From Haladaptatus sp. QDMS2 (lineage in GTDB: Archaea > Halobacteriota > Halobacteria > Halobacteriales > Halococcaceae): a DNA stretch of 64,000 nucleotides. The DNA lies in assembly GCF_029338295.1 (NCBI RefSeq), contig NZ_CP119791.1:1488001-1552000 (forward strand), in the 5' to 3' direction. Of this stretch, positions 1 to 64,000 are shown in pieces. The notes beneath the pieces are model-generated. The model did not search any database, was not told where the DNA came from, and saw nothing but the letters and a program-made list of their open reading frames with translations. The translations under genes were made by a program, and so were the position numbers. Each line of letters opens with the position of its first letter. Within the stretch, counting starts at the first letter, position 1.

Positions 1-52
1 AATGTGACATACTGTCTCAACAGACGCCAGAAAAATATACCTTCACGTTGGC

Positions 53-667
53 TTAGGTGTGGCTTCCACCGACGGCGAGGCGAAGTCCGAGTGCGACGAA
101 GATGCTACTCGTCACCCACCGGAGCCCGCGATTTATCGACGGGCGAGCGGCGAGCAGGGTTCGCACGCGCCCCGAGAGCAGCGCGATACCGGTGAGATAC
201 GCGAGCGTCAACACCGCGTAGATGCCACCGAGTGCGAGAAACTGGCCGGTTGCGGCGGCCGAGTCGACGAACTGCGGGAGGAAGGCGAGGAAGAACAGTG
301 CGACCTTCGGGTTGAGGACGTTGATTGCGACACCCTGGAGATAGCTGTGGCCCGCCTGTTCTTCGTTCTCGATGCTGAGCGGCTCGTCGTCGCGGAACGT
401 CTGGATACCGAGATAGACGAGGTAGAGCGCCCCGACGTACTTGACCGCGGCGAACGCGGTAGCAGAGGTCTTGAGCAGCACTGAGAGCCCCAGAACGGCT
501 CCGAGAGTGTGGACGAGGATACCCGTGCTGATGCCCGCCGCAGAGAGCACGCCCGCCCGACGGCCGTCGCTCACGCCTCGCGTCAGGACGTAGATGGTGT
601 CCGGGCCGGGAGCGAGGATGAGCCCGACCGACGCGAGCACGAAGAGGTCGAGCGAATCGATTGCCAT
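53..667 (-). CDS. LysE/RhtB family amino-acid exporter
   Basis: A 204-residue membrane protein of the LysE/RhtB translocator family, which exports amino acids or their derivatives. The family signature APGPD is at residues 19-23 in the first membrane helix. The second hallmark, an LNPK...LPQF stretch, is at about residues 118-133. About six hydrophobic segments are visible, as is usual for the family. I start at the ATG giving MAIDSLDLF; the open frame runs 26 codons further upstream, but that stretch is not exporter-like and would precede the first helix. It is convergent with nothing and divergent from the secreted protein at 766. The substrate cannot be told from sequence. Confidence 0.9.
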   Translation of the reverse strand: MAIDSLDLFVLASVGLILAPGPDTIYVLTRGVSDGRRAGVLSAAGISTGILVHTLGAVLGLSVLLKTSATAFAAVKYVGALYLVYLGIQTFRDDEPLSIENEEQAGHSYLQGVAINVLNPKVALFFLAFLPQFVDSAAATGQFLALGGIYAVLTLAYLTGIALLSGRVRTLLAARPSINRGLRWVTSSIFVALGLRLAVGGSHT

Positions 668-765
668 TGGGTCTTGGTGAGTCGCATTGAGATAAAAACA
701 TTCGGCCGGCCAGAACGGTCTTGAACCCCGTCCAGTCTGCCACAATTGTTAAGTGAACACAGTCG

Positions 766-2124
766 ATGACCGTCTCAATGGCATGGGTGCGGACGCTGGT
801 GTTGGTAGGGCTTCTACTAGCGCTCGCGCCGATGGCCGGCGTGGCCGTGGACCCTGCAACGTCGCCATCACTCACGGCTACGTCTTCTCGAACACCCGAC
901 GGCATTCGATACGACATCACGGTCGAACCGGCATCCGTAGAGGGTCTCTGGGTTGACCCGGGTGACGAGTTCGACGTCGTCGGGGTTTCCGGCCTCGAAG
1001 AAACGACGCGTGGGGAGCGGCGCGTCTACCGCTGGGACGGCGAGTCGTCGGTCGCGACACTCAGCCTCGAATACGAAATTTCCAACTCCGACGGCGTGAC
1101 CGCTGGCCCTGAATTCACGCGGGCTGACGACTGGATGCTCGGCCCGGTTCCCGACCTCGAACTGTCGTGGAACGAGGACGGGCAGCTCACCACCCGTCGA
1201 CCCTTCTCGGACCCGACCGACCCGGGCGTGACGATTACGACAGACGGTCCCGGCGTCGTTGGGGAACGCTACGCGTTCCTCGGGGCTCACGACCGCTTCG
1301 AGCAGCGCGGGTCGGGAACGACGGTGCAACTGGTCGTTCCGCGTGGCGTCGAGCTGGACCAGGCACCTGATACGATTCTCGATGCACTTCTAGCGAGCGA
1401 ATCGATGCTTGACGTCGGTTCACCGTCAGAGGAAGTGCTCATCTTCGCGCTCCCGGACCCCGCACGAGGTGGCGGCGAATCGTTCCTCGGGGCGAACGAA
1501 CTCTGGGTCCACGCTGAGTCACGCCTCGACACCCCCAACAACGTCTGGCTCCACGAGTACATCCACACGCGCCAATCGTTCATGCTGGCTCCGGAGATGG
1601 TCTGGTTGCGCGAAGCGTCGGCCGAGTACTACGGCGCGAAGTTGGCGCACGAGCACGGCTTCGTGAGCGAGACAACCGTCCACGAGTACGTCAGGAGGCC
1701 CGGGCACGAAGACACCGTGCTCGCGGACACGGAGACGTGGACCGAACCGGGCGTGCCCTACACGAAGGGAACCCGAACCCTCGCAAAACTCGACGAGCGA
1801 ATCCGCGCCGCCACCGACGGGGAGCGGTCGCTCGACGACGTGATGCGCAGACTCAACGAACACGACGGCGTCGTCACCTACGCCGTCTTCGAACGGACGG
1901 TGGCGGCCGTCGCCGGCCAGTCGATGGACGAGTGGCTGTGGGAGCAGGTCCACGGGAGCGAAAACCCCAGGCCACTCACGACTCCGTGGGTCGTCCACCA
2001 GGCGAAAGCCCTGACCGGACCACTGACGCCACTCCCCACTGACTTCGGCTCGAAATCGCCCGCCGCTGGTCTCGGGGGCGTGCTGGCTGTGGGGTCTGGA
2101 CTCGCGCTTCTCTCGCGAAAATAG
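766..2124 (+). CDS. Secreted gluzincin-like metallopeptidase, membrane anchored
   Basis: A 452-residue protein with an N-terminal hydrophobic signal-like segment (about residues 8-25) and a C-terminal hydrophobic anchor (about 432-450) ending in Arg-Lys, so probably on the outer cell face. The centre has an intact zinc-binding HEYIH motif at residues 263-267, followed by REASAEYYGA with glutamates at 283 and 287. This is the layout of gluzincins such as families M1 and M61 (HExxH plus a downstream Glu). The N-terminal half looks like a beta-rich domain, as in M61-type proteins. Zinc peptidase activity is inferred from these motifs only; the peptide substrate is unknown. Confidence 0.75.
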   Translation: MTVSMAWVRTLVLVGLLLALAPMAGVAVDPATSPSLTATSSRTPDGIRYDITVEPASVEGLWVDPGDEFDVVGVSGLEETTRGERRVYRWDGESSVATLSLEYEISNSDGVTAGPEFTRADDWMLGPVPDLELSWNEDGQLTTRRPFSDPTDPGVTITTDGPGVVGERYAFLGAHDRFEQRGSGTTVQLVVPRGVELDQAPDTILDALLASESMLDVGSPSEEVLIFALPDPARGGGESFLGANELWVHAESRLDTPNNVWLHEYIHTRQSFMLAPEMVWLREASAEYYGAKLAHEHGFVSETTVHEYVRRPGHEDTVLADTETWTEPGVPYTKGTRTLAKLDERIRAATDGERSLDDVMRRLNEHDGVVTYAVFERTVAAVAGQSMDEWLWEQVHGSENPRPLTTPWVVHQAKALTGPLTPLPTDFGSKSPAAGLGGVLAVGSGLALLSRK

Positions 2125-2151
2125 CGTGACAGGTTGGGGACCGTCTGTCGC

Positions 2152-3471
2152 TCAGGGTTTGACCATGTAGCGGAGCACGAGTCCGACGCTGAGCAGCGCC
2201 CCGATGAGGATGAGCATCGTCGCGAGGCTGACGATGTTCATCCCGAACGAGCCGTACTGGTCGTCGAACAGTTCGCTGTGCGGCGGAGGCGGCTGGTTGA
2301 ACACGTCGTCGACCGCCGGGGTCGTGTCGCCACCATCGACGTCCTCCACCACAGTCGGAAGGTCGGGCTCCGACGTCACCGGGTCGATGTCCGAGGACGA
2401 ATCGTCGTTCGTACCGCCCTTCTTGTCGTCGTTCGGGTTCTTGTCACTGGCGTCGCCGCCGCCAGTCGCACCACTGTCAGCACCGCCAGTTGCTTGCTCC
2501 CCGTCGGTCGTTTCCCCGGACGAGCCTGACTGCTGGTCACCCGAGCCACCGGTGGCACTCTCGTCGGATTCACTACCGCCCGTGTCCGGGTCAGCGACGG
2601 CGTCAGATTGACCGTCGTCACCCGTATTCGTGTCTGGTTGCTCGCTCGGCTCAGGTTCTGGCTCGGGGGCTGGTTCTGGGTCCGGCTCTGGCGCTGGGTT
2701 CGGGTCAGCACGGTCCTCGGTGTCAGGGTCCGCCACGTCCTCGATTCCCTCGTCGCGTGGGGTTGGCTCGGCCGGTTCTGGGTCAGCGCGATTGTCTGGC
2801 TTCTTCTCGGGCCGTTCCTTTTCGGGTGGCCCGCGCTTGTCTTCGCCGTCCCATTTCTCGTGGAACTGCGCGTGTTTCTCTGCCCAGCGTTCGGCGAATT
2901 CACGGGCTTTCTCGTCCCATTTCGCGTTCAAGTCTGCGACTTTTTCAGCGTCAGCACCGTACTTCTCGGTCGCCTTGTCGATCCTATCGCGCTTTTTGTC
3001 CTCAAACTTCTTCGTGTCCTCTCTCGCCTCCTCGTGGAACTCCGCGTGCTCCGACTTGGATTTCGCTGCCTCCTCGCGTGCCTTCTCGGCCTCCTTGCGC
3101 TCCTTCTCCGCGCGTTTTTCGGCCTCATTTCGTTCTTTCTCCGCTTTCTTTTCTGCTTCCTTCTGTTTCTTCTCTGCCTCTTTGCGTTCCTTTTCTGCTT
3201 GCTTCTCCGCTTCCTCGCGTTCCTTCTCGTCTTCGTCCGCGGAGCCTGCGTTCAGAGCCGACGAGTGATAGTCGTCTTCGTCATCGTCATCGTCTCGTTC
3301 CCACTCGTCGTCATCGTCGTCATCGTCGTCGAACGTGCCGAGCGTTTGCACGTCGTTCGTCTGTTCAGTCGGGCCGAACGGTGCGGCTACAGCGACACTG
3401 GGGGCGAACAGAAGCGCGGCCACGACGACGAGAACGAACAATCGGCGTAGCAAATGTCGAGGAGCAGTCAC
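2152..3471 (-). CDS. Secreted, membrane-anchored charged-helix protein of unknown function
   Basis: A 439-residue protein with a clear signal peptide (residues 1-30), an Asp-rich tract (48-67), a long Glu/Lys/Arg/Ala helix (about 80-140) and a mixed helical part to about 210. A Pro/Glu/Asp and Gly/Ser/Thr-rich disordered stalk (210-390) and one C-terminal membrane helix (about 409-433) follow. The charged helix repeats units such as AEKERKEAEKK and resembles a single alpha-helix (ER/K) or coiled coil. The architecture suggests a surface protein held off the membrane by a stalk. It lies downstream of, and on the same strand as, the secreted hendecad-repeat protein at 3729-4199, with a 257-bp gap. 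I recognise no family. Confidence 0.8.
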   Translation of the reverse strand: MTAPRHLLRRLFVLVVVAALLFAPSVAVAAPFGPTEQTNDVQTLGTFDDDDDDDDEWERDDDDDEDDYHSSALNAGSADEDEKEREEAEKQAEKERKEAEKKQKEAEKKAEKERNEAEKRAEKERKEAEKAREEAAKSKSEHAEFHEEAREDTKKFEDKKRDRIDKATEKYGADAEKVADLNAKWDEKAREFAERWAEKHAQFHEKWDGEDKRGPPEKERPEKKPDNRADPEPAEPTPRDEGIEDVADPDTEDRADPNPAPEPDPEPAPEPEPEPSEQPDTNTGDDGQSDAVADPDTGGSESDESATGGSGDQQSGSSGETTDGEQATGGADSGATGGGDASDKNPNDDKKGGTNDDSSSDIDPVTSEPDLPTVVEDVDGGDTTPAVDDVFNQPPPPHSELFDDQYGSFGMNIVSLATMLILIGALLSVGLVLRYMVKP

Positions 3472-3728
3472 AGCGTCCCTCCCCGTCGCTCGTTCGTGGG
3501 GACGTTCGTCTCGGATGACGCACCAATCATGACAACAAGTCTGCCAGCGGGTCGCTTTGTTATGGGCAGCGTGAATGTCGTCGTTCGGGCATTGAAGTCG
3601 GTAAGTAGAGATTAATTTGTAGACAGGTTCGCTGCACGGAGCGTCGAAAAATCGGTTGAGATAACTCTCACGCGTCGAATTTCGCGGAATTCAGATACGT
3701 GGCGGTCGGGAATCGAGGTCGTCGATCC

Positions 3729-4199
3729 TCACGCGGTCCCATTCTCGAGGCGAGCAATCGTTTCCTCGTACTGCGAGATGAGGTTCTGGCGCTTCGTTTC
3801 GTAGATAGCCACTTTTTGCTCCTGTTGGGCTTCGAACTGTCGGGCCGCCTTCGCGAGTTCGGATTCGAACCGATGGGCGTCACGCTGTTGCTGGGCTTCG
3901 AATTTCCCCGCTCGCGTGTCCAGTTTCTGCTCGAAAATGTTCGCGTCGCGGTCCTGCTGGTCCTCGAACGCGCGGGCTTCGCGTGCCAGCTTTTCCTCGA
4001 ACGCGTTTGCATCGCGGTCTTGCTGGCCGGCGAAGTCTTGGTCGAGTTTCGCCAGGTTACGTTCGAACACCTCGGTCACCGCTTGAATCTGCTCCTCGGT
4101 CGAGGAGTCCGTCTCGCTAGCCGCCGCGAGGCCGGGCGTGGCAACGAGTGCGAGCGCGAGCAACACAGCGACAAATTTCGAGAGGCCCCGCTGTGTCAT
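3729..4199 (-). CDS. Secreted protein made of ten 11-residue helical repeats
   Basis: A 156-residue protein. Residues 1-27 are a signal peptide. From residue 45 to the end the chain is one repeat array: an aromatic residue occurs exactly every 11 positions (Phe 45, 56, 67, 78, 89, 100, 111, 122, then Tyr 133 and 144), usually followed by Glu. Alternate units are alike, so the pattern also reads as a 22-residue repeat beginning QQDRDAN. Hendecad periodicity of this kind forms nearly straight, often right-handed, coiled coils or amphipathic surface helices. No enzyme motif or anchor is present. It probably works with the stalked protein just downstream (2152-3471), but that is inference from position and shared helical character. 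Confidence 0.8.
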   Translation of the reverse strand: MTQRGLSKFVAVLLALALVATPGLAAASETDSSTEEQIQAVTEVFERNLAKLDQDFAGQQDRDANAFEEKLAREARAFEDQQDRDANIFEQKLDTRAGKFEAQQQRDAHRFESELAKAARQFEAQQEQKVAIYETKRQNLISQYEETIARLENGTA

Positions 4200-4426
4200 C
4201 GGTCCATCACCCGGTGGCGTTCATCAATCAGCAGGACGTACTCGTCGTGTGGAGAGTCATCTATTGAGGAGAGTCAGTGGTCGTTACCCTTTGTTATAGA
4301 CAGGCCGACGAATTTGGGTCCGGCCTGCGATTCTGAAGGGCGCGCCTAACCCGCGTCTGGGGCTCTCACACACGGTCAGACGGGGAAACGCCGCTGTTAA
4401 ACGTCAGTAGCCGCTACGAATCCGCA

Positions 4427-5464
4427 ATGACCAACGAATCGGAGTACTCAGAGGGCGACCTCCGAAACACGGGACTCAGTCTCAAACACGACCGGGAGTG
4501 GGACTACGAGCTCGAACGCATCATTGAGGCGGTCGAAGAACGCGACGCGAAGAAAGTCGGGCTCCAGTTCCCAGAAGGGCTCAAACGCCGTGGCCCGGCC
4601 GTCGCAGACGATCTCCGCCAGCTTCTGCCCGACGACGTGACCGTGATGATTTCCGGCCAGCCGTGTTATGGCGCGTGCGACTTAGATACCTTCCTCATGC
4701 GCCGCACCGACGTGTTCGTCCACTTCGGTCACTCGCCGATGAAGGAATCTGACAAGATTATCTACGTCCCCCTGTTCTCCAACGTCGAAGTCACGCCCAT
4801 CATGGAGGAGGCGCTCGCCGAACTCGACGGCGACGACGTCGGCCTCGTCACCACCGCCCAGCACATGAACCGCTTCGACGAGATGCGCGATTTCTTAGAA
4901 GACGAGGGCTTCACCGTCCACACCCGGCGCGGCGACGACCGCCTCACTCACGAGGGGCAGGTCCTCGGCTGCAACTACGCTTCGGCAGATATCGACGCAG
5001 ACCAGGTCCTCTACGTCGGCGGCGGCAAGTTCCATCCGCTCGGCCTCGCCATGGAACACCCCGACAAGAAGGTGGTCATCGCAGACCCCGTCAACATGGT
5101 CGTCACCATCGCGGACACCGAGAAGTTCCTCAAACAGCGCTATGCCTCCGTCCACAAGGCAATGGACGCGGAGACGTGGGGCGTCATCTTCTGTACCAAA
5201 ATCGGGCAGGGTCGCTGGGAAATCGCCCAGGAAATCCTTGAAAATAATGAGAACGCCTACCTCATCACGATGGACGAGGTCACCCCAGACCGCCTGCTCA
5301 ACTTCGGCTTCGACGCCTACGTGAACACGGGCTGTCCGCGTATCACGACCGACGACGGGCCCCGGTTCAACAAGCCGATGCTCACGCCCGGCGAGTACGA
5401 GATTGCCATCGGCGAAAAACCGCTCGACGAACTCGAATTCGACACCTTCCACGGCACCTGGTAG
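4427..5464 (+). CDS. dph2: Diphthamide biosynthesis enzyme Dph2 (3-amino-3-carboxypropyl-histidine synthase)
   Basis: Makes the first step of diphthamide synthesis: it transfers the 3-amino-3-carboxypropyl group of S-adenosylmethionine to a histidine of elongation factor 2, using a [4Fe-4S] cluster and radical chemistry. The protein has 345 residues, usual for archaeal Dph2. The three cluster-type cysteines are visible: Cys84 (in QPCYGAC, with Cys80), Cys182 (GCNYAS) and Cys303 (TGCPR). The VGLQFPEGLKR start of domain 1 is typical. A TATA-like GTTAAAC about 27 bp upstream of the ATG supports a leaderless start. It is single-gene here, with an unrelated small gene following. Confidence 0.96.
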   Translation: MTNESEYSEGDLRNTGLSLKHDREWDYELERIIEAVEERDAKKVGLQFPEGLKRRGPAVADDLRQLLPDDVTVMISGQPCYGACDLDTFLMRRTDVFVHFGHSPMKESDKIIYVPLFSNVEVTPIMEEALAELDGDDVGLVTTAQHMNRFDEMRDFLEDEGFTVHTRRGDDRLTHEGQVLGCNYASADIDADQVLYVGGGKFHPLGLAMEHPDKKVVIADPVNMVVTIADTEKFLKQRYASVHKAMDAETWGVIFCTKIGQGRWEIAQEILENNENAYLITMDEVTPDRLLNFGFDAYVNTGCPRITTDDGPRFNKPMLTPGEYEIAIGEKPLDELEFDTFHGTW

Positions 5465-5511
5465 TCGCCCGGAAGGCGGGATTTATCCGCCCAAACCTCG
5501 TATTTTTACGT

Positions 5512-6006
5512 ATGGGAAGTGGGGAAACAGCGAGGCTGCACCGGACGGAAACGGACGTCGAACTGCGCACCATTGGATTCCGATTGCGCGAGATTCAACG
5601 CCTGTTGAGCATGCGCGTCGTCCAGGAAAACCGCAGGCTCGAAGCCGATGGCCTGACGCCAGTCACGGAGGCAGACTTTTTCAAGCAGGAGATAGACGAA
5701 GAGCGAATCTCCAGACAGGGAGTTTCACGGCAGGCAGAGCGCCTCGGAGGTCTCGAACTCGGTGCTGGGGTCCGGCTGACGCTGGTCGACGGAACAGTTA
5801 TCGCGGGGACGGCCGGTCCAATCGAGTTCGTCCCGTCAGAGCGACTCCGACTCGAACTGCGACCTCGTGACGATTCGGCGGTTCGCTTCGAGGTTCGGAC
5901 GGCCTTCGACGAGACGGGATGGGCACCGGTTACGGTCAGACGCTACGAGATCGGGGACAACGACTGGGACGTCCTCGGCGTCGTGAGGGAGGTTTCGACG
6001 CCGTGA
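5512..6006 (+). CDS. Conserved hypothetical protein, 164 aa
   Basis: I do not recognise a family. The protein is soluble, with an N-terminal helical half (about residues 15-75, rich in Arg and Glu) and a C-terminal half predicted to be beta-rich (about 80-160), in which a V.LTLVDGTVI.GT stretch resembles a small barrel. An A/T-rich box (ATTTATCC) about 27 bp upstream of the ATG fits a leaderless promoter. It is the same strand as dph2, 47 bp downstream, and convergent with the small gene at 6008, with only one base between the stop codons. Confidence 0.7.
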   Translation: MGSGETARLHRTETDVELRTIGFRLREIQRLLSMRVVQENRRLEADGLTPVTEADFFKQEIDEERISRQGVSRQAERLGGLELGAGVRLTLVDGTVIAGTAGPIEFVPSERLRLELRPRDDSAVRFEVRTAFDETGWAPVTVRRYEIGDNDWDVLGVVREVSTP

Positions 6007-6007
6007 G

Positions 6008-6265
6008 TTACCCCTCGCCCTCCGACTGGTAGGGTTCGCCCACGGCCTGCTGGGGCAAGAGGCCGAGAATCTCGTTTCGCAAGTCGTCGCGCGACTCGAA
6101 CCGCTCGTCGTTCGAGTGCGTGAGGAGTTCGCCGAGGTTCTCCTCGCCGTCCGCGAGTTGGAGCGTTACGTCTCCGCAGCGTTCGACGGCTGTGGCCCGT
6201 GAAATCGGGTAGGACAGTTCGTCGAGGAGCGCGTCGAGGTGGTTCAGCTTGACAGTGTCGTCCAT
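6008..6265 (-). CDS. DUF5789-like small haloarchaeal protein
   Basis: An 85-residue acidic protein. The ATG giving MDDTVKLNHLDALL is chosen because the upstream in-frame codons encode a stretch without haloarchaeal composition. The pattern 'L..lL.el.YPisra.A.' followed by 'l.LAdGEE.lgell' and a C-terminal '...eIl..LP..aVGePyQSEGEG' matches the small haloarchaeal DUF5789 proteins as I remember them. The function is unknown; the family has been linked by neighbourhood to stress and translation genes, but nothing here tests that. It ends tail-to-tail with the 5512 gene. Confidence 0.65.
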   Translation of the reverse strand: MDDTVKLNHLDALLDELSYPISRATAVERCGDVTLQLADGEENLGELLTHSNDERFESRDDLRNEILGLLPQQAVGEPYQSEGEG

Positions 6266-6430
6266 CAGAGAAGGTACGAGAGCGGCCGGTAAAGCCACGC
6301 GTATCGGTCAGACACCGATACGTTCAGCGTAGCTGAGAAGACGCGGCACCGACAGTGAGTCCAACTCGCACGGGAATAACTACTGTGCATACACAAAACT
6401 ATTAGTATGTCTATGAGGAATGGACTTGTA

Positions 6431-6820
6431 ATGAGCGCCACTCCAGACGTCAGCCGAGCACTCGATTGTTGCAAACCAGACGACGCCGTTTCGGTCACGA
6501 TCGACGCGACCGAACTCGAATCGACCAGTTCCGACTACTTGCGTACGTTCCGACGCGCCCTCCGCGAGCAAAACTTTTCACCGTCTCGCATCCGCCTGTC
6601 CGCGTCGTTCGACGAGGACTGCTCGCTCGCCACCCAGCGCGAAGTCGACCGCGTCCGCGAGTACGTGCGCGTGGCGGACTTCCTCGGCGCGACGACGGTC
6701 ACGCTCACGATTGAGTCGGTCGCCAACCCGGAGAAGGTCCGTCCCGCACTCGCCGCCTGCCGCGAGCGGGCGGACCGAGAGGGAATCACCCTTGAGGTGA
6801 CAGGCCAAACCAGCCTCTGA
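6431..6820 (+). CDS. Conserved hypothetical protein co-transcribed with METTL5-like methylase
   Basis: A 129-residue alpha/beta-looking protein (from MSATPDVSRAL). I do not recognise its family. The C-terminal half (about residues 70-125) reads like the end of a TIM-barrel or Rossmann-like unit: 'ADFLGATTVTLTIES' followed by 'EGITLEVTGQTSL'. An ACTATTAG box centred about 27 bp before the second ATG supports the start at 6431 as leaderless, rather than the in-frame ATG at 6407. Its stop overlaps the start of the next gene (ATGA), so the two are translated from one message. Confidence 0.7.
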   Translation: MSATPDVSRALDCCKPDDAVSVTIDATELESTSSDYLRTFRRALREQNFSPSRIRLSASFDEDCSLATQREVDRVREYVRVADFLGATTVTLTIESVANPEKVRPALAACRERADREGITLEVTGQTSL

Positions 6821-7440
6821 TGGGAACGAAACGCGCCCTCGAACAGCAACTGGCGGTCGTCGCCGGGTTCGAACGGCCGAAAACGAGCCTCGAACAGTAC
6901 CGCACACCCCCCGACCTCGCAGCCCACCTCATTCACGTTGCAGACCTTCAGGGCGACGTAGAGGACCGTCTCGTGGTCGATTTGGGCACCGGTACGGGGA
7001 TGCTCGCGCTCGCCGCCGCACTCCGCGGGCCGACTCGCGTCGTCGGCGTGGACGTAGACCCCAAACCGCTGCGCACGGCGCGGGCGAACCAGAACCGAGT
7101 GGGCACCCGAACGGACATCGCGTGGGTGAACGCCGACGCGACGCGCCTCCCGCTGTGCCCCGACGAGGAGACAACCGTTGTGATGAACCCGCCGTTTGGC
7201 GCACAGGACGACAACGTCCACGCAGACCGCGCGTTCCTCGAAACGGCGGCGAAGATTGCAACCGTCTCATACTCCGTCCACAACGCCGGCAGCAAGCAGT
7301 TCGTCGAATCGTTCGCTGAAGACCACGGCGGGGAGGTCACCCACGCCTTTCAGGCGGCGTTTGACGTGCCAAAACAGTTTGACTTCCACACGGAGGCGTC
7401 GAAGACGCTCGACACCGAAGTGTTCCGCATCGAGTGGTAA
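6820..7440 (+). CDS. METTL5-family RNA N6-adenine-type methyltransferase
   Basis: A 206-residue class I S-adenosylmethionine methyltransferase. Motif I is VVDLGTGTGMLALAAAL (about residues 50-66), the acidic end of strand beta-2 is in GVDVD, and the catalytic motif IV is MNPPFG (about 124-129). The N-terminal 'LEQYRTPPDLAAHLIHVA' is typical of METTL5/PRED28-like enzymes. Eukaryotic METTL5 methylates an adenine of small-subunit rRNA; the archaeal orthologue is thought to act on RNA as well, but the exact target is inference. Its start overlaps the 6431 gene by 1 bp, and its stop abuts the stop of the rhomboid gene on the other strand. Confidence 0.88.
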   Translation: MGTKRALEQQLAVVAGFERPKTSLEQYRTPPDLAAHLIHVADLQGDVEDRLVVDLGTGTGMLALAAALRGPTRVVGVDVDPKPLRTARANQNRVGTRTDIAWVNADATRLPLCPDEETTVVMNPPFGAQDDNVHADRAFLETAAKIATVSYSVHNAGSKQFVESFAEDHGGEVTHAFQAAFDVPKQFDFHTEASKTLDTEVFRIEW

Positions 7441-9084
7441 TTAGCGGTTGTACGTCTCGCGGGCCGCCACCTGGATGCGCGTCCCGTTGTCGCTCACGTA
7501 GATTTTGTCGTCGGTCCGGCGGAAATCCAGGCCGCCAACCGCGACCGACTCGTTCGGGGCGGGAAGTAACGCCCGTTCGAGCGTATCGTTTCCACGGGTT
7601 ACGATGACGTCGTAGCCCGTCCGCGAGGGGGTGAACGTGATGTTCCGATTGGATACCGTGAGGTCCGCTCGCGACTCGTCAGAGGTGAACGCGAGCACCT
7701 TGTCGGCACCGCCGCGCTGGAGGTGAATCTTGTACACAGCGGAGTTACCGGCGACCGTCCAGCCGTCTCTGGTCACGGTGACCGTCTCCTGCCAGCCGAC
7801 CCCGCCCACCCGGACGGTTTCCTGCCCGGAGAACGCCAATCGCCCACTGGTCACCGCCGTCGTCCAGATGTGTCTCTCCTCGCTGATGACGATGACCCCT
7901 GAGGTGTTCACTCGCGTCGTCTCGTTGAACGCGCTGATGTTGACTGCCGACACCATCTGATTGGGTACGTCCTCAGCGTACGAGATGGAGTAGTCGCGTA
8001 CGTCTACGGGGTTCATTCCCGGAGCCGTCGCGTCGTCCACGGTGGTGAAGTTGACCGGAACCGTCGGCACGCTGATGAGCAGTAGGCCGAGGACGAGGAG
8101 GCCTGCGGCGGTCTCCCACCGGGAGAGGTCGATGTTCCCGACGAGCGGGCGGTCAGAAGCGGTCACCCCGGCGGCGATGAGAACCGCGAGGGCGAACACC
8201 AGCGCCGTCCCGAGCGCCCGGTAGAGGACGAACGTCTCAGAGCCGCGGAACCAGTAGACCGCCCAGAGGCCCTGCCCGACCGAAAAGAGGAGCGCACCGA
8301 GCCAGAGCCGAAGGGCATTCGGGCGGACGGACCGCCGACGGAGGAGCAACACCCCGAGGACGACGCCGGCGAACAGTCCGAGGGCGTGGCCCTGAATCGC
8401 GATAGAAGCCCACCATGGCGACTGAAAACTCGGTCCGGCCTGCGCTTCCAAGACGGGCATTCTGAGCGCGTTATAGATTAGGCTGAAGACGCTGCTCACC
8501 GAGAGCGCGATGATGGTAGAGAGCGGGTAGCGGACGAGTGCGAACCCCGCGAAGGCGAAGACGACGCCTGAGAAGCCGATGACCGGACCGAGCGCGAACA
8601 GGCCGGTGAAGATGCCGACGACGGTGACGGCGACGACGAACGCGAGAATGCGGGCGAAGGGGTTCGTTCGAAGCGAGGTGAACGTCTGCGTGCCGCGTTT
8701 GGTGGGGTAGTGACTCCACGCGTATTCGGCGAGGGGTGCGAGTGCGAGCGTCCCGATGAGGTTCCCCATCAGGTGGCCCGAATTCGCGTGAGAAAACGGC
8801 GCGGCGACGAGGCCGAGTGGATAGAGGTAAGACCACGCCCGGAAGGGAATGACGAGGGGGTTGTACCAGTCGTCGATGCCGCGCTGGACGAACAGATAGA
8901 CCGCGAGGACGCCGAGGATGACGAGGAGCGTTCCCCACGGTACGCCGAGGACGAATCGTTTACGCAGCGTTGCACCCCACCGACCGTTCGGACGGTCGAG
9001 GAGCCAGACCGCAACGAACGAGACGAGAACCGCAAGGGCAATCGCGAGTTGCCAGAGGGGAAGTCCAGAGGGAACGGAGACCAT
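7441..9084 (-). CDS. Rhomboid family intramembrane serine protease with large C-terminal domain
   Basis: A 547-residue polytopic protein. The rhomboid core spans about residues 45-250: the L1-loop/H2 motif FSHANSGHLMGN (97-108), catalytic serine in GFSG (Ser172) and catalytic histidine in IQGHALG (His233). These form the Ser-His dyad that cuts transmembrane helices of substrates. After the core there are more membrane segments (to about 335). A beta-rich, presumably extracellular domain of about 190 residues (about 355-547) with many N-x-S/T sequons follows, which is long for a rhomboid. The substrate is unknown. It is divergent from the metal-dependent hydrolase at 9183. Confidence 0.9.
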   Translation of the reverse strand: MVSVPSGLPLWQLAIALAVLVSFVAVWLLDRPNGRWGATLRKRFVLGVPWGTLLVILGVLAVYLFVQRGIDDWYNPLVIPFRAWSYLYPLGLVAAPFSHANSGHLMGNLIGTLALAPLAEYAWSHYPTKRGTQTFTSLRTNPFARILAFVVAVTVVGIFTGLFALGPVIGFSGVVFAFAGFALVRYPLSTIIALSVSSVFSLIYNALRMPVLEAQAGPSFQSPWWASIAIQGHALGLFAGVVLGVLLLRRRSVRPNALRLWLGALLFSVGQGLWAVYWFRGSETFVLYRALGTALVFALAVLIAAGVTASDRPLVGNIDLSRWETAAGLLVLGLLLISVPTVPVNFTTVDDATAPGMNPVDVRDYSISYAEDVPNQMVSAVNISAFNETTRVNTSGVIVISEERHIWTTAVTSGRLAFSGQETVRVGGVGWQETVTVTRDGWTVAGNSAVYKIHLQRGGADKVLAFTSDESRADLTVSNRNITFTPSRTGYDVIVTRGNDTLERALLPAPNESVAVGGLDFRRTDDKIYVSDNGTRIQVAARETYNR

Positions 9085-9182
9085 TACCCGTCTCTGAGAA
9101 CCTGCGACCTCTTTGTTCTGGCGTCACACGGCGTGGGCGGAGAGACGACACGTTTAGGCCGGTGGTGGGCACAGTGTGGCAC

Positions 9183-10013
9183 ATGATTCACTCAGACTGG
9201 GGCGACTGGCTCCCGAACGAGGTCGCGGCGGCGGACCCCGAGGGTGTGGACATCTGGTACCTCGGCTGCAATGGCTTCATCCTGAAAGGCAACGAGGGAA
9301 CGACCATCTTCATCGACCCGTATCTCGGGACGGGCGACCCGGGCCGGACGACTCGGATGGTTCCGGTTCCGTTCGACCCTGAGGACGTACAAGAGGCGGA
9401 CGCGCTGCTCTGCACCCACGAACACACGGACCACGTCCACGGCGAGAGCCAGGCCCCCATCCTCGCGAACACGGGGGCGACGATGTACGCTCCCGACGAC
9501 AGCCTCGCGGTGGCTCAAGAGGAGGGCTGGACCGACGAGTGGGACGTCTCGGAGAGTCAGTTCCACGAAGTTGCCGAGGGTGATACCGTCACCGTCGGCG
9601 AGTTCGACATCACCGTCGAGGTGGCCCACGACCCCGATTCGACACACCCCGTCTCCTACGTCATCTCCCACGACGCTGGAACGTTCTTCCACGGCGGCGA
9701 CTCGAAACCCGACGAGAAATTCGAGCGCGTCGGCGAGCAGTACGACATCGACCTCGGCGTGCTCGCGTTCGGGTCCGACGGGATGATTCCCGACAAACAG
9801 ACTCGCAAGCCGACGCACAAGAAGTGGTATTCGGACGAGAACGAGATCGTCGAGGCGGCCCGCGCACTGCAGCTAGACCGCCTACTGCCGAGCCACTGGG
9901 ACATGTGGAAAGGGCTGACCGCAGACCCGACGACGCTTCACCCACACATCCGGAGTTTCGAGTATCCGAAACGACTCGAACTCGTCGAAATCGGCGACTG
10001 CGTCTCCCTCTGA
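9183..10013 (+). CDS. MBL-fold metal-dependent hydrolase (UlaG-like)
   Basis: A 276-residue metallo-beta-lactamase-fold hydrolase. The metal site motif HEHTDH is at residues 79-84. A later GGDSKP contributes the bridging aspartate, and the C-terminal 'LPSHWDMWKGL' has the final histidine, as in UlaG (L-ascorbate-6-phosphate lactonase) relatives. I start at the ATG giving MIHSDWGDWLPNEV; the open frame upstream overlaps the divergent rhomboid gene and is not plausible. A GTTTAG-type box about 28 bp upstream fits. The substrate cannot be deduced, and nothing nearby suggests ascorbate use. Confidence 0.88.
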   Translation: MIHSDWGDWLPNEVAAADPEGVDIWYLGCNGFILKGNEGTTIFIDPYLGTGDPGRTTRMVPVPFDPEDVQEADALLCTHEHTDHVHGESQAPILANTGATMYAPDDSLAVAQEEGWTDEWDVSESQFHEVAEGDTVTVGEFDITVEVAHDPDSTHPVSYVISHDAGTFFHGGDSKPDEKFERVGEQYDIDLGVLAFGSDGMIPDKQTRKPTHKKWYSDENEIVEAARALQLDRLLPSHWDMWKGLTADPTTLHPHIRSFEYPKRLELVEIGDCVSL

Positions 10014-10067
10014 GCGGTTTCGTGAGATGAGTACCTATATTTTTAACTGAATATCCCGGGTAGTTTT

Positions 10068-11408
10068 ATGTGTGCTGGCGGAGGATTTCTCTGCATGAAC
10101 GACGCGCCTGCATCCGACGGGGTCGCCGTCTCGCTCGGAGACGTCACGATAACGAAAGCCTATCAGGCGGAGAAGTTTCCGGTTCCGGCCATCGAATTCG
10201 TCGTCGAGTCCGACCGAGACGACGACGTACTGGTTCGCGTAATCGACTATCCGCCCGAGACGGTGTCGAAAGACGACCTCGGATTCCATCCGGATTTCGG
10301 GGCCGATTACTGGACGGTCGCAGACGACCACATCGTCTTCGAACGAACCCTCGGTGCAGGCGAATCCTACACCACCGTCTACGGAATCCGCGAGGTGGAG
10401 GGTGACGGCATCGAAGCCTTTCTCGCGGAACCGGAACTCGTCGTCGTAGACAGCGAAGCCGACGTCGAGGAAGTCGTCGGCGAGGACAAGAGCAAAGTCG
10501 TCCGTGAGGTGCTCGCGGGTACGTCGGAGACGGTTCCGGGGGCGGAGTCGGAAGACACAGACCAGGAACCCATCGACGTGCCGGAACCGGAGGTCGGAGC
10601 GGAAACAGAAGAAGGAGAGGAGGATGAGCCCGAACCCATCGACCTCGAAGAACCGGCTGACCCGGCCACGGCCCCCGAACCGGCCGCCGCAGACGACCCA
10701 ATCGACGGCGAGGCCACGCCCGCTGCGCGTCCGTCCGAGTCTGACCGAAGCGGCCCGTCGGTCATGCCAGGAAGCGTCGCCGCCGCACTCGCAACCGAAA
10801 TTCGACAGGGTCGCGTTTCGGGTGACGACCTCGATGTCCTGCGCGAGGAACTGGACATCGCGGAGCGCGACGACAGCAAAGACGTGCGAATCAACCACCT
10901 CCAGTCGCAGGTGGCCGACCTCGTCGCCTACACGTCGGCACTCGAGGAGTTCATCGACGAGAACGGGCCGGGTCGCCAGCTTTTAGACGACCTGAAAAAC
11001 GAGTTCGCGAACGTCAACGACGACCTGCGAGACCTAAATCTCGACATCGAATCGAACGAGCGCGCCATCTCGACGCTCGAAGACGACTCCCTCGAACTGC
11101 GCGACAATATCGACGACTTAGACGAGGATACGGCGACGATTCGCGGCGACCTCGCCACCGTGGAAGAAGACGTCCTCGACGTTCGCGGTGACGTAGACGA
11201 ACTCGAAGACGACGTGAGCCGTCTCGACGCCACGATAGACGACGTGGTCGCCCAACAGGAAGAACAGGTCGCCGAACTGGCCGAAACCCACGAGGAACGG
11301 CTGGATTCGCTCAGAGCAGAGCAGGCGGCGCTCGCGGAGACGGTCGCCGAAATCAAAGAGTGGCGCAACCAACTCGCCGGTGTGTTCGGGAGTGGGAACG
11401 GCGAGTAA
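10068..11408 (+). CDS. Conserved haloarchaeal protein with C-terminal coiled coil
   Basis: A 446-residue acidic protein of unknown function. Residues about 15-135 form a conserved-looking beta-rich domain ('VAVSLGDVTITKAYQAEKFPVP...'), followed by an acidic, Pro/Glu-rich linker (about 140-240). A long heptad coiled coil (about 265-430) ends in a short conserved tail. A strong TATA-like stretch at 10036-10047 is centred about 27 bp upstream of the ATG at 10068, which supports this start rather than the in-frame ATG at 10095. No signal peptide or membrane segment is seen, so it is probably cytoplasmic and oligomeric. Confidence 0.72.
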   Translation: MCAGGGFLCMNDAPASDGVAVSLGDVTITKAYQAEKFPVPAIEFVVESDRDDDVLVRVIDYPPETVSKDDLGFHPDFGADYWTVADDHIVFERTLGAGESYTTVYGIREVEGDGIEAFLAEPELVVVDSEADVEEVVGEDKSKVVREVLAGTSETVPGAESEDTDQEPIDVPEPEVGAETEEGEEDEPEPIDLEEPADPATAPEPAAADDPIDGEATPAARPSESDRSGPSVMPGSVAAALATEIRQGRVSGDDLDVLREELDIAERDDSKDVRINHLQSQVADLVAYTSALEEFIDENGPGRQLLDDLKNEFANVNDDLRDLNLDIESNERAISTLEDDSLELRDNIDDLDEDTATIRGDLATVEEDVLDVRGDVDELEDDVSRLDATIDDVVAQQEEQVAELAETHEERLDSLRAEQAALAETVAEIKEWRNQLAGVFGSGNGE

Positions 11409-11450
11409 CAACCGCAACCGGTTTTAGAGCCAGTCCCTTGCGTGCGTACA

Positions 11451-12377
11451 ATGACCGAGACGATTCCGGTCGCCGTGCCGCGCAAGGGCCGTCCCCTGGA
11501 AGCCGTCTTAGAACGGCTCGCTGCCCGTACCCGAGAACTCGACGAAACCGCACCGTTCGACGACGTTGCAGACCACGTCATCTCTACGCTGCGTTACGAG
11601 AAAGCCATCACGAAGGGAAACCAGTCCACCGACGAAACCGTCTACGAGCGACTGGCGTCCTACAGCGACCTCGCAGCCGACGAGGCACCTGAGTTCACGC
11701 TGCTACGCGACGACCGCGAGGCGATGCCACGGCGCATCGTCTTCGACAGCGTCACCGTCCCCGTCGGCGACGTGGAAGTCCAGCTCGTCGGCCGCGAGGA
11801 ACCGTTTCGGGCGCTCAGAAAACACGAGTTCGCCCTCGGCTTCGACAGCGCAGACCTCGTCTTAGAGGAGGTCGTCGAACTGCGCGAGGAACCGCTCGTG
11901 AGCATCGCCGACCTGAACGCGCGAATCAGTCCCCGCGATACCGACGTTCGCGTCGTCACGGGACTTGGTGATACCGTGTATCACACGCTGCTCGTCCATC
12001 CCGAGATGCGCGAGGCGATCCCCGACGTGCCACTTGGCCACGAGTTCGTCGAGGCCCACGAGGGACCGCTTTGCATCTCGCCGCGGTACGAGCGACTCGT
12101 GGAGGCGATTCTCGGAACCGAGGCAATCGAGGACGTCACGTTTTGCTACCCCAACGAGAGCGAGGAGGAAGAAGCGGCAATCGCGGATGTCGGGCTCGGC
12201 GTCTACCTCACGGTGACCGGTTCGACCGCCCGCGAATACGGCCTCCAACTCGGCGAACAGCTGTTCCCGAGCGAAACGGTGTTACTCGAAAATCACAAGG
12301 AAGCGACGACCGAGGCAGCGCGAAAGGCGAAGGCGCTGTTCGAAGCGCCGAAACTGGACACCGAGCTTTCGGTCTGA
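11451..12377 (+). CDS. HisG-like protein (possible ATP phosphoribosyltransferase homologue)
   Basis: A 308-residue protein. The start 'IPVAVPRKGRPLEAVLERLA' resembles the first strand-helix of HisG (the R/KKG substrate loop), and 'LGVYLTVTGSTAREYGLQLGEQLFPSETVLL' resembles the HisG stretch D.v.TG.TLr.n.L...e....S.a.L. The region between is divergent, and no other histidine genes are near. It may be a HisG paralogue with another role. ATG at 11451 is preferred to the GTG three codons upstream. It follows the coiled-coil gene by 42 bp and may share its transcript. Family assignment is by eye and only moderate. Confidence 0.6.
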   Translation: MTETIPVAVPRKGRPLEAVLERLAARTRELDETAPFDDVADHVISTLRYEKAITKGNQSTDETVYERLASYSDLAADEAPEFTLLRDDREAMPRRIVFDSVTVPVGDVEVQLVGREEPFRALRKHEFALGFDSADLVLEEVVELREEPLVSIADLNARISPRDTDVRVVTGLGDTVYHTLLVHPEMREAIPDVPLGHEFVEAHEGPLCISPRYERLVEAILGTEAIEDVTFCYPNESEEEEAAIADVGLGVYLTVTGSTAREYGLQLGEQLFPSETVLLENHKEATTEAARKAKALFEAPKLDTELSV

Positions 12378-12634
12378 AGGCGGCAGTTTTTCCGTAATCG
12401 ATAGCCGACGAGCAGTGACACTCGGTAGTCTGTCACGGTTTGTCACTTATATTGATTGGAGGAGTCTAATGATTCCAATGCGATTATAGAATATTAACAT
12501 TATAAATCATAAAGTTTTTTTATTGACTCGTAGTTCGCTGTGGTGTAGTGACACATCATGACTGTACACGGAGCGGCACACCACTGGTCCGCACAGCGCG
12601 ACGACCATCCCGCGAAACCACCCTGTCCACGCGC
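12378..12634. promoter_or_regulatory. Intergenic promoter region of the glyoxylate-shunt genes
   Basis: About 260 bp. The stretch 12447-12530 is very A/T-rich for this genome (several TATA-like boxes, for example around 12483-12510), so one or more promoters for the small gene at 12635 and aceA are likely here. I see no convincing inverted repeat. Confidence 0.4.
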
Positions 12635-12784
12635 ATGCCCGACCACGACGACTTGACAGCACCACTCGTGCCACACGTGACGGCGGAAGACGCCGACAGC
12701 GAACCCACGCCGACCGAACTGTACGAGGAACTGAAAGCACTCCGTGCGCAGTTAGAACGACTCGAAACACAACTCCAGGACTAA
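12635..12784 (+). CDS. Small 49-aa protein upstream of aceA
   Basis: Starts at the ATG giving [15 protein letters not shown] and ends 4 bp before the isocitrate lyase start, so it is almost certainly in the same transcript. The C-terminal half (about residues 26-49) is a heptad-like helix ([20 protein letters not shown]) that could dimerise. No family is recognised. The codon use is typical of the genome. It could be a leader or regulatory microprotein of the glyoxylate shunt, or an uninformative small conserved protein. Confidence 0.6.
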
Positions 12785-12788
12785 TCCA

Positions 12789-13802
12789 ATGCTAGAAGAC
12801 TACATCACCGACACGAATTTCGACATCAAAAACATCGACAACCCGAAGGCCCGACTGCTTCGAGAGAAGCTGAACAAGCAGGACTTCGTGTTCGCCCCCG
12901 GCCTCTACCACGCCTTAGACGCCCGTCTCGCCGAGATGGCTGGCCACGACGCCGCCTACATGTCCGGCTACTCGACTGTCCTCGGCCAGTTTGGCTTCCC
13001 TGACCTCGAGATGGTTACCATGACCGAGATGGTCGAGAACGCAAAGCGCATTGTGGAGGCGACGAACCTCCCGGTTATCGCCGACTGTGACACCGGCTAC
13101 GGTGGCATCCACAACGTCCGTCGTGCCGTCCGCGAGTACGAGAAGGCCGGCGTCGCCGCCGTCCACATCGAAGACCAGGTGTCGCCAAAGCGCTGTGGCC
13201 ACATCGCTGGCAAGCAAATCGTCTCCCGCGACGAGGCGCGCGCTCGCTTCGAGGCCGCCGTGGACGCAAAGCAGTCAGAAGACACTATCATCATCGCCCG
13301 CACCGACGCCTACGGCTCTGCGAATGGCGACTGGGAAGAACACTTAGAGCGCGGTCGCATCTACGCCGACGCTGGCGTCGACATCGTCTGGCCGGAGATG
13401 CCCGACCCGTCCCGTGAAGACGCCGTCAAGTACGCAGAGACCATCCACGAGACCCACCCGGACCTCAAGCTCGCGTTCAACTACTCGTCGTCGTTCAAGT
13501 GGTCCGAGCAGGAAGACCCACTCACCTTCCAGGAACTCGGCGACCTCGGCTACAAGTACATCTTCATCACCCTGTTCGCCCTGCACTCAGGCGCGCACGC
13601 CGCCTACGAGGACATGAAGAACCTCGCCGAAAACGACGAGCAGGCCCAGTTCGACTTAGAGAAGAAGTACATCGGTCACCCGACCGAGAGCCACCACGAA
13701 CTCTCGAACGTCCCGCGGTACCAGAACATCGAAAAGCAGTTCGACCCACTGGCCCGCGAGCGCATCGAGTCCTCTGAAGGCTTCGCCGAGAGCGACGACT
13801 AA
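12789..13802 (+). CDS. aceA: Isocitrate lyase
   Basis: Cleaves isocitrate to glyoxylate and succinate in the glyoxylate cycle, letting the cell grow on acetate or other C2 units. The protein has 337 residues, the short form typical of haloarchaea (bacterial AceA is about 430). The catalytic signature KRCGH is at residues 134-138 with the active cysteine at 136. [10 protein letters not shown] and IEDQVSPK upstream are the Mg-binding part of the isocitrate lyase/PEP mutase superfamily. It sits directly before the malate synthase gene (85-bp gap), which settles the assignment over methylisocitrate lyase. Confidence 0.95.
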
Positions 13803-13887
13803 CCGCCTTCGGACACCCGTGGGCTTCGTTTTTTAGTCGGACTCTCGACATAGTATTTTAACAAACGACACACCATACCACACACAC

Positions 13888-15189
13888 ATGGCAGAACGCA
13901 AACACGCACGGAAATTCGTTCGGACGTTCTTCACCACGCCGACGGCCGTCGAAGGCGAGGAAGACTCCGCGAAGATGCTTCGAAGCGCCATCAAACTCCG
14001 CGGCATGAAAGCCCCCGACGTCTGGGTCCCCGACAACGAGGACGCCACCGCACCCTCCATGCGCGACCAGGGTGCACGGAACATCGTCGAAGTCGTCGCA
14101 GAGGAAGGCGCAGACTTCCCCGGCGAGATTCACCCCCGCGTCGTCTGGCACCGCGACAGCCCCGCGACCCGGTATCAGGGATTGAAACACATGCTCGAAA
14201 TCGCCGACCCGGAAAACGGAGCCATCGAGAACATCGACGGCTTCGTCATCCCCGAGGTCGGTGACATCGACGACTGGAAGAAGGCAGACGAGTTCTTCAC
14301 CATCGTCGAAACCGAACACGGCCTCGAAGAGGGGAGCCTCAAGATGTCCGTCATCATCGAGAGCGGACAGGCAGAACTGGCCATGGGCACACTCAGAGAA
14401 GAGATGGGCAAGCCCACGAACAACTTAGAACGCCTGTTCATGCTGGTCGACGGCGAAGTCGACTACACGAAGGACATGCGTGCCATCACCCCGACGGGTG
14501 CGCTGCCGCCGTGGCCAGAACTGCGCCACAACACCTCTCGCGGGGCGAGCGCCGCCGGCCTCATCGCCGTGGACGGCCCCTACGACAATATCCGCGACGT
14601 CGAGGGCTACCGCGAGCGCATGACCGAGAACCAGGCGAAAGGGATGCTCGGCATCTGGTCGCTCACGCCCGGTCAGGTCATCGAGGCGAACAAGGGGCCG
14701 CTGCCGCCCGAAAACGGAAGCTGGCACATCGAACTCGGCGACCGGCAGTTCGAACTCGAACGAGACGGCGACCGCTGGACGTACAGCGGTGACCGCATCT
14801 CGCTTTCGACGACGGACGAGGGCTACCACCTCCGCCACAGCGGCGACGAACTGGACCTCTCCGAAGACGAACTGCGCGAAGAACTGCTCGACTTGACCGT
14901 CTACGTCCCGAGCATGGACGACATCGTGGACTCCATGGAGGAGTTCGAAGCCGCCAAAGACGCCGGACGGGGCGCAATTGCGATTACGCAATCTGCGACC
15001 ATCGTCATCGACGGTGTTGAAGTCGACATCAGCAAAGACCGCATGTGGGACGAGGCAACCTATCAGGCGGCGATGACGCCGATTACCCTGTTCCAGGACG
15101 TGTACAAAAATCGGTCCGACCAGCACGAAGACCTCGCAGAACTCTACAGCAAAGACGTCGTCGAGCGCGCGATGGACGTCGGGAACTGA
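13888..15189 (+). CDS. aceB: Malate synthase, haloarchaeal AceB type
   Basis: Condenses glyoxylate with acetyl-CoA to malate, completing the glyoxylate cycle with AceA just upstream. The length (433 residues) and sequence fit the haloarchaeal malate synthase described in Haloferax volcanii. That enzyme is much smaller than bacterial isoforms A and G and is related to the CitE-type barrel. Visible features are the N-terminal 'RKHARKFVRTFFTTPTA', the 'PDVWVPDNEDATAPS' acidic metal-binding strand and 'MSVIIESGQAELAM'. A TATA-like AGTATTTTAAC lies about 30 bp before the ATG, so it probably has its own promoter as well as read-through from aceA. Confidence 0.95.
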   Translation: MAERKHARKFVRTFFTTPTAVEGEEDSAKMLRSAIKLRGMKAPDVWVPDNEDATAPSMRDQGARNIVEVVAEEGADFPGEIHPRVVWHRDSPATRYQGLKHMLEIADPENGAIENIDGFVIPEVGDIDDWKKADEFFTIVETEHGLEEGSLKMSVIIESGQAELAMGTLREEMGKPTNNLERLFMLVDGEVDYTKDMRAITPTGALPPWPELRHNTSRGASAAGLIAVDGPYDNIRDVEGYRERMTENQAKGMLGIWSLTPGQVIEANKGPLPPENGSWHIELGDRQFELERDGDRWTYSGDRISLSTTDEGYHLRHSGDELDLSEDELREELLDLTVYVPSMDDIVDSMEEFEAAKDAGRGAIAITQSATIVIDGVEVDISKDRMWDEATYQAAMTPITLFQDVYKNRSDQHEDLAELYSKDVVERAMDVGN

Positions 15190-15303
15190 GCACACCCACT
15201 CACCCTGTTTTTCGCATCGCGCTGGTGACAGCGCCGTAGCTCGTCGTCGAAGTTTCAAAAGAACCATCACACGACCCGGTCCGCGTTCGCGTCGGGCGGG
15301 GTG

Positions 15304-15591
15304 TTACTGGATGTGGCCTTCGCGGCGCAGCTGGGCTGCGTCCTGCTTGGTGTAGCGCCACTCGATGTTGGCCTTCTCGTCTTGCCACGACCACGGTTCG
15401 ATGAGGACGACGTCGTCCTCGTTAATCCACGTTCGGTACTTCATTCGACCGGGAATACGACCGAGTCGCTCCTCTCCGTCCTGACACTGGAGACGGACGT
15501 GGTTGCCACCGAGCATCTCGGTGACGACCGCGAACATCTCGTCACTGTTTGGCATGCGGAGGTTCCTCCGCCCACCGTCTTCTTCGCTCAC
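15304..15591 (-). CDS. eif1A: Translation initiation factor aIF-1A
   Basis: A 95-residue archaeal homologue of bacterial IF1 and eukaryotic eIF1A, binding the ribosomal A site during initiation. The S1-like OB fold spans about residues 15-85, with '[38 protein letters not shown]' split over the first strands (GxxxVRL and IPGRMK are diagnostic), then DVVLIEPW. It is convergent with aceB. Haloarchaeal genomes often carry more than one copy of this gene; nothing here tells which paralogue it is. Confidence 0.95.
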
Positions 15592-15681
15592 GGGCCTACT
15601 ATGTGGTCACGACGGATAACTCATTGGAGATAGCTGCCAGCGTGTCACACGCAAAAAGAATTGGCCGAATTTCGCGGTACC

Positions 15682-17559
15682 TTACTGCTCGTCCCAGGCG
15701 GCGTGGAGCGCTTCCTCGTCCTCAAGGCCATCCTCGGGCAGTGCGTGGTTGATGACGTAGGAGCCTTCCTCGTGGGTGTTGTCCCACATGTCCTGATGGG
15801 CTTTCTGTGCGTCGTCCCACGCCGTCAGATGCGTGTTCGGGACGCCAAAGGCGCCGAGTTCGATGGCCTCGTTCATCTCGGCGACCTCCCACGGGTTCTT
15901 CATGTGGGTGCCGAAGATTTCGGTCGTCGGCATGTAGATGCGCCGCTGGCGCATCCAGACCTGGGGCGCGTAGAACGAGTATCGACTGCCGGCCATCTCC
16001 TCCGCGAACACGACCTTACCCTGGAATGGGAAACAGAGCATCGTGGAGACGGCGAGCGTGTTTTGCCCTGCGCGCTCGAAGACGACGTCTGGGTTCCCGC
16101 GTGGGTTGTTCGGCGTCTTCAGGATGCCGCCGAGCGCGATGCCCAGTGGCTTGAACATCTTCCCCATGTAGGCCCCGAGGTTGCTCGGGTCGTCGATGTC
16201 GGGGAATGAATCCATGTACTCGAACGAATCGTTCTCGTCGGCGAGCGTCTCGAGGCTAAGCACACCTGCAACGTCGTATTCGTCTTCGACGTACTCGGCC
16301 TGCTCGTCAGTCTCGGTGATGACGGCGACGCGGGCGCGACTGCCGAGGGCGGATTCGATTGCGGTTTCCGCCATCTCGTCGCTCGTTCCAGAGACGTCGT
16401 CGGGCGTGCCATACCAAACGAGCACGGACTGTCCGGGACGGAGTTCGGCCCGGGAGAACATCGTTTCGGGGTCGCTGGATCCGCCCTTCCCGAGGAACGA
16501 GAGTTCGTGGCCCGTCGATGCGCCGTAGAAGGTGAGTCGGCCGCCCTCGCCGAGTAGTTGGTACGAGCGCGAGAAGGCGAGTTTACCCGCGTGAGAGACG
16601 GCGTAGTCTGCGAGTTCGCCGTCGTTCTGGTCGCGGAACGCAGAGAGCAGTGGTTCGCCCGCTGCTTCCCATTCAGCCCACTCGTCCGGGTCGTGGGGCA
16701 CGTCGGTCATTGCGTCCACGATGGCCGCGTCCTTGCGGTTGACCGTCGCGGTGGCCCCGGCTTCGCGGGCACGTTCGGCACGTTCCTCGCTCGAAACCAT
16801 GCCGGTCACGTCGAGACCCTGGCTCGCGGCCATGACGACGGCGTCGCGGCCCGTCCCCGTGGACGCGCCTTCGACGAAGAGGTTGGAGTTCGGCTTCACG
16901 TCGAGGGTGGTGAACAGGGCGCGGTAGATGGTCCCCATCGTGAGGATGTACGACCCGGCTTCGGTGAGGTTCAGGTTCTGTGGGGGCTTGAACAGTTGCG
17001 TGCCCTGTGCGAGCATGAACTGCTGGTGTGAGCCATCGGGCGTCTGATAGCCCTGAATCTCGTAGGAGGAGAACATCGGGTCCTTCGACGCCTTCGGGTC
17101 GATTGGGTCGAACTGCCCGGCGTAGACGTTCACCATGTCGCCGACTTCGATACGACCCTGTTCTTCGAGTGCGTCGCCCACGGCGGCGACGTACCCGAGA
17201 CCGCCCGACCCGGTGATGTGCCACGGCGTGTCGTGACCCTTGAACGTAGAGACGGGGTCGCCCGCGATGGCCCACGAGTCGTTGAAGTTGACCTCGGAGG
17301 TGAGCAGATAGACGAGTGCCTCCATCGGCCCGGGTTCCTCGACGGGGACGATGATCTCCTTTTCGGCGTCGTCGTTGAGCGGTTCGCCGTGAATCGGCTC
17401 ACCGTCTTCGTCGCCGATGATGCCCCATGCAAGCTGATAGGCGGGGATGTCGGTCTCACCGGGGTAGAACGGTGTTCCGACCGGCAGCAGGTCGCCAGCG
17501 TCGATGAGTTCCTGGGTCACATCTTCGTCGGCGAGCACTGGTGGTTCAATCGTTCCCAT
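15682..17559 (-). CDS. Crotonyl-/acrylyl-CoA reductase-like MDR enzyme with extra Rossmann-like unit
   Basis: A 625-residue medium-chain dehydrogenase/reductase, much longer than crotonyl-CoA carboxylase/reductase (Ccr, about 430). The N-terminal part (to about 200) is the GroES-like catalytic fold. A nucleotide-binding motif GASTGTGRDAVVMAA with the Ccr-like 'VSSEERAERAREAGATATVNRKD' follows (about 220-265). The C-terminus has the Ccr-like pair WMRQRRI...GTHM and 'AHQDMWDNTHEEGSYVI'. Between them a second, degenerate Rossmann-like half is visible (VLVWYGTPDD ... VAVITETDEQAEYVEDEYDVAGVLSL ... NPDVVFERAG). It probably reduces a 2-enoyl-CoA with NAD(P)H; zinc ligands of alcohol dehydrogenases are not evident. 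It is divergent from an acyl-CoA synthetase. Confidence 0.8.
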   Translation of the reverse strand: MGTIEPPVLADEDVTQELIDAGDLLPVGTPFYPGETDIPAYQLAWGIIGDEDGEPIHGEPLNDDAEKEIIVPVEEPGPMEALVYLLTSEVNFNDSWAIAGDPVSTFKGHDTPWHITGSGGLGYVAAVGDALEEQGRIEVGDMVNVYAGQFDPIDPKASKDPMFSSYEIQGYQTPDGSHQQFMLAQGTQLFKPPQNLNLTEAGSYILTMGTIYRALFTTLDVKPNSNLFVEGASTGTGRDAVVMAASQGLDVTGMVSSEERAERAREAGATATVNRKDAAIVDAMTDVPHDPDEWAEWEAAGEPLLSAFRDQNDGELADYAVSHAGKLAFSRSYQLLGEGGRLTFYGASTGHELSFLGKGGSSDPETMFSRAELRPGQSVLVWYGTPDDVSGTSDEMAETAIESALGSRARVAVITETDEQAEYVEDEYDVAGVLSLETLADENDSFEYMDSFPDIDDPSNLGAYMGKMFKPLGIALGGILKTPNNPRGNPDVVFERAGQNTLAVSTMLCFPFQGKVVFAEEMAGSRYSFYAPQVWMRQRRIYMPTTEIFGTHMKNPWEVAEMNEAIELGAFGVPNTHLTAWDDAQKAHQDMWDNTHEEGSYVINHALPEDGLEDEEALHAAWDEQ

Positions 17560-17730
17560 GGCTCACACCTTTCTTGAGGAGGTTGATAAACGTACCTTGT
17601 CTAAAATCATATACAACTGTTAATCATCCATGTCATATGGTGCGAATTTTCAGATATTAATACCTGACAAGAATTGGCCGCAACCCAACGTGTTATATGC
17701 TACGATAGGCCAAGTGTGAGTCAGTATCGT

Positions 17731-19347
17731 ATGCCATCATCGAACATGACGCTCCAGTCTTTCTTTTCGCGGGCGACGCGCCTGTTTCCCGAGAAAACGG
17801 TCGTCTCCTGTCCACCGGACGGAGACGTTCGATACACGTACGAGGACTTCGCAGACCGGGTGGCCGGGCTTGCTGCTGGCCTCACAAAACTGGATTCGCT
17901 CGAGGGGACTCGCGTCGGAACCATCGGGTACAACCATCACCGTCACTACGAAGCCTACTTCGCCGTCCCGCTCGCGGGCGGGCAACTCCACACCATCAAC
18001 GCCGTCCTGCCGGACGAACACGTTTCCTACATCGTAAACGACGCCGCAGACACCATCCTGCTCGTGGACCCCGGCGAGCCGTTCGAGACGGTCGAACGGG
18101 TCTGGGACGACCTCGAATCGGTCGAACACGTCGTCGTGATGGACAGCACCGTCCCGGCCACCGCGCTTCCGGTAACGGCCTTCGACGACCTCGTCCTAGA
18201 AGAGGCGACCGTCGAGTGGCCGGACCTCGACCCCGAACGGCCGGGGAGTATGTGCTATACGTCGGGCACGACAGGCAAGCCGAAGGGCGTCGAGTACACC
18301 CAGTCGATGCTGTATGCCCACGGGATGATGCTCATGTCGCCCGCGAGCATGGGCGTCGGCGAGTCCGACGTGGTGTTACACACCGTCCCGATGTACCACG
18401 TCAACGCGTGGGGACTGCCCTACGCTGCGACGGTGGCGGGCGCGAAACAGGTGTTCCCGGGGCCGTCGCCAAGCATCGAAACGCTCGCCATGCTCATCGA
18501 AGAGGAGGGCGTCACGCTCACCGGAGGTGTCCCGACGGTATGGATTTCCATGCTCGAATATCTGGACGAACACGACGCAGACATCTCCTCGCTCGAACGC
18601 ATCGTCGCCGGCGGGAGTGCCGTCCCCGAAGGCGTCATGCGCCGGTACGAAGAGGAATACGGCGTCACCATCGACCAGGCGTGGGGGATGACCGAAACGA
18701 TGAGTATCTCGACCGTCTCGCGCCCGAAGTCCTACATGGCCGACTGGCCGAAAGCAGACCAGTTCGAGAAACGTGCGAAACAGGGTATCCTCACGCCGAG
18801 TCTCGACATGACCGTCGTGGACACGACGGGCGAGGAAGTGCCGTGGGACGGCGAGACGTTCGGCGAACTCTGGATTCGCGGGCCGACCGTCGTGAGCGAG
18901 TACTACAACCGGCCCGACGCGACGGCGGAGAGTTTCGAGGGTGACTGGCTCAAAACCGGTGACATCGTCACCGTGGACGAACACGGCTACATCGAACTCG
19001 TAGACCGGGACAAGGACATCATCAAGAGCGGCGGGGAGTACATCTCGAGCATCGAGCTCGAAAACCGCCTGATGGAACACGACGGGGTTTCGGAGGCTGC
19101 CGTCTTCGCCATCCCGCACGAGAAGTGGCAGGAACGCCCGGTGGCGACGCTCAGCCTCCGGCCGGGGAGCGACCTGACGGCAGATGAGGTCAGGGAGTTC
19201 CTCGCACAGTCCTATCCGAGCTGGTGGCTTCCCGACACGATTCTGTTCGTAGACGAGGTACCAAAAACCGCAACTGGAAAGTTCGACAAGAAGCGACTGC
19301 GAAACCAATTCGAAGCGGCCACGCTGGAGCAGACGCCGGACCGCTAG
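17731..19347 (+). CDS. AMP-forming acyl-CoA synthetase
   Basis: A 538-residue member of the ANL superfamily that activates a carboxylic acid with ATP and CoA. The P-loop-like A3 motif YTSGTTGKPKG is at residues 176-186, WGMTET begins at about 318, TGDIVTVDEHGYIELVDRDKD is the hinge region, and the catalytic lysine of the C-terminal lid is in PKTATGK. Similarity is to medium/long-chain fatty-acid and dimethylsulfoniopropionate/acrylate-type ligases; the substrate is not resolved. ATG at 17731 is favoured by a TATATGC box about 38-43 bp upstream. Divergent from the enoyl-CoA reductase (171 bp apart), suggesting they act in sequence. Confidence 0.92.
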   Translation: MPSSNMTLQSFFSRATRLFPEKTVVSCPPDGDVRYTYEDFADRVAGLAAGLTKLDSLEGTRVGTIGYNHHRHYEAYFAVPLAGGQLHTINAVLPDEHVSYIVNDAADTILLVDPGEPFETVERVWDDLESVEHVVVMDSTVPATALPVTAFDDLVLEEATVEWPDLDPERPGSMCYTSGTTGKPKGVEYTQSMLYAHGMMLMSPASMGVGESDVVLHTVPMYHVNAWGLPYAATVAGAKQVFPGPSPSIETLAMLIEEEGVTLTGGVPTVWISMLEYLDEHDADISSLERIVAGGSAVPEGVMRRYEEEYGVTIDQAWGMTETMSISTVSRPKSYMADWPKADQFEKRAKQGILTPSLDMTVVDTTGEEVPWDGETFGELWIRGPTVVSEYYNRPDATAESFEGDWLKTGDIVTVDEHGYIELVDRDKDIIKSGGEYISSIELENRLMEHDGVSEAAVFAIPHEKWQERPVATLSLRPGSDLTADEVREFLAQSYPSWWLPDTILFVDEVPKTATGKFDKKRLRNQFEAATLEQTPDR

Positions 19348-19442
19348 TCTGGCGAACACGACTGTTTTCAAAACCGTTCACTCGGGCAAAATATGGCACC
19401 AATACCCGCGAGAGGCATCGACTCCCGCGTCACTCGATACCT

Positions 19443-19477
19443 AAGGTGCATACGATGGATACGTTAATATGCACCTT
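19443..19477. promoter_or_regulatory. 10-bp perfect inverted repeat over the nhaC promoter
   Basis: Arms AAGGTGCATA (19443-19452) and TATGCACCTT (19468-19477), 15-bp spacer. The right arm overlaps the TATA-like TTAATAT that lies about 30 bp before the antiporter ATG. Its position over the basal promoter is that of a repressor operator. Confidence 0.6.
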
Positions 19478-19497
19478 GGGAATAAGCGGAATCAGAG

Positions 19498-21000
19498 ATG
19501 GCAACACTGTCATTCGAACCGCTGTCGTACGACGAGATCCCCGACGACGAGCGACCAACGCTCGTCCAGGCGCTTGTGCCCGTCGTCGGGATGCTCGCGT
19601 TCCTGAGTATCGGGGCCATCGGCCTGGGCCTCGACGCGCACATGCCACTCCTGTGGGGCATCGTGCTCACCGGCCTCGTGGGCCGGTACTGGATCGGCAT
19701 CTCGTGGGACCGGATGTACGAGGGAATCGTCGACGGACTGCGCATGGGAATGCAAGCGATACTCATAATTTTCATCATCTACCTGCTCATCGCGACGTGG
19801 ACTGGCTCGGGAACAATTCCCGCGCTCATCTACTACGGGCTGGACATCCTGAACCCGCAGATTTTCCTGCCCGCGACCGCGCTGCTCGCCGCTGTCGTTG
19901 CGTTCGCAATCGGGTCTTCGTGGACCACTGCCGGGACGCTCGGCGTCGCGTTCATCGGCATCGGTGCGGGCCTCGGCGTCCCCGAGCAGATGACCGCCGG
20001 CGCGGTCCTCACGGGCGCGTACACGGGTGACAAGATTTCACCACTCTCCGACACCACGAACCTCGCCGCCGCGGTGACGAACACCGACCTCATGACCCAC
20101 GTTCGGACCATGCGCGTCGGCACCTCCATCGCGATGGCAATTTCGCTCGTCCTCTACGCCTACATCGGTCTCAACGCCGCGGGCTCGATTCCCGCAGAGA
20201 GCGTCGGCGGAATCCAGTCGGCCATCGCCGGGACGTACAATCTAACCCCACTCGTCTTCTTGCCACTGCTCATCACCTTCGGCCTCGCCCTCTCCGGGTT
20301 CCCGGCGCTTCCGGCCCTCGGTGCGGGAATTTTCGCGGGCGTGTTCACGCAGTTCTTCTTGCAGGGAGCGCTCACCGTAGACAACTTCATCGCCGCCTGG
20401 GAAGTGCCGATGTACGGCACGTCCCCCGAAACTGGCTCCGAACTCGTAAACGGCTTGCTCTCCTCGGGCGGCGCAGTGGGCGACTCGGCGTGGACCATCA
20501 TCATCGTCGTCGCCGCCCTCTCGCTCGGTGGGATTCTCGAACGCACGGGCATCATCGCCGTGCTGACCCACCACCTGAGTAAAGCAATCACGTCTGTTGC
20601 GGGCCTCACTATCGGGACCGCTGCCTCCGCGCTCGGGATGAACATCCTCGCCGCAGAGCAGTACATGAGCATCGTCGTCCCGGGAATGAGTCTGCGGGGG
20701 CTCTACGACGATTTCGACCTCGAGAGTCGCAACCTCTCGCGGGGTATCGAAGCGGCCGGAACGACGACCAGCGCCCTCATCCCGTGGAACGCAGGCGCAA
20801 TCTACATGACCGGCGTGTTCGGCGTCGCGCCGTTCGCAGGGTCGTGGGGCCTCCAGGGGTACGGCCCGTACTACTTCCTTGGCTTCCTCTCGCCACTCAT
20901 CCTCGTCACAATGGGGCTAACCGGGTGGCGTATCACGAAAAAGTCTGCTGACACGACCGCTGGCATCAAGGGCGCGATTTCCTCGATTGGCGACGATTGA
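19498..21000 (+). CDS. nhaC: NhaC family Na+/H+ antiporter
   Basis: A 500-residue integral membrane protein with about 11-12 hydrophobic segments. The family-specific stretches 'IGSSWTTAGTLGVAFIGIGAGLG' (broken about residues 140-162) and 'GAYTGDKISPLSDTTNLAAA' (about 176-195) are the conserved ion-path motifs of NhaC antiporters, which expel Na+ (or exchange small organic acids, as in the malate/lactate MleN relatives) against protons. It has a palindromic operator over its promoter. Its location beside the acyl-CoA synthetase leaves open that it carries an organic acid, but plain Na+/H+ exchange is the default reading. Confidence 0.9.
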   Translation: MATLSFEPLSYDEIPDDERPTLVQALVPVVGMLAFLSIGAIGLGLDAHMPLLWGIVLTGLVGRYWIGISWDRMYEGIVDGLRMGMQAILIIFIIYLLIATWTGSGTIPALIYYGLDILNPQIFLPATALLAAVVAFAIGSSWTTAGTLGVAFIGIGAGLGVPEQMTAGAVLTGAYTGDKISPLSDTTNLAAAVTNTDLMTHVRTMRVGTSIAMAISLVLYAYIGLNAAGSIPAESVGGIQSAIAGTYNLTPLVFLPLLITFGLALSGFPALPALGAGIFAGVFTQFFLQGALTVDNFIAAWEVPMYGTSPETGSELVNGLLSSGGAVGDSAWTIIIVVAALSLGGILERTGIIAVLTHHLSKAITSVAGLTIGTAASALGMNILAAEQYMSIVVPGMSLRGLYDDFDLESRNLSRGIEAAGTTTSALIPWNAGAIYMTGVFGVAPFAGSWGLQGYGPYYFLGFLSPLILVTMGLTGWRITKKSADTTAGIKGAISSIGDD

Positions 21001-21016
21001 ACGGTCTTGTGGGGTC

Positions 21017-21055
21017 CCTAAGCAAACCTTAGGCCTGCTCCTAAACGTTTCTTAG
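21017..21055. promoter_or_regulatory. CTAAG/CTTAG inverted repeats upstream of doxX-like gene
   Basis: CCTAAG (21017-21022) and CTTAGG (21028-21033) form a 6-5-6 inverted repeat, and CTAA...TTAG recurs at 21041-21055 round the palindrome AAACGTTT. The array lies between the antiporter stop and the DoxX promoter (AATATAATG, about 21059-21067). It could be an operator or affect 3' ends. Confidence 0.35.
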
Positions 21056-21095
21056 CAACAATATAATGAATTTACATTAGTTCGCAGGTAATTCT

Positions 21096-21515
21096 ATGCG
21101 AACTCGTTTCACCGAACTGGCACCGCTTCCGGTGCGAGCTATCCTGGTGGGGGTATTGACGATGCCTGCGGTCTCGAAGTTTCTCGACTTCGGTGGGAGT
21201 GCTGAATTCTTCGAATCACTCGGCCTCCCGGTCCCGGCAGCACTCGTCCTCGTCGTCGGCGTCGTCGAAGTCGCCGCCGTCGTCATGATTGCGTTCGGTA
21301 TCGCCGGGCGACTCGCCGCTATCTCGCTCCTGCCCGTGATGCTCATCGCCATGGCGATAGCCGGACCGGGGTGGAAAAACGTCGTCGTCCTGCTCTGTGC
21401 CATCGTCCTGTTCGTCATGGGCACGGGCGCCTACTCGCTGTACCGTCTCGGTGAACTACCCGGGCGCACATCGTCGAGAAAGCTCTCGCGGAGACGTGCG
21501 GGCAGCGGACGATAG
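21096..21515 (+). CDS. DoxX family membrane protein
   Basis: A 139-residue protein with four hydrophobic segments, the usual DoxX/DoxD-like topology. The 'AVSKFLDFGGSAEFFESLGLPVPA' segment and the following 'GVVEVAAVVMIAFG' helix are family-typical. Members act in redox or quinone-linked membrane complexes, but the function of haloarchaeal copies is unknown. A TATA-like AATATAAT lies about 33 bp upstream. The C-terminal tail is strongly basic (Arg-rich). Convergent with the OsmC gene. Confidence 0.85.
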   Translation: MRTRFTELAPLPVRAILVGVLTMPAVSKFLDFGGSAEFFESLGLPVPAALVLVVGVVEVAAVVMIAFGIAGRLAAISLLPVMLIAMAIAGPGWKNVVVLLCAIVLFVMGTGAYSLYRLGELPGRTSSRKLSRRRAGSGR

Positions 21516-21555
21516 CGAAAAAGACAGACAGCGGACGGGTGGGTCGGCTTCCCCG

Positions 21556-22128
21556 TTACTTCGTTACCAGTTCCGTCGAAACCGTCACCGCGTTCGTGAC
21601 GTTGTCCATGATAGACGACGCGCCCTCCGCAGCGTCTCTGAGTTCTTCGAGTTCTTCTTCGGTTCCGTCGGCTTCGAGGTAGGTCGTCACTTCGATTTCG
21701 TCAAACCCGTTGCGAACCTCCTCGGAGAGGCCGAGGAATCCGCGCAGGTCGATGTCGCCTTCGAATTCGAACCGGAGGCTCTCCAGTTGAACGCCGAGTG
21801 CCGCGCCGTGGGCGGCATAACTCACCGTTAAACAGGACCCGAGGGCGGCGAGCAGCAACTCCGCCGGGTTCGGCGCAGAGCGCTGGCCGAGCAGTTCTTT
21901 GGGTTCGTCACCCTCGATGACGAACTCTGGAGAGTCGACGGTTTCCCCGGCGTGGTCGAAGTCACTGACGCGCGTTTCACAGGCGACGCCGCCCGTCCAC
22001 ACCGTCTCCGCGCGGAACGTGACTTCGCCGAGTTCGTGGTCGTCGTCCACGGCGTCGATGGTCGAAAAGAGGGCGTCGAGGTTCAGGTCGTTAATCGTCT
22101 CGGATGACTGGTCGTTGGTCGTGGCCAT
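21556..22128 (-). CDS. OsmC family peroxiredoxin-like protein
   Basis: A 190-residue OsmC/Ohr-fold protein that typically reduces organic or fatty-acid hydroperoxides through two cysteines. The first cysteine is in GGVACETRVSD (about residue 50) and the second in AALGSCLTVSYAAHG (about 96), with the 'NPAELLLAALGSC' motif of the OsmC central helix. Length is slightly above the usual 140-180. The dimeric fold buries both cysteines at the interface. It stands alone and is convergent with DoxX. Confidence 0.88.
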   Translation of the reverse strand: MATTNDQSSETINDLNLDALFSTIDAVDDDHELGEVTFRAETVWTGGVACETRVSDFDHAGETVDSPEFVIEGDEPKELLGQRSAPNPAELLLAALGSCLTVSYAAHGAALGVQLESLRFEFEGDIDLRGFLGLSEEVRNGFDEIEVTTYLEADGTEEELEELRDAAEGASSIMDNVTNAVTVSTELVTK

Positions 22129-22246
22129 TGAGTGCGTTCCTCACGTCACCGTTTCACAATGGCGGGTAAAACGGTAGGCAAACACCCCTTATTTCGCCGG
22201 AACATTCGAGAAAAATACAGGAACGTTCGTGAACGTTAGGCGGCGA

Positions 22247-23212
22247 TTACTGGTCGCCGAACGGGTAGTCTGCGATGATGCCGTCCACGCCAGCCTGTTC
22301 GAGTTGCATCGCCTCGTACCACGTTGCAATCGTCCAGACGTTCACCTCACGCCCTTCCTCATGGGCGACGGAAACGAGGTCTACGTCCGCGAACGGGCCT
22401 TCGAGGTAGTACTCGTCGCCGAAGAAGGGCGTTCCCTTGACCATGTTCTTCGGCGGATGAATCGCTTCGCAGTCGTAGGTGCGCGTGATGTCGAGGCCTT
22501 TCTCGAGGTCGTCCCAGAACAGCGTCCCGAGGGGCACGTCCGGTGCAACGTCCGAAACGGCGGCGAGCGCGCCTTCGTAGAACGACGAGACGAGGACGTC
22601 GTTGTGGTAGTCGTCGAGCACGTCGAAAACGTTCTCGGCGAAGGGTTCCCAGAGCGCCTTCTGGTCTTCGAGGTCCGCCCCGGAGAGGTTCGCCGCGAAC
22701 TTCGTGTTCGGCGACCCCGGATTCTTGAACTCGACGTTCACGCCCACGTTGCCGGGCAGTGCGTCCATCACCTGTTCGAGCGACGGAACGAGTTCGCCGC
22801 TTTCGAGGACTTCTGCCTCCTTGACCGTGTCCCACGGCGTCTCCCAGACGAGACCACTCACGTCGGTGAGCCCCTGGGTACCGCCGTCGCGCTCTGCGAG
22901 CCCGTCGTCGTGGAAGACGACGACTTTGTCGTCGGCGGTCGCCATCACGTCGATTTCGACCATATCTGCGGCGTTTGGGCCGCGCGTGGCGTTACGGACG
23001 GCGCCGACGGTGTTCTCGGGGTACATCCCGGCGAATCCACGGTGGGCGATGAGCGACGGGGAATCCATCTCGAGTTCGTCTTCTCGTTCGTCGTCTTCGT
23101 CCTTTTCGCCTTCGACGTCCTCGTCTGCAGCAGCGGTTCGGGCGACCAGCGACCCGGCGAGGGCGATTCCGGTTCCGTGCAGGAAGGTTCGGCGGCTTGC
23201 ATTTCCAGGCAT
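22247..23212 (-). CDS. Tat-exported glycerophosphodiester phosphodiesterase
   Basis: A 321-residue secreted enzyme. The N-terminus has a twin-arginine signal (SRRTFLHGTG, then a hydrophobic stretch and cleavage near RTAAA). An acidic spacer follows. The GDPD TIM barrel starts at 'LIAHRG' (about residue 53), with PENT, 'VEIDV' and 'VVFHDDGL' giving the catalytic His pair and the Glu/Asp metal ligands. It hydrolyses glycerophosphodiesters to glycerol 3-phosphate and an alcohol, here outside the cell, perhaps to gain glycerol or phosphate from lipid debris. Confidence 0.9.
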   Translation of the reverse strand: MPGNASRRTFLHGTGIALAGSLVARTAAADEDVEGEKDEDDEREDELEMDSPSLIAHRGFAGMYPENTVGAVRNATRGPNAADMVEIDVMATADDKVVVFHDDGLAERDGGTQGLTDVSGLVWETPWDTVKEAEVLESGELVPSLEQVMDALPGNVGVNVEFKNPGSPNTKFAANLSGADLEDQKALWEPFAENVFDVLDDYHNDVLVSSFYEGALAAVSDVAPDVPLGTLFWDDLEKGLDITRTYDCEAIHPPKNMVKGTPFFGDEYYLEGPFADVDLVSVAHEEGREVNVWTIATWYEAMQLEQAGVDGIIADYPFGDQ

Positions 23213-23335
23213 ACATTAATTCATGTTGCAACAGTCAGCAAATAGTTTGCTAAGAGTGCTTAAAAAAGGTCCCGTGTGGTAAATACGCACACCGAGCGCC
23301 ACGGCTAAGCCTCCGCGGCGCGTAGTTCGTCTCTC

Positions 23336-24067
23336 GTGGCCTCGAATCGTAAACACCGCTATTCGGACAGTCGCGGGTTCGGCGACCCGTACGAGGGGTT
23401 CACACTGGACCCGCCGGAACTCCGAGAAGACCCGACGAAGGTAGACCCGGTGGACGACTACGCCCTCGCTGACCTTCTAGATGATTGGAACGTGAAGCGT
23501 GACGACATCACGCCACAGGAGCTCATCGACCTCGGACTCACCTACTTCCAGTTTGGTTTCCATCCGGAGGCGGCAGACGCCTTCGAACGTGCAGCCCGAC
23601 TCGCTGACGAGGATTCGATCGTCGCCCAGGAGGCCTGGGTGAACAAGGGCGTCGCCCACTCGCAGATAGAGGAGTTCGACGAGGCCATCGGTGCGTTCAG
23701 AGAGGCGCTTCGCATCCACGACCATAACGAGTTCGCCGCGCTTGCGGAGATGAACCTCGCCTTTGCCCTCTGGGAAGACGGCAACTCCTCAGAGCCACTC
23801 GAACACGCAGAGCGGGCCGTCGAACTCGACTCGCGACTGCCGCAGGCGTGGTTCAACCTCGGCTTTTTCTACACCGAACGGGCGCTCTGGGAGGACGCAG
23901 CCGAATGTTTCGAGAAGGCGATTACGCTCGGCTATCGCACGGCGACCGTCTTCGAAGAGCAGGCCCGGGCGCTCGAAGCCCTCGGGAACTACGTGGACGC
24001 GGAGACGGCGGCCGAAGCGGCCGCGACCATCCGCGCCGAAGGACAGAAACAGTTGCTCACCGAGTGA
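23336..24067 (+). CDS. Tetratricopeptide repeat (TPR) protein
   Basis: A 243-residue protein with GTG start. After an N-terminal 60 residues without repeats, about five TPR-like helix pairs occupy residues 62-240, with the consensus A/G/Y/A spacing (for example 'LGLTYFQFGFHPEAADAFERAARL', split here, and 'AWFNLGFFYTERALWEDAAECF'). TPR arrays bind peptides or scaffold complexes; no partner is implied by the neighbours. Both flanking genes are unrelated. Confidence 0.88.
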   Translation: MASNRKHRYSDSRGFGDPYEGFTLDPPELREDPTKVDPVDDYALADLLDDWNVKRDDITPQELIDLGLTYFQFGFHPEAADAFERAARLADEDSIVAQEAWVNKGVAHSQIEEFDEAIGAFREALRIHDHNEFAALAEMNLAFALWEDGNSSEPLEHAERAVELDSRLPQAWFNLGFFYTERALWEDAAECFEKAITLGYRTATVFEEQARALEALGNYVDAETAAEAAATIRAEGQKQLLTE

Positions 24068-24104
24068 ATCGAGTTCTTCCGTCGATTCCCACGCCAGTTC
24101 GTTT

Positions 24105-24356
24105 TTACGACGACTCCCACGCCAGTTCGAGCGTGAGGTCCGCATCGCAATCGAGTTCGTCTGTGTCCATTCCAACCTCCGTGACCTGGTGGTCCTCCGG
24201 AAGGCCGTTGCTGCACGTCCCGTAATCCACGATGGTGGCGAGCGTCGCGGGCGCACCGCAGGCCGGGCAGTCAGTGAAGTACCCCTGTTCCCCCTCGTGC
24301 CACGCGTCCTGCGTGAGTTCGATACGAGCGGCCTCGTCGTCGGTGGACTCGGACAT
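24105..24356 (-). CDS. Small zinc-ribbon-like protein, 83 aa
   Basis: Starts at ATG giving MSESTDDEAAR. A CPACG motif near residue 30 and later cysteines (GTCSNG, DCDAD) could bind zinc, though the second pair is not a standard ribbon. The rest is acidic. Unknown function; it is convergent with the TPR gene and divergent from pheA. The longer frame upstream overlaps the pheA promoter and is unlikely. Confidence 0.65.
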   Translation of the reverse strand: MSESTDDEAARIELTQDAWHEGEQGYFTDCPACGAPATLATIVDYGTCSNGLPEDHQVTEVGMDTDELDCDADLTLELAWESS

Positions 24357-24504
24357 GATACACGCTCGATTTGGGTCGCCGGACGGGTAAGTGCAAGGGC
24401 CGTCGCCAAGCGAGGAGGCCGGGGCGGATACGCCCCCCGGCAACCACCGGCATGGGTCGCATCCACCGATGACTACTTGTGTTCCTCTCAGTGAAGTGAG
24501 TCAT

Positions 24505-25308
24505 ATGAAAGCAGTCACCCTGGGTCCCGCTGGGACGTACTCACACCGGGCGGCCAAAGCGGTCGCAGACGAGGTGGACTTTCGCGAGTCGATGACGGCC
24601 ATCGTCGAGGCCGTCGTCGCAGGCGAGTACCGCCGCGGAGTCATTCCAATCGAGAACAGCATCGAGGGGAGCGTCACCGAGAGTCTCGACGCGCTCGCCT
24701 CGAACGACCTCGCCGTCGTTGCGGAACTGGTCACGCCCATCCGTCACGCGCTACTTGCCCAGTCTCCCGAGTTCGAGACGGTCGCAAGTCACTCACAGGC
24801 TCTCGCCCAGTGTCGTGGTTACCTCACCGAACACTACCCGGACGCGAAACTGGAGGCCGTCGCGAGCACCGCACGCGGGGTCGACCTGGCCCGCGAAGAC
24901 CCCACCGTCGCCGGCATCGGCCACCCCGACACCGCAGGCGACGGACTCACCCTGCTCGCAGAGGACATTCAGGACCGTTCGTCGAACGAGACGCGCTTTC
25001 TCGTCATTGCGCCGCCAGAAGAGCGCACCACCGCCGGCGGTAAATCGACGGTCGTCGTCCACCCGAACGCCAACTATCCGGGCCTCTTGCTCGACATCCT
25101 CGAAGCGTTCGCCGACCGCGACATCAACCTCTCTCGCATCGAATCCCGTCCGAGCGGCAACCGCCTCGGCGACTACCTGTTCCACCTCGATTTCGAGGCC
25201 GGGATGTACGAAACTCGCGCCAAGGAGGCCATCCAGGACGTGCGGTCGACGGTGAAACACGGCTATGTGACCGTTCTCGGTTCCTACGACACCCGACACA
25301 TCGTCTAA
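24505..25308 (+). CDS. pheA: Prephenate dehydratase
   Basis: Converts prephenate to phenylpyruvate in phenylalanine synthesis. The protein has 267 residues: a dehydratase domain (1-185, starting MKAVTLGPAGTYSH, with VIPIENSIEGSV and the catalytic TRF motif in 'SSNETRFLVI') and a C-terminal ACT domain (190-265, with the phenylalanine-binding ESRP in 'RIESRPSGNRLGDYLFHLDFE', broken here). ACT binding of phenylalanine gives feedback inhibition. The MKAV start is chosen because the longer frame upstream is not homologous. It is followed 1 bp later by the flavin/Fe-S dehydrogenase, so the two may be co-transcribed. Confidence 0.96.
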   Translation: MKAVTLGPAGTYSHRAAKAVADEVDFRESMTAIVEAVVAGEYRRGVIPIENSIEGSVTESLDALASNDLAVVAELVTPIRHALLAQSPEFETVASHSQALAQCRGYLTEHYPDAKLEAVASTARGVDLAREDPTVAGIGHPDTAGDGLTLLAEDIQDRSSNETRFLVIAPPEERTTAGGKSTVVVHPNANYPGLLLDILEAFADRDINLSRIESRPSGNRLGDYLFHLDFEAGMYETRAKEAIQDVRSTVKHGYVTVLGSYDTRHIV

Positions 25309-25309
25309 C

Positions 25310-28279
25310 ATGAGCGACGCACCTACCCACAATCCGGCGACAGACCGCCGTGCGAACTACGATTACACCGACGACAGCGTCGACCGCCCTGCCGTCGTGA
25401 AAGACTTAGAGCCGCGCGTGGCGGGCGACGTGCGGTTCGATTCCTACTCGCGACAGCAATACGCCACCGACGCGAGTTCCTACGAGGTGACGCCAATCGG
25501 CGTCGTCTTGCCCGAATCGACCGACGACGTGGAGACGGTCATGGAGTACTGTGCCGACCGAAAGATTCCCGTCCTCCCCCGCGGCGGCGGGACGAGTCTC
25601 GCCGGGCAGGCCGTAAACGAGGCCGTCGTCCTCGATTTCACTCGCTACATGGACGGTCTGCTCGACATCGACCCGAACGCGAAGACGGCGCGCGTCCTGC
25701 CCGGCATCACGCTGTCCGTGCTCAACGAGGCCCTCGCTCCCCACGGACTGAAGTTCGCCCCCGACCCGGCCGCAGGTGACCGCAGCGTCATCGGCGGAGC
25801 CATCGGGAACAACTCGACGGGGTCGCACTCGCTCAAATACGGCCTGACAGAGGCGTACGTCGAGGAGTGTGAAGTCGTCCTCGCTGACGGGACGGTCACG
25901 ACCTTCGGCGAGGTGACTCTCGACGAACTGCGCGAGGGAGCAGGCGGCGACGACCTGGAGAGTCGCATCTACGCCGAAGTGCTGCACATCGTCGACGACC
26001 TGAGCGAGGAGGTAGAGGCGCGGTATCCCGACCTGAAGCGCAACGTCTCCGGGTACAACCTGGATTCGCTCGTCGAAGAGGCCGAGTCTGGGTCGGTGAA
26101 CCTGGCCCGTCTACTGGCTGGAAGCGAGGGGACGCTCGCGCTCATCACCGAAGCAAAGATTTCGCTCGTGGACGTCCCCGAGGCGAAGGCGATGGCACTG
26201 CTCGCCTACCGCGATATCATCGACGCGATGCACGACGTGGCTCCCATCGTGGACCACGACGCCGCGGCCGTGGAACTCGTAGACGACGTGTTGCTCGACC
26301 TGGCGAGTCAGACCGCCGAGTTCGAAGCCGTCGCCGAGCTCGTCCCCGAGGGAACCCAGGCGATTTTACTCGTCGAATTCTACGCAGCAGACGACGACCA
26401 CGGCAGAGAGCAGGTGACTCGCCTCATCGAAGACCGGGTCGAGGGGGCAGGCCACGCCTTCGACTCCGTAGAGGCTCACACGAAAAAAGAACAGGCCGAC
26501 CTCTGGAAACTCCGGAAGGCGGGTCAGCCTATTCTGATGTCGCGTACCTCGGACGAGAAGCACATCTCGTTCATCGAAGACGCGGCGGTGCCGCCGGAAC
26601 ACCTCCCCGAGTACGTCGAAGGGTTCCAGCAGATTCTCGAAGCCCACGGCACGTTCGCGAGTTTCTACGCCCACGCCGGGCCGGGCGTACTCCACGTCCG
26701 TCCACTCGTGAGTCTCAAAGACGAAGCCGACATCGAGATGATGGAGTCCATCGCCGACGACGTGACCGACCTCGTGGTCGAGTTCGGCGGGTCGGTTTCG
26801 GGCGAACACGGCGACGGCCGGGCGCGCACGCAGTGGAACGAGAAACTCTACGGCGAGACGCTCTGGCAGGCGTTTCGTGACCTGAAGACGGCCTTCGACC
26901 CCGACTGGCTGTTGAACCCGGGGCAGGTCTGTGGCGACGTGAAGATGACCGAGAACCTGCGCTACGGCCCCGACTACGAGTTCGATGCCGGCTTCTCGCC
27001 GTCGCTCAACTGGGAGAACGACAACGGTTTCCAGGGCATGGCCGAACTCTGTCACGGATGTGGCGGGTGTCGCGGTCACCAGGAGACCACCGGCGGCGTG
27101 ATGTGCCCGACCTATCGCGCGGCCAACGAGGAGGGCCTCTCAACCCGCGGACGGGCGAACATGCTCCGCCAGGCGATGAGCGGAGACCTCTCGGAGGACG
27201 AACTGTTCGCAGACGAGTTCCAGCACGAGGTTCTCGACCTCTGTATCGGCTGTAAGGGCTGTGCCCGCGACTGCCCCTCGGAGGTGGACATGGCGAAGAT
27301 GAAAGCCGAGATTCAGCACGCCCACCACCAGAAAGAGGGGTCGAGCCTGCGCGACAAACTGTTCGCCAACATCGACCGGCTCTCCGCGCTCGGGAGCCTG
27401 TTCGCGCCCGTCTCGAATTTCGGGACGAAGATTCCTGGTGCACGAGCCGTTCTCGAAGGGACGCTCGGCATCGCGAAGGACCGGACCCTCCCCGAGTTCC
27501 ACCGCGAGACGCTGCGCAAGTGGTATCGGGCGCGGGGGTCGCAGGTGAGCGAGGCGCAAGCGGAGAGAAAGGTGGTGCTGTTCCCGGACACGTACACGAA
27601 CTACAGCCACCCCGAAGCGGGGAAGGCAGCGATTCGCGTGCTCGAAGCCGCAGGGGTGCACGTCCGTCTCGCAGAACAGACCGACAGCGGCCGGCCTGCC
27701 CACTCGAAGGGGTTCCTCGGCAAATCGCGAAACATCGCGGCGCAGAACGTCGAGGCACTCGCCCCGCAGGTCGAAGACGGCTGGGACGTGGTGCTCGTCG
27801 AACCCTCCGACGCCGTCATGTTCCAGTCCGATTACCTCGACTTGCTCTCTGGGGAAGACGTAGAGACGGTCGCGGCGAACACCTACGGCGTCTGTGAGTA
27901 CCTCGACGGGTTCCGCCTCGACGAGAACATCACCTTCGGTGGAGGCAACGCCTCGCTCACCTACCACGGCCACTGTCACCAGAAAGCCACGAAGAAGGAC
28001 CATCACGCTGTGGGCGTGCTGCGGCGAGCGGGTTACGACGTGGACCCGCTCGATTCGGGGTGCTGTGGGATGGCCGGGAGTTTCGGCTACGAGGCAGAAC
28101 ATTTCTCGATGAGCAAGGCAATCGGGAACCTATTGTTCGACCAAGTGGACGAGAGTTCTGGCGACCAGGTAGTCGCTCCCGGCGCGTCCTGTCGCACCCA
28201 ACTCGGTGACCGAGAAGGAGCGACCAGCGAACCGATGACGCCAATCGAGATGGTTGCCGTCGCGCTCGGGGAGTACTGA
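25310..28279 (+). CDS. FAD-linked oxidase / Fe-S dehydrogenase fusion (D-lactate or glycolate dehydrogenase type)
   Basis: A 989-residue enzyme joining a PCMH-type FAD domain, an oxidase C-terminal domain and a GlpC/GlcF-like Fe-S domain. The FAD domain is at about 60-280 (PRGGGTSLAGQAVN; GGAIGNNSTGSHS), the oxidase domain at about 300-540 (ending SGEHGDGRAR, then NPGQVCG), and the Fe-S part starts near 580. Cluster motifs are CHGCGGCRGH...CPTY and CIGCKGCARDCPSE. Two CCG-type motifs near the end (CHGHCHQKAT; CCGMAGSFGYE) are heterodisulfide-reductase-like. The architecture matches D-lactate dehydrogenase Dld-II or GlcD-GlcF fusions that pass electrons to the respiratory chain. Substrate (D-lactate, glycolate or other 2-hydroxyacid) is not fixed; glycolate use would feed the nearby glyoxylate shunt. 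Confidence 0.92.
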   Translation: MSDAPTHNPATDRRANYDYTDDSVDRPAVVKDLEPRVAGDVRFDSYSRQQYATDASSYEVTPIGVVLPESTDDVETVMEYCADRKIPVLPRGGGTSLAGQAVNEAVVLDFTRYMDGLLDIDPNAKTARVLPGITLSVLNEALAPHGLKFAPDPAAGDRSVIGGAIGNNSTGSHSLKYGLTEAYVEECEVVLADGTVTTFGEVTLDELREGAGGDDLESRIYAEVLHIVDDLSEEVEARYPDLKRNVSGYNLDSLVEEAESGSVNLARLLAGSEGTLALITEAKISLVDVPEAKAMALLAYRDIIDAMHDVAPIVDHDAAAVELVDDVLLDLASQTAEFEAVAELVPEGTQAILLVEFYAADDDHGREQVTRLIEDRVEGAGHAFDSVEAHTKKEQADLWKLRKAGQPILMSRTSDEKHISFIEDAAVPPEHLPEYVEGFQQILEAHGTFASFYAHAGPGVLHVRPLVSLKDEADIEMMESIADDVTDLVVEFGGSVSGEHGDGRARTQWNEKLYGETLWQAFRDLKTAFDPDWLLNPGQVCGDVKMTENLRYGPDYEFDAGFSPSLNWENDNGFQGMAELCHGCGGCRGHQETTGGVMCPTYRAANEEGLSTRGRANMLRQAMSGDLSEDELFADEFQHEVLDLCIGCKGCARDCPSEVDMAKMKAEIQHAHHQKEGSSLRDKLFANIDRLSALGSLFAPVSNFGTKIPGARAVLEGTLGIAKDRTLPEFHRETLRKWYRARGSQVSEAQAERKVVLFPDTYTNYSHPEAGKAAIRVLEAAGVHVRLAEQTDSGRPAHSKGFLGKSRNIAAQNVEALAPQVEDGWDVVLVEPSDAVMFQSDYLDLLSGEDVETVAANTYGVCEYLDGFRLDENITFGGGNASLTYHGHCHQKATKKDHHAVGVLRRAGYDVDPLDSGCCGMAGSFGYEAEHFSMSKAIGNLLFDQVDESSGDQVVAPGASCRTQLGDREGATSEPMTPIEMVAVALGEY

Positions 28280-28306
28280 TGGGTGAACTACTGACCGTTC
28301 AGAGGT

Positions 28307-29554
28307 TCAGTCGGCGGTCGTGACCACGCGGTCACGGACGGCGTCGAGTGCGGATTCGAGGTCCGCGAGCAGGTCGGCTTCGTGTTCGACGCCGACGGAG
28401 AATCGCAAGAGTGTGTCGGTGATGCCGAGGTTCTCGCGCTCTTCCGGTGTGAGCTCTGAGTGCGTGAGCGTCGCCGGGTGCTCGACGAGCGACTCGACGC
28501 CACCGAGACTAACCGCGAAGGTGAACTCGTCGAGTTCGGCGACGAACTGCTCTACGGTTTCGAGGTCGCCTTTGAACACGGCGGTGACCACGCCACCGGG
28601 CCCGGACATCTGGCGGTGGGCGAGGTCGGCCTGTGGGTGGCTGTTGAGGCCGGGGAAGTAGACGCGTTCGACGAGTTCGTGGGTTTCGAGGAATTGGGCG
28701 ACGGCCTGTGCGTTTTCTGCGTGTTGGCGCATTCGCATTGGCAGGGTCTTGATACCCCGGAGCAGGAGGTACGAATCGAACGGGGAGAGCATGTTCCCGA
28801 GGCCGATTTGCTGGAGAAACGTGAGTTGGGTGGTGAGGTCGGGGTCGTTGGTGATGGCGACGCCGCCCATCGAATCTGAGTGTCCGTTCAAGTACTTGGT
28901 CGTGCTGTGGACGACGACGTCTGCGCCGAGGGCGAGCGGTTGCTGGAAGTACGGCGAGAGGAACGTGTTGTCCACGCCGAGCAGCGCGCCGTGTTCGTGC
29001 GCGATGTCCGCGATTGCCGCCACGTCACAGAGGTGGAGCAGGGGGTTGGTGGGCGATTCCATCCAGACGAGGCGCGTATTCTCCTGCATCGCGTCGCGGA
29101 CGTTCTCGGGGTCGCGGGCGTCCACGAAGGTCACGTCCACGCCAAGGCGTTCTGGCAATAGCAGGGTAAACATGGCCTTGGTCCCGCCGTAGAGGTCGTC
29201 GAAGGCGACGACGTGGTCGCCGGGGGTGAGCGTCGCCATGGCGACGGTAGCGATGGCTGCAGTCCCAGAGGCGAACGCGAAGGCCACGTCGCCGCCTTCG
29301 AGCGCGGCGAGGCGCTTTTCGACCGCGTTTCGCGTCGGATTCGAGAGCCGCGAGTAGACGTACTCGTTCGCGTCCGGGTCGAGCGAGAGCAGGTCAGCCT
29401 CGGGGTCGATTCCCTCGACGGCAAAGGTAGAAGAGAGGTGAATCGGGACCGTCACGTCACCGACAGCGTCGGGGCCAGTTTTCGCTTTCTCGCCACAGGT
29501 GACCGAAAGCGTCTCGAATCGTGTTTCGGATGGAGACCGTTCTCGCCAGTTCAT
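28307..29554 (-). CDS. Cystathionine gamma-synthase/lyase family PLP enzyme
   Basis: A 415-residue member of the Cys/Met-metabolism PLP family. Conserved parts are 'YSRLSNPTRNAVEKRLAALEG' (divided here), FASGTAAI, and the Schiff-base lysine in HSTTKYLNGH (Lys220). Members add sulfur nucleophiles to O-acyl-homoserine (MetB, MetY) or cleave cystathionine; sequence alone does not separate them here. The ATG giving MNWRERSPSE is favoured over the TTG three codons earlier. It stands between the Fe-S dehydrogenase and a gene-poor stretch. Confidence 0.9.
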   Translation of the reverse strand: MNWRERSPSETRFETLSVTCGEKAKTGPDAVGDVTVPIHLSSTFAVEGIDPEADLLSLDPDANEYVYSRLSNPTRNAVEKRLAALEGGDVAFAFASGTAAIATVAMATLTPGDHVVAFDDLYGGTKAMFTLLLPERLGVDVTFVDARDPENVRDAMQENTRLVWMESPTNPLLHLCDVAAIADIAHEHGALLGVDNTFLSPYFQQPLALGADVVVHSTTKYLNGHSDSMGGVAITNDPDLTTQLTFLQQIGLGNMLSPFDSYLLLRGIKTLPMRMRQHAENAQAVAQFLETHELVERVYFPGLNSHPQADLAHRQMSGPGGVVTAVFKGDLETVEQFVAELDEFTFAVSLGGVESLVEHPATLTHSELTPEERENLGITDTLLRFSVGVEHEADLLADLESALDAVRDRVVTTAD

Positions 29555-30112
29555 GATAGACAATAATGCAAGTTACGTGAAAAAGATTTCACTTTTGTCT
29601 GATAATACTGTGATTAATTAAACGAATGTATAGATGAGCATTGGTAATATTTGCGTGAAGGAGTTTGGTTGCCAATACGGTGACGAAGGACGATGTGCGG
29701 CGAGCGGCCGACGAAGGCTCGTACTCGCCCGAGAAAATGCAGGAAGGGGGTTCGGTTGCGACGGTCGACCGTCTGGTATGGCACCAAAGCGAGACCGACG
29801 CGTCCCCTTCGAAAACACCGGGTAGGTGGAGCGCTACACCGGTTCTGCGCTTTGTACATACGCTATGATATACCATATCCCTACACGTTCCGGTGAGATA
29901 TGCCGCGGCGGTAGCAGCGAGCAGTTCGTCAGGCTGAAGGTGCGGACCTTCCACCGACGTGAGATTCCGGGACACGCAACGGAGAGAACTCACAGGCTTA
30001 ATGAAAAAGGCGGGCGACGCCTGGGTCTGCAGGCCGCCAGCAGCCGAGGTGTCGTCGGTCCGGATTACTCAGTTGGCGAGCATATATACTCCCCGCCTGC
30101 GAAGAGAGATGT
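29555..30112. other. 558-bp stretch without a confident gene
   Basis: The only coding-like signal is a TTG-start frame at 29665-29868 on the + strand ('VTKDDVRRAADEGSYSPEKM...', haloarchaeal codon use in its first two thirds), which may be a decayed small gene. The rest shows no family. The right end holds the promoter (CATATATACT at 30081-30090) of the 29-aa gene at 30113. Confidence 0.4.
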
Positions 30113-30202
30113 ATGCAAGGTGCAGACCGCTTCTTCAGACTGGTCGTCATCCTCACGTTCGTGCTCATTGTACTCGGCATCGTGCTGAGTCTCATCCTCT
30201 AG
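30113..30202 (+). CDS. 29-aa single-helix membrane peptide with its own promoter
   Basis: Begins MQGADRFFRL and is then almost entirely hydrophobic (residues 10-29), so one transmembrane helix with a short positively charged cytoplasmic N-terminus. A good TATA box (ATATATA at 30083-30089) is centred 27 bp before the ATG, the spacing of leaderless haloarchaeal messages. This is why I call it despite its size. An origin-type motif begins 4 bp after its stop. Function unknown; such peptides often bind and modulate larger membrane proteins. Confidence 0.6.
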   Translation: MQGADRFFRLVVILTFVLIVLGIVLSLIL

Positions 30203-30206
30203 CCAT

Positions 30207-30226
30207 TTTCACCGGAAATCCGGTGT
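30207..30226 (+). repeat. ORB-like 20-bp motif, outlying copy
   Basis: TTTCACCGGAAATCCGGTGT, identical to the copy at 36260. It lies 5 kb from the main cluster, between the 29-aa gene and the isochorismatase-like gene. Confidence 0.7.
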
Positions 30227-30252
30227 GGGAATCACCGCGTGCGGATCAGTTT

Positions 30253-30849
30253 CTACGCCTCGGAAAGCGCAGCGAGGAGGGGTGCCGTGTCGATGATGGT
30301 GGCGAACTCCCCGTTCAGTTGCGCGAGCGCCAAGTCGTGAACCACCTCCGGTTCGTAGTGCGTCCCGTCGTGGCCCGTTCTGTCGAACGCGGCCGTGGCA
30401 TCCGCGACGACGTACACCGAAAAGCCGAGATTCTCGGCCATCCGGGCCGTCGTCGAGACGCAGTGGTCCGTCGTCAGCCCCGTCAGAATGAGCGTCGAGA
30501 TACCCTGTTCGTGGAGCAGTTCCTCGAGATTCGTACCGATGAACGCGCTGTTCACCTGCTTTGTAATGACGGGTTCGCCCTCGTTGATCAGGCCCGCTTT
30601 CGGGGCACTCCCCGGATGGTCCGACCTGAGCGGGGAGTCCGGTTCGGTCGAATGGTGCTGAACGTGGAAAAGCGGGAGGGCCGCCTCTCGCCAGGCAGAA
30701 AGGAGGGCATCGAGGTTCGTCTCAAAGTCGGGATTGTTTCGAGTTCCCCATCGGGAGTCGGAGAACCCCTCCTGTACATCGATGGTCAGAAACGCGGTTT
30801 CCCGGGTCAGCGGCGGGTGGTCCTGCGGGGTGCTGGCTGGCGGCGTCAT
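30253..30849 (-). CDS. Isochorismatase-like cysteine hydrolase
   Basis: A 198-residue hydrolase of the isochorismatase/nicotinamidase superfamily. The catalytic triad is visible: Asp24 (FLTIDVQEGF), Lys97 (VITKQVNSAF) and Cys130 (LTGLTTDHCVSTTAR). Members hydrolyse amides or isochorismate; the short haloarchaeal form is nearest the general cysteine hydrolases of unknown substrate. The ATG giving MTPPASTPQ overlaps the stop of the upstream gene (ATGA), so the two form an operon with the YqcI/YcgG protein. Confidence 0.9.
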   Translation of the reverse strand: MTPPASTPQDHPPLTRETAFLTIDVQEGFSDSRWGTRNNPDFETNLDALLSAWREAALPLFHVQHHSTEPDSPLRSDHPGSAPKAGLINEGEPVITKQVNSAFIGTNLEELLHEQGISTLILTGLTTDHCVSTTARMAENLGFSVYVVADATAAFDRTGHDGTHYEPEVVHDLALAQLNGEFATIIDTAPLLAALSEA

Positions 30850-31613
30850 CGCAATGCCGTGATTTGGAGCGGACAGGTACTCAGTGTATCGTCGGTTTGC
30901 TCCGGCAGGAGATACTGTTTCCACTCTCGCGTGTGCGAATCGCCCCAGTCACCGAGGTCAGCGTGCGGACACATCCCGTCGTACGCCTCGATTCGCTCTC
31001 GAATCACGCGTCGTGCTTCCTTTCCAGCCGCCGTGTCCCCTGTGATACCAGCGAAGATTGCGCGGGGTTGGGCGGTGATTTCGAGGCCGTGTGCCGTGTA
31101 CCGACTCCGTCGCTGTTCGTAAAACGGTGCTCTCGCGGTGGGAAACATCGGTTCGCCGGCGAAGCAGAACTCCCAGTATGGGTCCGTCGGGTCCGTCGGC
31201 ATGTCGTAGGGCCACGGTTCCGGGTCGTGGTCATGCAGATACTGAAGAATCCCCCAGAAGCGCTGGCGGTATTCGGCTTCCGTCAGGGGTACATCCGGCG
31301 GCTTGAAGAAGATAACAAGTGAGGTTCGCTCGCCGAAGTCCTCGAACACCTGGACGTACTCGAAGAGCGTGTCCGCGAGGTCTGAGAGCGCCCCCTCGTC
31401 AGTCATCGATTCACAGAACGTGTACAGTGCGTCGCCATTCCGCTCGGATTCGACGCCGAAGTAACACGGAAACGGTTCGCCGTCACGTGGTTCGAGCATC
31501 GATTCGCGAAACCCCACGTAGTGAGCGACTGCCCATCCGGGGAGGGCGTCAGCACCAATCGCCGCGCGCAGACGCTCCTGGTCGAACAGTTTGTGCAGGA
31601 ACTCGTCCGGCAT
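30846..31613 (-). CDS. YqcI/YcgG family protein
   Basis: A 255-residue protein of the YqcI/YcgG family, whose biochemical role is unknown. The family marks are FPCYFGVESE near the N-terminus (about residues 48-57), a central 'FWGILQYLHDHDPEPWP', and the C-terminal CPHADLGDWGD...EWKQYLLPE. The cysteine-containing FPC and the GDWGD stretch suggest a binding pocket. It is first in a two-gene operon with the cysteine hydrolase. Confidence 0.82.
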   Translation of the reverse strand: MPDEFLHKLFDQERLRAAIGADALPGWAVAHYVGFRESMLEPRDGEPFPCYFGVESERNGDALYTFCESMTDEGALSDLADTLFEYVQVFEDFGERTSLVIFFKPPDVPLTEAEYRQRFWGILQYLHDHDPEPWPYDMPTDPTDPYWEFCFAGEPMFPTARAPFYEQRRSRYTAHGLEITAQPRAIFAGITGDTAAGKEARRVIRERIEAYDGMCPHADLGDWGDSHTREWKQYLLPEQTDDTLSTCPLQITALR

Positions 31614-31745
31614 CGTGATACCCGAGGTTAGGAAGAACCACGTATGACTGTGGCGGTTCGAGCGGAAATTTCTGCATTCAGTACGCTACGAACGGTCGGT
31701 TTTTGACCGGCGTTTGTCCAATTCGTTTCGAGAATGGCAGCCTGA

Positions 31746-32549
31746 TTAGAGAGACACTGTATCGCCGGCGGAGAGTTGCTTGCCCCACTCGGTTTCAGGA
31801 ACCGTCGTGTTCACCATCACCCGAAAGAAGTGGTCGAACTGCTCACGGTTCGCCCAGTCCGGCAGGGAGGCTTCCCGCCTGTTGACGAACGTCTTTCGAA
31901 AGTCGGGGGTCGACTCACCCGTGTCCGGGTCGCGGGTGGGCACGACGCACCGTTGGCAGGGGTTCGTCCCGGCGAACGCCACGTCCCCAATCTCGAAGGG
32001 GCATTCAGATCCCGGCGGGCCGTAGAGGTGGTCCTCCCAGAAGGCGGGACACGACCCGAGTTCGAGATTGGCGCGGAATCGCCGCCGGACGTTCTCGACC
32101 GGAAGGTCGTACCACGAGGCAATGGAAAAAAGCGTCTCCGTGGAGATAACGGTCGGACCCGACGCTTCGGTGTCGTCTGGAAAGCCACCCGCGGCCTGTT
32201 TTTCGAGGGCGACGGGTCGCTCGAAGTATGCAGAGAGCCAAGACTCGAACCGGTCGCGATGGTCGTCCAGGTGGCCGGTTACCGCGTTTACTGCGGCCCG
32301 AGCGGTGGTCTGGTCAGACCCGTGACGGCGTATCGTCGCCCGGTTTGTTTCGAGGTCCATCGAGAGGCGAAGGCGGTGAATCGACGCGGTGCGCTTCCCG
32401 TTTACGAAGTGGCCCGCTTCGTCTACGATGGCGTACTGTCGGTCGTGTTCGAGGCCACCGTTTTCGACGAGCGTGGCCGCCTCGCAGTCGATTCCGTCGA
32501 GCGATTTGATGGGATACACTGTGAGACGGTCGAGGCGTGGGGTGGTCAC
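31746..32549 (-). CDS. MOSC domain-containing protein (molybdenum cofactor sulfurase C-terminal-like)
   Basis: A 267-residue two-domain protein. A MOSC N-terminal beta-barrel (1-120, starting RLDRLTVYPIKSLDGI) is followed by the MOSC domain (125-265), with the conserved cysteine in GTNPCQRCVVPTRD. Members include YcbX and mARC-type proteins that bind molybdenum cofactor and reduce N-hydroxylated compounds, with the conserved cysteine as Mo ligand or sulfur carrier. The exact role here is inferred only from the family. It is divergent from the FAD oxidoreductase. Confidence 0.9.
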   Translation of the reverse strand: MTTPRLDRLTVYPIKSLDGIDCEAATLVENGGLEHDRQYAIVDEAGHFVNGKRTASIHRLRLSMDLETNRATIRRHGSDQTTARAAVNAVTGHLDDHRDRFESWLSAYFERPVALEKQAAGGFPDDTEASGPTVISTETLFSIASWYDLPVENVRRRFRANLELGSCPAFWEDHLYGPPGSECPFEIGDVAFAGTNPCQRCVVPTRDPDTGESTPDFRKTFVNRREASLPDWANREQFDHFFRVMVNTTVPETEWGKQLSAGDTVSL

Positions 32550-32688
32550 TGGGTGGCCGTTGGGGCGACGGCAGTATCAACCCTGAGGGTGATTGGCTGC
32601 GTCGAATCAACTTGCGTACCGAGGGACGCTGCGCTTCGAAATCGAGACGATGCCATAGACTTTGCCCGTCGCGCCCCGAGTGTCAGCT

Positions 32689-33747
32689 ATGACACATTCG
32701 CTTGCGATAGTCGGTGCCGGCGCGGCCGGTTGTGGCGTCGCCTACGCCCTCCGTGAGACGAGCATCGACGTGACAGTGTTCGAAAAGAGTCGCGGGGTCG
32801 GTGGCCGCGCGGCAACGCGCAGACGAAACGGCTGTTACTACGACCACGGTGCGAACTATATCAAACCCACGGACGACCGGACCGAGACGCTGCTCGAATC
32901 GCTTGGGACGGACGGACTCGTGGACATCGCCGGCCCGGTCTGGACCCACGACGCTGCCGGGCGAATCAACGAGAGTGACGACCAGGAGGCCCACAAGTGG
33001 AGTTATGCGACCGGCATCACCCAGTTCGCAAAGCGCGTGCTGGCAGAGACGGACGCGACCGTCCAGAAGAGCACCCGCATTACCAGACTCGAATGGGAGA
33101 ACGACGGCGATGCGCGAGGTTGGCAACTGGTCGACGAGGCGGACGCTGGCGTTGGCAGGTTCGATGCGGTAGCACTGACCGCACCCGCCCCGCAAACGGC
33201 GGACATCGTGCGACGCACGCACTGGGTAGACGAACGTCGGAGAGCCCTCGCCGCCACAATCGACGCAGTACCGTATCGGACCATCCGGTCGGTGATGCTT
33301 CACTACCCGTTCGAACTCGACCGCCCCTACTACGCGCTGGTCAATCCCGACCGGAACCACCCGATTGGCTGGCTTTCGAGAGAGGAGTGTAAGACGGGAC
33401 ACGTCCCGGCAGGAGAGAGTCTCCTCGTCGTCCAGATGAGTCCCGAATGGTCAACCGAGCACTACGACCACCCGGAAGAACAGGCCGGAAGGGTCGTTGC
33501 GAACATGGTCGCCACGTTGCTCGACGACGACCGACTCGCCGAACCAGACTGGGTCGACACCCAGGGCTGGCGGTACGCGCTTCCGGATGCGAGCGTGGCC
33601 GACGGAGACGACGAAGGAGTGGTCCAGCAAGTGGCGGACGCGGGCCTCTATTTCGCCGGGGACTGGGTGGTCGGCGAGGGGCGGGTTCACGTCGCATTCT
33701 GGAACGGGGTTTCTGTGGGCCAGCGAATCGGCGAATCGTTGGAGTGA
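32689..33747 (+). CDS. FAD/NAD(P)-dependent oxidoreductase, renalase-like
   Basis: A 352-residue flavoprotein. The dinucleotide-binding GAGAAGCGVAYALRE is at residues 9-23, followed by 'VTVFEKSRGVGGRAATRR' (amine-oxidase/renalase type) and a C-terminal FAD motif 'GLYFAGDWVVGEGRVHVAFWNGVSVGQRI' (divided). This matches renalase-like proteins, bacterial members of which oxidise isomeric dihydro-NAD(P) forms. I start at the ATG before HSLAIVGAG; upstream frame overlaps the promoter. Thirteen bp after its stop is an origin-type motif. Confidence 0.88.
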   Translation: MTHSLAIVGAGAAGCGVAYALRETSIDVTVFEKSRGVGGRAATRRRNGCYYDHGANYIKPTDDRTETLLESLGTDGLVDIAGPVWTHDAAGRINESDDQEAHKWSYATGITQFAKRVLAETDATVQKSTRITRLEWENDGDARGWQLVDEADAGVGRFDAVALTAPAPQTADIVRRTHWVDERRRALAATIDAVPYRTIRSVMLHYPFELDRPYYALVNPDRNHPIGWLSREECKTGHVPAGESLLVVQMSPEWSTEHYDHPEEQAGRVVANMVATLLDDDRLAEPDWVDTQGWRYALPDASVADGDDEGVVQQVADAGLYFAGDWVVGEGRVHVAFWNGVSVGQRIGESLE

Positions 33748-33759
33748 GTTGAGACGCGC

Positions 33760-33779
33760 GCACCGGATTTCCGGTGAAA
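33760..33779 (-). repeat. ORB-like 20-bp motif, outlying copy
   Basis: Reverse-strand TTTCACCGGAAATCCGGTGC, one base from the consensus. It is just past the FAD oxidoreductase stop and 1.4 kb from the main origin region, on the far side of orc1. Confidence 0.7.
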
Positions 33780-33890
33780 TGGGAGGATGGTGGGGTGGGT
33801 ACCTCGGGGTCGAGGATTGGAGGGTTGGGGATTCGAGAGTCGAGGATTGAAGAGACGGGTGTTTCGATATTGCTCGATCGTTTTTGCACG

Positions 33891-33932
33891 GCCGCTAATG
33901 CAGGGCCGCTAATGCAGGGCCGCTATTGCTCG
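33891..33932. repeat. 14-bp tandem repeat over the 3' end of orc1
   Basis: GCCGCTAATGCAGG at 33891-33904 and 33905-33918, then a diverged third unit (GCCGCTATTGCTCG) that contains the orc1 stop codon. The repeat therefore seems to have grown from the end of the gene. Confidence 0.6.
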
Positions 33933-35125
33933 GTCGTTTCGACGAGAACCTTCTTCACGACCGCGGGTTCTTCGAGGAGTTGGTGTTCCGTGTAGCTTCC
34001 CTCAGCGCTACCCCCGCTGCGGTGGGCCTGTTCGATAATATCGAGGAAGGCGTGTTCCTTGAGGAGGTCGCGGACGCGTCGCAGTGAGAGGTAGTCAGAA
34101 CCCTCCTGTCTGCAGATTTCCTTGTAGACATCGTAGATGCGCGTCGTTCGAAAGCCGTCCTGATTCGGGTTGTTGAGCGAGAGAACGGTGAGCGCCTGCA
34201 AGACGAATCGAGAGTGAGGGGTAGACCCGCGGATGAGTTCGCGAAAACGGTCAGTTTCCGCCCGTTCGCGTGCCTGTACGATGAATTCTTCTTTGACAGT
34301 TTTCGCACCCGTCGATTGGGCGATTTCCCCGGCGTACCGGAGGATGTCGATGGCCTTGCGAGCATCGCCGTGTTCTCGTGCGGCAAGAGCCGCGGCCCGT
34401 GGGATGACCGACTCTTCTAACACGTCGTCTCTGAATGAATCGGAGCGGGCCGCCATGATTTCGCGCAGCTGGTTCGCGTCATACGGTGGGAAGACGTACT
34501 CACGTTCGCACAGCGACGAGCGGACACGCTCGTCCATCCGGTCTTTGTACTTGATCTTGTTGCTGATGCCGATGACGCCGACCTTGCAGTGATGGAGTTT
34601 GCCCGCCTCGCCCGCACGGGAGAGTTGCATGAGGATGCCGTCGCTGTCGAGTTTGTCGATTTCGTCCAGGATGACGAGGACGACGTCGTAACGCTGGTCG
34701 AGAATCTTCCAGAGGCGTTTGTAGTACGTCGCCGTCGAGATGCCCTTGTCGGGAATCTTGATGTTCGTCGATGCTGCGTCGTTGACCGCCGTCGCGATGG
34801 TTTGGACCGTCTGCGTCTCGGTCGTATCCTGGGCGCAATCGACGTACGCCATCGCGACCGTGACGCCCTCCTCGTCGGCCGTTTCGATGAGCCGGCGGGA
34901 GACGTACTTTGCACAGAGCGATTTGCCAGTGCCCGTCTTCCCGTAAATGAGGACGTTGCTCGGGCTTTGCCCGAAGATAGCTGGGTTCACGGCGTTCGCG
35001 AGGTGTCCAATTTCCTCGTCTCGCCCGACGATTCGACCGCCGTCCGGTAGATGATTTATCTCGAGAAGTTCCTTGTTCGCGAAGATGGGGTCCTCCCGAG
35101 TGAAGAGTTCGTCAGCCTCAGACAT
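33923..35125 (-). CDS. orc1: Orc1/Cdc6 family replication initiator
   Basis: A 400-residue AAA+ ATPase that binds origin repeats and loads the replicative helicase. Walker A is YGKTGTGKS (residues 61-69), Walker B is VILDEIDKLD (151-160, Asp154-Glu155), sensor I is in VIGISNKIKY, and a C-terminal winged helix spans about 310-390. The gene is transcribed away from the adjacent motif-rich intergenic region, the classic cis arrangement of archaeal orc1/cdc6 and its origin. The ATG is 17 bp downstream of the first origin box in transcription order. Together with parA on the other side this looks like a replicon module of plasmid or secondary-chromosomal-origin type. Confidence 0.96.
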   Translation of the reverse strand: MSEADELFTREDPIFANKELLEINHLPDGGRIVGRDEEIGHLANAVNPAIFGQSPSNVLIYGKTGTGKSLCAKYVSRRLIETADEEGVTVAMAYVDCAQDTTETQTVQTIATAVNDAASTNIKIPDKGISTATYYKRLWKILDQRYDVVLVILDEIDKLDSDGILMQLSRAGEAGKLHHCKVGVIGISNKIKYKDRMDERVRSSLCEREYVFPPYDANQLREIMAARSDSFRDDVLEESVIPRAAALAAREHGDARKAIDILRYAGEIAQSTGAKTVKEEFIVQARERAETDRFRELIRGSTPHSRFVLQALTVLSLNNPNQDGFRTTRIYDVYKEICRQEGSDYLSLRRVRDLLKEHAFLDIIEQAHRSGGSAEGSYTEHQLLEEPAVVKKVLVETTEQ

Positions 35126-35135
35126 TCGTGGTACT

Positions 35136-35154
35136 CACCCCGTTTCCGGTGAAA
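35136..35154 (-). repeat. ORB-like motif, degenerate second half
   Basis: Reverse-strand TTTCACCGGAAACGGGGTG, 11-29 bp upstream of the orc1 start codon, so it may also let Orc1 repress its own gene. Confidence 0.7.
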
Positions 35155-35305
35155 TGGCTTTACGTTTTCTTTCCGTCAGCGAGACGTGACAGACTTCGGC
35201 CGGAAACTGTCTAATTACGGGTTCTCTTCCCGAATCTACTGGCCGCGTGCGTTCTGTAGACTGTTTCGATTCTCAGCTCGAACCGGTTCTAGTGAAAAGA
35301 CGCGC

Positions 35306-35325
35306 ACACCGGGTTTCCGGTGAAA
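35306..35325 (-). repeat. ORB-like 20-bp motif
   Basis: Reverse-strand TTTCACCGGAAACCCGGTGT, exact consensus, followed by GCGCG as at 36042 and 36198. Confidence 0.85.
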
Positions 35326-35366
35326 TGGTGGATTGAGTGGTGGTTGTTGTTGGAGGGGCAGCGGAG

Positions 35367-35431
35367 AACGTCAAGAGAGGGAGCCGGAAAAACATCAAGA
35401 GGGAGAGAGAGAGGAGGAACAACGTCAAGAG
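35367..35431. repeat. Purine-rich tract with three AAC(G/A)TCAAGAG repeats
   Basis: AACGTCAAGAG at 35367, AACATCAAGAG at 35391 and AACGTCAAGAG at 35421, separated by (GA)-rich runs. It sits beside the minus-strand ORB and may be part of the unwinding element or bind a replication protein. Confidence 0.55.
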
Positions 35432-35648
35432 GAATATCGAGAGGATATACGGGTAAAGTCTACTGTGAAAATTTGCTGGGAACCTCTACTGGGAGAGTAT
35501 GCCACGAAGGAATGCTGAGCACAGTGAGAAACGAAGACCGACTATTTGAACAACCAAATAGCCGGTTCACTTTGCTGACTTAATGAACTTTTTCCCGAGA
35601 GCCCTACTTAGTATTTTTTATTTCAATATTCGAGTGAGTTCGAGCGGG

Positions 35649-35664
35649 TTTCACCGGAAGCGGC
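35649..35664 (+). repeat. ORB-like half motif
   Basis: TTTCACCGGAAGCGG: the left half is intact, the right half is lost. Confidence 0.5.
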
Positions 35665-35692
35665 TTGATTTTTTCAGTCACTACATAGAAAG

Positions 35693-35712
35693 GTTCACCG
35701 GAAATGTGGTGT
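35693..35712 (+). repeat. ORB-like 20-bp motif, variant
   Basis: GTTCACCGGAAATGTGGTGT, with three changes from the consensus. First strong plus-strand copy after the A/T-rich centre. Confidence 0.7.
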
Positions 35713-35960
35713 GTACCCTCCAGAGTAAGGGTATCCGGCGGCTAACCAAGAATCAAAGAATCGTATCGACCCAAAATCAAGTGACGACTCGCAATTGAGT
35801 ATCGACCCCGTACTCCGGCGTCTACTCCTACTCTAGCATCCAGTCGTAATCCAGTAGTTTCCCTCCGTAATTCCACTGCACTGGACCCTCCCTGACTCCA
35901 CAGCACTGGATTTTCCTTGATTCCACCGAGTTGACCCCTCTCTAACCCCGCCAAACTGAA

Positions 35961-35996
35961 TTCTATTCCTATTCGCCCTTCTATTCCTATTCGCCC
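35961..35996. repeat. 18-bp perfect tandem duplication in the origin
   Basis: TTCTATTCCTATTCGCCC at 35961-35978 and again at 35979-35996, in a pyrimidine-rich strand that also has several GACTCCAC/ATTCCAC-like short repeats at 35868-35930. Confidence 0.65.
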
Positions 35997-36041
35997 ACCA
36001 CCTTCTGAGCCGGTACCCCTAGCACCCACTCCCCCACTCCG

Positions 36042-36061
36042 TTTCACCGGAAACCCGGTGT
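36042..36061 (+). repeat. ORB-like 20-bp motif
   Basis: TTTCACCGGAAACCCGGTGT, exact consensus; preceded by CCCCCACTCCG as is the copy at 36198. Confidence 0.85.
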
Positions 36062-36197
36062 GCGCGTGCCAATCTTATTCAACTCCACAATTCGCCCCCC
36101 ATTGGTAGTCCACACGTATCCCGGTCCCACTCGATATCGTATTTTGATCCCACCCTCTACCCCCCGACCAACCACACTCATCCACTCCCCCACTCCG

Positions 36198-36217
36198 TTT
36201 CACCGGAAACCTGGTGT
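36198..36217 (+). repeat. ORB-like 20-bp motif
   Basis: TTTCACCGGAAACCTGGTGT, one change. The flanks match those of the 36042 copy (CCCCACTCCG before, GCGCG after), so the two arose by a longer duplication. Confidence 0.85.
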
Positions 36218-36259
36218 GCGCGCGCTATCATCTCCTATATCGACCGAGAACCATGCCGA

Positions 36260-36279
36260 TTTCACCGGAAATCCGGTGT
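36260..36279 (+). repeat. ORB-like 20-bp motif
   Basis: TTTCACCGGAAATCCGGTGT, a perfect match to the outlying copy at 30207. Confidence 0.85.
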
Positions 36280-36363
36280 CTGTGGTATCTGTACCATCGA
36301 GAAGTCAGTCGGTCACGAAACTTCGCCTGCGTCGGGTCGAATACTCCAGCAACCGGCCACCGA

Positions 36364-36383
36364 TTTCACCGGAAACCCGGTGT
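36364..36383 (+). repeat. ORB-like 20-bp motif
   Basis: TTTCACCGGAAACCCGGTGT, exact consensus. Confidence 0.85.
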
Positions 36384-36456
36384 GCGCAAGATGACGACCC
36401 CTTCACGGAACCCCATCTCAACAATTCACTAGTGATAGAATGTCTATCCGCACTAC

Positions 36457-36476
36457 TTTCACCGGAAACCAGGTGT
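36457..36476 (+). repeat. ORB-like 20-bp motif
   Basis: TTTCACCGGAAACCAGGTGT, one change; the copy nearest the parA operon, about 30 bp beyond the stop of its second gene. Confidence 0.85.
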
Positions 36477-36505
36477 CAGTCCGTCGGTTTCCGGGCAACT
36501 TGCGC

Positions 36506-36970
36506 TCAGTCGAAGTAGTTGTAACCCCAGGATTCGAGAACCGAGACGACGAGTTCTGGATGTTGCATCCCGACGAGGTACGCAGCCTCCCGAACGTCGA
36601 GCCTGCTCAGGTCGGTGTCCATCGCCTCCTCTAAATCGCTCTCGAACCGCCGATAGGCTCGGTCTGTCTCCGGGCGGACGAACAGTTGGTGGACCTTGTC
36701 GCGGTCTGATTTTACCTTGTCGCGGCGGAAAATCCACGGAATTTCCGGATCGTCTGCTGAATCCGCAGCTGATTGCTCGTCAATACCAGACGATTCTCCG
36801 CCTGATTGTTCGCGACCCGAGTCGTTTTTCACCGCGGAATGGCCGTCGCCCTCATCCGGCATCTCGGTGGAATCTCCTGCTGACGATTGCGCTTCAGGAT
36901 CCAACGTGTTCTCGTCGGCTTCGGTATCGAAGATGTCCTCGAACGGGTCGTCCCCGGCTCCGGATTTCAT
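36506..36970 (-). CDS. ParA partner protein, acidic, 154 aa (unknown family)
   Basis: Residues 1-80 are acidic, Ser/Gly-rich and probably disordered. Residues 82-154 look folded and helical ('IPWIFRRDKVKSDRDKVHQLFV', divided, then 'REAAYLVGMQHPELVVSVLESWGY'). The start overlaps the parA stop (ATGA), so it is the second gene of a parA operon, the usual place of the DNA-binding ParB-type partner. No ParB, RHH or CopG motif is evident, so it may be a haloarchaeal-specific centromere-binding or adaptor protein. That role is inferred from position. Confidence 0.75.
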   Translation of the reverse strand: MKSGAGDDPFEDIFDTEADENTLDPEAQSSAGDSTEMPDEGDGHSAVKNDSGREQSGGESSGIDEQSAADSADDPEIPWIFRRDKVKSDRDKVHQLFVRPETDRAYRRFESDLEEAMDTDLSRLDVREAAYLVGMQHPELVVSVLESWGYNYFD

Positions 36971-37845
36971 GCCGACACCTCCGATTCAGATTCGATCGGG
37001 CTGCCAACCTGCGCTGCGACGAAGGCGGCGAGGTCGTCGAACTGCGAGAGGGTATCGAGTTCGTATTGCCGCTTGCGGTCACGGAACTCTTCGACGTAGG
37101 TGAACGCATCGACCTGCTGTTTCCAGCATCCTTCGAACAATGAGGTGCGGTCCCGAATCGACACCGGGACGGAGAACCCCAGTTCCGAGAGCGTGGCTTC
37201 GTACTCCCGCTGGTCTGCGGTGTCTTTCACTTCGTTTGGTACCACCGCGAGAACGCCGACCTCCAGATTCAGTTCGGCTTCCAGTCCCGCGACGATGTCC
37301 TGAAGACCTTCGACACTTTGGTGGCCCTTCCCCGAAAGTTCGAGGGGGATGACGACGTTCCGCGTCGCGTAAATCGCGTTGTAGAGGTGGTCGCCCGTCG
37401 TCGCTGGAGGGTCAACGATGAGCACATCGTACTCCTCGTGCACTCGCGCCGCCGCGAGCACGCGATGGAGCTGTTCGTAGCGGGGGTACTCGAAGTCCGG
37501 GTCTGGGTTCGTCTGCTCCTCGATTTCTGCAGTGCGGAGCAACAGTTCGGTCAGTCGTTCGAGCATGTTGTGACTCGGGAGAACGTCGATGCCCGGTTCC
37601 GCAGTTCGGATAAGGTCTTCGAACGCTCCACTCGGCCGCCCAATCATGTGCCGAACGAGGTTGTCAGACCCGCCGTCGTTCCGCCCCGCTTCCACGTCGA
37701 GGAGGTAGGTAAGGCTCCCTTCCTGTGGGTCTAAGTCGATGACGAGCACGTCCTGGCCAGCCCGAGCGTGCGCCTTCGCGAGATTCGCAGAAATCGTGGT
37801 CTTGCCCACTCCGCCGGCTTCCGAATACACCGTGTACGTAAGCAT
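36967..37845 (-). CDS. parA: ParA/Soj family partition ATPase
   Basis: A 292-residue Walker-type ATPase of plasmid and chromosome segregation. The P-loop is EAGGVGKTT (residues 9-17), Walker A' is VLVIDLDPQEGSL (about 34-46), and Walker B-like VLIVDPPATTGDH is near 150. The signature lysine of the deviant Walker A (KGGxGKT) is replaced by alanine (Ala10), though the P-loop lysine (Lys15) is present; in ParA proteins the signature lysine reaches across the dimer, so dimer ATP use may differ. It is followed by the acidic partner gene and preceded by three palindromic iterons. Confidence 0.93.
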   Translation of the reverse strand: MLTYTVYSEAGGVGKTTISANLAKAHARAGQDVLVIDLDPQEGSLTYLLDVEAGRNDGGSDNLVRHMIGRPSGAFEDLIRTAEPGIDVLPSHNMLERLTELLLRTAEIEEQTNPDPDFEYPRYEQLHRVLAAARVHEEYDVLIVDPPATTGDHLYNAIYATRNVVIPLELSGKGHQSVEGLQDIVAGLEAELNLEVGVLAVVPNEVKDTADQREYEATLSELGFSVPVSIRDRTSLFEGCWKQQVDAFTYVEEFRDRKRQYELDTLSQFDDLAAFVAAQVGSPIESESEVSA

Positions 37846-37897
37846 TAGCGAGTGATGGTCGAACTGCTACAAAAACACCCGTCAGACGCAAAATTGT

Positions 37898-37933
37898 TAC
37901 TGGTCAGTAATACTGGACAGTGTTACTGTACAG
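37898..37933. repeat. Three palindromic iterons, 13-bp period, upstream of parA
   Basis: TACTGGTCAG (37898), TACTGGACAG (37911) and TACTGTACAG (37924) start exactly 13 bp apart. Each holds the palindrome core CTGnnCAG. They lie 53-88 bp upstream of the parA ATG, the usual place of a parS/centromere or a ParA-partner operator. Confidence 0.75.
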
Positions 37934-38225
37934 CATTATCGAAAATGAAGCACAGTCGATAGCTGCTCTGGCACGCAACGGTGATACGCCTCCGAATCCG
38001 TACCTCAGGCGACATCGGAAACAAGTTAAAAATACATACTCAGTCAAGTAGGCGGGAGCGGGCGACTGGGCATATGCTGCTCACGAAAGCAGATCAACAG
38101 TCAAAAACCCTTGAATCGCTCGTTAAAATGCGCTTAGCTGCCTTTCCGCCCCCAACTGACAACCAAAACGAACACATGTGAGGGACGGTACCGTGGAAAC
38201 AAAATAATATTACAGAGATTCGAGG

Positions 38226-38490
38226 AGAAAGCCCACGACTGCAGTCGTGGGATGCATCCGACAGGTGCCGAAACAGCCATATTGGAGCAGTTTGAAGGTT
38301 GTGCCACCGAGTCCGAGGTAAGGATATGCACCCCACCGAGGGGGTAGATGAAGCCCGCTATCTCGGTCGGGGACCGTACTGACTCGGCCCACAACTCCAC
38401 CGCGCGATGCGTCGAGTGGGGAACCTCTCCGCCGTGGGACCCCGTCTGTGACGGGAACCCCACGACTGCAGTCGTGGGAGGAAGTCAGTC
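38226..38490. mobile_element. Small palindrome-bounded non-coding element (PATE- or IS605-MITE-like)
   Basis: Two identical 20-bp perfect palindromes, CCCACGACTGCAGTCGTGGG, at 38232-38251 and 38459-38478 bound about 210 bp without an open gene. The right one continues GAGGAAGTCAG. Hairpins of this kind with the CCCACGACT..AGTCGTGGG form are known at ends of haloarchaeal IS200/IS605-type elements and in the non-autonomous palindrome-associated elements (PATEs). It has no transposase, so it would depend on one elsewhere. Exact ends are uncertain. Confidence 0.55.
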
Positions 38491-38652
38491 TCCCCAGTAT
38501 CGTTTTACGGTTTTCCTAGACGCAGGAGTTTGGCTTCAAGGCTTAATGTCGAATTGAACGAAGACACGCTCAAGGTAGACGCTGGAAATTCAGTATTGTG
38601 AGTCACGACGGTGTATATTTGTGTAATTCCTAATTCAAAGTATTATGGACGG

Positions 38653-40917
38653 TTAGCGACCAAACAGGCGTTCACGAACCGTCCGTGTACGCTTTTTCTC
38701 TGCGAGGAGGACCGAGCACTCTACGTCGTCGACGACACCCATGACCAACGACCCATGAACTAACCGGGAGAGTAGTCCACGTTCGGTGGCCCCGATGACC
38801 AGCAATGAACAGTCCGAAGCAACGCCCTCGATAGCGGTTTCTACGTCACCCGTCTCGATACGGAGATTTGCGTCTCCGAGATCGTGCTCTTGCGCCCACT
38901 CCGTGAGGAAACGCTTGCCCTCTTCACGGTTACCTTCCTCGGCCACGTGCAGCACGACGATTTCGGAATCGTACTCTGCTTGAAGCAGGTTGGCAATAGT
39001 AGCGCTCAGGTCCGAATCAGGCCCACCGGCGGTCGGGACCAGCACTCGTTCTGGGTCGAAGCCACGATTTTTCAGTACGAGGAAATCACACGGTAGGTCG
39101 TGTGCGAAGTCATCGATTGCGCTCTCGGCTCGTCCTGGCGAGCCGTGGGAGTTATCACCCCAGCCCATGACAACGAGGTCCGCCTCGTGTGTCTCAGCCG
39201 CCGTGAAGATCTCTTCGAACGACCGGTGGGAGACGATCGTGTGTGTCTCCACTTCAACGCCGAAGGTCTCCGCATCTCGCCTGGCCTGGTCGAGGAGGCG
39301 TGCGGAGGTCGCATCGAGTTCGTCGATATGCGCTGCTGCACCCGCAAGCGCCGTTTGGTCGGGCACGGTGACGATGTGGACCGCATCCACAGTGCCGCCG
39401 CGTTGCTTCGCGAGTGCGCTGGCGAGGGTGATGAGGTCTTGCTCGTGTTCGGGGTTCGCAAGCGGGACCAGCACTCTGAACTGGCCGCCATCTGGCTGGA
39501 CGCTACTAGCAGCCGACACCGCTGCGTCCGGCATGGCCTCCTGTCGTGAGAGGACGTATTGGGTGAGAATTCCCTGTTTGTCGACCTTGCTACGAGCGTA
39601 GGCGAAATACCAGATTGTGCCCCCACCGATGAACAGTGCCGCGAGTCCGATCTCGACTGGATCCATAAACGCGATGAGTCCGAATGACGTGACGGCACCG
39701 AGAATTGGGACGAAGGGATAGAAGGGAACGGTCCATTCCGGCTGATACTCCGGGGTATTTGCCTCCCGCATCACGATGAGCGCGACGTTGAGAAGCCCGT
39801 AGACGATGAGGTGCAGGACGCTTCCTGCCTTCGCGAGCGTTTTCACGTCGCCGACGAATACGAACAGAATGATGAGCCCGCCCGTCACCGCAATACTGCG
39901 ATAGGGTGTGGCGAAGTTCGGGTGGATGGCGTTGAGCTTCGCGCTGATGAGCTTGTCCCGCCCCATCGCGAAGTTGATGCGCGACGACGCCAGGATTGAC
40001 GCGTTCGCGGAAGAGGCTGTCGCAAGCAGTCCGGCGAAGGTCAACAGCCCGATGCCGACACTTGCGAGTCCGACCGCTCCGAAGGAGACTTCCGCAACGT
40101 CGAGGACTGGCGTGGTGGTGAATTCCGGGGCAAGCTGACGCCAGTTGATGACGCCCATCAGAACGACCATGATGATCGCGTACATGATCGTCACGATGAC
40201 GACGCTTCCGACGACAGCCAGCGGGAGGTTCCGTCCGGGATTCTTCAATTCCTCAGCGACGGTCGTGATTTTGGCGAAGCCGAGAAAGGAAACGAACACC
40301 AGTCCGGTGGCTGGAAGAATCGCAGTGGCACCGCCGGTTTCGGGTGGGAAGAGCGGCTGGAGCGTCGAGAGGTCTGCCTGGAGGAAGCCAAGCACCGAAA
40401 AGAGGGTGAGGATGCCGACCAACAGCGTGACAATTACAATCTGGATGCCACCGGTCTCCTTCGCGCCGATATAATTGATTGCGATGAACGCCAGTCCGGC
40501 GAGAAGTGCACCAACCTGGAATGAGGTGAGTCCGAAGGGACCGAGCGCCAGCGCAGGCAACGGAAGGAACGTTGCGAGGTATTCACCAAATCCGAGCGTA
40601 TAGAACGCGCTCGCGAAGGCGAGACCCATCCAGTTACCCCAGCCCGCAATCGAGCCAAACAGCGGCCCGAGCGCGTGGTTCACATAGTAGTAACTGCCGC
40701 CCGCTTTGGGCATTGCGGTGCCAAGTTCGGATGCCGACAGCGCGGTGAACAGCGAGATGACACCGCCGACGACGAACGAGAGTGCAACGGCTGGCCCCGC
40801 TGCAGCCGCGGCCTGGCCTGGCAGGACGAAGATGCCTGCACCAATCATCGTTCCGACACCGATGGTGAGCGCGGAGAGCAACCCAAGGTCCTTCGCGAGC
40901 TCCTGATTGTTTTCCAT
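38653..40917 (-). CDS. APC-superfamily amino-acid permease fused to two UspA domains
   Basis: A 754-residue protein. Residues 10-440 hold about 12 hydrophobic segments of the amino acid-polyamine-organocation family, with the unwound helix-1 motif GVGTMIGAGIFVLPG (about 21-35). Then follow two universal-stress-protein-like domains, about 480-600 and 605-735, the second with an ATP-binding-type VIGATERGLLSRLVHGS. This is the common haloarchaeal fused transporter, the USP domains of which probably sense ATP or stress and regulate transport. It is last in an operon with UspA, a zinc ribbon and an Lrp regulator. The substrate is unknown, perhaps a cationic or branched amino acid. Confidence 0.92.
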   Translation of the reverse strand: MENNQELAKDLGLLSALTIGVGTMIGAGIFVLPGQAAAAAGPAVALSFVVGGVISLFTALSASELGTAMPKAGGSYYYVNHALGPLFGSIAGWGNWMGLAFASAFYTLGFGEYLATFLPLPALALGPFGLTSFQVGALLAGLAFIAINYIGAKETGGIQIVIVTLLVGILTLFSVLGFLQADLSTLQPLFPPETGGATAILPATGLVFVSFLGFAKITTVAEELKNPGRNLPLAVVGSVVIVTIMYAIIMVVLMGVINWRQLAPEFTTTPVLDVAEVSFGAVGLASVGIGLLTFAGLLATASSANASILASSRINFAMGRDKLISAKLNAIHPNFATPYRSIAVTGGLIILFVFVGDVKTLAKAGSVLHLIVYGLLNVALIVMREANTPEYQPEWTVPFYPFVPILGAVTSFGLIAFMDPVEIGLAALFIGGGTIWYFAYARSKVDKQGILTQYVLSRQEAMPDAAVSAASSVQPDGGQFRVLVPLANPEHEQDLITLASALAKQRGGTVDAVHIVTVPDQTALAGAAAHIDELDATSARLLDQARRDAETFGVEVETHTIVSHRSFEEIFTAAETHEADLVVMGWGDNSHGSPGRAESAIDDFAHDLPCDFLVLKNRGFDPERVLVPTAGGPDSDLSATIANLLQAEYDSEIVVLHVAEEGNREEGKRFLTEWAQEHDLGDANLRIETGDVETAIEGVASDCSLLVIGATERGLLSRLVHGSLVMGVVDDVECSVLLAEKKRTRTVRERLFGR

Positions 40918-40919
40918 CC

Positions 40920-41330
40920 TCAGTCCTCCTCTGGGATGCAGATGACGGGAACACCCGCCTCGGTGATTAACCTGAGAGAACGGTCACCGGCGAGGAATTG
41001 GACGATTCGCCCGCCACCTCTCGGTCTGAAGAGAATCGCGCTCGCATCCCGACCGGTGGCCACGTCGAGGATACCCGCAACTACGTCACGACGGTACGCG
41101 GTCGCGGTTTCAGCAGTCGGGAAAATCTTCCGAAACGCGGCGTACGCCTCAGCGGCAATCTGCTCTGCCTGTTCGACGGAAATTTTGTCGGGAACTCCCT
41201 CACCCTTCTCAATGACGTGAACAACGGTAATTCGCTCGAAATTGTACGGAGCTAAGGCGACAGCAGTGTCACGTGCGTCATTCTCATCGGCAACGGGGAC
41301 GATAATGTGCGCTGTTAAAGAATGGTTCAT
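40920..41330 (-). CDS. UspA family universal stress protein
   Basis: A 136-residue USP domain protein starting [16 protein letters not shown]. The Rossmann-like fold of the family is seen in '[19 protein letters not shown]' and the C-terminal '[11 protein letters not shown]', but the ATP-binding G-2x-G-9x-G(S/T) motif is replaced by [18 protein letters not shown], so ATP binding is uncertain. It is 2 bp upstream of the APC transporter start and certainly in the same message. Confidence 0.88.
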
Positions 41331-41341
41331 TGTCTCGATAG

Positions 41342-41491
41342 TTACTCGAGGTTGTATCGGACGCTTTCGTCTGACCCACACGCGGGACATGTGGACAGTT
41401 GTTCTTCGAGGGTCGTGCCGCAGTTCCGACACTCGCAAACCATTGTCTCAGTGGTGAACAAGCGCCGGAGGAATGCTTTGAGTAGGTGCAT
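41342..41491 (-). CDS. 49-aa zinc-ribbon protein in the Lrp-transporter operon
   Basis: A short frame starting [12 protein letters not shown], with two CxxC knuckles, CECRNCG and CPACGSD, that make a complete four-cysteine zinc ribbon, then ending VRYNLE. A second in-frame ATG at 41443 would give 33 residues, still with both knuckles. It starts 14 bp after the Lrp stop and ends 11 bp before the UspA start, so it is tightly embedded in the operon. The form (amphipathic or basic N-terminus plus one ribbon) resembles the 59-aa protein at 43021. Confidence 0.75.
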
Positions 41492-41505
41492 GGGTGTGCA
41501 AATAG

Positions 41506-42282
41506 TCACCCGATGCGTTCGGAGCGGGGCACCTGGAACGCCTCAAGGTCGTCCAGGCTCGCGCCGTTCCGCGAGAGGAGTGTCACGATGTCATCGGGAC
41601 GAATTACCGTGGCACCATGGGGGGTGAGTTCCCGGTCGTCGCGCTCGATGGCAATGACCAGCGTGTCCTCGTCGAGGATTCCCTGTTGCCCGACTTCTTC
41701 GAGGGAGAGGCCAGCGATAGAAGCGTCCTGCTTGACGGCGACCTCGACGACGTTCGAGTCACCGGTCAGACTAATGAAGTCGTTCGGTTTGGGTTGTGAG
41801 GGTGTTATTTCTGGGACGAACGGGGTGTAGGGTTCGATAAATTCGTCTTCGACGAGTTCTTCGTCTTCGATTTCTATATCGAGTTCCGAGAGGGCGCGCG
41901 CAACGCGTCGAAGATCTGTGGTGTCTTCTCCCACGGCCAGAATGTGAAGGTTCCGTCGACCCGTCATCAGCGCGCGAACGTTGATAACGCCCGGGACCAT
42001 TCGGGCTTCGTTCGCGAGAGCCTCCCGGTCAGAAACGGGTACATTGCAAAGGTAGAGATTGGTGAGCTTGCCGCCCGCCCGTTCGAAATCCAGGTGAGCT
42101 GTGTACCCCCGGATGATGCCGGAGTTTTCGAGTTTGTGAATCCGGTTTCTGACGGTCGCCCCCGAGACACTCAGCTGTTCGGCGAGGGAGGTGGCGCTCG
42201 TGTTCCGTGAATCCTGCATCAGGGCGTGAAGGATTCGACGGTCGATTTCGTCTAGTCGATGGGAGTTGTTTCGATGGGGCAT
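41506..42282 (-). CDS. Lrp/AsnC family regulator with TrkA-C domain
   Basis: A 258-residue regulator. The N-terminal AsnC-type winged HTH (residues 8-65, LDEIDRRILHALMQDSR) is followed by an Lrp-like ligand-binding alpha/beta region (about 68-145). A C-terminal TrkA-C (RCK_C) domain (about 165-250, 'ISLTGDSNVVEVAVKQDASIAG', divided) occurs in haloarchaeal regulators adjacent to amino-acid transporters. It is the first gene of the operon that encodes the zinc ribbon, UspA and APC transporter, so it probably controls that operon according to amino-acid or ion-nucleotide level. Confidence 0.92.
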   Translation of the reverse strand: MPHRNNSHRLDEIDRRILHALMQDSRNTSATSLAEQLSVSGATVRNRIHKLENSGIIRGYTAHLDFERAGGKLTNLYLCNVPVSDREALANEARMVPGVINVRALMTGRRNLHILAVGEDTTDLRRVARALSELDIEIEDEELVEDEFIEPYTPFVPEITPSQPKPNDFISLTGDSNVVEVAVKQDASIAGLSLEEVGQQGILDEDTLVIAIERDDRELTPHGATVIRPDDIVTLLSRNGASLDDLEAFQVPRSERIG

Positions 42283-42667
42283 TGTGATTCCCTTCGTACA
42301 AGAATTTCGCTTCCGTGAATATTGTAGCCTAATATTGCTTAACTCTTACCCACAGATATGGATATTTTCGAATTCGGAAAAAGCATGGGAATCTACTATT
42401 TGAAAGTGGAAGGTGTGAGGACCTTGAGAATCTGTGAACCCCACAATAGAGAGCCACACAACACCGGGCTCTGTTGACTCATTAGTAATAAGGCGGCTTG
42501 GGTTAAATTGACCAACATATTTTCCGCCCTAATTCCGTGATTGTTAGCCTCGTCGAGCAGGGCTTCTAGCTGTATCCCCGGAGAACAGAGCGGCAACCGC
42601 TAGTACTATCGCTCAGGCGAACAGTCGAACGACCCAAATCGTCCACTTACTTTGGCGGTGGACCCTC
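42283..42667. other. Intergenic region with possible IS remnant
   Basis: Contains the A/T-rich promoter of the Lrp gene (42300-42370). At 42471-42482 is GGGCTCTGTTGA, which resembles terminal repeats of haloarchaeal IS elements as I remember them, followed by a short minus-strand frame without family. No complete element is present. Confidence 0.35.
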
Positions 42668-42982
42668 CTAGAACGCCGCCAACAACATCGCGCGTAGTCG
42701 GCTTGTCATCACGCCGAGCAGATCTGCACGCCCAGTGGTCTGCGCCCACAACGCTGACCCACCCAGGGTGATGAACCACGGGAACGAGGTGGCGGACGTG
42801 CCGATGATTCCGACGAAGACAACCTGGCGAATCGTTCTGCCACGACAGATGTGTGCGATGAAAATCCCAATCATCGGGCCGAGCGCGAGCCACCACGCCC
42901 AAAAGAACATGGTCCAACTCCCAACCCACTCAACGCCCTTGCTGAAGTTGGTGTAGAGGCTCATGCCGACGGAGTCGCTCAC
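42668..42982 (-). pseudogene. BCCT-family (betaine) transporter remnant
   Basis: A 104-codon frame encodes part of a BCCT transporter: WTMFFWAWWLALGPMIGIFIAHICRGRTIRQ is the conserved Trp-rich helix and following loop (WTxFYWAWWxxWxPFxGxFIARISRGRTIRE), then 'SFPWFITLGGSALW'. A full BCCT protein has about 500 residues; both the N-terminal half and the C-terminal helices are missing, and no matching frame flanks it. It is therefore a decayed compatible-solute (glycine-betaine type) transporter. Confidence 0.85.
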
Positions 42983-43020
42983 GAGCGAAGGCCGCTATCA
43001 CATACGGAGGTGCCAAAAAC

Positions 43021-43200
43021 TCACTCTTCGGTTGTCGTTGGCACAACCTTCTGAGCGCCGCACTTTGGGCACTGATCCTGCTTGGTGTGAAATCGTGCGT
43101 CACATGCTTGGCACTGGTAGTCTGCGTCCTCCTCAGCGACCTCTTTCGCAGTCTGCTTGAACTGCTCAACCTGCCTACCGATTCGCTTGAAGAAGCCCAT
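43021..43200 (-). CDS. 59-aa zinc-ribbon protein
   Basis: Starts MGFFKRIGRQVEQFKQ, a basic amphipathic helix, then a complete ribbon CQACDARF...CPKCGAQKV. The longer upstream frame is not haloarchaeal-like, and the chosen ATG fits the common small haloarchaeal zinc-finger layout. It lies between the BCCT remnant and the IS200/IS605 element. Its form recalls the 49-aa operon protein at 41342; these microproteins may bind nucleic acid or partner proteins. Confidence 0.8.
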   Translation of the reverse strand: MGFFKRIGRQVEQFKQTAKEVAEEDADYQCQACDARFHTKQDQCPKCGAQKVVPTTTEE

Positions 43201-43579
43201 CTCTGCTCTCCAAGGAAGGCGACGTGAGGGATAAGCCTTCGCCGCATAGCAAGAAAGCATTCTATCGGTTGCCTTTGCAGTGGCGGTCAGTGATGATTCC
43301 CACAAAGTGGCGTGACCGAGGCGCAATGTGAGGACGACTCGATTATCCACGTGGAATTTTAGCTGAATTGAGGCGCTAAGCCCCCTTCCTCAGCGAGCGC
43401 CGAAGGCGCGAGCAGGGAGGGGATACAGCGTTCACGAGAGCTTTTCTCTCGTGTGCGAACGAGACGCGACGCGTCTCGTCAACGCCGCACAGTTCACATA
43501 CACGATTCGGTGGCAGGCCCACAGCCCCACGCAGTCGCAATTCGTTTGCAGTAGGGTAGCATAGTATTGAACGAACCCA

Positions 43580-43984
43580 ATGGAATACGACCTCGACTCG
43601 GGAGCGCACTCGACGTTTTCGCTGCACTACCACCTGATACTCACTACGAAGTATCGGCGCGGAGTGCTAACCGAGGAGCGAACCCAATTCATACACGAGG
43701 TCATCAGCGGGTTCACGGACAACTACGGTGTCGAACTGACGAACCTCGACGGCGAGGACGACCACGTACACATCCTATTCCGAGCGAAGCCAACCACAGA
43801 CCTCGTGAAGTTCATCAACACGGTCAAGGGCGCGACTGCCCGCCGTATCCGCAACGAGTACGCGGACGAACTAAAGACCGAACTGTGGGGCGACTCGTTC
43901 TGGAACGACTCGTACTGCCTCATCTCGACGGGGCAGGTGTCGCTGGATGTGCTGAAACAGTACGTAGAGGACCAACGCGAGTAG
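43580..43984 (+). CDS. tnpA: IS200/IS605 Y1 transposase TnpA
   Basis: A 134-residue HUH single-strand transposase. The metal-binding HUH motif is DDHVHILF (His62, His64), and the nucleophilic tyrosine is Tyr128 in VLKQYVEDQ, close to the 127 of IS608 TnpA. It nicks and joins the hairpin ends of the element as a dimer. It is followed by tnpB with a 1-bp gap, so both are in one transcript. Confidence 0.94.
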   Translation: MEYDLDSGAHSTFSLHYHLILTTKYRRGVLTEERTQFIHEVISGFTDNYGVELTNLDGEDDHVHILFRAKPTTDLVKFINTVKGATARRIRNEYADELKTELWGDSFWNDSYCLISTGQVSLDVLKQYVEDQRE

Positions 43985-43985
43985 A

Positions 43986-45230
43986 ATGTACTACGCCTAC
44001 AAGTACCGTCTCACGCCGTCCGACGCCCACCGCGAGGAGTTGGACCGCCACCGAGACATTTGTAGGCAACTCTACAATCACGCGCTCTACCGCTTCGACC
44101 AAATCCCTGAGGACGCAGGCACTCTCAACCAGCGTGTTCGGTCCATCCGTGATGAAATTCCGTCCCTGAAAGACTGGTGGGGCGACCTCTCTGACGTGTA
44201 CTCAACAGTTCTACAAACAGCAGTCATGCGAATCGAGCAGAACGTCAAATCACTCGGGGGACTCAAACAGAACGGCTACGGCGTCGGTCAACTCACGTGG
44301 AAGCCGCCACGGGAGTTCCGCAGTTTCACGTACAGTCAGTCTGGCTTCAAGCTCGACAAGAAGGGCGGTCAGACTGTGCTGTCACTCTCGAAACTCGCGG
44401 ACATACCAATTCGGCTTCACCGCGCCATCCCCGACGACGCGACACTCAAGCAGGTCACGGTCAAGAAAGACCCGACGGGCGAGTGGTTCGCCACGTTCGG
44501 CATCGAAATGGACCGTGAGCCGCCCGAACCGCCTGCGAATCCCGAGCGGTGCGTCGGTATCGACGTGGGGATTCTCAAGTACGCTCACGACACGGACGGT
44601 ACGGCGGTCGGGTCGCTCGACCTCTCCGACGAGCGTGAACGCTTGGAGCGCGAGCAACGGAAGCTCTCGCGGAAGCAACACGGGTCGAACAACTACGAGA
44701 AGCAACGGCGGCAAGTTGCTGAGTGTCACGCAGACCTCCGTCGGAAGCGCCGCGACTTCTTGCACAAACTCTCGAACTACTACGCTCGGGAGTACGACCT
44801 CGTGGCAGTCGAAGACCTGAACGTCGAGGGGATGATGGAGTCGCCGTCGAACAGCCGCAACACGGCGTCTGCCGCATGGCGGACGTTCATCTCGTTGCTC
44901 GAATACAAATGCGAGCGAGAGGGGACGCACTTTGTGGCGGTCAACCCGAGAGGGACGACCAAGGAGTGCGCGTCCTGTGGCGTCTCGACGGAGAAGCCGT
45001 TGTGGGTCCGTGAACACTCCTGTCCTGCCTGCGGGTTTGAGGCGGACAGGGACGCGAACGCGGCGTGGAACATCCTTTCTCGCGGCCTCGAAGACGTAGG
45101 AGTGGGATACTCCGAATCAACGCCTGTGGAGACTGCGCTCCCTGTGGATACGCCTGTATCTGCAAAGCGCGTCGTGGAAGCAGGAAGCCCTACCCTCAAG
45201 GAGCGAACGGCGTCAGCCGTGAGCGAGTAG
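43986..45230 (+). CDS. tnpB: RNA-guided nuclease TnpB (IS605 OrfB)
   Basis: A 414-residue TnpB, the transposon ancestor of Cas12. The RuvC residues are intact: Asp193 (CVGIDVGILK), Glu276 (VAVEDLNVEGM) and Asp356 (ADRDANAAWN). The zinc finger Cys328, Cys331, Cys346 and Cys349 (CASCG...CPACG) is complete, and an N-terminal helix-turn-helix starts MYYAYKYRLTPSDAH. TnpB cuts double-stranded DNA matching a guide carried by an RNA from the element's right end, which maintains the element after excision. The length is typical and no frameshift is seen. Confidence 0.95.
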   Translation: MYYAYKYRLTPSDAHREELDRHRDICRQLYNHALYRFDQIPEDAGTLNQRVRSIRDEIPSLKDWWGDLSDVYSTVLQTAVMRIEQNVKSLGGLKQNGYGVGQLTWKPPREFRSFTYSQSGFKLDKKGGQTVLSLSKLADIPIRLHRAIPDDATLKQVTVKKDPTGEWFATFGIEMDREPPEPPANPERCVGIDVGILKYAHDTDGTAVGSLDLSDERERLEREQRKLSRKQHGSNNYEKQRRQVAECHADLRRKRRDFLHKLSNYYAREYDLVAVEDLNVEGMMESPSNSRNTASAAWRTFISLLEYKCEREGTHFVAVNPRGTTKECASCGVSTEKPLWVREHSCPACGFEADRDANAAWNILSRGLEDVGVGYSESTPVETALPVDTPVSAKRVVEAGSPTLKERTASAVSE

Positions 45231-45245
45231 GGTAGGGTAGTTCAC
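45100..45245 (+). ncRNA. Predicted omega RNA (right-end RNA) of the TnpB element
   Basis: In studied IS200/IS605 elements the guide RNA overlaps the 3' end of tnpB and runs past the right end. Here the last part of tnpB contains the ACGGC-gtca-GCCGT hairpin (45207-45220), and the message would continue past the GGGTAGGGTAG run, with the guide from about 45246 on. The call is by family analogy; limits are approximate. Confidence 0.4.
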
Positions 45246-45249
45246 GTGC

Positions 45250-45264
45250 CGGTAGTGAATACCG
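45250..45264. promoter_or_regulatory. 5-5-5 inverted repeat before a PadR-like gene
   Basis: CGGTA (45250-45254), GTGAA, TACCG (45260-45264), ending 4 bp before the ATG at 45269. Overlapping it is TTCAC...GTGAA (45241-45259). It may be an operator, but it also marks the junction of the IS element. Confidence 0.4.
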
Positions 45265-45268
45265 AGGT

Positions 45269-45649
45269 ATGACCACGTCAGACTCGTCGGACGAGGCGGA
45301 GTCCTCTGCTGATGATTCGACGGACACCCACTCGATTGATTTCTCAGCGTATAATCTTCCGACTGACCTCACCGCGTTTCAGGTCCACCTCCTCTGGTTG
45401 ATCTACCGGCTCGGGCCGGCAGAAGGAGTGAACTTTCAAGACGCGCTTGAAGAACTCTATCCTGAAGACATCAATCACGGTCGGCTGTATCCGAGTCTCG
45501 ATCGGATGGTTGACTCCGGGTTGGTCAATAAGCGAACGAAGGAAAGCGATAAGCGACGGAAGCAGTACACGCTCACGGGCCGGGGTGAGTGGGTTGCCGA
45601 AGAGTATCGTGACTTCATCGATGAGATGGTTAGACCGGACGATAGCTGA
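45269..45649 (+). CDS. PadR family transcriptional regulator
   Basis: A 126-residue protein with an acidic N-terminal tail (1-30) and a PadR winged-helix domain (about 35-120): 'LTAFQVHLLWLIYRLGPAEG' then 'INHGRLYPSLDRMVDSGLV' and 'RKQYTLTGRGEWVAEE', with the recognition helix and wing in the last two. It is related to the PadR protein at 55710 (GRLYP.LD.LV.KGLV). PadR proteins usually repress a nearby gene or themselves; the IS element inserted right upstream may have separated it from its native promoter. Confidence 0.88.
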   Translation: MTTSDSSDEAESSADDSTDTHSIDFSAYNLPTDLTAFQVHLLWLIYRLGPAEGVNFQDALEELYPEDINHGRLYPSLDRMVDSGLVNKRTKESDKRRKQYTLTGRGEWVAEEYRDFIDEMVRPDDS

Positions 45650-45665
45650 GGCGAATAGCTGTGTA

Positions 45666-46286
45666 TTATTTGTGAATGGGCTCGGGGATTCCGATCGCAG
45701 TAAACCGGACGTTGATGGTGCCACAGGCTGCGCAGTCGTCGACGAACGCACACATCTGTAACGAGGTTTCTAATTCTCGGATGCTTCCACACACCGAACA
45801 CTCGTAGGACGTGAGGTATCGAACTGAGATTCGGTCGGCTTCCCCCTGTGTGTGGGGAGGTGTTGTCAACGATGTCGATTGACCAAGAACTGACGGCGTC
45901 TTGTCCTTGGCAGCGTTATACTGGTCAAGCCGACTGTACCACGCGTCGTCGGGGAGGTCGTCGTATCGTCGGCAGGGGTCGCTGTCGGCGTCGTCGACGG
46001 AAACAGTGTCAACTGGCCATGTTGGTTCTTCTGATTCCTGATGCGGTGGTGAACCGTCGTCATCGACAACTGTAACGTGGTCAGTCGATGGGAAGACTGC
46101 CGTTGATGCGCTGATTTCGACGTATTCCGTGTTGTCGTGGAGTTCGCTATCGATTGCAGCGGCGAGTTCAGCGAGTGGATTCGCGATCTGTGGCTTGGCG
46201 TGGTTCTCGACGCCTGTCTCGAACAACCAGTCGCGAAAGGCAGCTGCTGTCTCAACGTCGAGCGTAACCGATGGGGTTGGTGACAT
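45666..46286 (-). CDS. Hypothetical protein with C-terminal zinc ribbon
   Basis: A 206-residue acidic protein. Residues 1-75 contain a helical domain ('VTLDVETAAAFRDWLFETGVE', divided); the middle is disordered; residues about 160-195 have four cysteines (YECSVCGSIRE ... CAFVDDCAACGTI) that can make a zinc ribbon. I recognise no family. It is tail-to-tail with the PadR gene, with 16 bp between stops. Confidence 0.7.
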   Translation of the reverse strand: MSPTPSVTLDVETAAAFRDWLFETGVENHAKPQIANPLAELAAAIDSELHDNTEYVEISASTAVFPSTDHVTVVDDDGSPPHQESEEPTWPVDTVSVDDADSDPCRRYDDLPDDAWYSRLDQYNAAKDKTPSVLGQSTSLTTPPHTQGEADRISVRYLTSYECSVCGSIRELETSLQMCAFVDDCAACGTINVRFTAIGIPEPIHK

Positions 46287-46556
46287 CTGTGACTCCCTCC
46301 GCCCCTCCTGGGAACGACAAACCAGCGCTCGTTCTATCTCAACGAAAGCGTGATAGTAATGGTAGCGAGGGTGTCATAGAACCCGTGGCATAGTCGGTAG
46401 GTTTCACGGGAAAGTCAGTGCGAAGCCGTGGTACGTAGAGTGTGCGTAGGTACACAGGATGGTGATAAACTGCCGGTTCTTGAAATGGGTGGGCGGACTG
46501 TCGGTCCGTATCATCACTGCGGCGTGGGGTCCTCGGCTTGGGTGGCGATGACTAAT

Positions 46557-47030
46557 TTACTCGGCCTCCGGGTACTCTACCAGTCGGGCCAGGTTCTCCA
46601 GGCTCATGCCCCAGCCCACAGCGGCATCCTCTTCGGGGATTGGCTTTGGAATGCCTTCCTGACGGACGGTTACCTTGGTTCCATCCGCAACTTCTTCGAG
46701 GGTGATGGTCACGGTCATCTGGCTTTGCATCTCGGGGGCATCCGTCTCGAAGCGGTCCGTCTGGACGATGCGCTCGTTGGGCACCAGCTCGATGTACTCG
46801 CCACTGAAGCTGTGCTCGTCGTTCTTGTCGAGCGAGGTGAACGTCCCGCGGTACGTGCCGCCGACCTCGCCGTCGGCGTGGTCGTACCTCGCGGTGTAGC
46901 CTGCTGGCGGTGAGAACTTTGCCAGCGCGTCTGCATCCAGGAACGCCTTGTAGATGCGCTCGGCCGGTGCCTTGATCACGCGGCTCACTTCGATGCTTCC
47001 AGTCTCCGGTTCGTTAGTTTGGTCGTTCAT
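46557..47030 (-). CDS. SRPBCC/AHSA1-like ligand-binding protein
   Basis: A 157-residue START/Bet v1-like (AHSA1) domain. The pattern 'IEVSRVIKAPAERIYKAFLDADALAKFSPPAG' (broken over the first strand and helices) and the C-terminal 'ENLARLVE' fit. Such domains bind hydrophobic ligands in a deep pocket. The start overlaps the stop of the upstream ArsR gene (ATGA); ArsR-SRPBCC operons are frequent in bacteria and archaea, and the regulator probably responds to the compound bound or processed here. Confidence 0.9.
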   Translation of the reverse strand: MNDQTNEPETGSIEVSRVIKAPAERIYKAFLDADALAKFSPPAGYTARYDHADGEVGGTYRGTFTSLDKNDEHSFSGEYIELVPNERIVQTDRFETDAPEMQSQMTVTITLEEVADGTKVTVRQEGIPKPIPEEDAAVGWGMSLENLARLVEYPEAE

Positions 47031-47362
47031 GGCTGATCGCCTTCTTCAACTTCTTGCGCGATGGCCTCCAGCGTGTCCTCCCAGAAGATTCGGTATTGAA
47101 CGATCCAGGAGAAGGCTTCGGACAGGGGTTTGCCCTGGAGTGCGCACCGGCGCACTCGGCCGTCGCGGGTCTGCTCGAGCAGCCCAGCGTCTTCCAACAC
47201 ACGCAGGTGCTGGCTGATTGCTGGCAAGCTGACGTCGTGGGGTTCGGCTAGCTCGCTTACGCTTTTCTCACCCTCCGAGAGTTGCTCGATGAGCGAGCGT
47301 CGGGTGGGGTGGGAGAGTGCAGCAAAGACCGCGTCCAGGTCAACGTCAGGATGCTTAAGCAT
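47027..47362 (-). CDS. ArsR family HTH regulator of the SRPBCC operon
   Basis: A 111-residue winged-helix repressor: LDAVFAALSHPTRRSLIEQL, then 'VSELAEPHDVSLPAISQHLRVLEDAGLL' (divided; recognition helix LPAISQHLRVLE) and a wing 'RDGRVRRCALQ'. No metal-binding cysteine cluster is seen, so it is of the SRPBCC-linked type rather than a metal sensor. Two TTAAGCA-type palindromes cover its promoter and its start codon, suggesting autorepression. The first ATG overlaps the second palindrome. Confidence 0.92.
   Translation of the reverse strand: MLKHPDVDLDAVFAALSHPTRRSLIEQLSEGEKSVSELAEPHDVSLPAISQHLRVLEDAGLLEQTRDGRVRRCALQGKPLSEAFSWIVQYRIFWEDTLEAIAQEVEEGDQP
47351..47362. promoter_or_regulatory. Palindrome ATGCTTAAGCAT over the arsR-like start codon
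   Basis: A 12-bp perfect palindrome of which three bases are the start codon of the ArsR-type gene. Shares the core CTTAAG/TTAAGCA with the upstream 16-bp operator. Confidence 0.6.
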
Positions 47363-47388
47363 CTTCTAAACTATCGCGTCCACTATAC

Positions 47389-47404
47389 TTAAGCATTTGC
47401 TTAA
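47389..47404. promoter_or_regulatory. Operator TTAAGCA-TT-TGCTTAA of the ArsR/SRPBCC operon
   Basis: A perfect 7-2-7 inverted repeat at 27-42 bp upstream of the ArsR start codon, where the TATA and BRE elements should be. Typical of an archaeal repressor site. Confidence 0.7.
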
Positions 47405-47615
47405 ACAAACAATTCCGGGGCCACAATCCTGCCCCGATCGACGCGCACGCATCCCGCGTGACGCAGTCAAAGCGAGACAGTAAACTCCCGTCTCAAACGG
47501 AAATATGGCGCATTCATCCGCTCACGGCGCTGGTGAAGCAGTTCCGTGAACTCGCTGTTGGCTGTCCCACTCATACCATCGACAAGGCGCTCTGAACGGT
47601 AGATAAAGCGCGTAG

Positions 47616-47999
47616 CTTGAGCGACGACGGGCGGCGGACGCTTGGTGTGCATGGGAGGATACAGTTATCTCTGAGGAACCCAACGGAACCACCGAGATCT
47701 ATAGTGGACGGGAGAGGGGCAGGAAACACTCGTTCGTCCGCATCGCCGCCCACTATTTCGCTCACGAGGCGTGGCTGGAAGACGGTATTCTCCTCCGAAA
47801 CGCTGACCGGTTAGCTGGTATCCCGGGTGTATTGATTCACGGTCGCCTTGATTTGGCCGCCCCACTCGATACGGCGTGGGAGTTGCACCGTCGGTGGCCC
47901 GATTCGGAGCTGATTATCGTTGAAGATGCAGGCCATACCAGCAGCGACACGACGACTGAGCGGAAGGTTGAGATGCTTAACGAATTCGCTGCCCACTAG
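47616..47999 (+). pseudogene. Prolyl aminopeptidase (alpha/beta hydrolase) remnant
   Basis: A 127-codon reading frame matches the last third of proline iminopeptidases: 'ADAWCAWEDTVIS', then RIAAHYFAHEAWLEDG, LRNADRLAGIPGVLIHGRLD and 'PLDTAWELHRRWP', ending in EDAGHTSSD (the catalytic His region). It includes the catalytic Asp of the HGRLD strand. The nucleophile Ser half is missing: an in-frame stop (TAG) lies just upstream at 47613 and no hydrolase start is found in 47400-47600. It is a truncated gene. Confidence 0.8.
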
Positions 48000-48386
48000 C
48001 CGATAACTCGGGATTCACTTGGTTGTCCACTCTATCCGTTGCGACGGTGCGTCACACCACAGTAAGGACTCGTGCCGGTAACAGGTGGACCCGTTAGAGA
48101 AGGCGAACCGCGAGGCATTCTAGTGATGCACATGCACACCTACCGAATGGCTGTTTCAGCGACGGTGATGTCGAACGAATAGGATTTCAACAGAGCCAGT
48201 TATTTCAGTACAGATTGGTGTCTAATTGACCTCAAGATGCAAGATTTAGAGGATGTATTCGGCAGCACCACACTGCCTCGGGAAATGGCTCGTTCGGCTA
48301 CTTCGGGCCACCCATGACGTCTAGCGACGATTCCCTTTCTGTGGCCGTATCGCCGTTTGCTAATGGTTCGAGTTTCATGACTCTGG
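48000..48386. other. 387-bp intergenic region
   Basis: No convincing gene, RNA or repeat is seen. TGCACATGCA at 48125-48134 is a short near-palindrome. It follows the peptidase remnant and may be decayed coding DNA. Confidence 0.4.
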
Positions 48387-49790
48387 TCACACCGTGGGTA
48401 AGATGTTCTGGTTGACGCGGAACCGGTTCTCCGGGTCGTATCTGCTCTTGACCTCGACCAGACGCTCGTAGTTCTCACCGAAGGTAGCTCGTGCGACGTC
48501 TTCGCCCTCCTCGTTCATGGCGAAGTTGAAATAGATCCGTTCGGTGGCGTGTGGCGCCATCGCGTCCCACAGCTTGCGAGTCCATTCGACGTTCACGTCG
48601 TCCTCCTCCGGGTCTGTCCACGTCGAATCGATGCTGATCATGAACGGCGAGTCACGGTCTGTGAACGCAGTCTCAGTCGGGTCGACGCGGGCAATCTGTC
48701 CACCGAGCGCTCGAACCGTCACGAGGGTGCGAGGGGACGGACACTTCGTCATGTACTCGACCATCGTATCAATCGCTTCACCGCTCAGATCGCCCATAAA
48801 CCGGGACTTCCAGTAGTAGCGGTCGCCTGCTGGGAAGAACGGGTCGAACTTCCTTTGTAGTTCCAGATAGGACTCCGGGCCACTCGGGTCCACGATTGGT
48901 GTTCCGAGCTCTCGTAGCGGCTGCATCGCCTTCGCCCCTTCCTCGACAGGGCCAGCGTACACGGACGAGGGGATAAACACCGGTTTGCCACGAAGCGGCT
49001 CCGGGAACACCGTGTGATCCGGAATCCGCCAGAGAGCCGCACTGCTCGATATCTCGTCGGCTGCGTCTGCTACGACATCCCGCCACTGTCGCATGAGTGC
49101 GGGTGCTTCCTCAAGCGGATACATCGTCCCGACGGTCATCACCTCGGGTCCGAGTTCGTACAGGTCAAATTCGAAGGCAGTGACGACGCCGAAGTTCCCT
49201 CCACCACCCCGGAGCGCCCAGAACAGGTCCTCATGCTCGGTGGGACTGGCCGTGAGGAACTCTCCGGCGGCGGTGACGAGGTCAATGGACCGGACGCTGT
49301 CCGAGGTCAGTCCGTACTTCCGTCGCGTGTGACCGTATCCTCCACCGAGGGTCAGTCCCGCGACCCCTGTCTCCGAGACGACGCCACCCGGTGCGATGAG
49401 CCCAAACGCCTGGGTCTCCCGGTCGACGTCGCCCCAGATGGCACCCGCCTCGACGCGGGCCGTTCGGTTCTCGGGGTCGACGTGGACGCTGCGCAGTTCC
49501 GAGAGGTCGATGACGAGCCCGTCGTCACACACCGCCAACCCCGCGACGTTGTGACCACCACCGCGGACTGCCGTCAGCATGTCGTGTTCGTGGGCGTAGG
49601 TTATCGCGGTGATGATGTCCGCAACCCCGGTACAGCGAGCGATGAGCGCCGGGTGTTTGTCTATCATCCCGTTCCAGACCCGACGAGCGCTGTCGTACTT
49701 CTCGTCGCCGGGCTGGATTATCTCTCCATTGAACTGTTGTCGGAACGAGCCGAGCGCGTCCCCGTCCACTATTGAATTGTCAGGATTCAT
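48387..49790 (-). CDS. BBE-like FAD-linked oxidoreductase
   Basis: A 467-residue secreted-type-fold flavoenzyme of the berberine-bridge / 6-hydroxy-D-nicotine oxidase group, although no signal peptide is seen. The FAD-binding PCMH domain covers about 40-215, with RGGGHNVAGLAV (His80 is the likely 8-alpha covalent FAD site) and 'ETGVAGLTLGGGYGHTRRKYG' (divided); the second covalent cysteine of bicovalent BBEs is absent. The C-terminal BBE domain has the typical 'YFNFAMNEEGEDVARATFGENYERLVEVKSRYDPEN' (divided) ending. The substrate is unknown. The regulator gene at 49892 precedes it on the same strand, with a strong inverted repeat between. Confidence 0.92.
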   Translation of the reverse strand: MNPDNSIVDGDALGSFRQQFNGEIIQPGDEKYDSARRVWNGMIDKHPALIARCTGVADIITAITYAHEHDMLTAVRGGGHNVAGLAVCDDGLVIDLSELRSVHVDPENRTARVEAGAIWGDVDRETQAFGLIAPGGVVSETGVAGLTLGGGYGHTRRKYGLTSDSVRSIDLVTAAGEFLTASPTEHEDLFWALRGGGGNFGVVTAFEFDLYELGPEVMTVGTMYPLEEAPALMRQWRDVVADAADEISSSAALWRIPDHTVFPEPLRGKPVFIPSSVYAGPVEEGAKAMQPLRELGTPIVDPSGPESYLELQRKFDPFFPAGDRYYWKSRFMGDLSGEAIDTMVEYMTKCPSPRTLVTVRALGGQIARVDPTETAFTDRDSPFMISIDSTWTDPEEDDVNVEWTRKLWDAMAPHATERIYFNFAMNEEGEDVARATFGENYERLVEVKSRYDPENRFRVNQNILPTV

Positions 49791-49866
49791 TGTGCCTTAC
49801 CAGATCATACTGATGTTCCCCGACGGTCATGTAGGCATTCCGTGGAAACAAGACGCCCCCTGTTCG

Positions 49867-49885
49867 CGTTGCACGGCGTGCAACG
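49867..49885. promoter_or_regulatory. 8-3-8 perfect inverted repeat between regulator and BBE-like gene
   Basis: CGTTGCAC-GGC-GTGCAACG, extended imperfectly by GTTC...GAAC on both sides. It lies 77-95 bp upstream of the flavoprotein start and just after the regulator stop. Could be an operator for the neighbouring regulator, or an end-of-transcript hairpin. Confidence 0.5.
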
Positions 49886-49891
49886 GAACGC

Positions 49892-50710
49892 TCAGGCCAC
49901 CGGAGCGTCGTCCTCGAAGATCCGTCGGATGCTGTCGGTGGTGAGGAGCGTGGCCTGGCTTCTGTACTCCTCGAACGCATCCGACACGATCCCGACTATC
50001 GTCGGATTCGGCGTCTCAACGAGCGAGATGGCGTCGGTCTTCTTGTCTCTCACCACAAGGCAGGCTGTCCCGTCGTTGACGGATGCGAGAGGCTCGATGC
50101 TACCGTGGTAAAGGTGGACTTCACATCGGTCGGCGTCGACCAGTTCCATGAACTTGTGGCTGCAATTCGACGAGAGTGCCGCCTCGACGACGGTTGGCGA
50201 GACGACCACCTCGAAGCGCTGCGAGTCACCGACCACCGCGGCATGTCTGGCGTCGATACAGGGCTCGGGGAACAGTGAGGCGAGGCCGAGAGATTTGAAC
50301 GAACCAAGTTCCAGTTCCCGGAGTCGTACCATCGCAGCCAGCGGGTTCGAGGCGGTCGGTGAGGTGACCGTGGCCCCGGTCAAGTCATCGATTTCGAGTC
50401 CGAGTCGTTCGAGTGGGAGCGCGCTGTTCAGCCCCTGGAGGTTTTTCGCCGTCTCCATACGACCGTGAAACTCTCCGAGTGCGGTTGAGACGTAGGCTCC
50501 GAGCTCCGTCAGGTGATACTGCTCTCCCCTCCGTGCCACCCATCCGCGGTTCTCGAAAGCTCCCAGGAGTCGGCTGATTGTCGCCTTCGAGGCACTGGTC
50601 GCGTCTCGGAGCTCCAACCTCGTTCTGGGACCCGCTGCGAGTTCCGCCATCGCAGTTACCCGATTCTGCGAATCGGCGAGGAACCGGATGTCTTCTAGTG
50701 GTGAGCTCAC
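49892..50710 (-). CDS. FilR1-type winged-helix transcriptional regulator
   Basis: A 272-residue regulator. The N-terminal winged HTH (about 1-75: PLEDIRFLADSQNRVTAMAEL then 'ATSASKATISRLLGAFENRGWV', divided) is followed by a C-terminal domain with 'FEVVVSPTVVEAAL' and 'CEVHLYHGSIEP', as in haloarchaeal FilR1-like regulators. GTG at 50710 is preferred: an A/T-rich TATA box (TATACATACTTATTT, about 50736-50750) lies about 28 bp before it, so the message would be leaderless; a GTG 16 codons further up would put the promoter inside the gene. It probably controls the flavoprotein gene downstream. Confidence 0.85.
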   Translation of the reverse strand: MSSPLEDIRFLADSQNRVTAMAELAAGPRTRLELRDATSASKATISRLLGAFENRGWVARRGEQYHLTELGAYVSTALGEFHGRMETAKNLQGLNSALPLERLGLEIDDLTGATVTSPTASNPLAAMVRLRELELGSFKSLGLASLFPEPCIDARHAAVVGDSQRFEVVVSPTVVEAALSSNCSHKFMELVDADRCEVHLYHGSIEPLASVNDGTACLVVRDKKTDAISLVETPNPTIVGIVSDAFEEYRSQATLLTTDSIRRIFEDDAPVA

Positions 50711-51103
50711 CCCTTTTCTAACGGTAGGAATCCAAATAAGTATGTATACTGATTTCACTATCAGGGCTTCTACCTCGGGGTCGAGGACTACTTGAGGCGT
50801 AGACTGGACTTGTCGTCACGCGAGAACCGTAGCGCCGAGAATCTGAACGCTATCTCCGCCGGGAGAGCTTCTAAGATATCCTTCGCCAGACTGGCGGTGT
50901 GGATGGGCCCCCCTCAACGCCGATGGTCACCTGTACTGACACGCGCGCTACATTCAGCATGATCTCTGAAATCTACCCCAACGCTGTCAGAATTGCCGTG
51001 CAAGATAGAGAGGAAGAGTCTATCACCAAAAGTCGTAGAGTGAACACTCGTGTGTTTGTTCTTCAAGTGGTATAATCGGAGAGACTACTCCGAACTTAGA
51101 GAA
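50711..51103. other. 393-bp intergenic region with left copy of a 67-bp direct repeat
   Basis: Contains the regulator promoter at its left end and the repeat 50941-51007. After the repeat, an open frame runs to 51073 (RATFSMISEIYPNAVRIAVQD...), with no start of its own; probably gene debris. Confidence 0.45.
50941..51007 (+). repeat. 67-bp direct repeat, left copy
   Basis: Matches 51612-51678 at 64 of 67 positions. The pair flanks the Tat lipoprotein gene at 51104. Both copies can be read as ...ISEIYPNAVR.AVQD, suggesting they derive from coding DNA. Confidence 0.85.
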
Positions 51104-51499
51104 TTAATGCTGTGTCAATTCCGTCGAAAGGTTTCTATCCGTATCAATTCGAACTTCGATATCAAGATGCTGAGTCCCAACATGCGCCTTCTGCACTGTT
51201 TCTTTACCTCCGAGGGACACGGTGATCTCGAAGACTCCTGAACGGTACTCGAACAGCGTCTCATTTCGTGAACCACCTGCCTCAACCGTAAACTCACGAT
51301 TCACAAGTGGCTCAGGAGTTGACTCTCCACTGAGATCGGCAAGGCTAACAGAAATCGTCTCGTCCGTATCACTCTCGTTGCTGATTACCAAGAACACAGA
51401 ATACGTAGATGAATCGGTTCTCTGATTCAAGCACCCTGTGAGAGTCACCATTGCGCTGCAACCGATGCCGAGAAATTCACGGCGGTTGGAGGAGGGCAT
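51104..51499 (-). CDS. Tat-type lipoprotein of unknown function
   Basis: A 131-residue protein with twin arginines (NRREFLGIG) and a lipobox LTGC (Cys23), so it is exported folded and lipid-anchored outside. The mature part is a small beta-rich domain ('VFLVISNESDTDETISVSLAD', divided), like the one at 59564, both of which have the I.N....ei.v.l pattern of haloarchaeal surface domains. It is flanked by the 67-bp direct repeats. Confidence 0.8.
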   Translation of the reverse strand: MPSSNRREFLGIGCSAMVTLTGCLNQRTDSSTYSVFLVISNESDTDETISVSLADLSGESTPEPLVNREFTVEAGGSRNETLFEYRSGVFEITVSLGGKETVQKAHVGTQHLDIEVRIDTDRNLSTELTQH

Positions 51500-51611
51500 C
51501 TATCAGCACGTTCACATCAGTGAGAGATAACATTTCGGCATTTCGAGGACAGTAACTAATGAGAGACTAGTTCGTGAAATATATCTGGTACAGACCCCGA
51601 TTTTGCAAGAT

Positions 51612-51678
51612 ACGTGCGCTACATTCAGCACGATCTCTGAAATCTACCCCAACGCTGTCAGAAGTGCCGTGCAAGATA
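51612..51678 (+). repeat. 67-bp direct repeat, right copy
   Basis: Second copy of 50941-51007, three substitutions. It lies 90 bp before the 3' end of the cupredoxin gene. Confidence 0.85.
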
Positions 51679-51769
51679 TAGAGCGCATATGCAGCAATAG
51701 ATTCGTCCAGTTCCTCTCTCGATCGTCGGAAAGACTGCGTGGGTATCGGGCTCGTACCCGGTGCTGGCA

Positions 51770-52570
51770 CTACGCCGATCGGACCGTTATCGTCCCCCGC
51801 ATCCAGAGGTCGTGGAGGATGCAGTAATACTCGTACTCGCCCACGGTCTCGAAGGTGTGCGTGAACGGGGCGCTGGGAAGGACGTCGCCTTCGCGTGGGC
51901 CACCCCAATCCCGACGAGCAGCGGTTTCTGACACGAAGCCACCGCTTGCGAAGTAGGCCGCCCCGTCCGGGATGCTACTCGCCGTGACAGAGTGGGCAAT
52001 GCCCGTCCCGTTCACCCAGCCAACACTCTCGCCTGTCTGAATCGTCAGCTCTTCGGGGAAATATGAATGCGGCCCCATCTGAACGACGTGGTCGGTGTCT
52101 GGAATGACGACCTCCGGAGGCTCCGGAATTTCACCGTCCGGAGTGGTTACGATTATCGTCCCGGCCATCGTGTCCCACGTCTCGTGGGGGATGCAGAAAT
52201 AGTGATAGTGGCCAGGCACTTCAAACGTGTGTCGATACAGCCCTCCGTCACTGATGAGCTTCGCATCACCATCATTGCGTGCCTGTTCCTCGGACTCAAA
52301 GCCGCCACTACTGAAGTACGCTGCCCCCTCGGGGATTCGCTTCTCGTAGGCGGTGACGGTGTGGTCGTAGATGCTCTGGTTCCACCAGGTCACGGTCTCA
52401 GTGGGCTTGATGACGAGCCGGGGTGGGTTGAAGTCCGCCGCGACCATTCGGACGAGTGGTCCCGATAGAGGGAATGAGACGGGTATTCGTGCGAGACAGC
52501 CTGCAAGACCAACGACGCCACCCCCACCGATCGCCTGGAGGAGCTGCCGTCGAGACACGAACGGGACCAT
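51770..52570 (-). CDS. Two-domain cupredoxin (halocyanin-like) lipoprotein
   Basis: A 266-residue exported blue-copper-type protein. N-terminus: SRRQLLQAIGGGGVVGLAGC, a Tat signal with lipobox cysteine 25. Two plastocyanin-like domains follow (about 35-145 and 155-266). Each has the copper-ligand pattern: His in DHTVTAY, then CIPHETW plus Met in domain 1; His in AHSVTASS, then CILHDLWM in domain 2. Both repeat an insert 'P.GAAYF.SGGF.SE..AR', so the protein arose by internal duplication. It should shuttle electrons at the outer membrane face, perhaps to a terminal oxidase or nitrite-type enzyme; no such partner is in the window. Confidence 0.9.
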   Translation of the reverse strand: MVPFVSRRQLLQAIGGGGVVGLAGCLARIPVSFPLSGPLVRMVAADFNPPRLVIKPTETVTWWNQSIYDHTVTAYEKRIPEGAAYFSSGGFESEEQARNDGDAKLISDGGLYRHTFEVPGHYHYFCIPHETWDTMAGTIIVTTPDGEIPEPPEVVIPDTDHVVQMGPHSYFPEELTIQTGESVGWVNGTGIAHSVTASSIPDGAAYFASGGFVSETAARRDWGGPREGDVLPSAPFTHTFETVGEYEYYCILHDLWMRGTITVRSA

Positions 52571-52793
52571 ACTGAGTACTACGTGCTCGTGTTGATTAGA
52601 GTCTCTGTATCTCGCACGCTGTATCTCCCAACCACAAGAGAGGATTCGGGCAAAACTGTGGATCACTCCGATAGTCCCTTTCAGTAGGGGTCGCGAGGTT
52701 GTGGCTGCCGACGCCTCTGGCGTCGGGAGCGGAGGGTGGGGAGGTGGGTGTCCGTTGGGCGGCGGTCACAAGAAAAAACGAGAGAGGTTTCGC

Positions 52794-53876
52794 TCAGTGC
52801 AAGGTGTCCGGCTCTTGCTCCAGGACGATACCCGGGTCGTTGCCTCCATGTCGGGCCTCGAAGGCGTCAACGAGCTCGCAACTGTACCGACTGATCCGAC
52901 TTTTCGACGTCTGCACGACCCTACTGGCCGCCTCCGCAACCTGTCCCTGGGTGAGATGTTTGTGAGGCGTCAACCGATCTGCGCCATAGAGTGCCGCCGC
53001 CGCGATAGTGAGCCGCGACGTCCCCGGCCCAACCGGTTTTTGGTCGCCGAGGTGCATGAGATACTTCGCCAGCCGCCACGTCCGCACGGCTGCACTCCCC
53101 GAGAGTGCATCCTCATCAAGCGCGTCCATGACCACCATCACGGCGTTCGGCCGAGTGGCAGGGACTGTGTCAACTCCGAGTTCGCACCGAATCTTCCGTG
53201 CCGCGGCACACACTCGCTCGTGAGGCGCCTTCGTGTAGGTTGCCACTCCGACGTCAATCTCGTTACGATCAACCCTTGATTCACGTGTTGCAATGAGTAC
53301 GGCACCGCCGGCGAGTGCCTCCCATGCCATCCGCCCGCCGGCTAATCGTGCCTCCGAGGCGCGTCGCAGGTACTTCGCTGCCGTCTTGACCACGTGGTCG
53401 GGAAGCCTCAGATTGCCGCCGATCATCTCGACGTCACGCAGCCCCTCATTGAGCCGTTTCGTTCGCTTGCGCTCGTCTCCAAACTGGTAGCGCCTGTGCC
53501 ACTTCCGAAGACGCTGGAACTTCCTCCACTGCTTGTTACTGAGCGGATTCCCGTATCCGTCAGTACTCTTCGTAATCTTCGTGTGTAGGCCCTTGTCCGT
53601 CCGCAGCGGATCCACCGTCTCGATGCTCTGCAACGCATTACCAATCATTCCCAGATCGACCAGCGTCGGGCTTAGGTCGACCCACTCAGCTGCGACGACC
53701 AGCCCGCAATCAGTACAGAACGACTCCTCGTCTTGGGTCACCACTCGACCATCACACTCCGGACACTTCGACCGTCCTGCAGGCTCTCGCTCGATTGTGA
53801 GTTCACGACCGCACTGATTGGTGGTTGTTGTCTGTTCCTCCGAAACCGTCTTTTCGCTCGCGTTGGTACTCGACAT
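52794..53876 (-). CDS. tfb: Transcription initiation factor TFB (TFIIB homologue)
   Basis: A 360-residue general transcription factor that bridges TBP-TATA and RNA polymerase. The N-terminal zinc ribbon has Cys38, Cys41, Cys54 and Cys57 (CPECDG...CTDCGLV), then the B-finger/linker and two cyclin folds (about 150-240 and 255-345). Haloarchaea carry many TFB paralogues that program different gene sets; this copy, in an accessory region, is probably one of the specialised ones. The reader/linker section (WVDLSPTLVDLGMIGNALQS) departs from the usual GPEWRAF.. motif, consistent with a diverged paralogue. Confidence 0.93.
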   Translation of the reverse strand: MSSTNASEKTVSEEQTTTTNQCGRELTIEREPAGRSKCPECDGRVVTQDEESFCTDCGLVVAAEWVDLSPTLVDLGMIGNALQSIETVDPLRTDKGLHTKITKSTDGYGNPLSNKQWRKFQRLRKWHRRYQFGDERKRTKRLNEGLRDVEMIGGNLRLPDHVVKTAAKYLRRASEARLAGGRMAWEALAGGAVLIATRESRVDRNEIDVGVATYTKAPHERVCAAARKIRCELGVDTVPATRPNAVMVVMDALDEDALSGSAAVRTWRLAKYLMHLGDQKPVGPGTSRLTIAAAALYGADRLTPHKHLTQGQVAEAASRVVQTSKSRISRYSCELVDAFEARHGGNDPGIVLEQEPDTLH

Positions 53877-54501
53877 TGGTGTTACGACACCTGAAGGCGC
53901 TCACGCGCCCGACACCGCGATGCCATTACATCGCGGATTTCTCAACGACACCGACCGACAGATACGTCTACGCGCTCTCGCTCGCGCCTTCGCGAGCGCC
54001 CCTATGGGCGTGAGCGAGAGCGCGTTCACATGAGACTAAAGAATCAGCACCGCGCGTCGTCCTGCCAAGCGCAGCGAGGCAGGGCTTGTCGCACGAGTGC
54101 AGTGAGTGCGACAGCGACCCGCCCGGAGCGAGCGGCCAGCAGAGTACGCGTGGGGGGTGAGCACCAACTGGAGCACAATCCCTCGCGGGTACCTGCTGGC
54201 GTCGAAGGCACATGCACTTTAGCCCGGAACGGTGAGCGACGTGAGAAGCGAACCGCAGCCCGGAATGGTCGGTCGCGAGCGAAGCGAGGCGCGACCGTAG
54301 GGAGCGCCTCGACGCGAGCGGCGAACGGAGTGAACCGCGAGCAAGCGGAGGGCGGAAAGCGGCGAGCGGGGCGGGCCGAATGTAGACGCAGGGAGGATGA
54401 GTACTCAAGAATTAACCAACAGAACGAATGAATACAGACAGATGTTGGTTAAGGACACCGACCACCACACAACACCGTGTCAGACCCGACGATCAAAACC
54501 T
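53877..54501. other. Palindrome-rich G/C-heavy non-coding block
   Basis: About 620 bp with no credible gene but many self-complementary units. The best is an 18-bp inverted repeat with one mismatch (53971-53988 and 54007-54024, CGCGCTCTCGCTCGCGCC). More GCGAGCGnAGCGAGC-like units run through 54090-54380, for example GCGAGCGAAGCGAGGCGCG near 54277-54295. Long hairpins of this form are common in haloarchaeal non-coding DNA; it may hold structured RNA. Confidence 0.55.
53971..54024. repeat. 18-bp inverted repeat forming a long hairpin
   Basis: Arms 53971-53988 and 54007-54024 pair at 17 of 18 positions with an 18-base loop. It is 95-148 bp upstream of the TFB start. Confidence 0.7.
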
Positions 54502-55440
54502 CTACGAGCGCGTTCTCTGGTGGTGACAGGCGTCGTTAGCCGGGTGATACCGCCGCCAAACCCAGCCTGGCGTGGTCGACTGAAAGTCGTTGATAAATTC
54601 CCCCCATGGATGTTCGCCATGGAACGCTCGCGCGTACGTCTCAGACACGTCCATCGTCTCACTCACGAGAAGGAGTGAGCCGAACAGGTGATACTCGGGA
54701 AAGAACGCGATACTACTCCACCGATACCGAGGCCGGAATCGTCCAAGCACCCGCCATGGAAGCGTGGCTCGAAGGCCAACCAGTTCGCGCTTTGTGACAC
54801 CGAGTTGGCGCACAGCTTTCTGCGTGATGCCACCCTGGCGGGTACCGTGTGCGAGTACCCCCTGTAAGAGGACAATTACCCGCTGTCGAGCGGCAACGTG
54901 CGCCAGCGATGAATCGTCCCATTCGTGAGCAAGATGCTCCAGTGCGCGAATCGACGCAGCCACCTCAAGGCCTTCGAGAAGATACGGGTGGTCCCACGTC
55001 GGCGACCCAAAGCGGTGCTGGTAGGCGTGACACAGCTCCGAGGCGAGATACGAGTACGCCACCGGCGCGGGGAGCTGTCCCCCACTGACGCCGATATAGC
55101 CTGTACTCCGTGAGTACCGCCCCTCGATACTCACGAGCGTTAACGACCCCGGGAGATTGCCCGTTGTGAGTGCGACTCGCTTCCGCCACGAATAGTCATA
55201 CACGAGGTGGTCTCGCCAAAGAGGGTGAAACGGCGTCGAATTCACTTCGAAAAGCGCATCATAGAACTCGGTGAGTTCCGCAAAACAGGTGCAGATATCG
55301 CGCTTGCTGGCTGGGGCGCTGTGCGAGTCGTAGGTATGGAACTCGGACAGCGGAGAAGCCTCTGGATATTCTCGCCGATACGTGTCAATCGCGTCGGCGC
55401 ACGTCTCTTTGAGGTGGCCAAGAAACTCCTCGCTGTTCAT
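54502..55440 (-). CDS. Hypothetical protein with degenerate zincin-like motif
   Basis: A 312-residue cytoplasmic-looking protein, no signal peptide. The segment YLASELCHAYQHRFG (about residues 130-144) resembles the active helix of zincins (HExxH), but the first His is Ser, giving S-E-L-C-H; a later EGLEVAAS could supply the usual downstream Glu. It could be a degenerate or alternative-ligand metalloprotein, and I do not claim peptidase activity. The rest is not recognised. It has its own promoter and stands alone between the TFB block and a PadR gene. Confidence 0.65.
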   Translation of the reverse strand: MNSEEFLGHLKETCADAIDTYRREYPEASPLSEFHTYDSHSAPASKRDICTCFAELTEFYDALFEVNSTPFHPLWRDHLVYDYSWRKRVALTTGNLPGSLTLVSIEGRYSRSTGYIGVSGGQLPAPVAYSYLASELCHAYQHRFGSPTWDHPYLLEGLEVAASIRALEHLAHEWDDSSLAHVAARQRVIVLLQGVLAHGTRQGGITQKAVRQLGVTKRELVGLRATLPWRVLGRFRPRYRWSSIAFFPEYHLFGSLLLVSETMDVSETYARAFHGEHPWGEFINDFQSTTPGWVWRRYHPANDACHHQRTRS

Positions 55441-55674
55441 CGCTACCTAGAGAGGGGGAGGTCGAATAAGCCGTATTCGGTGCATAGGTATCAAGCAATT
55501 TTCCCCATTTTCACACAAGAAGGAAATCTCGCCCTTTAGCATGGGAAAGAATTCGACAGCTGCTAAACTAACCACGGTCTGACGATCGGTGCCACAACCA
55601 GACTTCGTGTTGAGCAACGGCAGTCAACACGATTCAAAGGTAGTGTTGTTGCCATTGGCGATATGTTGACCAAT

Positions 55675-55690
55675 AGAGATTTAAATCTCT
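55675..55690. promoter_or_regulatory. 16-bp perfect palindrome in the padR promoter
   Basis: AGAGATTTAAATCTCT. Its centre TTTAAA is at the position of the TATA box, 27 bp before the PadR ATG at 55710, so binding there would block TBP. A probable autoregulatory operator. Confidence 0.7.
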
Positions 55691-55709
55691 GCGAACCATC
55701 AGCTTACCA

Positions 55710-55991
55710 ATGCATGATTTGACCGGGTTCCAACGCGACCTGCTGTATGTCATTGCTGGGAGCGAAGACCCTCACGGGCTCGCTATCAAAGAAGAACTCG
55801 AACCGTACTACGAGAAGGAGATTCACCACGGACGTCTCTACCCGAACCTCGACACGCTCGTCGAGAAAGGCCTTGTTGAGAAGGGTGAGCTCGACCGGCG
55901 GACGAATTACTATGCGGCTACTCGACGCGGGCGCCGTGAGATCGAAGCTCGTGAACGATGGGAACGTCAGTATCGGAACACCGAAGACTGA
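55710..55991 (+). CDS. PadR family transcriptional regulator, short
   Basis: A 93-residue winged-helix protein: LTGFQRDLLYVIAGSEDPHG then 'IHHGRLYPNLDTLVEKGLVEKG' (divided) and 'RTNYYAATRRGRREIEARE' with the wing. It is a minimal PadR, similar to the 45269 protein but without the acidic tail. The 16-bp palindrome over its own TATA box argues for autoregulation. No obvious target gene follows for 1.4 kb. Confidence 0.9.
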   Translation: MHDLTGFQRDLLYVIAGSEDPHGLAIKEELEPYYEKEIHHGRLYPNLDTLVEKGLVEKGELDRRTNYYAATRRGRREIEARERWERQYRNTED

Positions 55992-57401
55992 CGACTGACG
56001 CCACCGACACTCCAAAACCTCGAGAGGGCGGAGACAAGCCCTGTACTACCTCAAAAATAGGTCACCCAGTCACACACGCCTGCAGGTTTTTGCCGTGTTC
56101 CCGAGTGACCAGACGATCGGCATTCCAATCGAATGGTCTCCTTGCGAACTGCGGTCGGGTTGCATCTTGGTGAAAAGAACGCTACAGGCGATTGTCAGGG
56201 TCTTTCTCAGATATGACAGAGAGTTCAACGCGTGAGATTTACTAACGAAACTGGATTTAATTCTGGCATGAGGTTCATTATATCAATAAATAAACTAATA
56301 ACCATGTTCAAAAAACATTATTTGAATACAAGTTATAGAACATTATGGCGTAGTTACGTGGAACTCAGTTTCAGAGTTCGCTGTTTATTCCTACGCCAAC
56401 CCCACCCAACCCCCCTCTCATTGACAGAGGCCCCGTTTTCTCCCCGTTCTGGCACGAAGGATTACAGAAGCACCGAACCACTGTCAGCTACTCGCGACTG
56501 AACTTCTGAGCGGGTTGCATGAGGCCAACAGTCTCGTGTACGCTGGCAGAGGGGTTCATCTCATGAAACCATGTGAGAGTCATTTGCGAGGATGTTTCGT
56601 TTTGCTCACGCGTACGAGAGAAAGAGACGAGATTGAATTCCTCGTGGTTTGTGAGAGTGAGGAGGGCTGTTATCCACTCTCGAAAGCGTTCGAAGGACCA
56701 TCACACCCGTTTGGCTTGTCGTGTTCTCACACGACTTACGAAGAATGGTGTGCTGTGAAGATAAACTATACTATTAATTGAACAGTATGATAGATAGTCA
56801 ACTTTGCTGAGTCCTCATCGCCTGAAGGCCGGGTTTTCCACACGTTCAGACAATGAGTGGTGTTAAATCCTAATAAACCATACATAATTATAATCTATTA
56901 TATAGACAGTTTTATGTGTTGTTGCGTCCATTAGTAGTTCGACGCAGGGCCCACAAACACCCGTTTGTATTCCCCCAGCGGTCTGCGTTCACCTGGGCGA
57001 TTCCCCCACGAATCCCCCTCAACGGGAGCCCAGTAGGCCATCCCGTTTTTCCCGACCCCAACTTTCCTAATACTGGTTACAACAGTTTGTGAAACTGCCC
57101 ATCTTTATCTCATTTATAAATTGAAGATTAATTTTATAAATTGCAAATATAAGAATAAAATGTAGTCTTCCACACGACACCATTCAAGGCAGGTGCGTAA
57201 GGGGATTGTGGAAGGCTGCTAACCCACCTAAGCCCTAATTGAGTGTTCCCGCATGAGGATGGTCCACCCATCCTCAGTTTCATTCTTGCCTCTATATGTT
57301 TGACCCGACGCGCGATGAAGGCAGCACTGACGGGTGAGCCTACCGATTCCGAGTTCGCTGTCGTGTACCGACCCGTTGGGCGAAGTTGACTGGCTGTCGT
57401 A
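55992..57401. other. 1.4-kb A/T-rich region without recognisable genes
   Basis: GC content falls clearly below the neighbours, especially 56230-56360, 56740-56930 and 57090-57170. Short frames exist but do not use haloarchaeal codons (a 56515-56781 frame on + is the best). Local structure includes ACAAAC-accc-GTTTGT (56953-56968), CTTCCACAC with a distant GTGGAAG (57167-57214) and several C-runs. It separates the PadR gene from the integrase gene; it could hold an attachment site, decayed genes or a small RNA. Confidence 0.5.
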
Positions 57402-57593
57402 TTACAGGAGTGGGCGCTGCTCGCCGTACTTCATCCCGAGCCAGAATGCAACTGCCCCAAAGACCACCATCGACGGGAGCACCATCATAAGAACCGTCTG
57501 GAAGGTCATGACGCCGCTTGCAGCCAAGCCGCCGACACCAAGGATGATGATTGCGACCAGAATTCCTGCCGTTCGTGGAAGGTCGAATTTCAT
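57402..57593 (-). CDS. Small two-helix membrane protein, 63 aa
   Basis: Starts MKFDLPRTAGI and has two hydrophobic segments (about residues 9-27 and 31-52) joined by a short turn, ending GMKYGEQRPLL. It has the look of the small haloarchaeal DUF7333-type proteins as I remember them, of no known function. ATG at 57593 is preferred to the GTG two codons upstream. It follows the integrase gene, 61 bp downstream on the other side of nothing obvious, and is on the same strand. Confidence 0.7.
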   Translation of the reverse strand: MKFDLPRTAGILVAIIILGVGGLAASGVMTFQTVLMMVLPSMVVFGAVAFWLGMKYGEQRPLL

Positions 57594-57654
57594 ATCCACT
57601 CGTTGAATATCTGGATGCTAATACATTCAGGAATCAAGTACCATTCTCTGGAAG

Positions 57655-58311
57655 TCACTGACGATACTGCGTTCGCGGCTGTGGCATCGTCCCGACCTGC
57701 AGGCGGTCTACTTCCGGCTCACCACCAAGGAAATCAACTTTCGCACACTCACGCCGAATCGCCTCAGGTGAGAACTCACCGAGATAGTGCCGCCGAAAGG
57801 TATCCCAATCATCCCAGCCACCGAACGCCATGACTACGCTCGGGAGCACTCCCTGCTCGAGGAGATGCGTCCCCCATGTTCGGCGTAAATCATGTGGACC
57901 GACGAACTGCCAGCCTTCGTCGCCAGTTTGCACCTGTAACCGGTCGGCGGCGCGTCGCACCCAACGGTAGACGTACTTGTCGGGCACATCAACCACAGGA
58001 GCATCGTCGTCGCGATTCCACGCGAAGGTCTCGACGATGCTGTACAGATTGTCGGGAACAGGCGGTTCGCGGTAGTGCTCGCGCTTGGCGTAGTCTTCCC
58101 AGATACGGACGTGCTTCCCGGTCGGGCCAGTGACGAAGTCCTTCGGGCAGACCTGCGTGATTTCGCTCCGCCGGAGTCCACACCGACCGCCGAGCAAGAA
58201 TGCAATCTTCTGTTGGGGGCCGTCAGCTTCGTTGATGAGCTGTTGCATCTCCTCTTTGCTGAGCCAGACGCGCATGCCGTCGTCGCGGGTGGGGTAGGGG
58301 TCGAGTCGCAT
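57655..58311 (-). CDS. Tyrosine recombinase (integrase), catalytic-domain-only
   Basis: A 218-residue site-specific recombinase with only the catalytic fold: Arg near 43-47 (GGRCGLRRSEI), the HxxR box PHDLRRTWGTHLL (His140, Arg143), GGWDDWDTF in the usual G-H/W position (Trp166 or Trp169) and the nucleophile Tyr176 in RRHYLGEF. The core-binding SAM-like domain of XerC/D is absent, so it is a short haloarchaeal/viral type of integrase. Such genes mark proviruses or integrative plasmids; no tRNA or att repeat is seen nearby. Confidence 0.9.
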   Translation of the reverse strand: MRLDPYPTRDDGMRVWLSKEEMQQLINEADGPQQKIAFLLGGRCGLRRSEITQVCPKDFVTGPTGKHVRIWEDYAKREHYREPPVPDNLYSIVETFAWNRDDDAPVVDVPDKYVYRWVRRAADRLQVQTGDEGWQFVGPHDLRRTWGTHLLEQGVLPSVVMAFGGWDDWDTFRRHYLGEFSPEAIRRECAKVDFLGGEPEVDRLQVGTMPQPRTQYRQ

Positions 58312-58680
58312 GGGTGTCCTCTATTCTAGTTTTCAGGACAGTGATACTTAAAGGATGGTTCAAGAGAGGGTGTGTTTGGTGGTGTTCACAGGGGGGATCT
58401 GGGTGAGAATCACGGGTTCTCGGACAATTGCGCGACACCGCACTCGCCACTGACGAATCACTCGCTAAGAGGCTGGTTGAAAGAATAGCTACAGAGTTCA
58501 CCTTCGATGAACATACCCTCTGCCTCTCGTACGCCGCTTCTGGCAGTGACTAGGTCGGTTTCCGAGGTCGTGCTGAATTCAGAGCGCACGTCGGTCACAG
58601 AACTTTAGAATACCTGCTCATCTTTGATGGGGTGTTTCCCATAGTCTTATTTTGATGGGGTTCATACCATAGAGTGAGGA
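58312..58680. other. 369-bp intergenic region ending in the toxin-antitoxin promoter
   Basis: No gene seen in the first 300 bp. The right end holds the promoter and direct repeats of the TumE operon. Confidence 0.45.
58623..58672 (+). promoter_or_regulatory. Direct repeats and TATA box of the TA operon
   Basis: TTTGATGGGGTGTTTCCCATAG (58623) and TTTGATGGGGTTCATACCATAG (58651) match at 17 of 22 positions with 28-bp spacing. The TATA-like TCTTATTTT lies between and overlaps the second copy, about 28-33 bp before the ATG. Likely binding sites of the HTH antitoxin. Confidence 0.65.
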
Positions 58681-58962
58681 ATGACGTTCCAGGTCATCGA
58701 GAACACCGAAGACAGGACGAGCAACACGGTCATTCGCCGGAAAATCTACCGAACTGACGACCCACAGTATCCCAGCGGGTACCGACACGCCCTTCACTAC
58801 GGGTTTCTCGATGGCCAGGGCGTCATTCTCCGCTACGACAACGAGAACCAGACACCCGGGCGCCACGAACGCCACACGCCCGGCGGCATCGAAGAAATCG
58901 AGTTCCCCGGAATGATAACACTCCGTGACCGGTTCTTAAAGGAAATCCAGGACCTCCCATGA
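58681..58962 (+). CDS. TumE-family toxin (DUF6516)
   Basis: A 93-residue protein of the DUF6516/TumE toxin family: 'YPSGYRHALHYGFLDGQGVILRYDN' (divided), then GRHERHTPGG and a C-terminal 'FLKEIQDLP'. The RHALHYG, LRYDN and GRHERH blocks are the family marks. The gene overlaps the HTH gene by 4 bp (ATGA) in the usual toxin-first order of these pairs. The biochemical activity of the toxin is not established to my knowledge; a nuclease-like action is often assumed. Confidence 0.85.
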   Translation: MTFQVIENTEDRTSNTVIRRKIYRTDDPQYPSGYRHALHYGFLDGQGVILRYDNENQTPGRHERHTPGGIEEIEFPGMITLRDRFLKEIQDLP

Positions 58963-59390
58963 CCACGAACACACTCAAAATCACATATGGACAGCGCGAG
59001 AATAATCAGCGAGCCGCTCACGAGCGACTCCGTCGGGCGGAAGCTGGAAAAGCGTTCGACGAACAGGAGGCAGCGTTCATCCTCAATTTTGAGGATCTCG
59101 ACGACGTCGAACGACTCATGCGTCGGTTGAACCTCCAGCTTCTGGATGTCATCGCCAGTGAGCGCCCGAAAAGTATCCGAGAGACGGCTCGACTCGTCAA
59201 TCGCGATTACAAAGAGGTCCACCGGAACCTCAAAGAACTCGAAGCGCTCGGTGTTATCGAATTCACGACAGCGGGAAACAGCAAGCGTCCGATTCTTCGC
59301 GATGGGGCCGAGGCGATCGATCTCTCGATTACGTTTCCCATCGACTCCGACACGGCAAACGCCAAGTCTCACCACGGGACGTCGGCGTGA
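58959..59390 (+). CDS. HVO_A0114-type HTH protein (antitoxin of TumE)
   Basis: A 143-residue winged-helix DNA-binding protein: residues 45-110 hold the HTH ('IASERPKSIRETARLVNRDYKEVHRNLKEL' divided; recognition helix YKEVHRNLKELEALGVI), preceded by a helical segment. It is the standard partner of DUF6516 toxins in haloarchaea, and should neutralise it and repress the operon through the direct repeats upstream. Confidence 0.88.
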   Translation: MTTNTLKITYGQRENNQRAAHERLRRAEAGKAFDEQEAAFILNFEDLDDVERLMRRLNLQLLDVIASERPKSIRETARLVNRDYKEVHRNLKELEALGVIEFTTAGNSKRPILRDGAEAIDLSITFPIDSDTANAKSHHGTSA

Positions 59391-59563
59391 GCAACGAATC
59401 AGTGCGTAGACTGTCTGCTGGCGTGTTGGGTTGATTGTGACCCCCACCCGCTGCTGATTTTTCGAGGCTGTGCTGTATAGAGCGCGTGTCGATCACTGAA
59501 CGTGAGCGGGGGCGAAATCAATTACGGGGTCACGTACTCGTTTCGACGTGCGTGTGACGAACA

Positions 59564-59968
59564 CTATTCTTGGTCGAATCGACCCATTGTGAAGTGGAGG
59601 TCTGCCTCCTCAGAGGATGGGTTCAGAGTAATGTGATATTCGGGGTTGTCTTGTTCGACAATCCAGGTTTCACACTGCTCGGAGATGCCGTCCGTGGCAG
59701 CGCAGATGTCGTAGTCTCCAGTTGACGGGAACACTTCTTTGGCGGTGATATGCGGGCCGCCTGGTGGAATGCGGAATTCATCGTCAATGTACGTGTTCCC
59801 GGTTATCGCGCTGGTGAGTTGGACGGTGATCGATCGTTTCTCGGAAGTCAGGTTACGGATTCGAAGCTCAGGGGGTTTCTCAAACATCGACGTACAGCCG
59901 GCAAACCCACCGATACCGACTGCTACACCGAGCTTGAGAAGGGATCGACGAGAGTGAACGGAGACCAT
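59564..59968 (-). CDS. Tat-type lipoprotein of unknown function
   Basis: A 134-residue protein with twin arginines (SRRSLLKLG) and lipobox FAGC (Cys25), exported and lipid-anchored. The mature beta-rich domain ('LRIRNLTSEKRSITVQLTS', then a Cys pair CAATDG..EQC) resembles the 51104 product and other haloarchaeal surface domains. No function known. Convergent with the antitoxin gene. Confidence 0.8.
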   Translation of the reverse strand: MVSVHSRRSLLKLGVAVGIGGFAGCTSMFEKPPELRIRNLTSEKRSITVQLTSAITGNTYIDDEFRIPPGGPHITAKEVFPSTGDYDICAATDGISEQCETWIVEQDNPEYHITLNPSSEEADLHFTMGRFDQE

Positions 59969-60011
59969 ACACCAATAAATGTGTCAATTTGATAATATAC
60001 GTTTCCCCTTT

Positions 60012-60326
60012 TTACGCCCAGTCGTGGTTTTGGATTCCCTCGTAGTGTTTGAGCCGACTGGCAATCTCCCAAGATTCCCATCCGCACTCGTAGTAGAGGA
60101 CATCAGCGAGTTTGTCGAAGTGGCTCTTGTCAAGTTCAATGCCGCGTTTCCCGCGGTAGGTGATGTAGGGCTCACTTCGGAGGTCGGCGTAGACCTCACG
60201 TGCAGTCGGATAGTCGCCATTGATTGCCGAGAGATTGAGGAGCGCCTCCTCCGTAATCGGTGTGCCCCACTTGTGTTTCGCTATCATCGTCGCCAAGAGG
60301 GCACATTTCACCGACGGCTTATCCAT
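60012..60326 (-). CDS. Conserved haloarchaeal hypothetical protein, 104 aa
   Basis: A soluble helical protein ('KCALLATMIAKHKWGTPITEEALLNL' divided; C-terminal 'YECGWESWEIASRLKHY'). The alternation of short helices with a basic 'TYRGKRGIELDK' looks like a winged-helix, so DNA binding is possible. Similar short proteins occur on haloarchaeal plasmids. A TTTATGT box about 27 bp upstream supports a leaderless start. Divergent from the HTH gene at 60420, sharing a palindrome. Confidence 0.75.
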   Translation of the reverse strand: MDKPSVKCALLATMIAKHKWGTPITEEALLNLSAINGDYPTAREVYADLRSEPYITYRGKRGIELDKSHFDKLADVLYYECGWESWEIASRLKHYEGIQNHDWA

Positions 60327-60360
60327 AATCGAAGCATGAAGTCACTTCCACATAAAGGCT

Positions 60361-60376
60361 GTTAATGGTCGTTAAC
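60361..60376. promoter_or_regulatory. Inverted repeat GTTAA-tggtcg-TTAAC between divergent genes
   Basis: 5-6-5 perfect inverted repeat, 35-50 bp upstream of the 60326 start and 44-59 bp upstream of the 60420 start. It borders the TATA boxes of both genes. Confidence 0.6.
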
Positions 60377-60419
60377 AGTAGTGGAAACTCTTATACACAC
60401 GCAGAGTCTGAACCCCTGT

Positions 60420-60761
60420 ATGAGCATTGAGCACGTGGACGGCGACCGCGGTCAGAAAAAGGAACTCCGGAAGGAGCATCCGAGTGGGTGGCTCTACCTG
60501 ACGCAGCACGACGCCATTCCGATCCTCGTAGACGCGCTGCTTGATCTGCCGCCGAACCGCGAGTTCAACAAAACTGAATTCGCGGAGCACGCTGGCGTCA
60601 CGCGCCAGACCGTCGGTAACTACACCGACCTCCTCCTTGAAGTCGAACTCATCGAGGAGGTCCCGAACACGTCTCCCCGCCGGTACCGAGTCGCCAACAG
60701 TAACGTCGTTCGGGAACTCTACGAGTTGAACAGTGCTCTCAATAACGCAGGAAGAGAGTAG
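60420..60761 (+). CDS. Small winged-helix DNA-binding protein
   Basis: A 113-residue protein starting MSIEHVDGDRGQ. The HTH is in 'REFNKTEFAEHAGVTRQTVGNYTDLLLEVELIEE' (divided; recognition helix VTRQTVGNYTDLLLEV) at residues 45-80, with a wing ending 'RRYRVANS'. A TATA-like CTTATACAC about 27 bp before the ATG supports a leaderless start. It likely regulates itself and the divergent gene through the shared inverted repeat. Confidence 0.85.
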   Translation: MSIEHVDGDRGQKKELRKEHPSGWLYLTQHDAIPILVDALLDLPPNREFNKTEFAEHAGVTRQTVGNYTDLLLEVELIEEVPNTSPRRYRVANSNVVRELYELNSALNNAGRE

Positions 60762-60860
60762 ATATCGGTGGCCATGCTGACGGAAAACGAAGTGAACCGG
60801 GAATCGGTTGATAGAATTGAAAGACCCCAACCCCCTTCCCTACCCAATCAATTCAATGTA

Positions 60861-61304
60861 TCAATCCCCATCCCGTTTCTCGAGCCCGTAGCTGACCAGC
60901 ACCAGTCCAGATAGCCCGGAGAGGGTGAGGACAAGCACGGTGTGACTCCGGGGGTACGTGTTGTCGCCGTGGATGACTGAATACTCGAAGTACCTCCCAT
61001 CCTTTTGCACGTAGCGATGGGCAAGGATGCTCCGAACCGCCTCCGGGTCTTCTGATTCATAGACTGCGACCACCGTCCCATCCTGTTGAGCGCCGTCAAA
61101 CGATGCCTGTGCAGCTGGTGGGAGCTGACTGTACGTGATGACCTTCGTCGTAGGAGGTGTGTCCTCAACTGGTTCGACCGTTGCTATTGCATAGCTCGCC
61201 CCGGCGGGTGGCGCTGTTGCCAGCCCGTACACGCCGGTTCCGGCAAAGACGAGGCAGGCTATCCCAAGGATGAGAGCACCACCCCTCAGCCACCCAGAGA
61301 CCAT
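60861..61304 (-). CDS. Membrane protein with extracellular domain, unknown function
   Basis: A 147-residue protein with an N-terminal membrane segment (about 8-31), a soluble domain of 85 residues ('VITYSQLPPAAQASFDGAQQ' then 'YVQKDGRYFEYSVIHGD'), and a C-terminal segment (about 120-140). The domain pattern 'i.y..L...AQ..f..al.dG' is common in haloarchaeal membrane proteins of the DUF7979 type, with no function known. Convergent and divergent with unrelated genes. Confidence 0.7.
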   Translation of the reverse strand: MVSGWLRGGALILGIACLVFAGTGVYGLATAPPAGASYAIATVEPVEDTPPTTKVITYSQLPPAAQASFDGAQQDGTVVAVYESEDPEAVRSILAHRYVQKDGRYFEYSVIHGDNTYPRSHTVLVLTLSGLSGLVLVSYGLEKRDGD

Positions 61305-61447
61305 TTCATGTTAGTTGACTGCCTACTCTATGGGTTTTCCGGTGACTCAGCGGCTGCACTCAGGCTTTCGGACCGAAGAATGGCCAGTTGAGCACTTAGT
61401 GGTGTAACGGGCGAAACAACCCTATTGGCTGGGCGCGAACTGATTGT

Positions 61448-61936
61448 ATGATAACGTATTCGACGGAGATTTACCCGCCGACAGACGCCCTCGAACTCAC
61501 CGTCGAAGCGTCGAGCGCCCCCACAGCAACGAGTCCACCGCTCGTCACGGTCTGCTTGACATACCTCGGAGATACCCCCACGACGCTGTACTACGGCTAT
61601 ACCGCTCCGTTCAATCGCTATTCCGCGTGGAACGACGACGAGACGAAACGAGTGATGATCTTCCCGCCTCGGTTGAACGACGAACAGCATGTGATTCCAG
61701 ACCAGCCAATCGGGAAGAGCTGGCCAATGGGTCTGTCAGCGCTACAAATCGAAGTTGGGAAACTGTGGAAGGTCACGGCAGGGGATCGCCTCTGTGAGGA
61801 GTACGCCATTCTCACGTTTGCGCCCTCTCTGGCTGGCTATCCGAAGGGAACGTACACGGCTCGTGATCGAGTGAAATTTGATGACAAAGAGTTTGAAGTG
61901 CAACTCAGAATTAATGTTGATGGAATCGATCAGTAA
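61448..61936 (+). CDS. Hypothetical protein, 162 aa, beta-sandwich-like
   Basis: No signal peptide. The composition (alternating strands, 'SPPLVTVCLTYLGDTPTTLYYG' divided, then 'GYPKGTYTARDRVKFDDKEFEVQLRI') resembles the immunoglobulin-like mature domain of the lipoprotein encoded at 62041 ('FPVGTYRFKSQHTI...HFTWGFTLQV'). So the two neighbours are probably distant paralogues, one intracellular and one surface. Function unknown. Confidence 0.7.
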   Translation: MITYSTEIYPPTDALELTVEASSAPTATSPPLVTVCLTYLGDTPTTLYYGYTAPFNRYSAWNDDETKRVMIFPPRLNDEQHVIPDQPIGKSWPMGLSALQIEVGKLWKVTAGDRLCEEYAILTFAPSLAGYPKGTYTARDRVKFDDKEFEVQLRINVDGIDQ

Positions 61937-62040
61937 TATCGTCACTCTGGAATCTTCCTCGAGTGTTTCTCTCGGAGACCTCCCGAACCATCCTGTACGA
62001 GTGAGCTGTGAATCCACCCGCTTTCAATAGGCGTGGAGAA

Positions 62041-62640
62041 TTACCGATCCAGTTCTGAAACCTGGAGCGTGAATCCCCACGTGAAGTGTTCACCACGAAT
62101 TGTATGCTGTGACTTGAACCGATAGGTTCCGACAGGGAAACACCCCTGTGCTGTCCAGTCATCCACCACGATGAGTTGGTCGGTGTACGTTTCACCCGGG
62201 GCAAGCGTCTGTGTCGGCGTTTCTTCAGTCGTCCACGCCAACTCTCCCGTTTGCTCGCCGAGTTCTGGTCGTGTAAAACACTCTGGAGAGTAATTGGGTG
62301 AAGGACTGTCTGGTGCTGAAAATGAATACAAGAGAAGGCCTGGCGCTCCCGCCCACGAACTCGCCCCTTTGTAGTACGGCAGCTGAATGCTGACCTCGCT
62401 CTCTCCCACGTTCGTCATCACTGTCTTGAGGCGCGCGGGGGCTTGCGCGGTGATTTCCGCTCGTTCAACCGCGATCGAAAACTCCACACCTGTCTCCGAG
62501 GGCACGGCAGCAACGCCGGCCACGCTGACACGCTTTTCTGTGGGGTTCTGGTTGGAGGTGCCGGGTGTGGCAGAAGAGATACACCCCGCTGAGAGCGTGA
62601 GACCCACCCCAATCGATTTCACCACCAGACGACGTTCCAT
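62041..62640 (-). CDS. Lipoprotein with Ig-like domain, unknown function
   Basis: A 199-residue protein with a lipobox LSAGC (Cys20) after a short basic N-terminus (MERRLVVKS), so lipid-anchored outside. The mature part is a beta-sandwich of about 150 residues with 'ERAEITAQAPARLKTVMTNVGES' (divided) and 'LAPGETYTDQLIVVDDW', a pattern shared with extracellular intracellular-proteinase-inhibitor-like or BsuPI domains; I am unsure. ATG at 62640 is chosen so that the lipobox follows a normal n-region. Confidence 0.75.
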   Translation of the reverse strand: MERRLVVKSIGVGLTLSAGCISSATPGTSNQNPTEKRVSVAGVAAVPSETGVEFSIAVERAEITAQAPARLKTVMTNVGESEVSIQLPYYKGASSWAGAPGLLLYSFSAPDSPSPNYSPECFTRPELGEQTGELAWTTEETPTQTLAPGETYTDQLIVVDDWTAQGCFPVGTYRFKSQHTIRGEHFTWGFTLQVSELDR

Positions 62641-62774
62641 ACTGACATCTAAACGGCCCAACAATACGAACATTCCCCTTGTCGAAACCTGAACCTACAA
62701 AATAGGATGGGTACGACTGAAAACGTGCCCGACTTGCTGAATCCCAGACGTGTAAATCTTGCTTTAATCGGAAT

Positions 62775-63830
62775 CTACAGCCCCAGAACCACGAACGCGA
62801 CAGTGTAACTGGCCGATACTAACGCGAAAAAGACAACCCATTCGACTACGGCGCGACGAATCGACTGCCGGGGGGCAAACCCAGTGGCCACGCGGTTCAG
62901 CACCAGCAGGACGGATGTACTCGTCAGGACGAAAAACACCGGATAAAACGTGAACCGGGACTCCCACCGACAGACGTACAGCGCCCCCATCGGTTGCTGG
63001 GTTATCTCCACGAGCACCTCGCTACAGAACGTCACCACCAGCGACGCATACCCCAGCGCTCCCAGAAGGAATCCAATCACGCCGACACTGAGAACCACGG
63101 CGTGCCGCCGCCGAAACGAAGCCCCCACCTGCACCGACTCCTCGGGATCGACCCGATAACACCACCCGAGAAACGTTCTGACCACGGGGAGTCGCCGAAG
63201 CGCCACGACGGTGACGCCCGCAGCCAGCAACCCACCGCCGACCACCACCAGAAAGAGCGAACCGAGAATCACGATGACCGTGACTGCGATCCAGCCTCCG
63301 ACAACCGCGCCAAGTCCGACGACGAGCAGGCTCCGTCCGGTAACGACGTCCTTGCTCAGTCGCTCGCGTGCGACGAGGACGAGGAGGCTCGCGAACACAC
63401 CCATGATCACGGTGAACCCGCCGACTAGGCCCAGCCCCCAGATGATGAATACCTGGTATATCAGGAGATTGCCTTCCGCGTCCCAGACTCCCGTTCGGAT
63501 GGCGTCAAGGGCGAGGATGAACACCCAGGCGACGGGGTGGACCAGCACGCCGGTTATCAGCCCGACGAGGCCGCCGCGCTCGCGGGTCAAGTGCCCGGGT
63601 CGCTCAAAGAGCAGCCACCAGCTGGTTCCGCCGACGAGTCCCGCGGCGAGTCCAGCAAGCAGGGGAAACTCGCGGGTTGGAAGGCCGAAGCCGCCGTAGA
63701 AGATAGTGAAAATCGGTGTCCTCGTCAGAGCAGCGGCGGCAAGCCCACCGACCGCTGTAAATATCGCCGTGGCGAGCAACGCCCAGCGGAGCGTCTTCGG
63801 GTTCGTGCGGGAGTGTCTGGGCCGAGCCAC
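62775..63830 (-). CDS. Polytopic membrane protein of unknown function
   Basis: A 351-residue protein with about nine to ten hydrophobic segments spread over the whole length, starting at residue 16. Glycine-rich pieces (GLAAGLVGGTSWWLLF, VVGLGAVVGGW) suggest tightly packed helices. No transporter or enzyme motif is seen. The N-terminus is basic (MARPRHSRTNPKTLRW), consistent with an inside N-terminus. It is downstream of a gene outside the window or stands alone. Confidence 0.75.
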   Translation of the reverse strand: MARPRHSRTNPKTLRWALLATAIFTAVGGLAAAALTRTPIFTIFYGGFGLPTREFPLLAGLAAGLVGGTSWWLLFERPGHLTRERGGLVGLITGVLVHPVAWVFILALDAIRTGVWDAEGNLLIYQVFIIWGLGLVGGFTVIMGVFASLLVLVARERLSKDVVTGRSLLVVGLGAVVGGWIAVTVIVILGSLFLVVVGGGLLAAGVTVVALRRLPVVRTFLGWCYRVDPEESVQVGASFRRRHAVVLSVGVIGFLLGALGYASLVVTFCSEVLVEITQQPMGALYVCRWESRFTFYPVFFVLTSTSVLLVLNRVATGFAPRQSIRRAVVEWVVFFALVSASYTVAFVVLGL

Positions 63831-64000
63831 TCGTCATGTAAGCCGGCCAAGACTATTAGTAACGGACAGCCTATCGCTCGCGACGGCGGGTGTGAGTGAT
63901 ACCGTACGCACCTTCGGAAAAGTTCGTGGCTATGATGCGTCAGCAATCTTCACTGGAGCAGTTCCTCCTCGTCGTGAATGCAGTGTAATCAGCAAGCCGA
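63831..64000. other. Right end of window
   Basis: A GTG-start frame opening at 63891 on + (SDTVRTFGKVRGYDAS...) remains open to the end and could be the start of a gene; too short to judge. Confidence 0.25.

Follow-up and report, generated by a model that had tools for sequence, protein, structure and literature searches.

Genes and signals at the locus

The window, a stretch of 64,000 nucleotides from Haladaptatus sp. QDMS2, contains a gene, present in a single copy in the genome, for an exported protein with an 11-residue (hendecad) periodicity. A gene for a membrane-anchored protein lies next to it on the same strand, with 257 bp between the two and a promoter-like element before each. The features are as follows.

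3729-4199, minus strand: gene for the exported hendecad protein, ATG start, 156 aa (open reading frame read from 4199 to 3729)
4119-4199, minus strand: Sec-type signal peptide, residues ~1-27, read from the translation, with the inferred cleavage at about AAA/SETD
4206-4211, minus strand: GGTGAT, Shine-Dalgarno-like, 6 nt 5' of the hendecad-gene ATG (sequence reading)
4289-4298, minus strand: TATAACAAAG, TATA-box-like, about 90 nt 5' of the hendecad ATG, with a near-identical word upstream of 2152-3471
3738-4067, minus strand: ten 11-residue units, residues 45-154, with the aromatic first in each and a true period of 22 (spacing and moment analyses)
3744-4106, minus strand: single predicted helix, residues ~32-152 (AlphaFold2, pLDDT ~96 over most of it)
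2152-3471, minus strand: neighbour gene, GTG start, encoding a signal peptide, an acidic tract, a helix at 78-211, a disordered linker and a C-terminal transmembrane (TM) segment (sequence and structure model)
3555-3564, minus strand: CATAACAAAG, TATA-box-like, about 84 nt 5' of the neighbour's GTG (word comparison)

A previous sequence-only reading had placed the hendecad gene correctly at 3729-4199, and the gene runs on the minus strand. Its product begins with MTQRGLSKFVAVLLALALVATPGLAAA followed by SETD, and inspection of the translation agrees with the earlier claim of a signal peptide, of the Sec type, before the repeats. Neither a lipobox nor a C-terminal anchor was found in the translation, and the mature product, 129 residues after the inferred cleavage, is without Pro and Cys. 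There is no sign of a foreign insertion, as the gene has a G+C of 0.607 versus 0.596 for the window, and its third-position G+C (0.739) is close to the values of the neighbouring genes (0.71-0.83).

At 766-2124 on the plus strand, a secreted protein is encoded that carries HEYIH followed by LREASAEYY and has a hydrophobic C-terminal end. Judged by these motifs, it looks like a gluzincin-type metallopeptidase; it matches nothing in Pfam or NCBIfam, and its gene is kept beside the locus in both congeners.

The promoter-like word was followed further. In the congener G017, CATAACAAAA stands 5' of the neighbour's homologue. The consensus YATAACAAAR occurs in 13 copies in this genome versus 2 for the reversed control, and it is not enriched in either congener. 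Six of the 13 copies lie on one strand within 14 kb (G000:C1:253251-267001; L146, L147), before membrane-protein or surface-type genes. Because several copies in this cluster stand 17-36 bases 5' of a start codon, a distance at which a TATA box is expected, the word is probably a core-promoter variant and not a special operator. Co-expression of the hendecad and neighbour genes with the 14-kb surface cluster would be only a lead.

The repeat array and its periodicity

The aromatic residues F45, F56, F67, F78, F89, F100, F111, F122, Y133 and Y144 follow one another at an interval of 11 with no gap or slip, exactly as had been described from the sequence. When the mature chain was shuffled 20,000 times and every spacing between 2 and 39 was considered, no run of aromatics exceeded 5, compared with the 10 observed. 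Glu comes next after nine of these ten aromatics, likewise in line with the initial description, the exception being F56 (Ala57). In the power spectrum of hydrophobic residues there is a sole peak at 3.667 (11/3) residues per turn, with a power of 17.5 that was reached in none of 2000 shuffles, and there is nothing at 3.5 residues per turn, i.e., no heptad signal.

The array had been called ten exact 11-residue repeats, which holds for the spacing and not for the sequences: the repeats are degenerate, with a self-identity of 23% at lag 11, 37% at lag 22 and 22% at lag 33. Because identity is highest at lag 22, the unit of the array is 22 residues, composed of the alternating 11-mers FExKLAxxAxx and FExQQxRDANx. 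Tandem Repeats Finder detected only a weak 33-base repeat of 2.5 copies. When the 22-mer copies were compared, pS was 0.77 and pN was 0.36, about half pS. The near-saturated synonymous differences exclude a recent DNA duplication as the origin of the array. As DNA the array is old, and selection acting on the protein has probably maintained its 11-residue pattern.

Distribution and comparison with known systems

Homology searches yielded no usable homologue in Pfam, NCBIfam or PDB, where no match to the protein was significant, or in GTDB contigs and IMG/VR; plasmids and phages gave none either, and no homologue among 394 haloarchaeal genomes of the order was convincing. Among 18 genomes of the family no other carries the gene, and it is absent from both congeners. 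The best non-self matches in the 394 haloarchaea (E 5.7e-4 to 0.1) were taken as composition, since they are scattered, cover different parts of the protein and in some cases lie in frames with stops. Two PHROG matches, of the hendecad protein to a portal (8.9e-5) and of the neighbour protein to a tape measure (3.2e-5), were set aside as probable coiled-coil composition. On these searches, the hendecad gene is a lineage-specific orphan. Such a gene could be a young one with little function, from which a helical low-complexity sequence is exported by chance, as its absence from both congeners and the other haloarchaea searched would allow. We regard this as unlikely given the exact phase across 110 residues, the divergence among the 22-mer copies described above, and the presence of a signal peptide and of Shine-Dalgarno-like and promoter-like signals. 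That the protein works like Skp/OmpH, as an exported chaperone or tether of helical build, is very improbable: it is small, exported, helical and Gln/Glu/Ala-rich, but neither OmpH nor any other significant match was found in Pfam or NCBIfam, and the structural model has no beta trimerisation part.

Several known coiled coils share the 11-residue repeat. The stalk of tetrabrachion, a parallel coiled coil, is described as an undecad right-handed tetramer (PMC5744192), and the hendecad protein is, like tetrabrachion of Staphylothermus marinus, archaeal and exported. However, tetrabrachion carries arms and is a large glycoprotein of the S-layer, whereas here a free rod of 129 residues is predicted, which has one aromatic per repeat and no detectable homology to tetrabrachion, matches nothing significantly in Pfam, NCBIfam or PDB, and is too short for a further domain; it is not placed among tetrabrachion or S-layer stalks. 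Hendecads also give rise to right-handed coils in the peripheral stalks (b2, EG) of rotary ATPases, including the archaeal EG stalk (PMC6131620), and phmmer returned a weak, non-significant match of the hendecad protein to an ATP synthase b subunit (E 0.1). Those stalks are cytoplasmic enzyme parts, whereas the hendecad protein has a signal peptide and is encoded outside any ATPase gene cluster. The exported coiled coil of NadA3 contains undecads as well (PMC6191539), but only two of them among heptads, in a trimeric autotransporter adhesin anchored in the outer membrane, in contrast to the ten hendecads without a heptad signal described here. By sequence homology, the hendecad protein belongs to none of these systems.

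DNA patterns were scanned in addition, namely (F/Y)E at each 33 nt and aromatics at each 33 nt. The aromatic-Glu pattern found this locus, and the other matches that were read are of unrelated kinds; matches to the 33-nt patterns that were read elsewhere and rejected comprise pentapeptide-like repeats with F at every 5/6 residues, tandem DNA in other frames and chance frames. With a five-unit pattern over GTDB, many unrelated, mostly bacterial arrays were among the matches listed, suggesting that F/Y-acidic hendecad repeats arise repeatedly. The F/Y-E-x9 arrays found by pattern (for example L159, L164, L168, L228, L197 and L010) resemble the hendecad protein in having an aromatic followed by Glu/Asp every 11 residues and in their helical look. 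By contrast, they are mostly bacterial, differ in composition, often with Lys/Arg-rich units, and have no detectable homology to the hendecad protein; from their sequences, the likeness looks convergent. A Prevotellaceae frame (L159:3554-3691) has 24 aromatics at spacing 11 (KTKAKFEAYLQ), an array far longer than that of the hendecad protein. In L010, a 237-aa frame on the minus strand encodes a membrane protein, haloarchaeal in origin, in which four aromatic-acidic hendecads (FDEEYQRDKEKFDEQYERDKELFEREYERNIELFERK) come after the membrane part.

A predicted coiled-coil rod and its anchored neighbour

The hendecad protein was modelled with AlphaFold2 as a single chain, without Met1 and without an alignment (model residues 31-151 correspond to protein residues 32-152); given one sequence of such composition, AlphaFold2 readily yields a single helix. 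On this helix, the Phe/Tyr column lies at 0 degrees, the alternating Leu/Gln column at 33 and the Ala column at 65. The hydrophobic moment of the whole array is maximal at 98.0 degrees per residue, or 3.673 residues/turn. Because the repeat corresponds to 11/3, the apolar stripe is straight, and it is narrow, about 65-100 degrees wide. The core columns of the hendecad class are occupied in the sequence over all ten repeats (a=Ala, d=Phe/Tyr, h=Leu/Gln); this register puts Glu at e, and one with a=Leu/Gln, e=Ala and h=Phe fits equally. The core is weak, with frequent Ala and Gln. Hydrophobic contacts are strengthened by high salt.

A straight and narrow stripe accords with a coiled coil that is almost straight or has a slight right-handed twist, and it speaks against a helix lying on the membrane. 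The latter, which had also been suggested from the sequence, would resemble the amphipathic 11/22-mer helices of apolipoproteins or alpha-synuclein-like proteins, and we consider it improbable. The period of 11/22, the lack of proline and a similarity to apoA-I that was weak and non-significant in phmmer (E from 0.27 upwards) would be compatible with it, but the mean hydrophobicity is about 0, the net charge is -11, and only 1 of 112 windows of the protein exceeds the D score cut-off of 0.68, a score designed for low salt and different lipids, without a haloarchaeal calibration. The wide apolar face and favourable charge of the lipid-binding 11-mer/22-mer class were not found in the hendecad protein. 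The almost untwisted coiled coil that the sequence-only reading drew from hendecad periodicity is supported, by the sequence period and the predicted helix, as the best reading.

The most likely form of the hendecad protein is a coiled-coil rod, located on the cell surface or beyond it; such a rod would be of a known structural kind and not a new system. Once the signal peptide is removed, the 129-residue product is predicted to form one helix of about 120 residues, or ~180 Angstrom. Several copies would pack in parallel along the stripe to give a coiled coil with almost no twist or a slight right-handed one, in which Phe layers occur together with layers that alternate between Leu and Gln. 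Lacking a membrane anchor, the rod would either be free or have a partner that holds it. The anchored neighbour, with the like periodicity of its distal helix and the promoter-like element that its gene shares, would be the most likely partner; this is the weakest step of the model, and we propose it only tentatively. Taken together, the reading that we think reasonably probable is a hendecad coiled-coil rod that is specific to this species, exported by Sec and perhaps bound to its anchored neighbour.

The neighbour had been described as a charged-helix, membrane-anchored protein, and the analysis agrees: the model (mean pLDDT 61.8) predicts two helical stretches, 78-171 and 175-211, and, at 401-437, a TM helix at the C terminus. 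The helix at 78-211 has a period of about 3.5-3.7, mostly near 3.64, residues/turn. A disordered linker of ~190 residues is made up of Pro/Asp/Ser/Gly. Residues 76-135, after the acidic run, are Glu/Lys/Arg/Ala-rich and single-helix-like, with mixed 18-, 11- and 7-residue repeats. The hendecad and neighbour proteins have no sequence similarity (E 2.3), and common ancestry was rejected.

Among the 394 genomes, the neighbour's C-terminal anchor is clear only in this genome and in G017 (E 1.2e-9). The G017 homologue (L062:4372-5831) has the same anchor and, instead of the helix, a His/Asp-rich N-terminal half, which suggests that the distal part was exchanged as a module, possibly for a metal-binding one. 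It is dph2-adjacent, as here, and no hendecad gene accompanies it. G016, with a Dph2 of 99% identity, has neither surface gene at the locus, and about 160 bases separate dph2 from the next gene. The two genes are thus not found side by side in these two genomes; such an absence of co-occurrence had been named in the sequence-only reading as a refuting outcome, and on these two genomes it refutes a conserved pair. With the neighbour's helix and anchor supported and the conserved pairing failed, a cell-surface fibre or stalk built by the putative pair is possible.

One form of such a stalk would be a heteromeric right-handed coiled coil of both proteins standing off the membrane. It fits the adjacent genes on the same strand with the same promoter-like element, the two signal peptides, the helices near 11/3 and the neighbour's C-terminal TM with its long linker. 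It is nevertheless doubtful, since each gene has its own promoter-like element across the 257 bp gap, the two proteins are not homologous, and the neighbour's only clear homologue lacks both a hendecad gene and a helical region. A further, quite speculative proposal, which we hold to be improbable, is that the anchored 11/3-helix neighbour recruits the secreted hendecad rod to form a modular haloarchaeal surface stalk with exchangeable distal parts. If this were true, the distal part would be a helix here and a His/Asp-rich stretch in the congener, and the rod core would alternate Leu and Gln layers.

To our knowledge, uninterrupted natural hendecad coils are uncommon. The hendecad protein is a very clean case, with ten repeats and no heptads, short and probably soluble, and it would provide a convenient natural test of 11/3 helix packing with layers of Phe and Gln under high-salt conditions. 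Any wider claim would depend on a surface structure being demonstrated; the biological gain is one species-specific exported rod.
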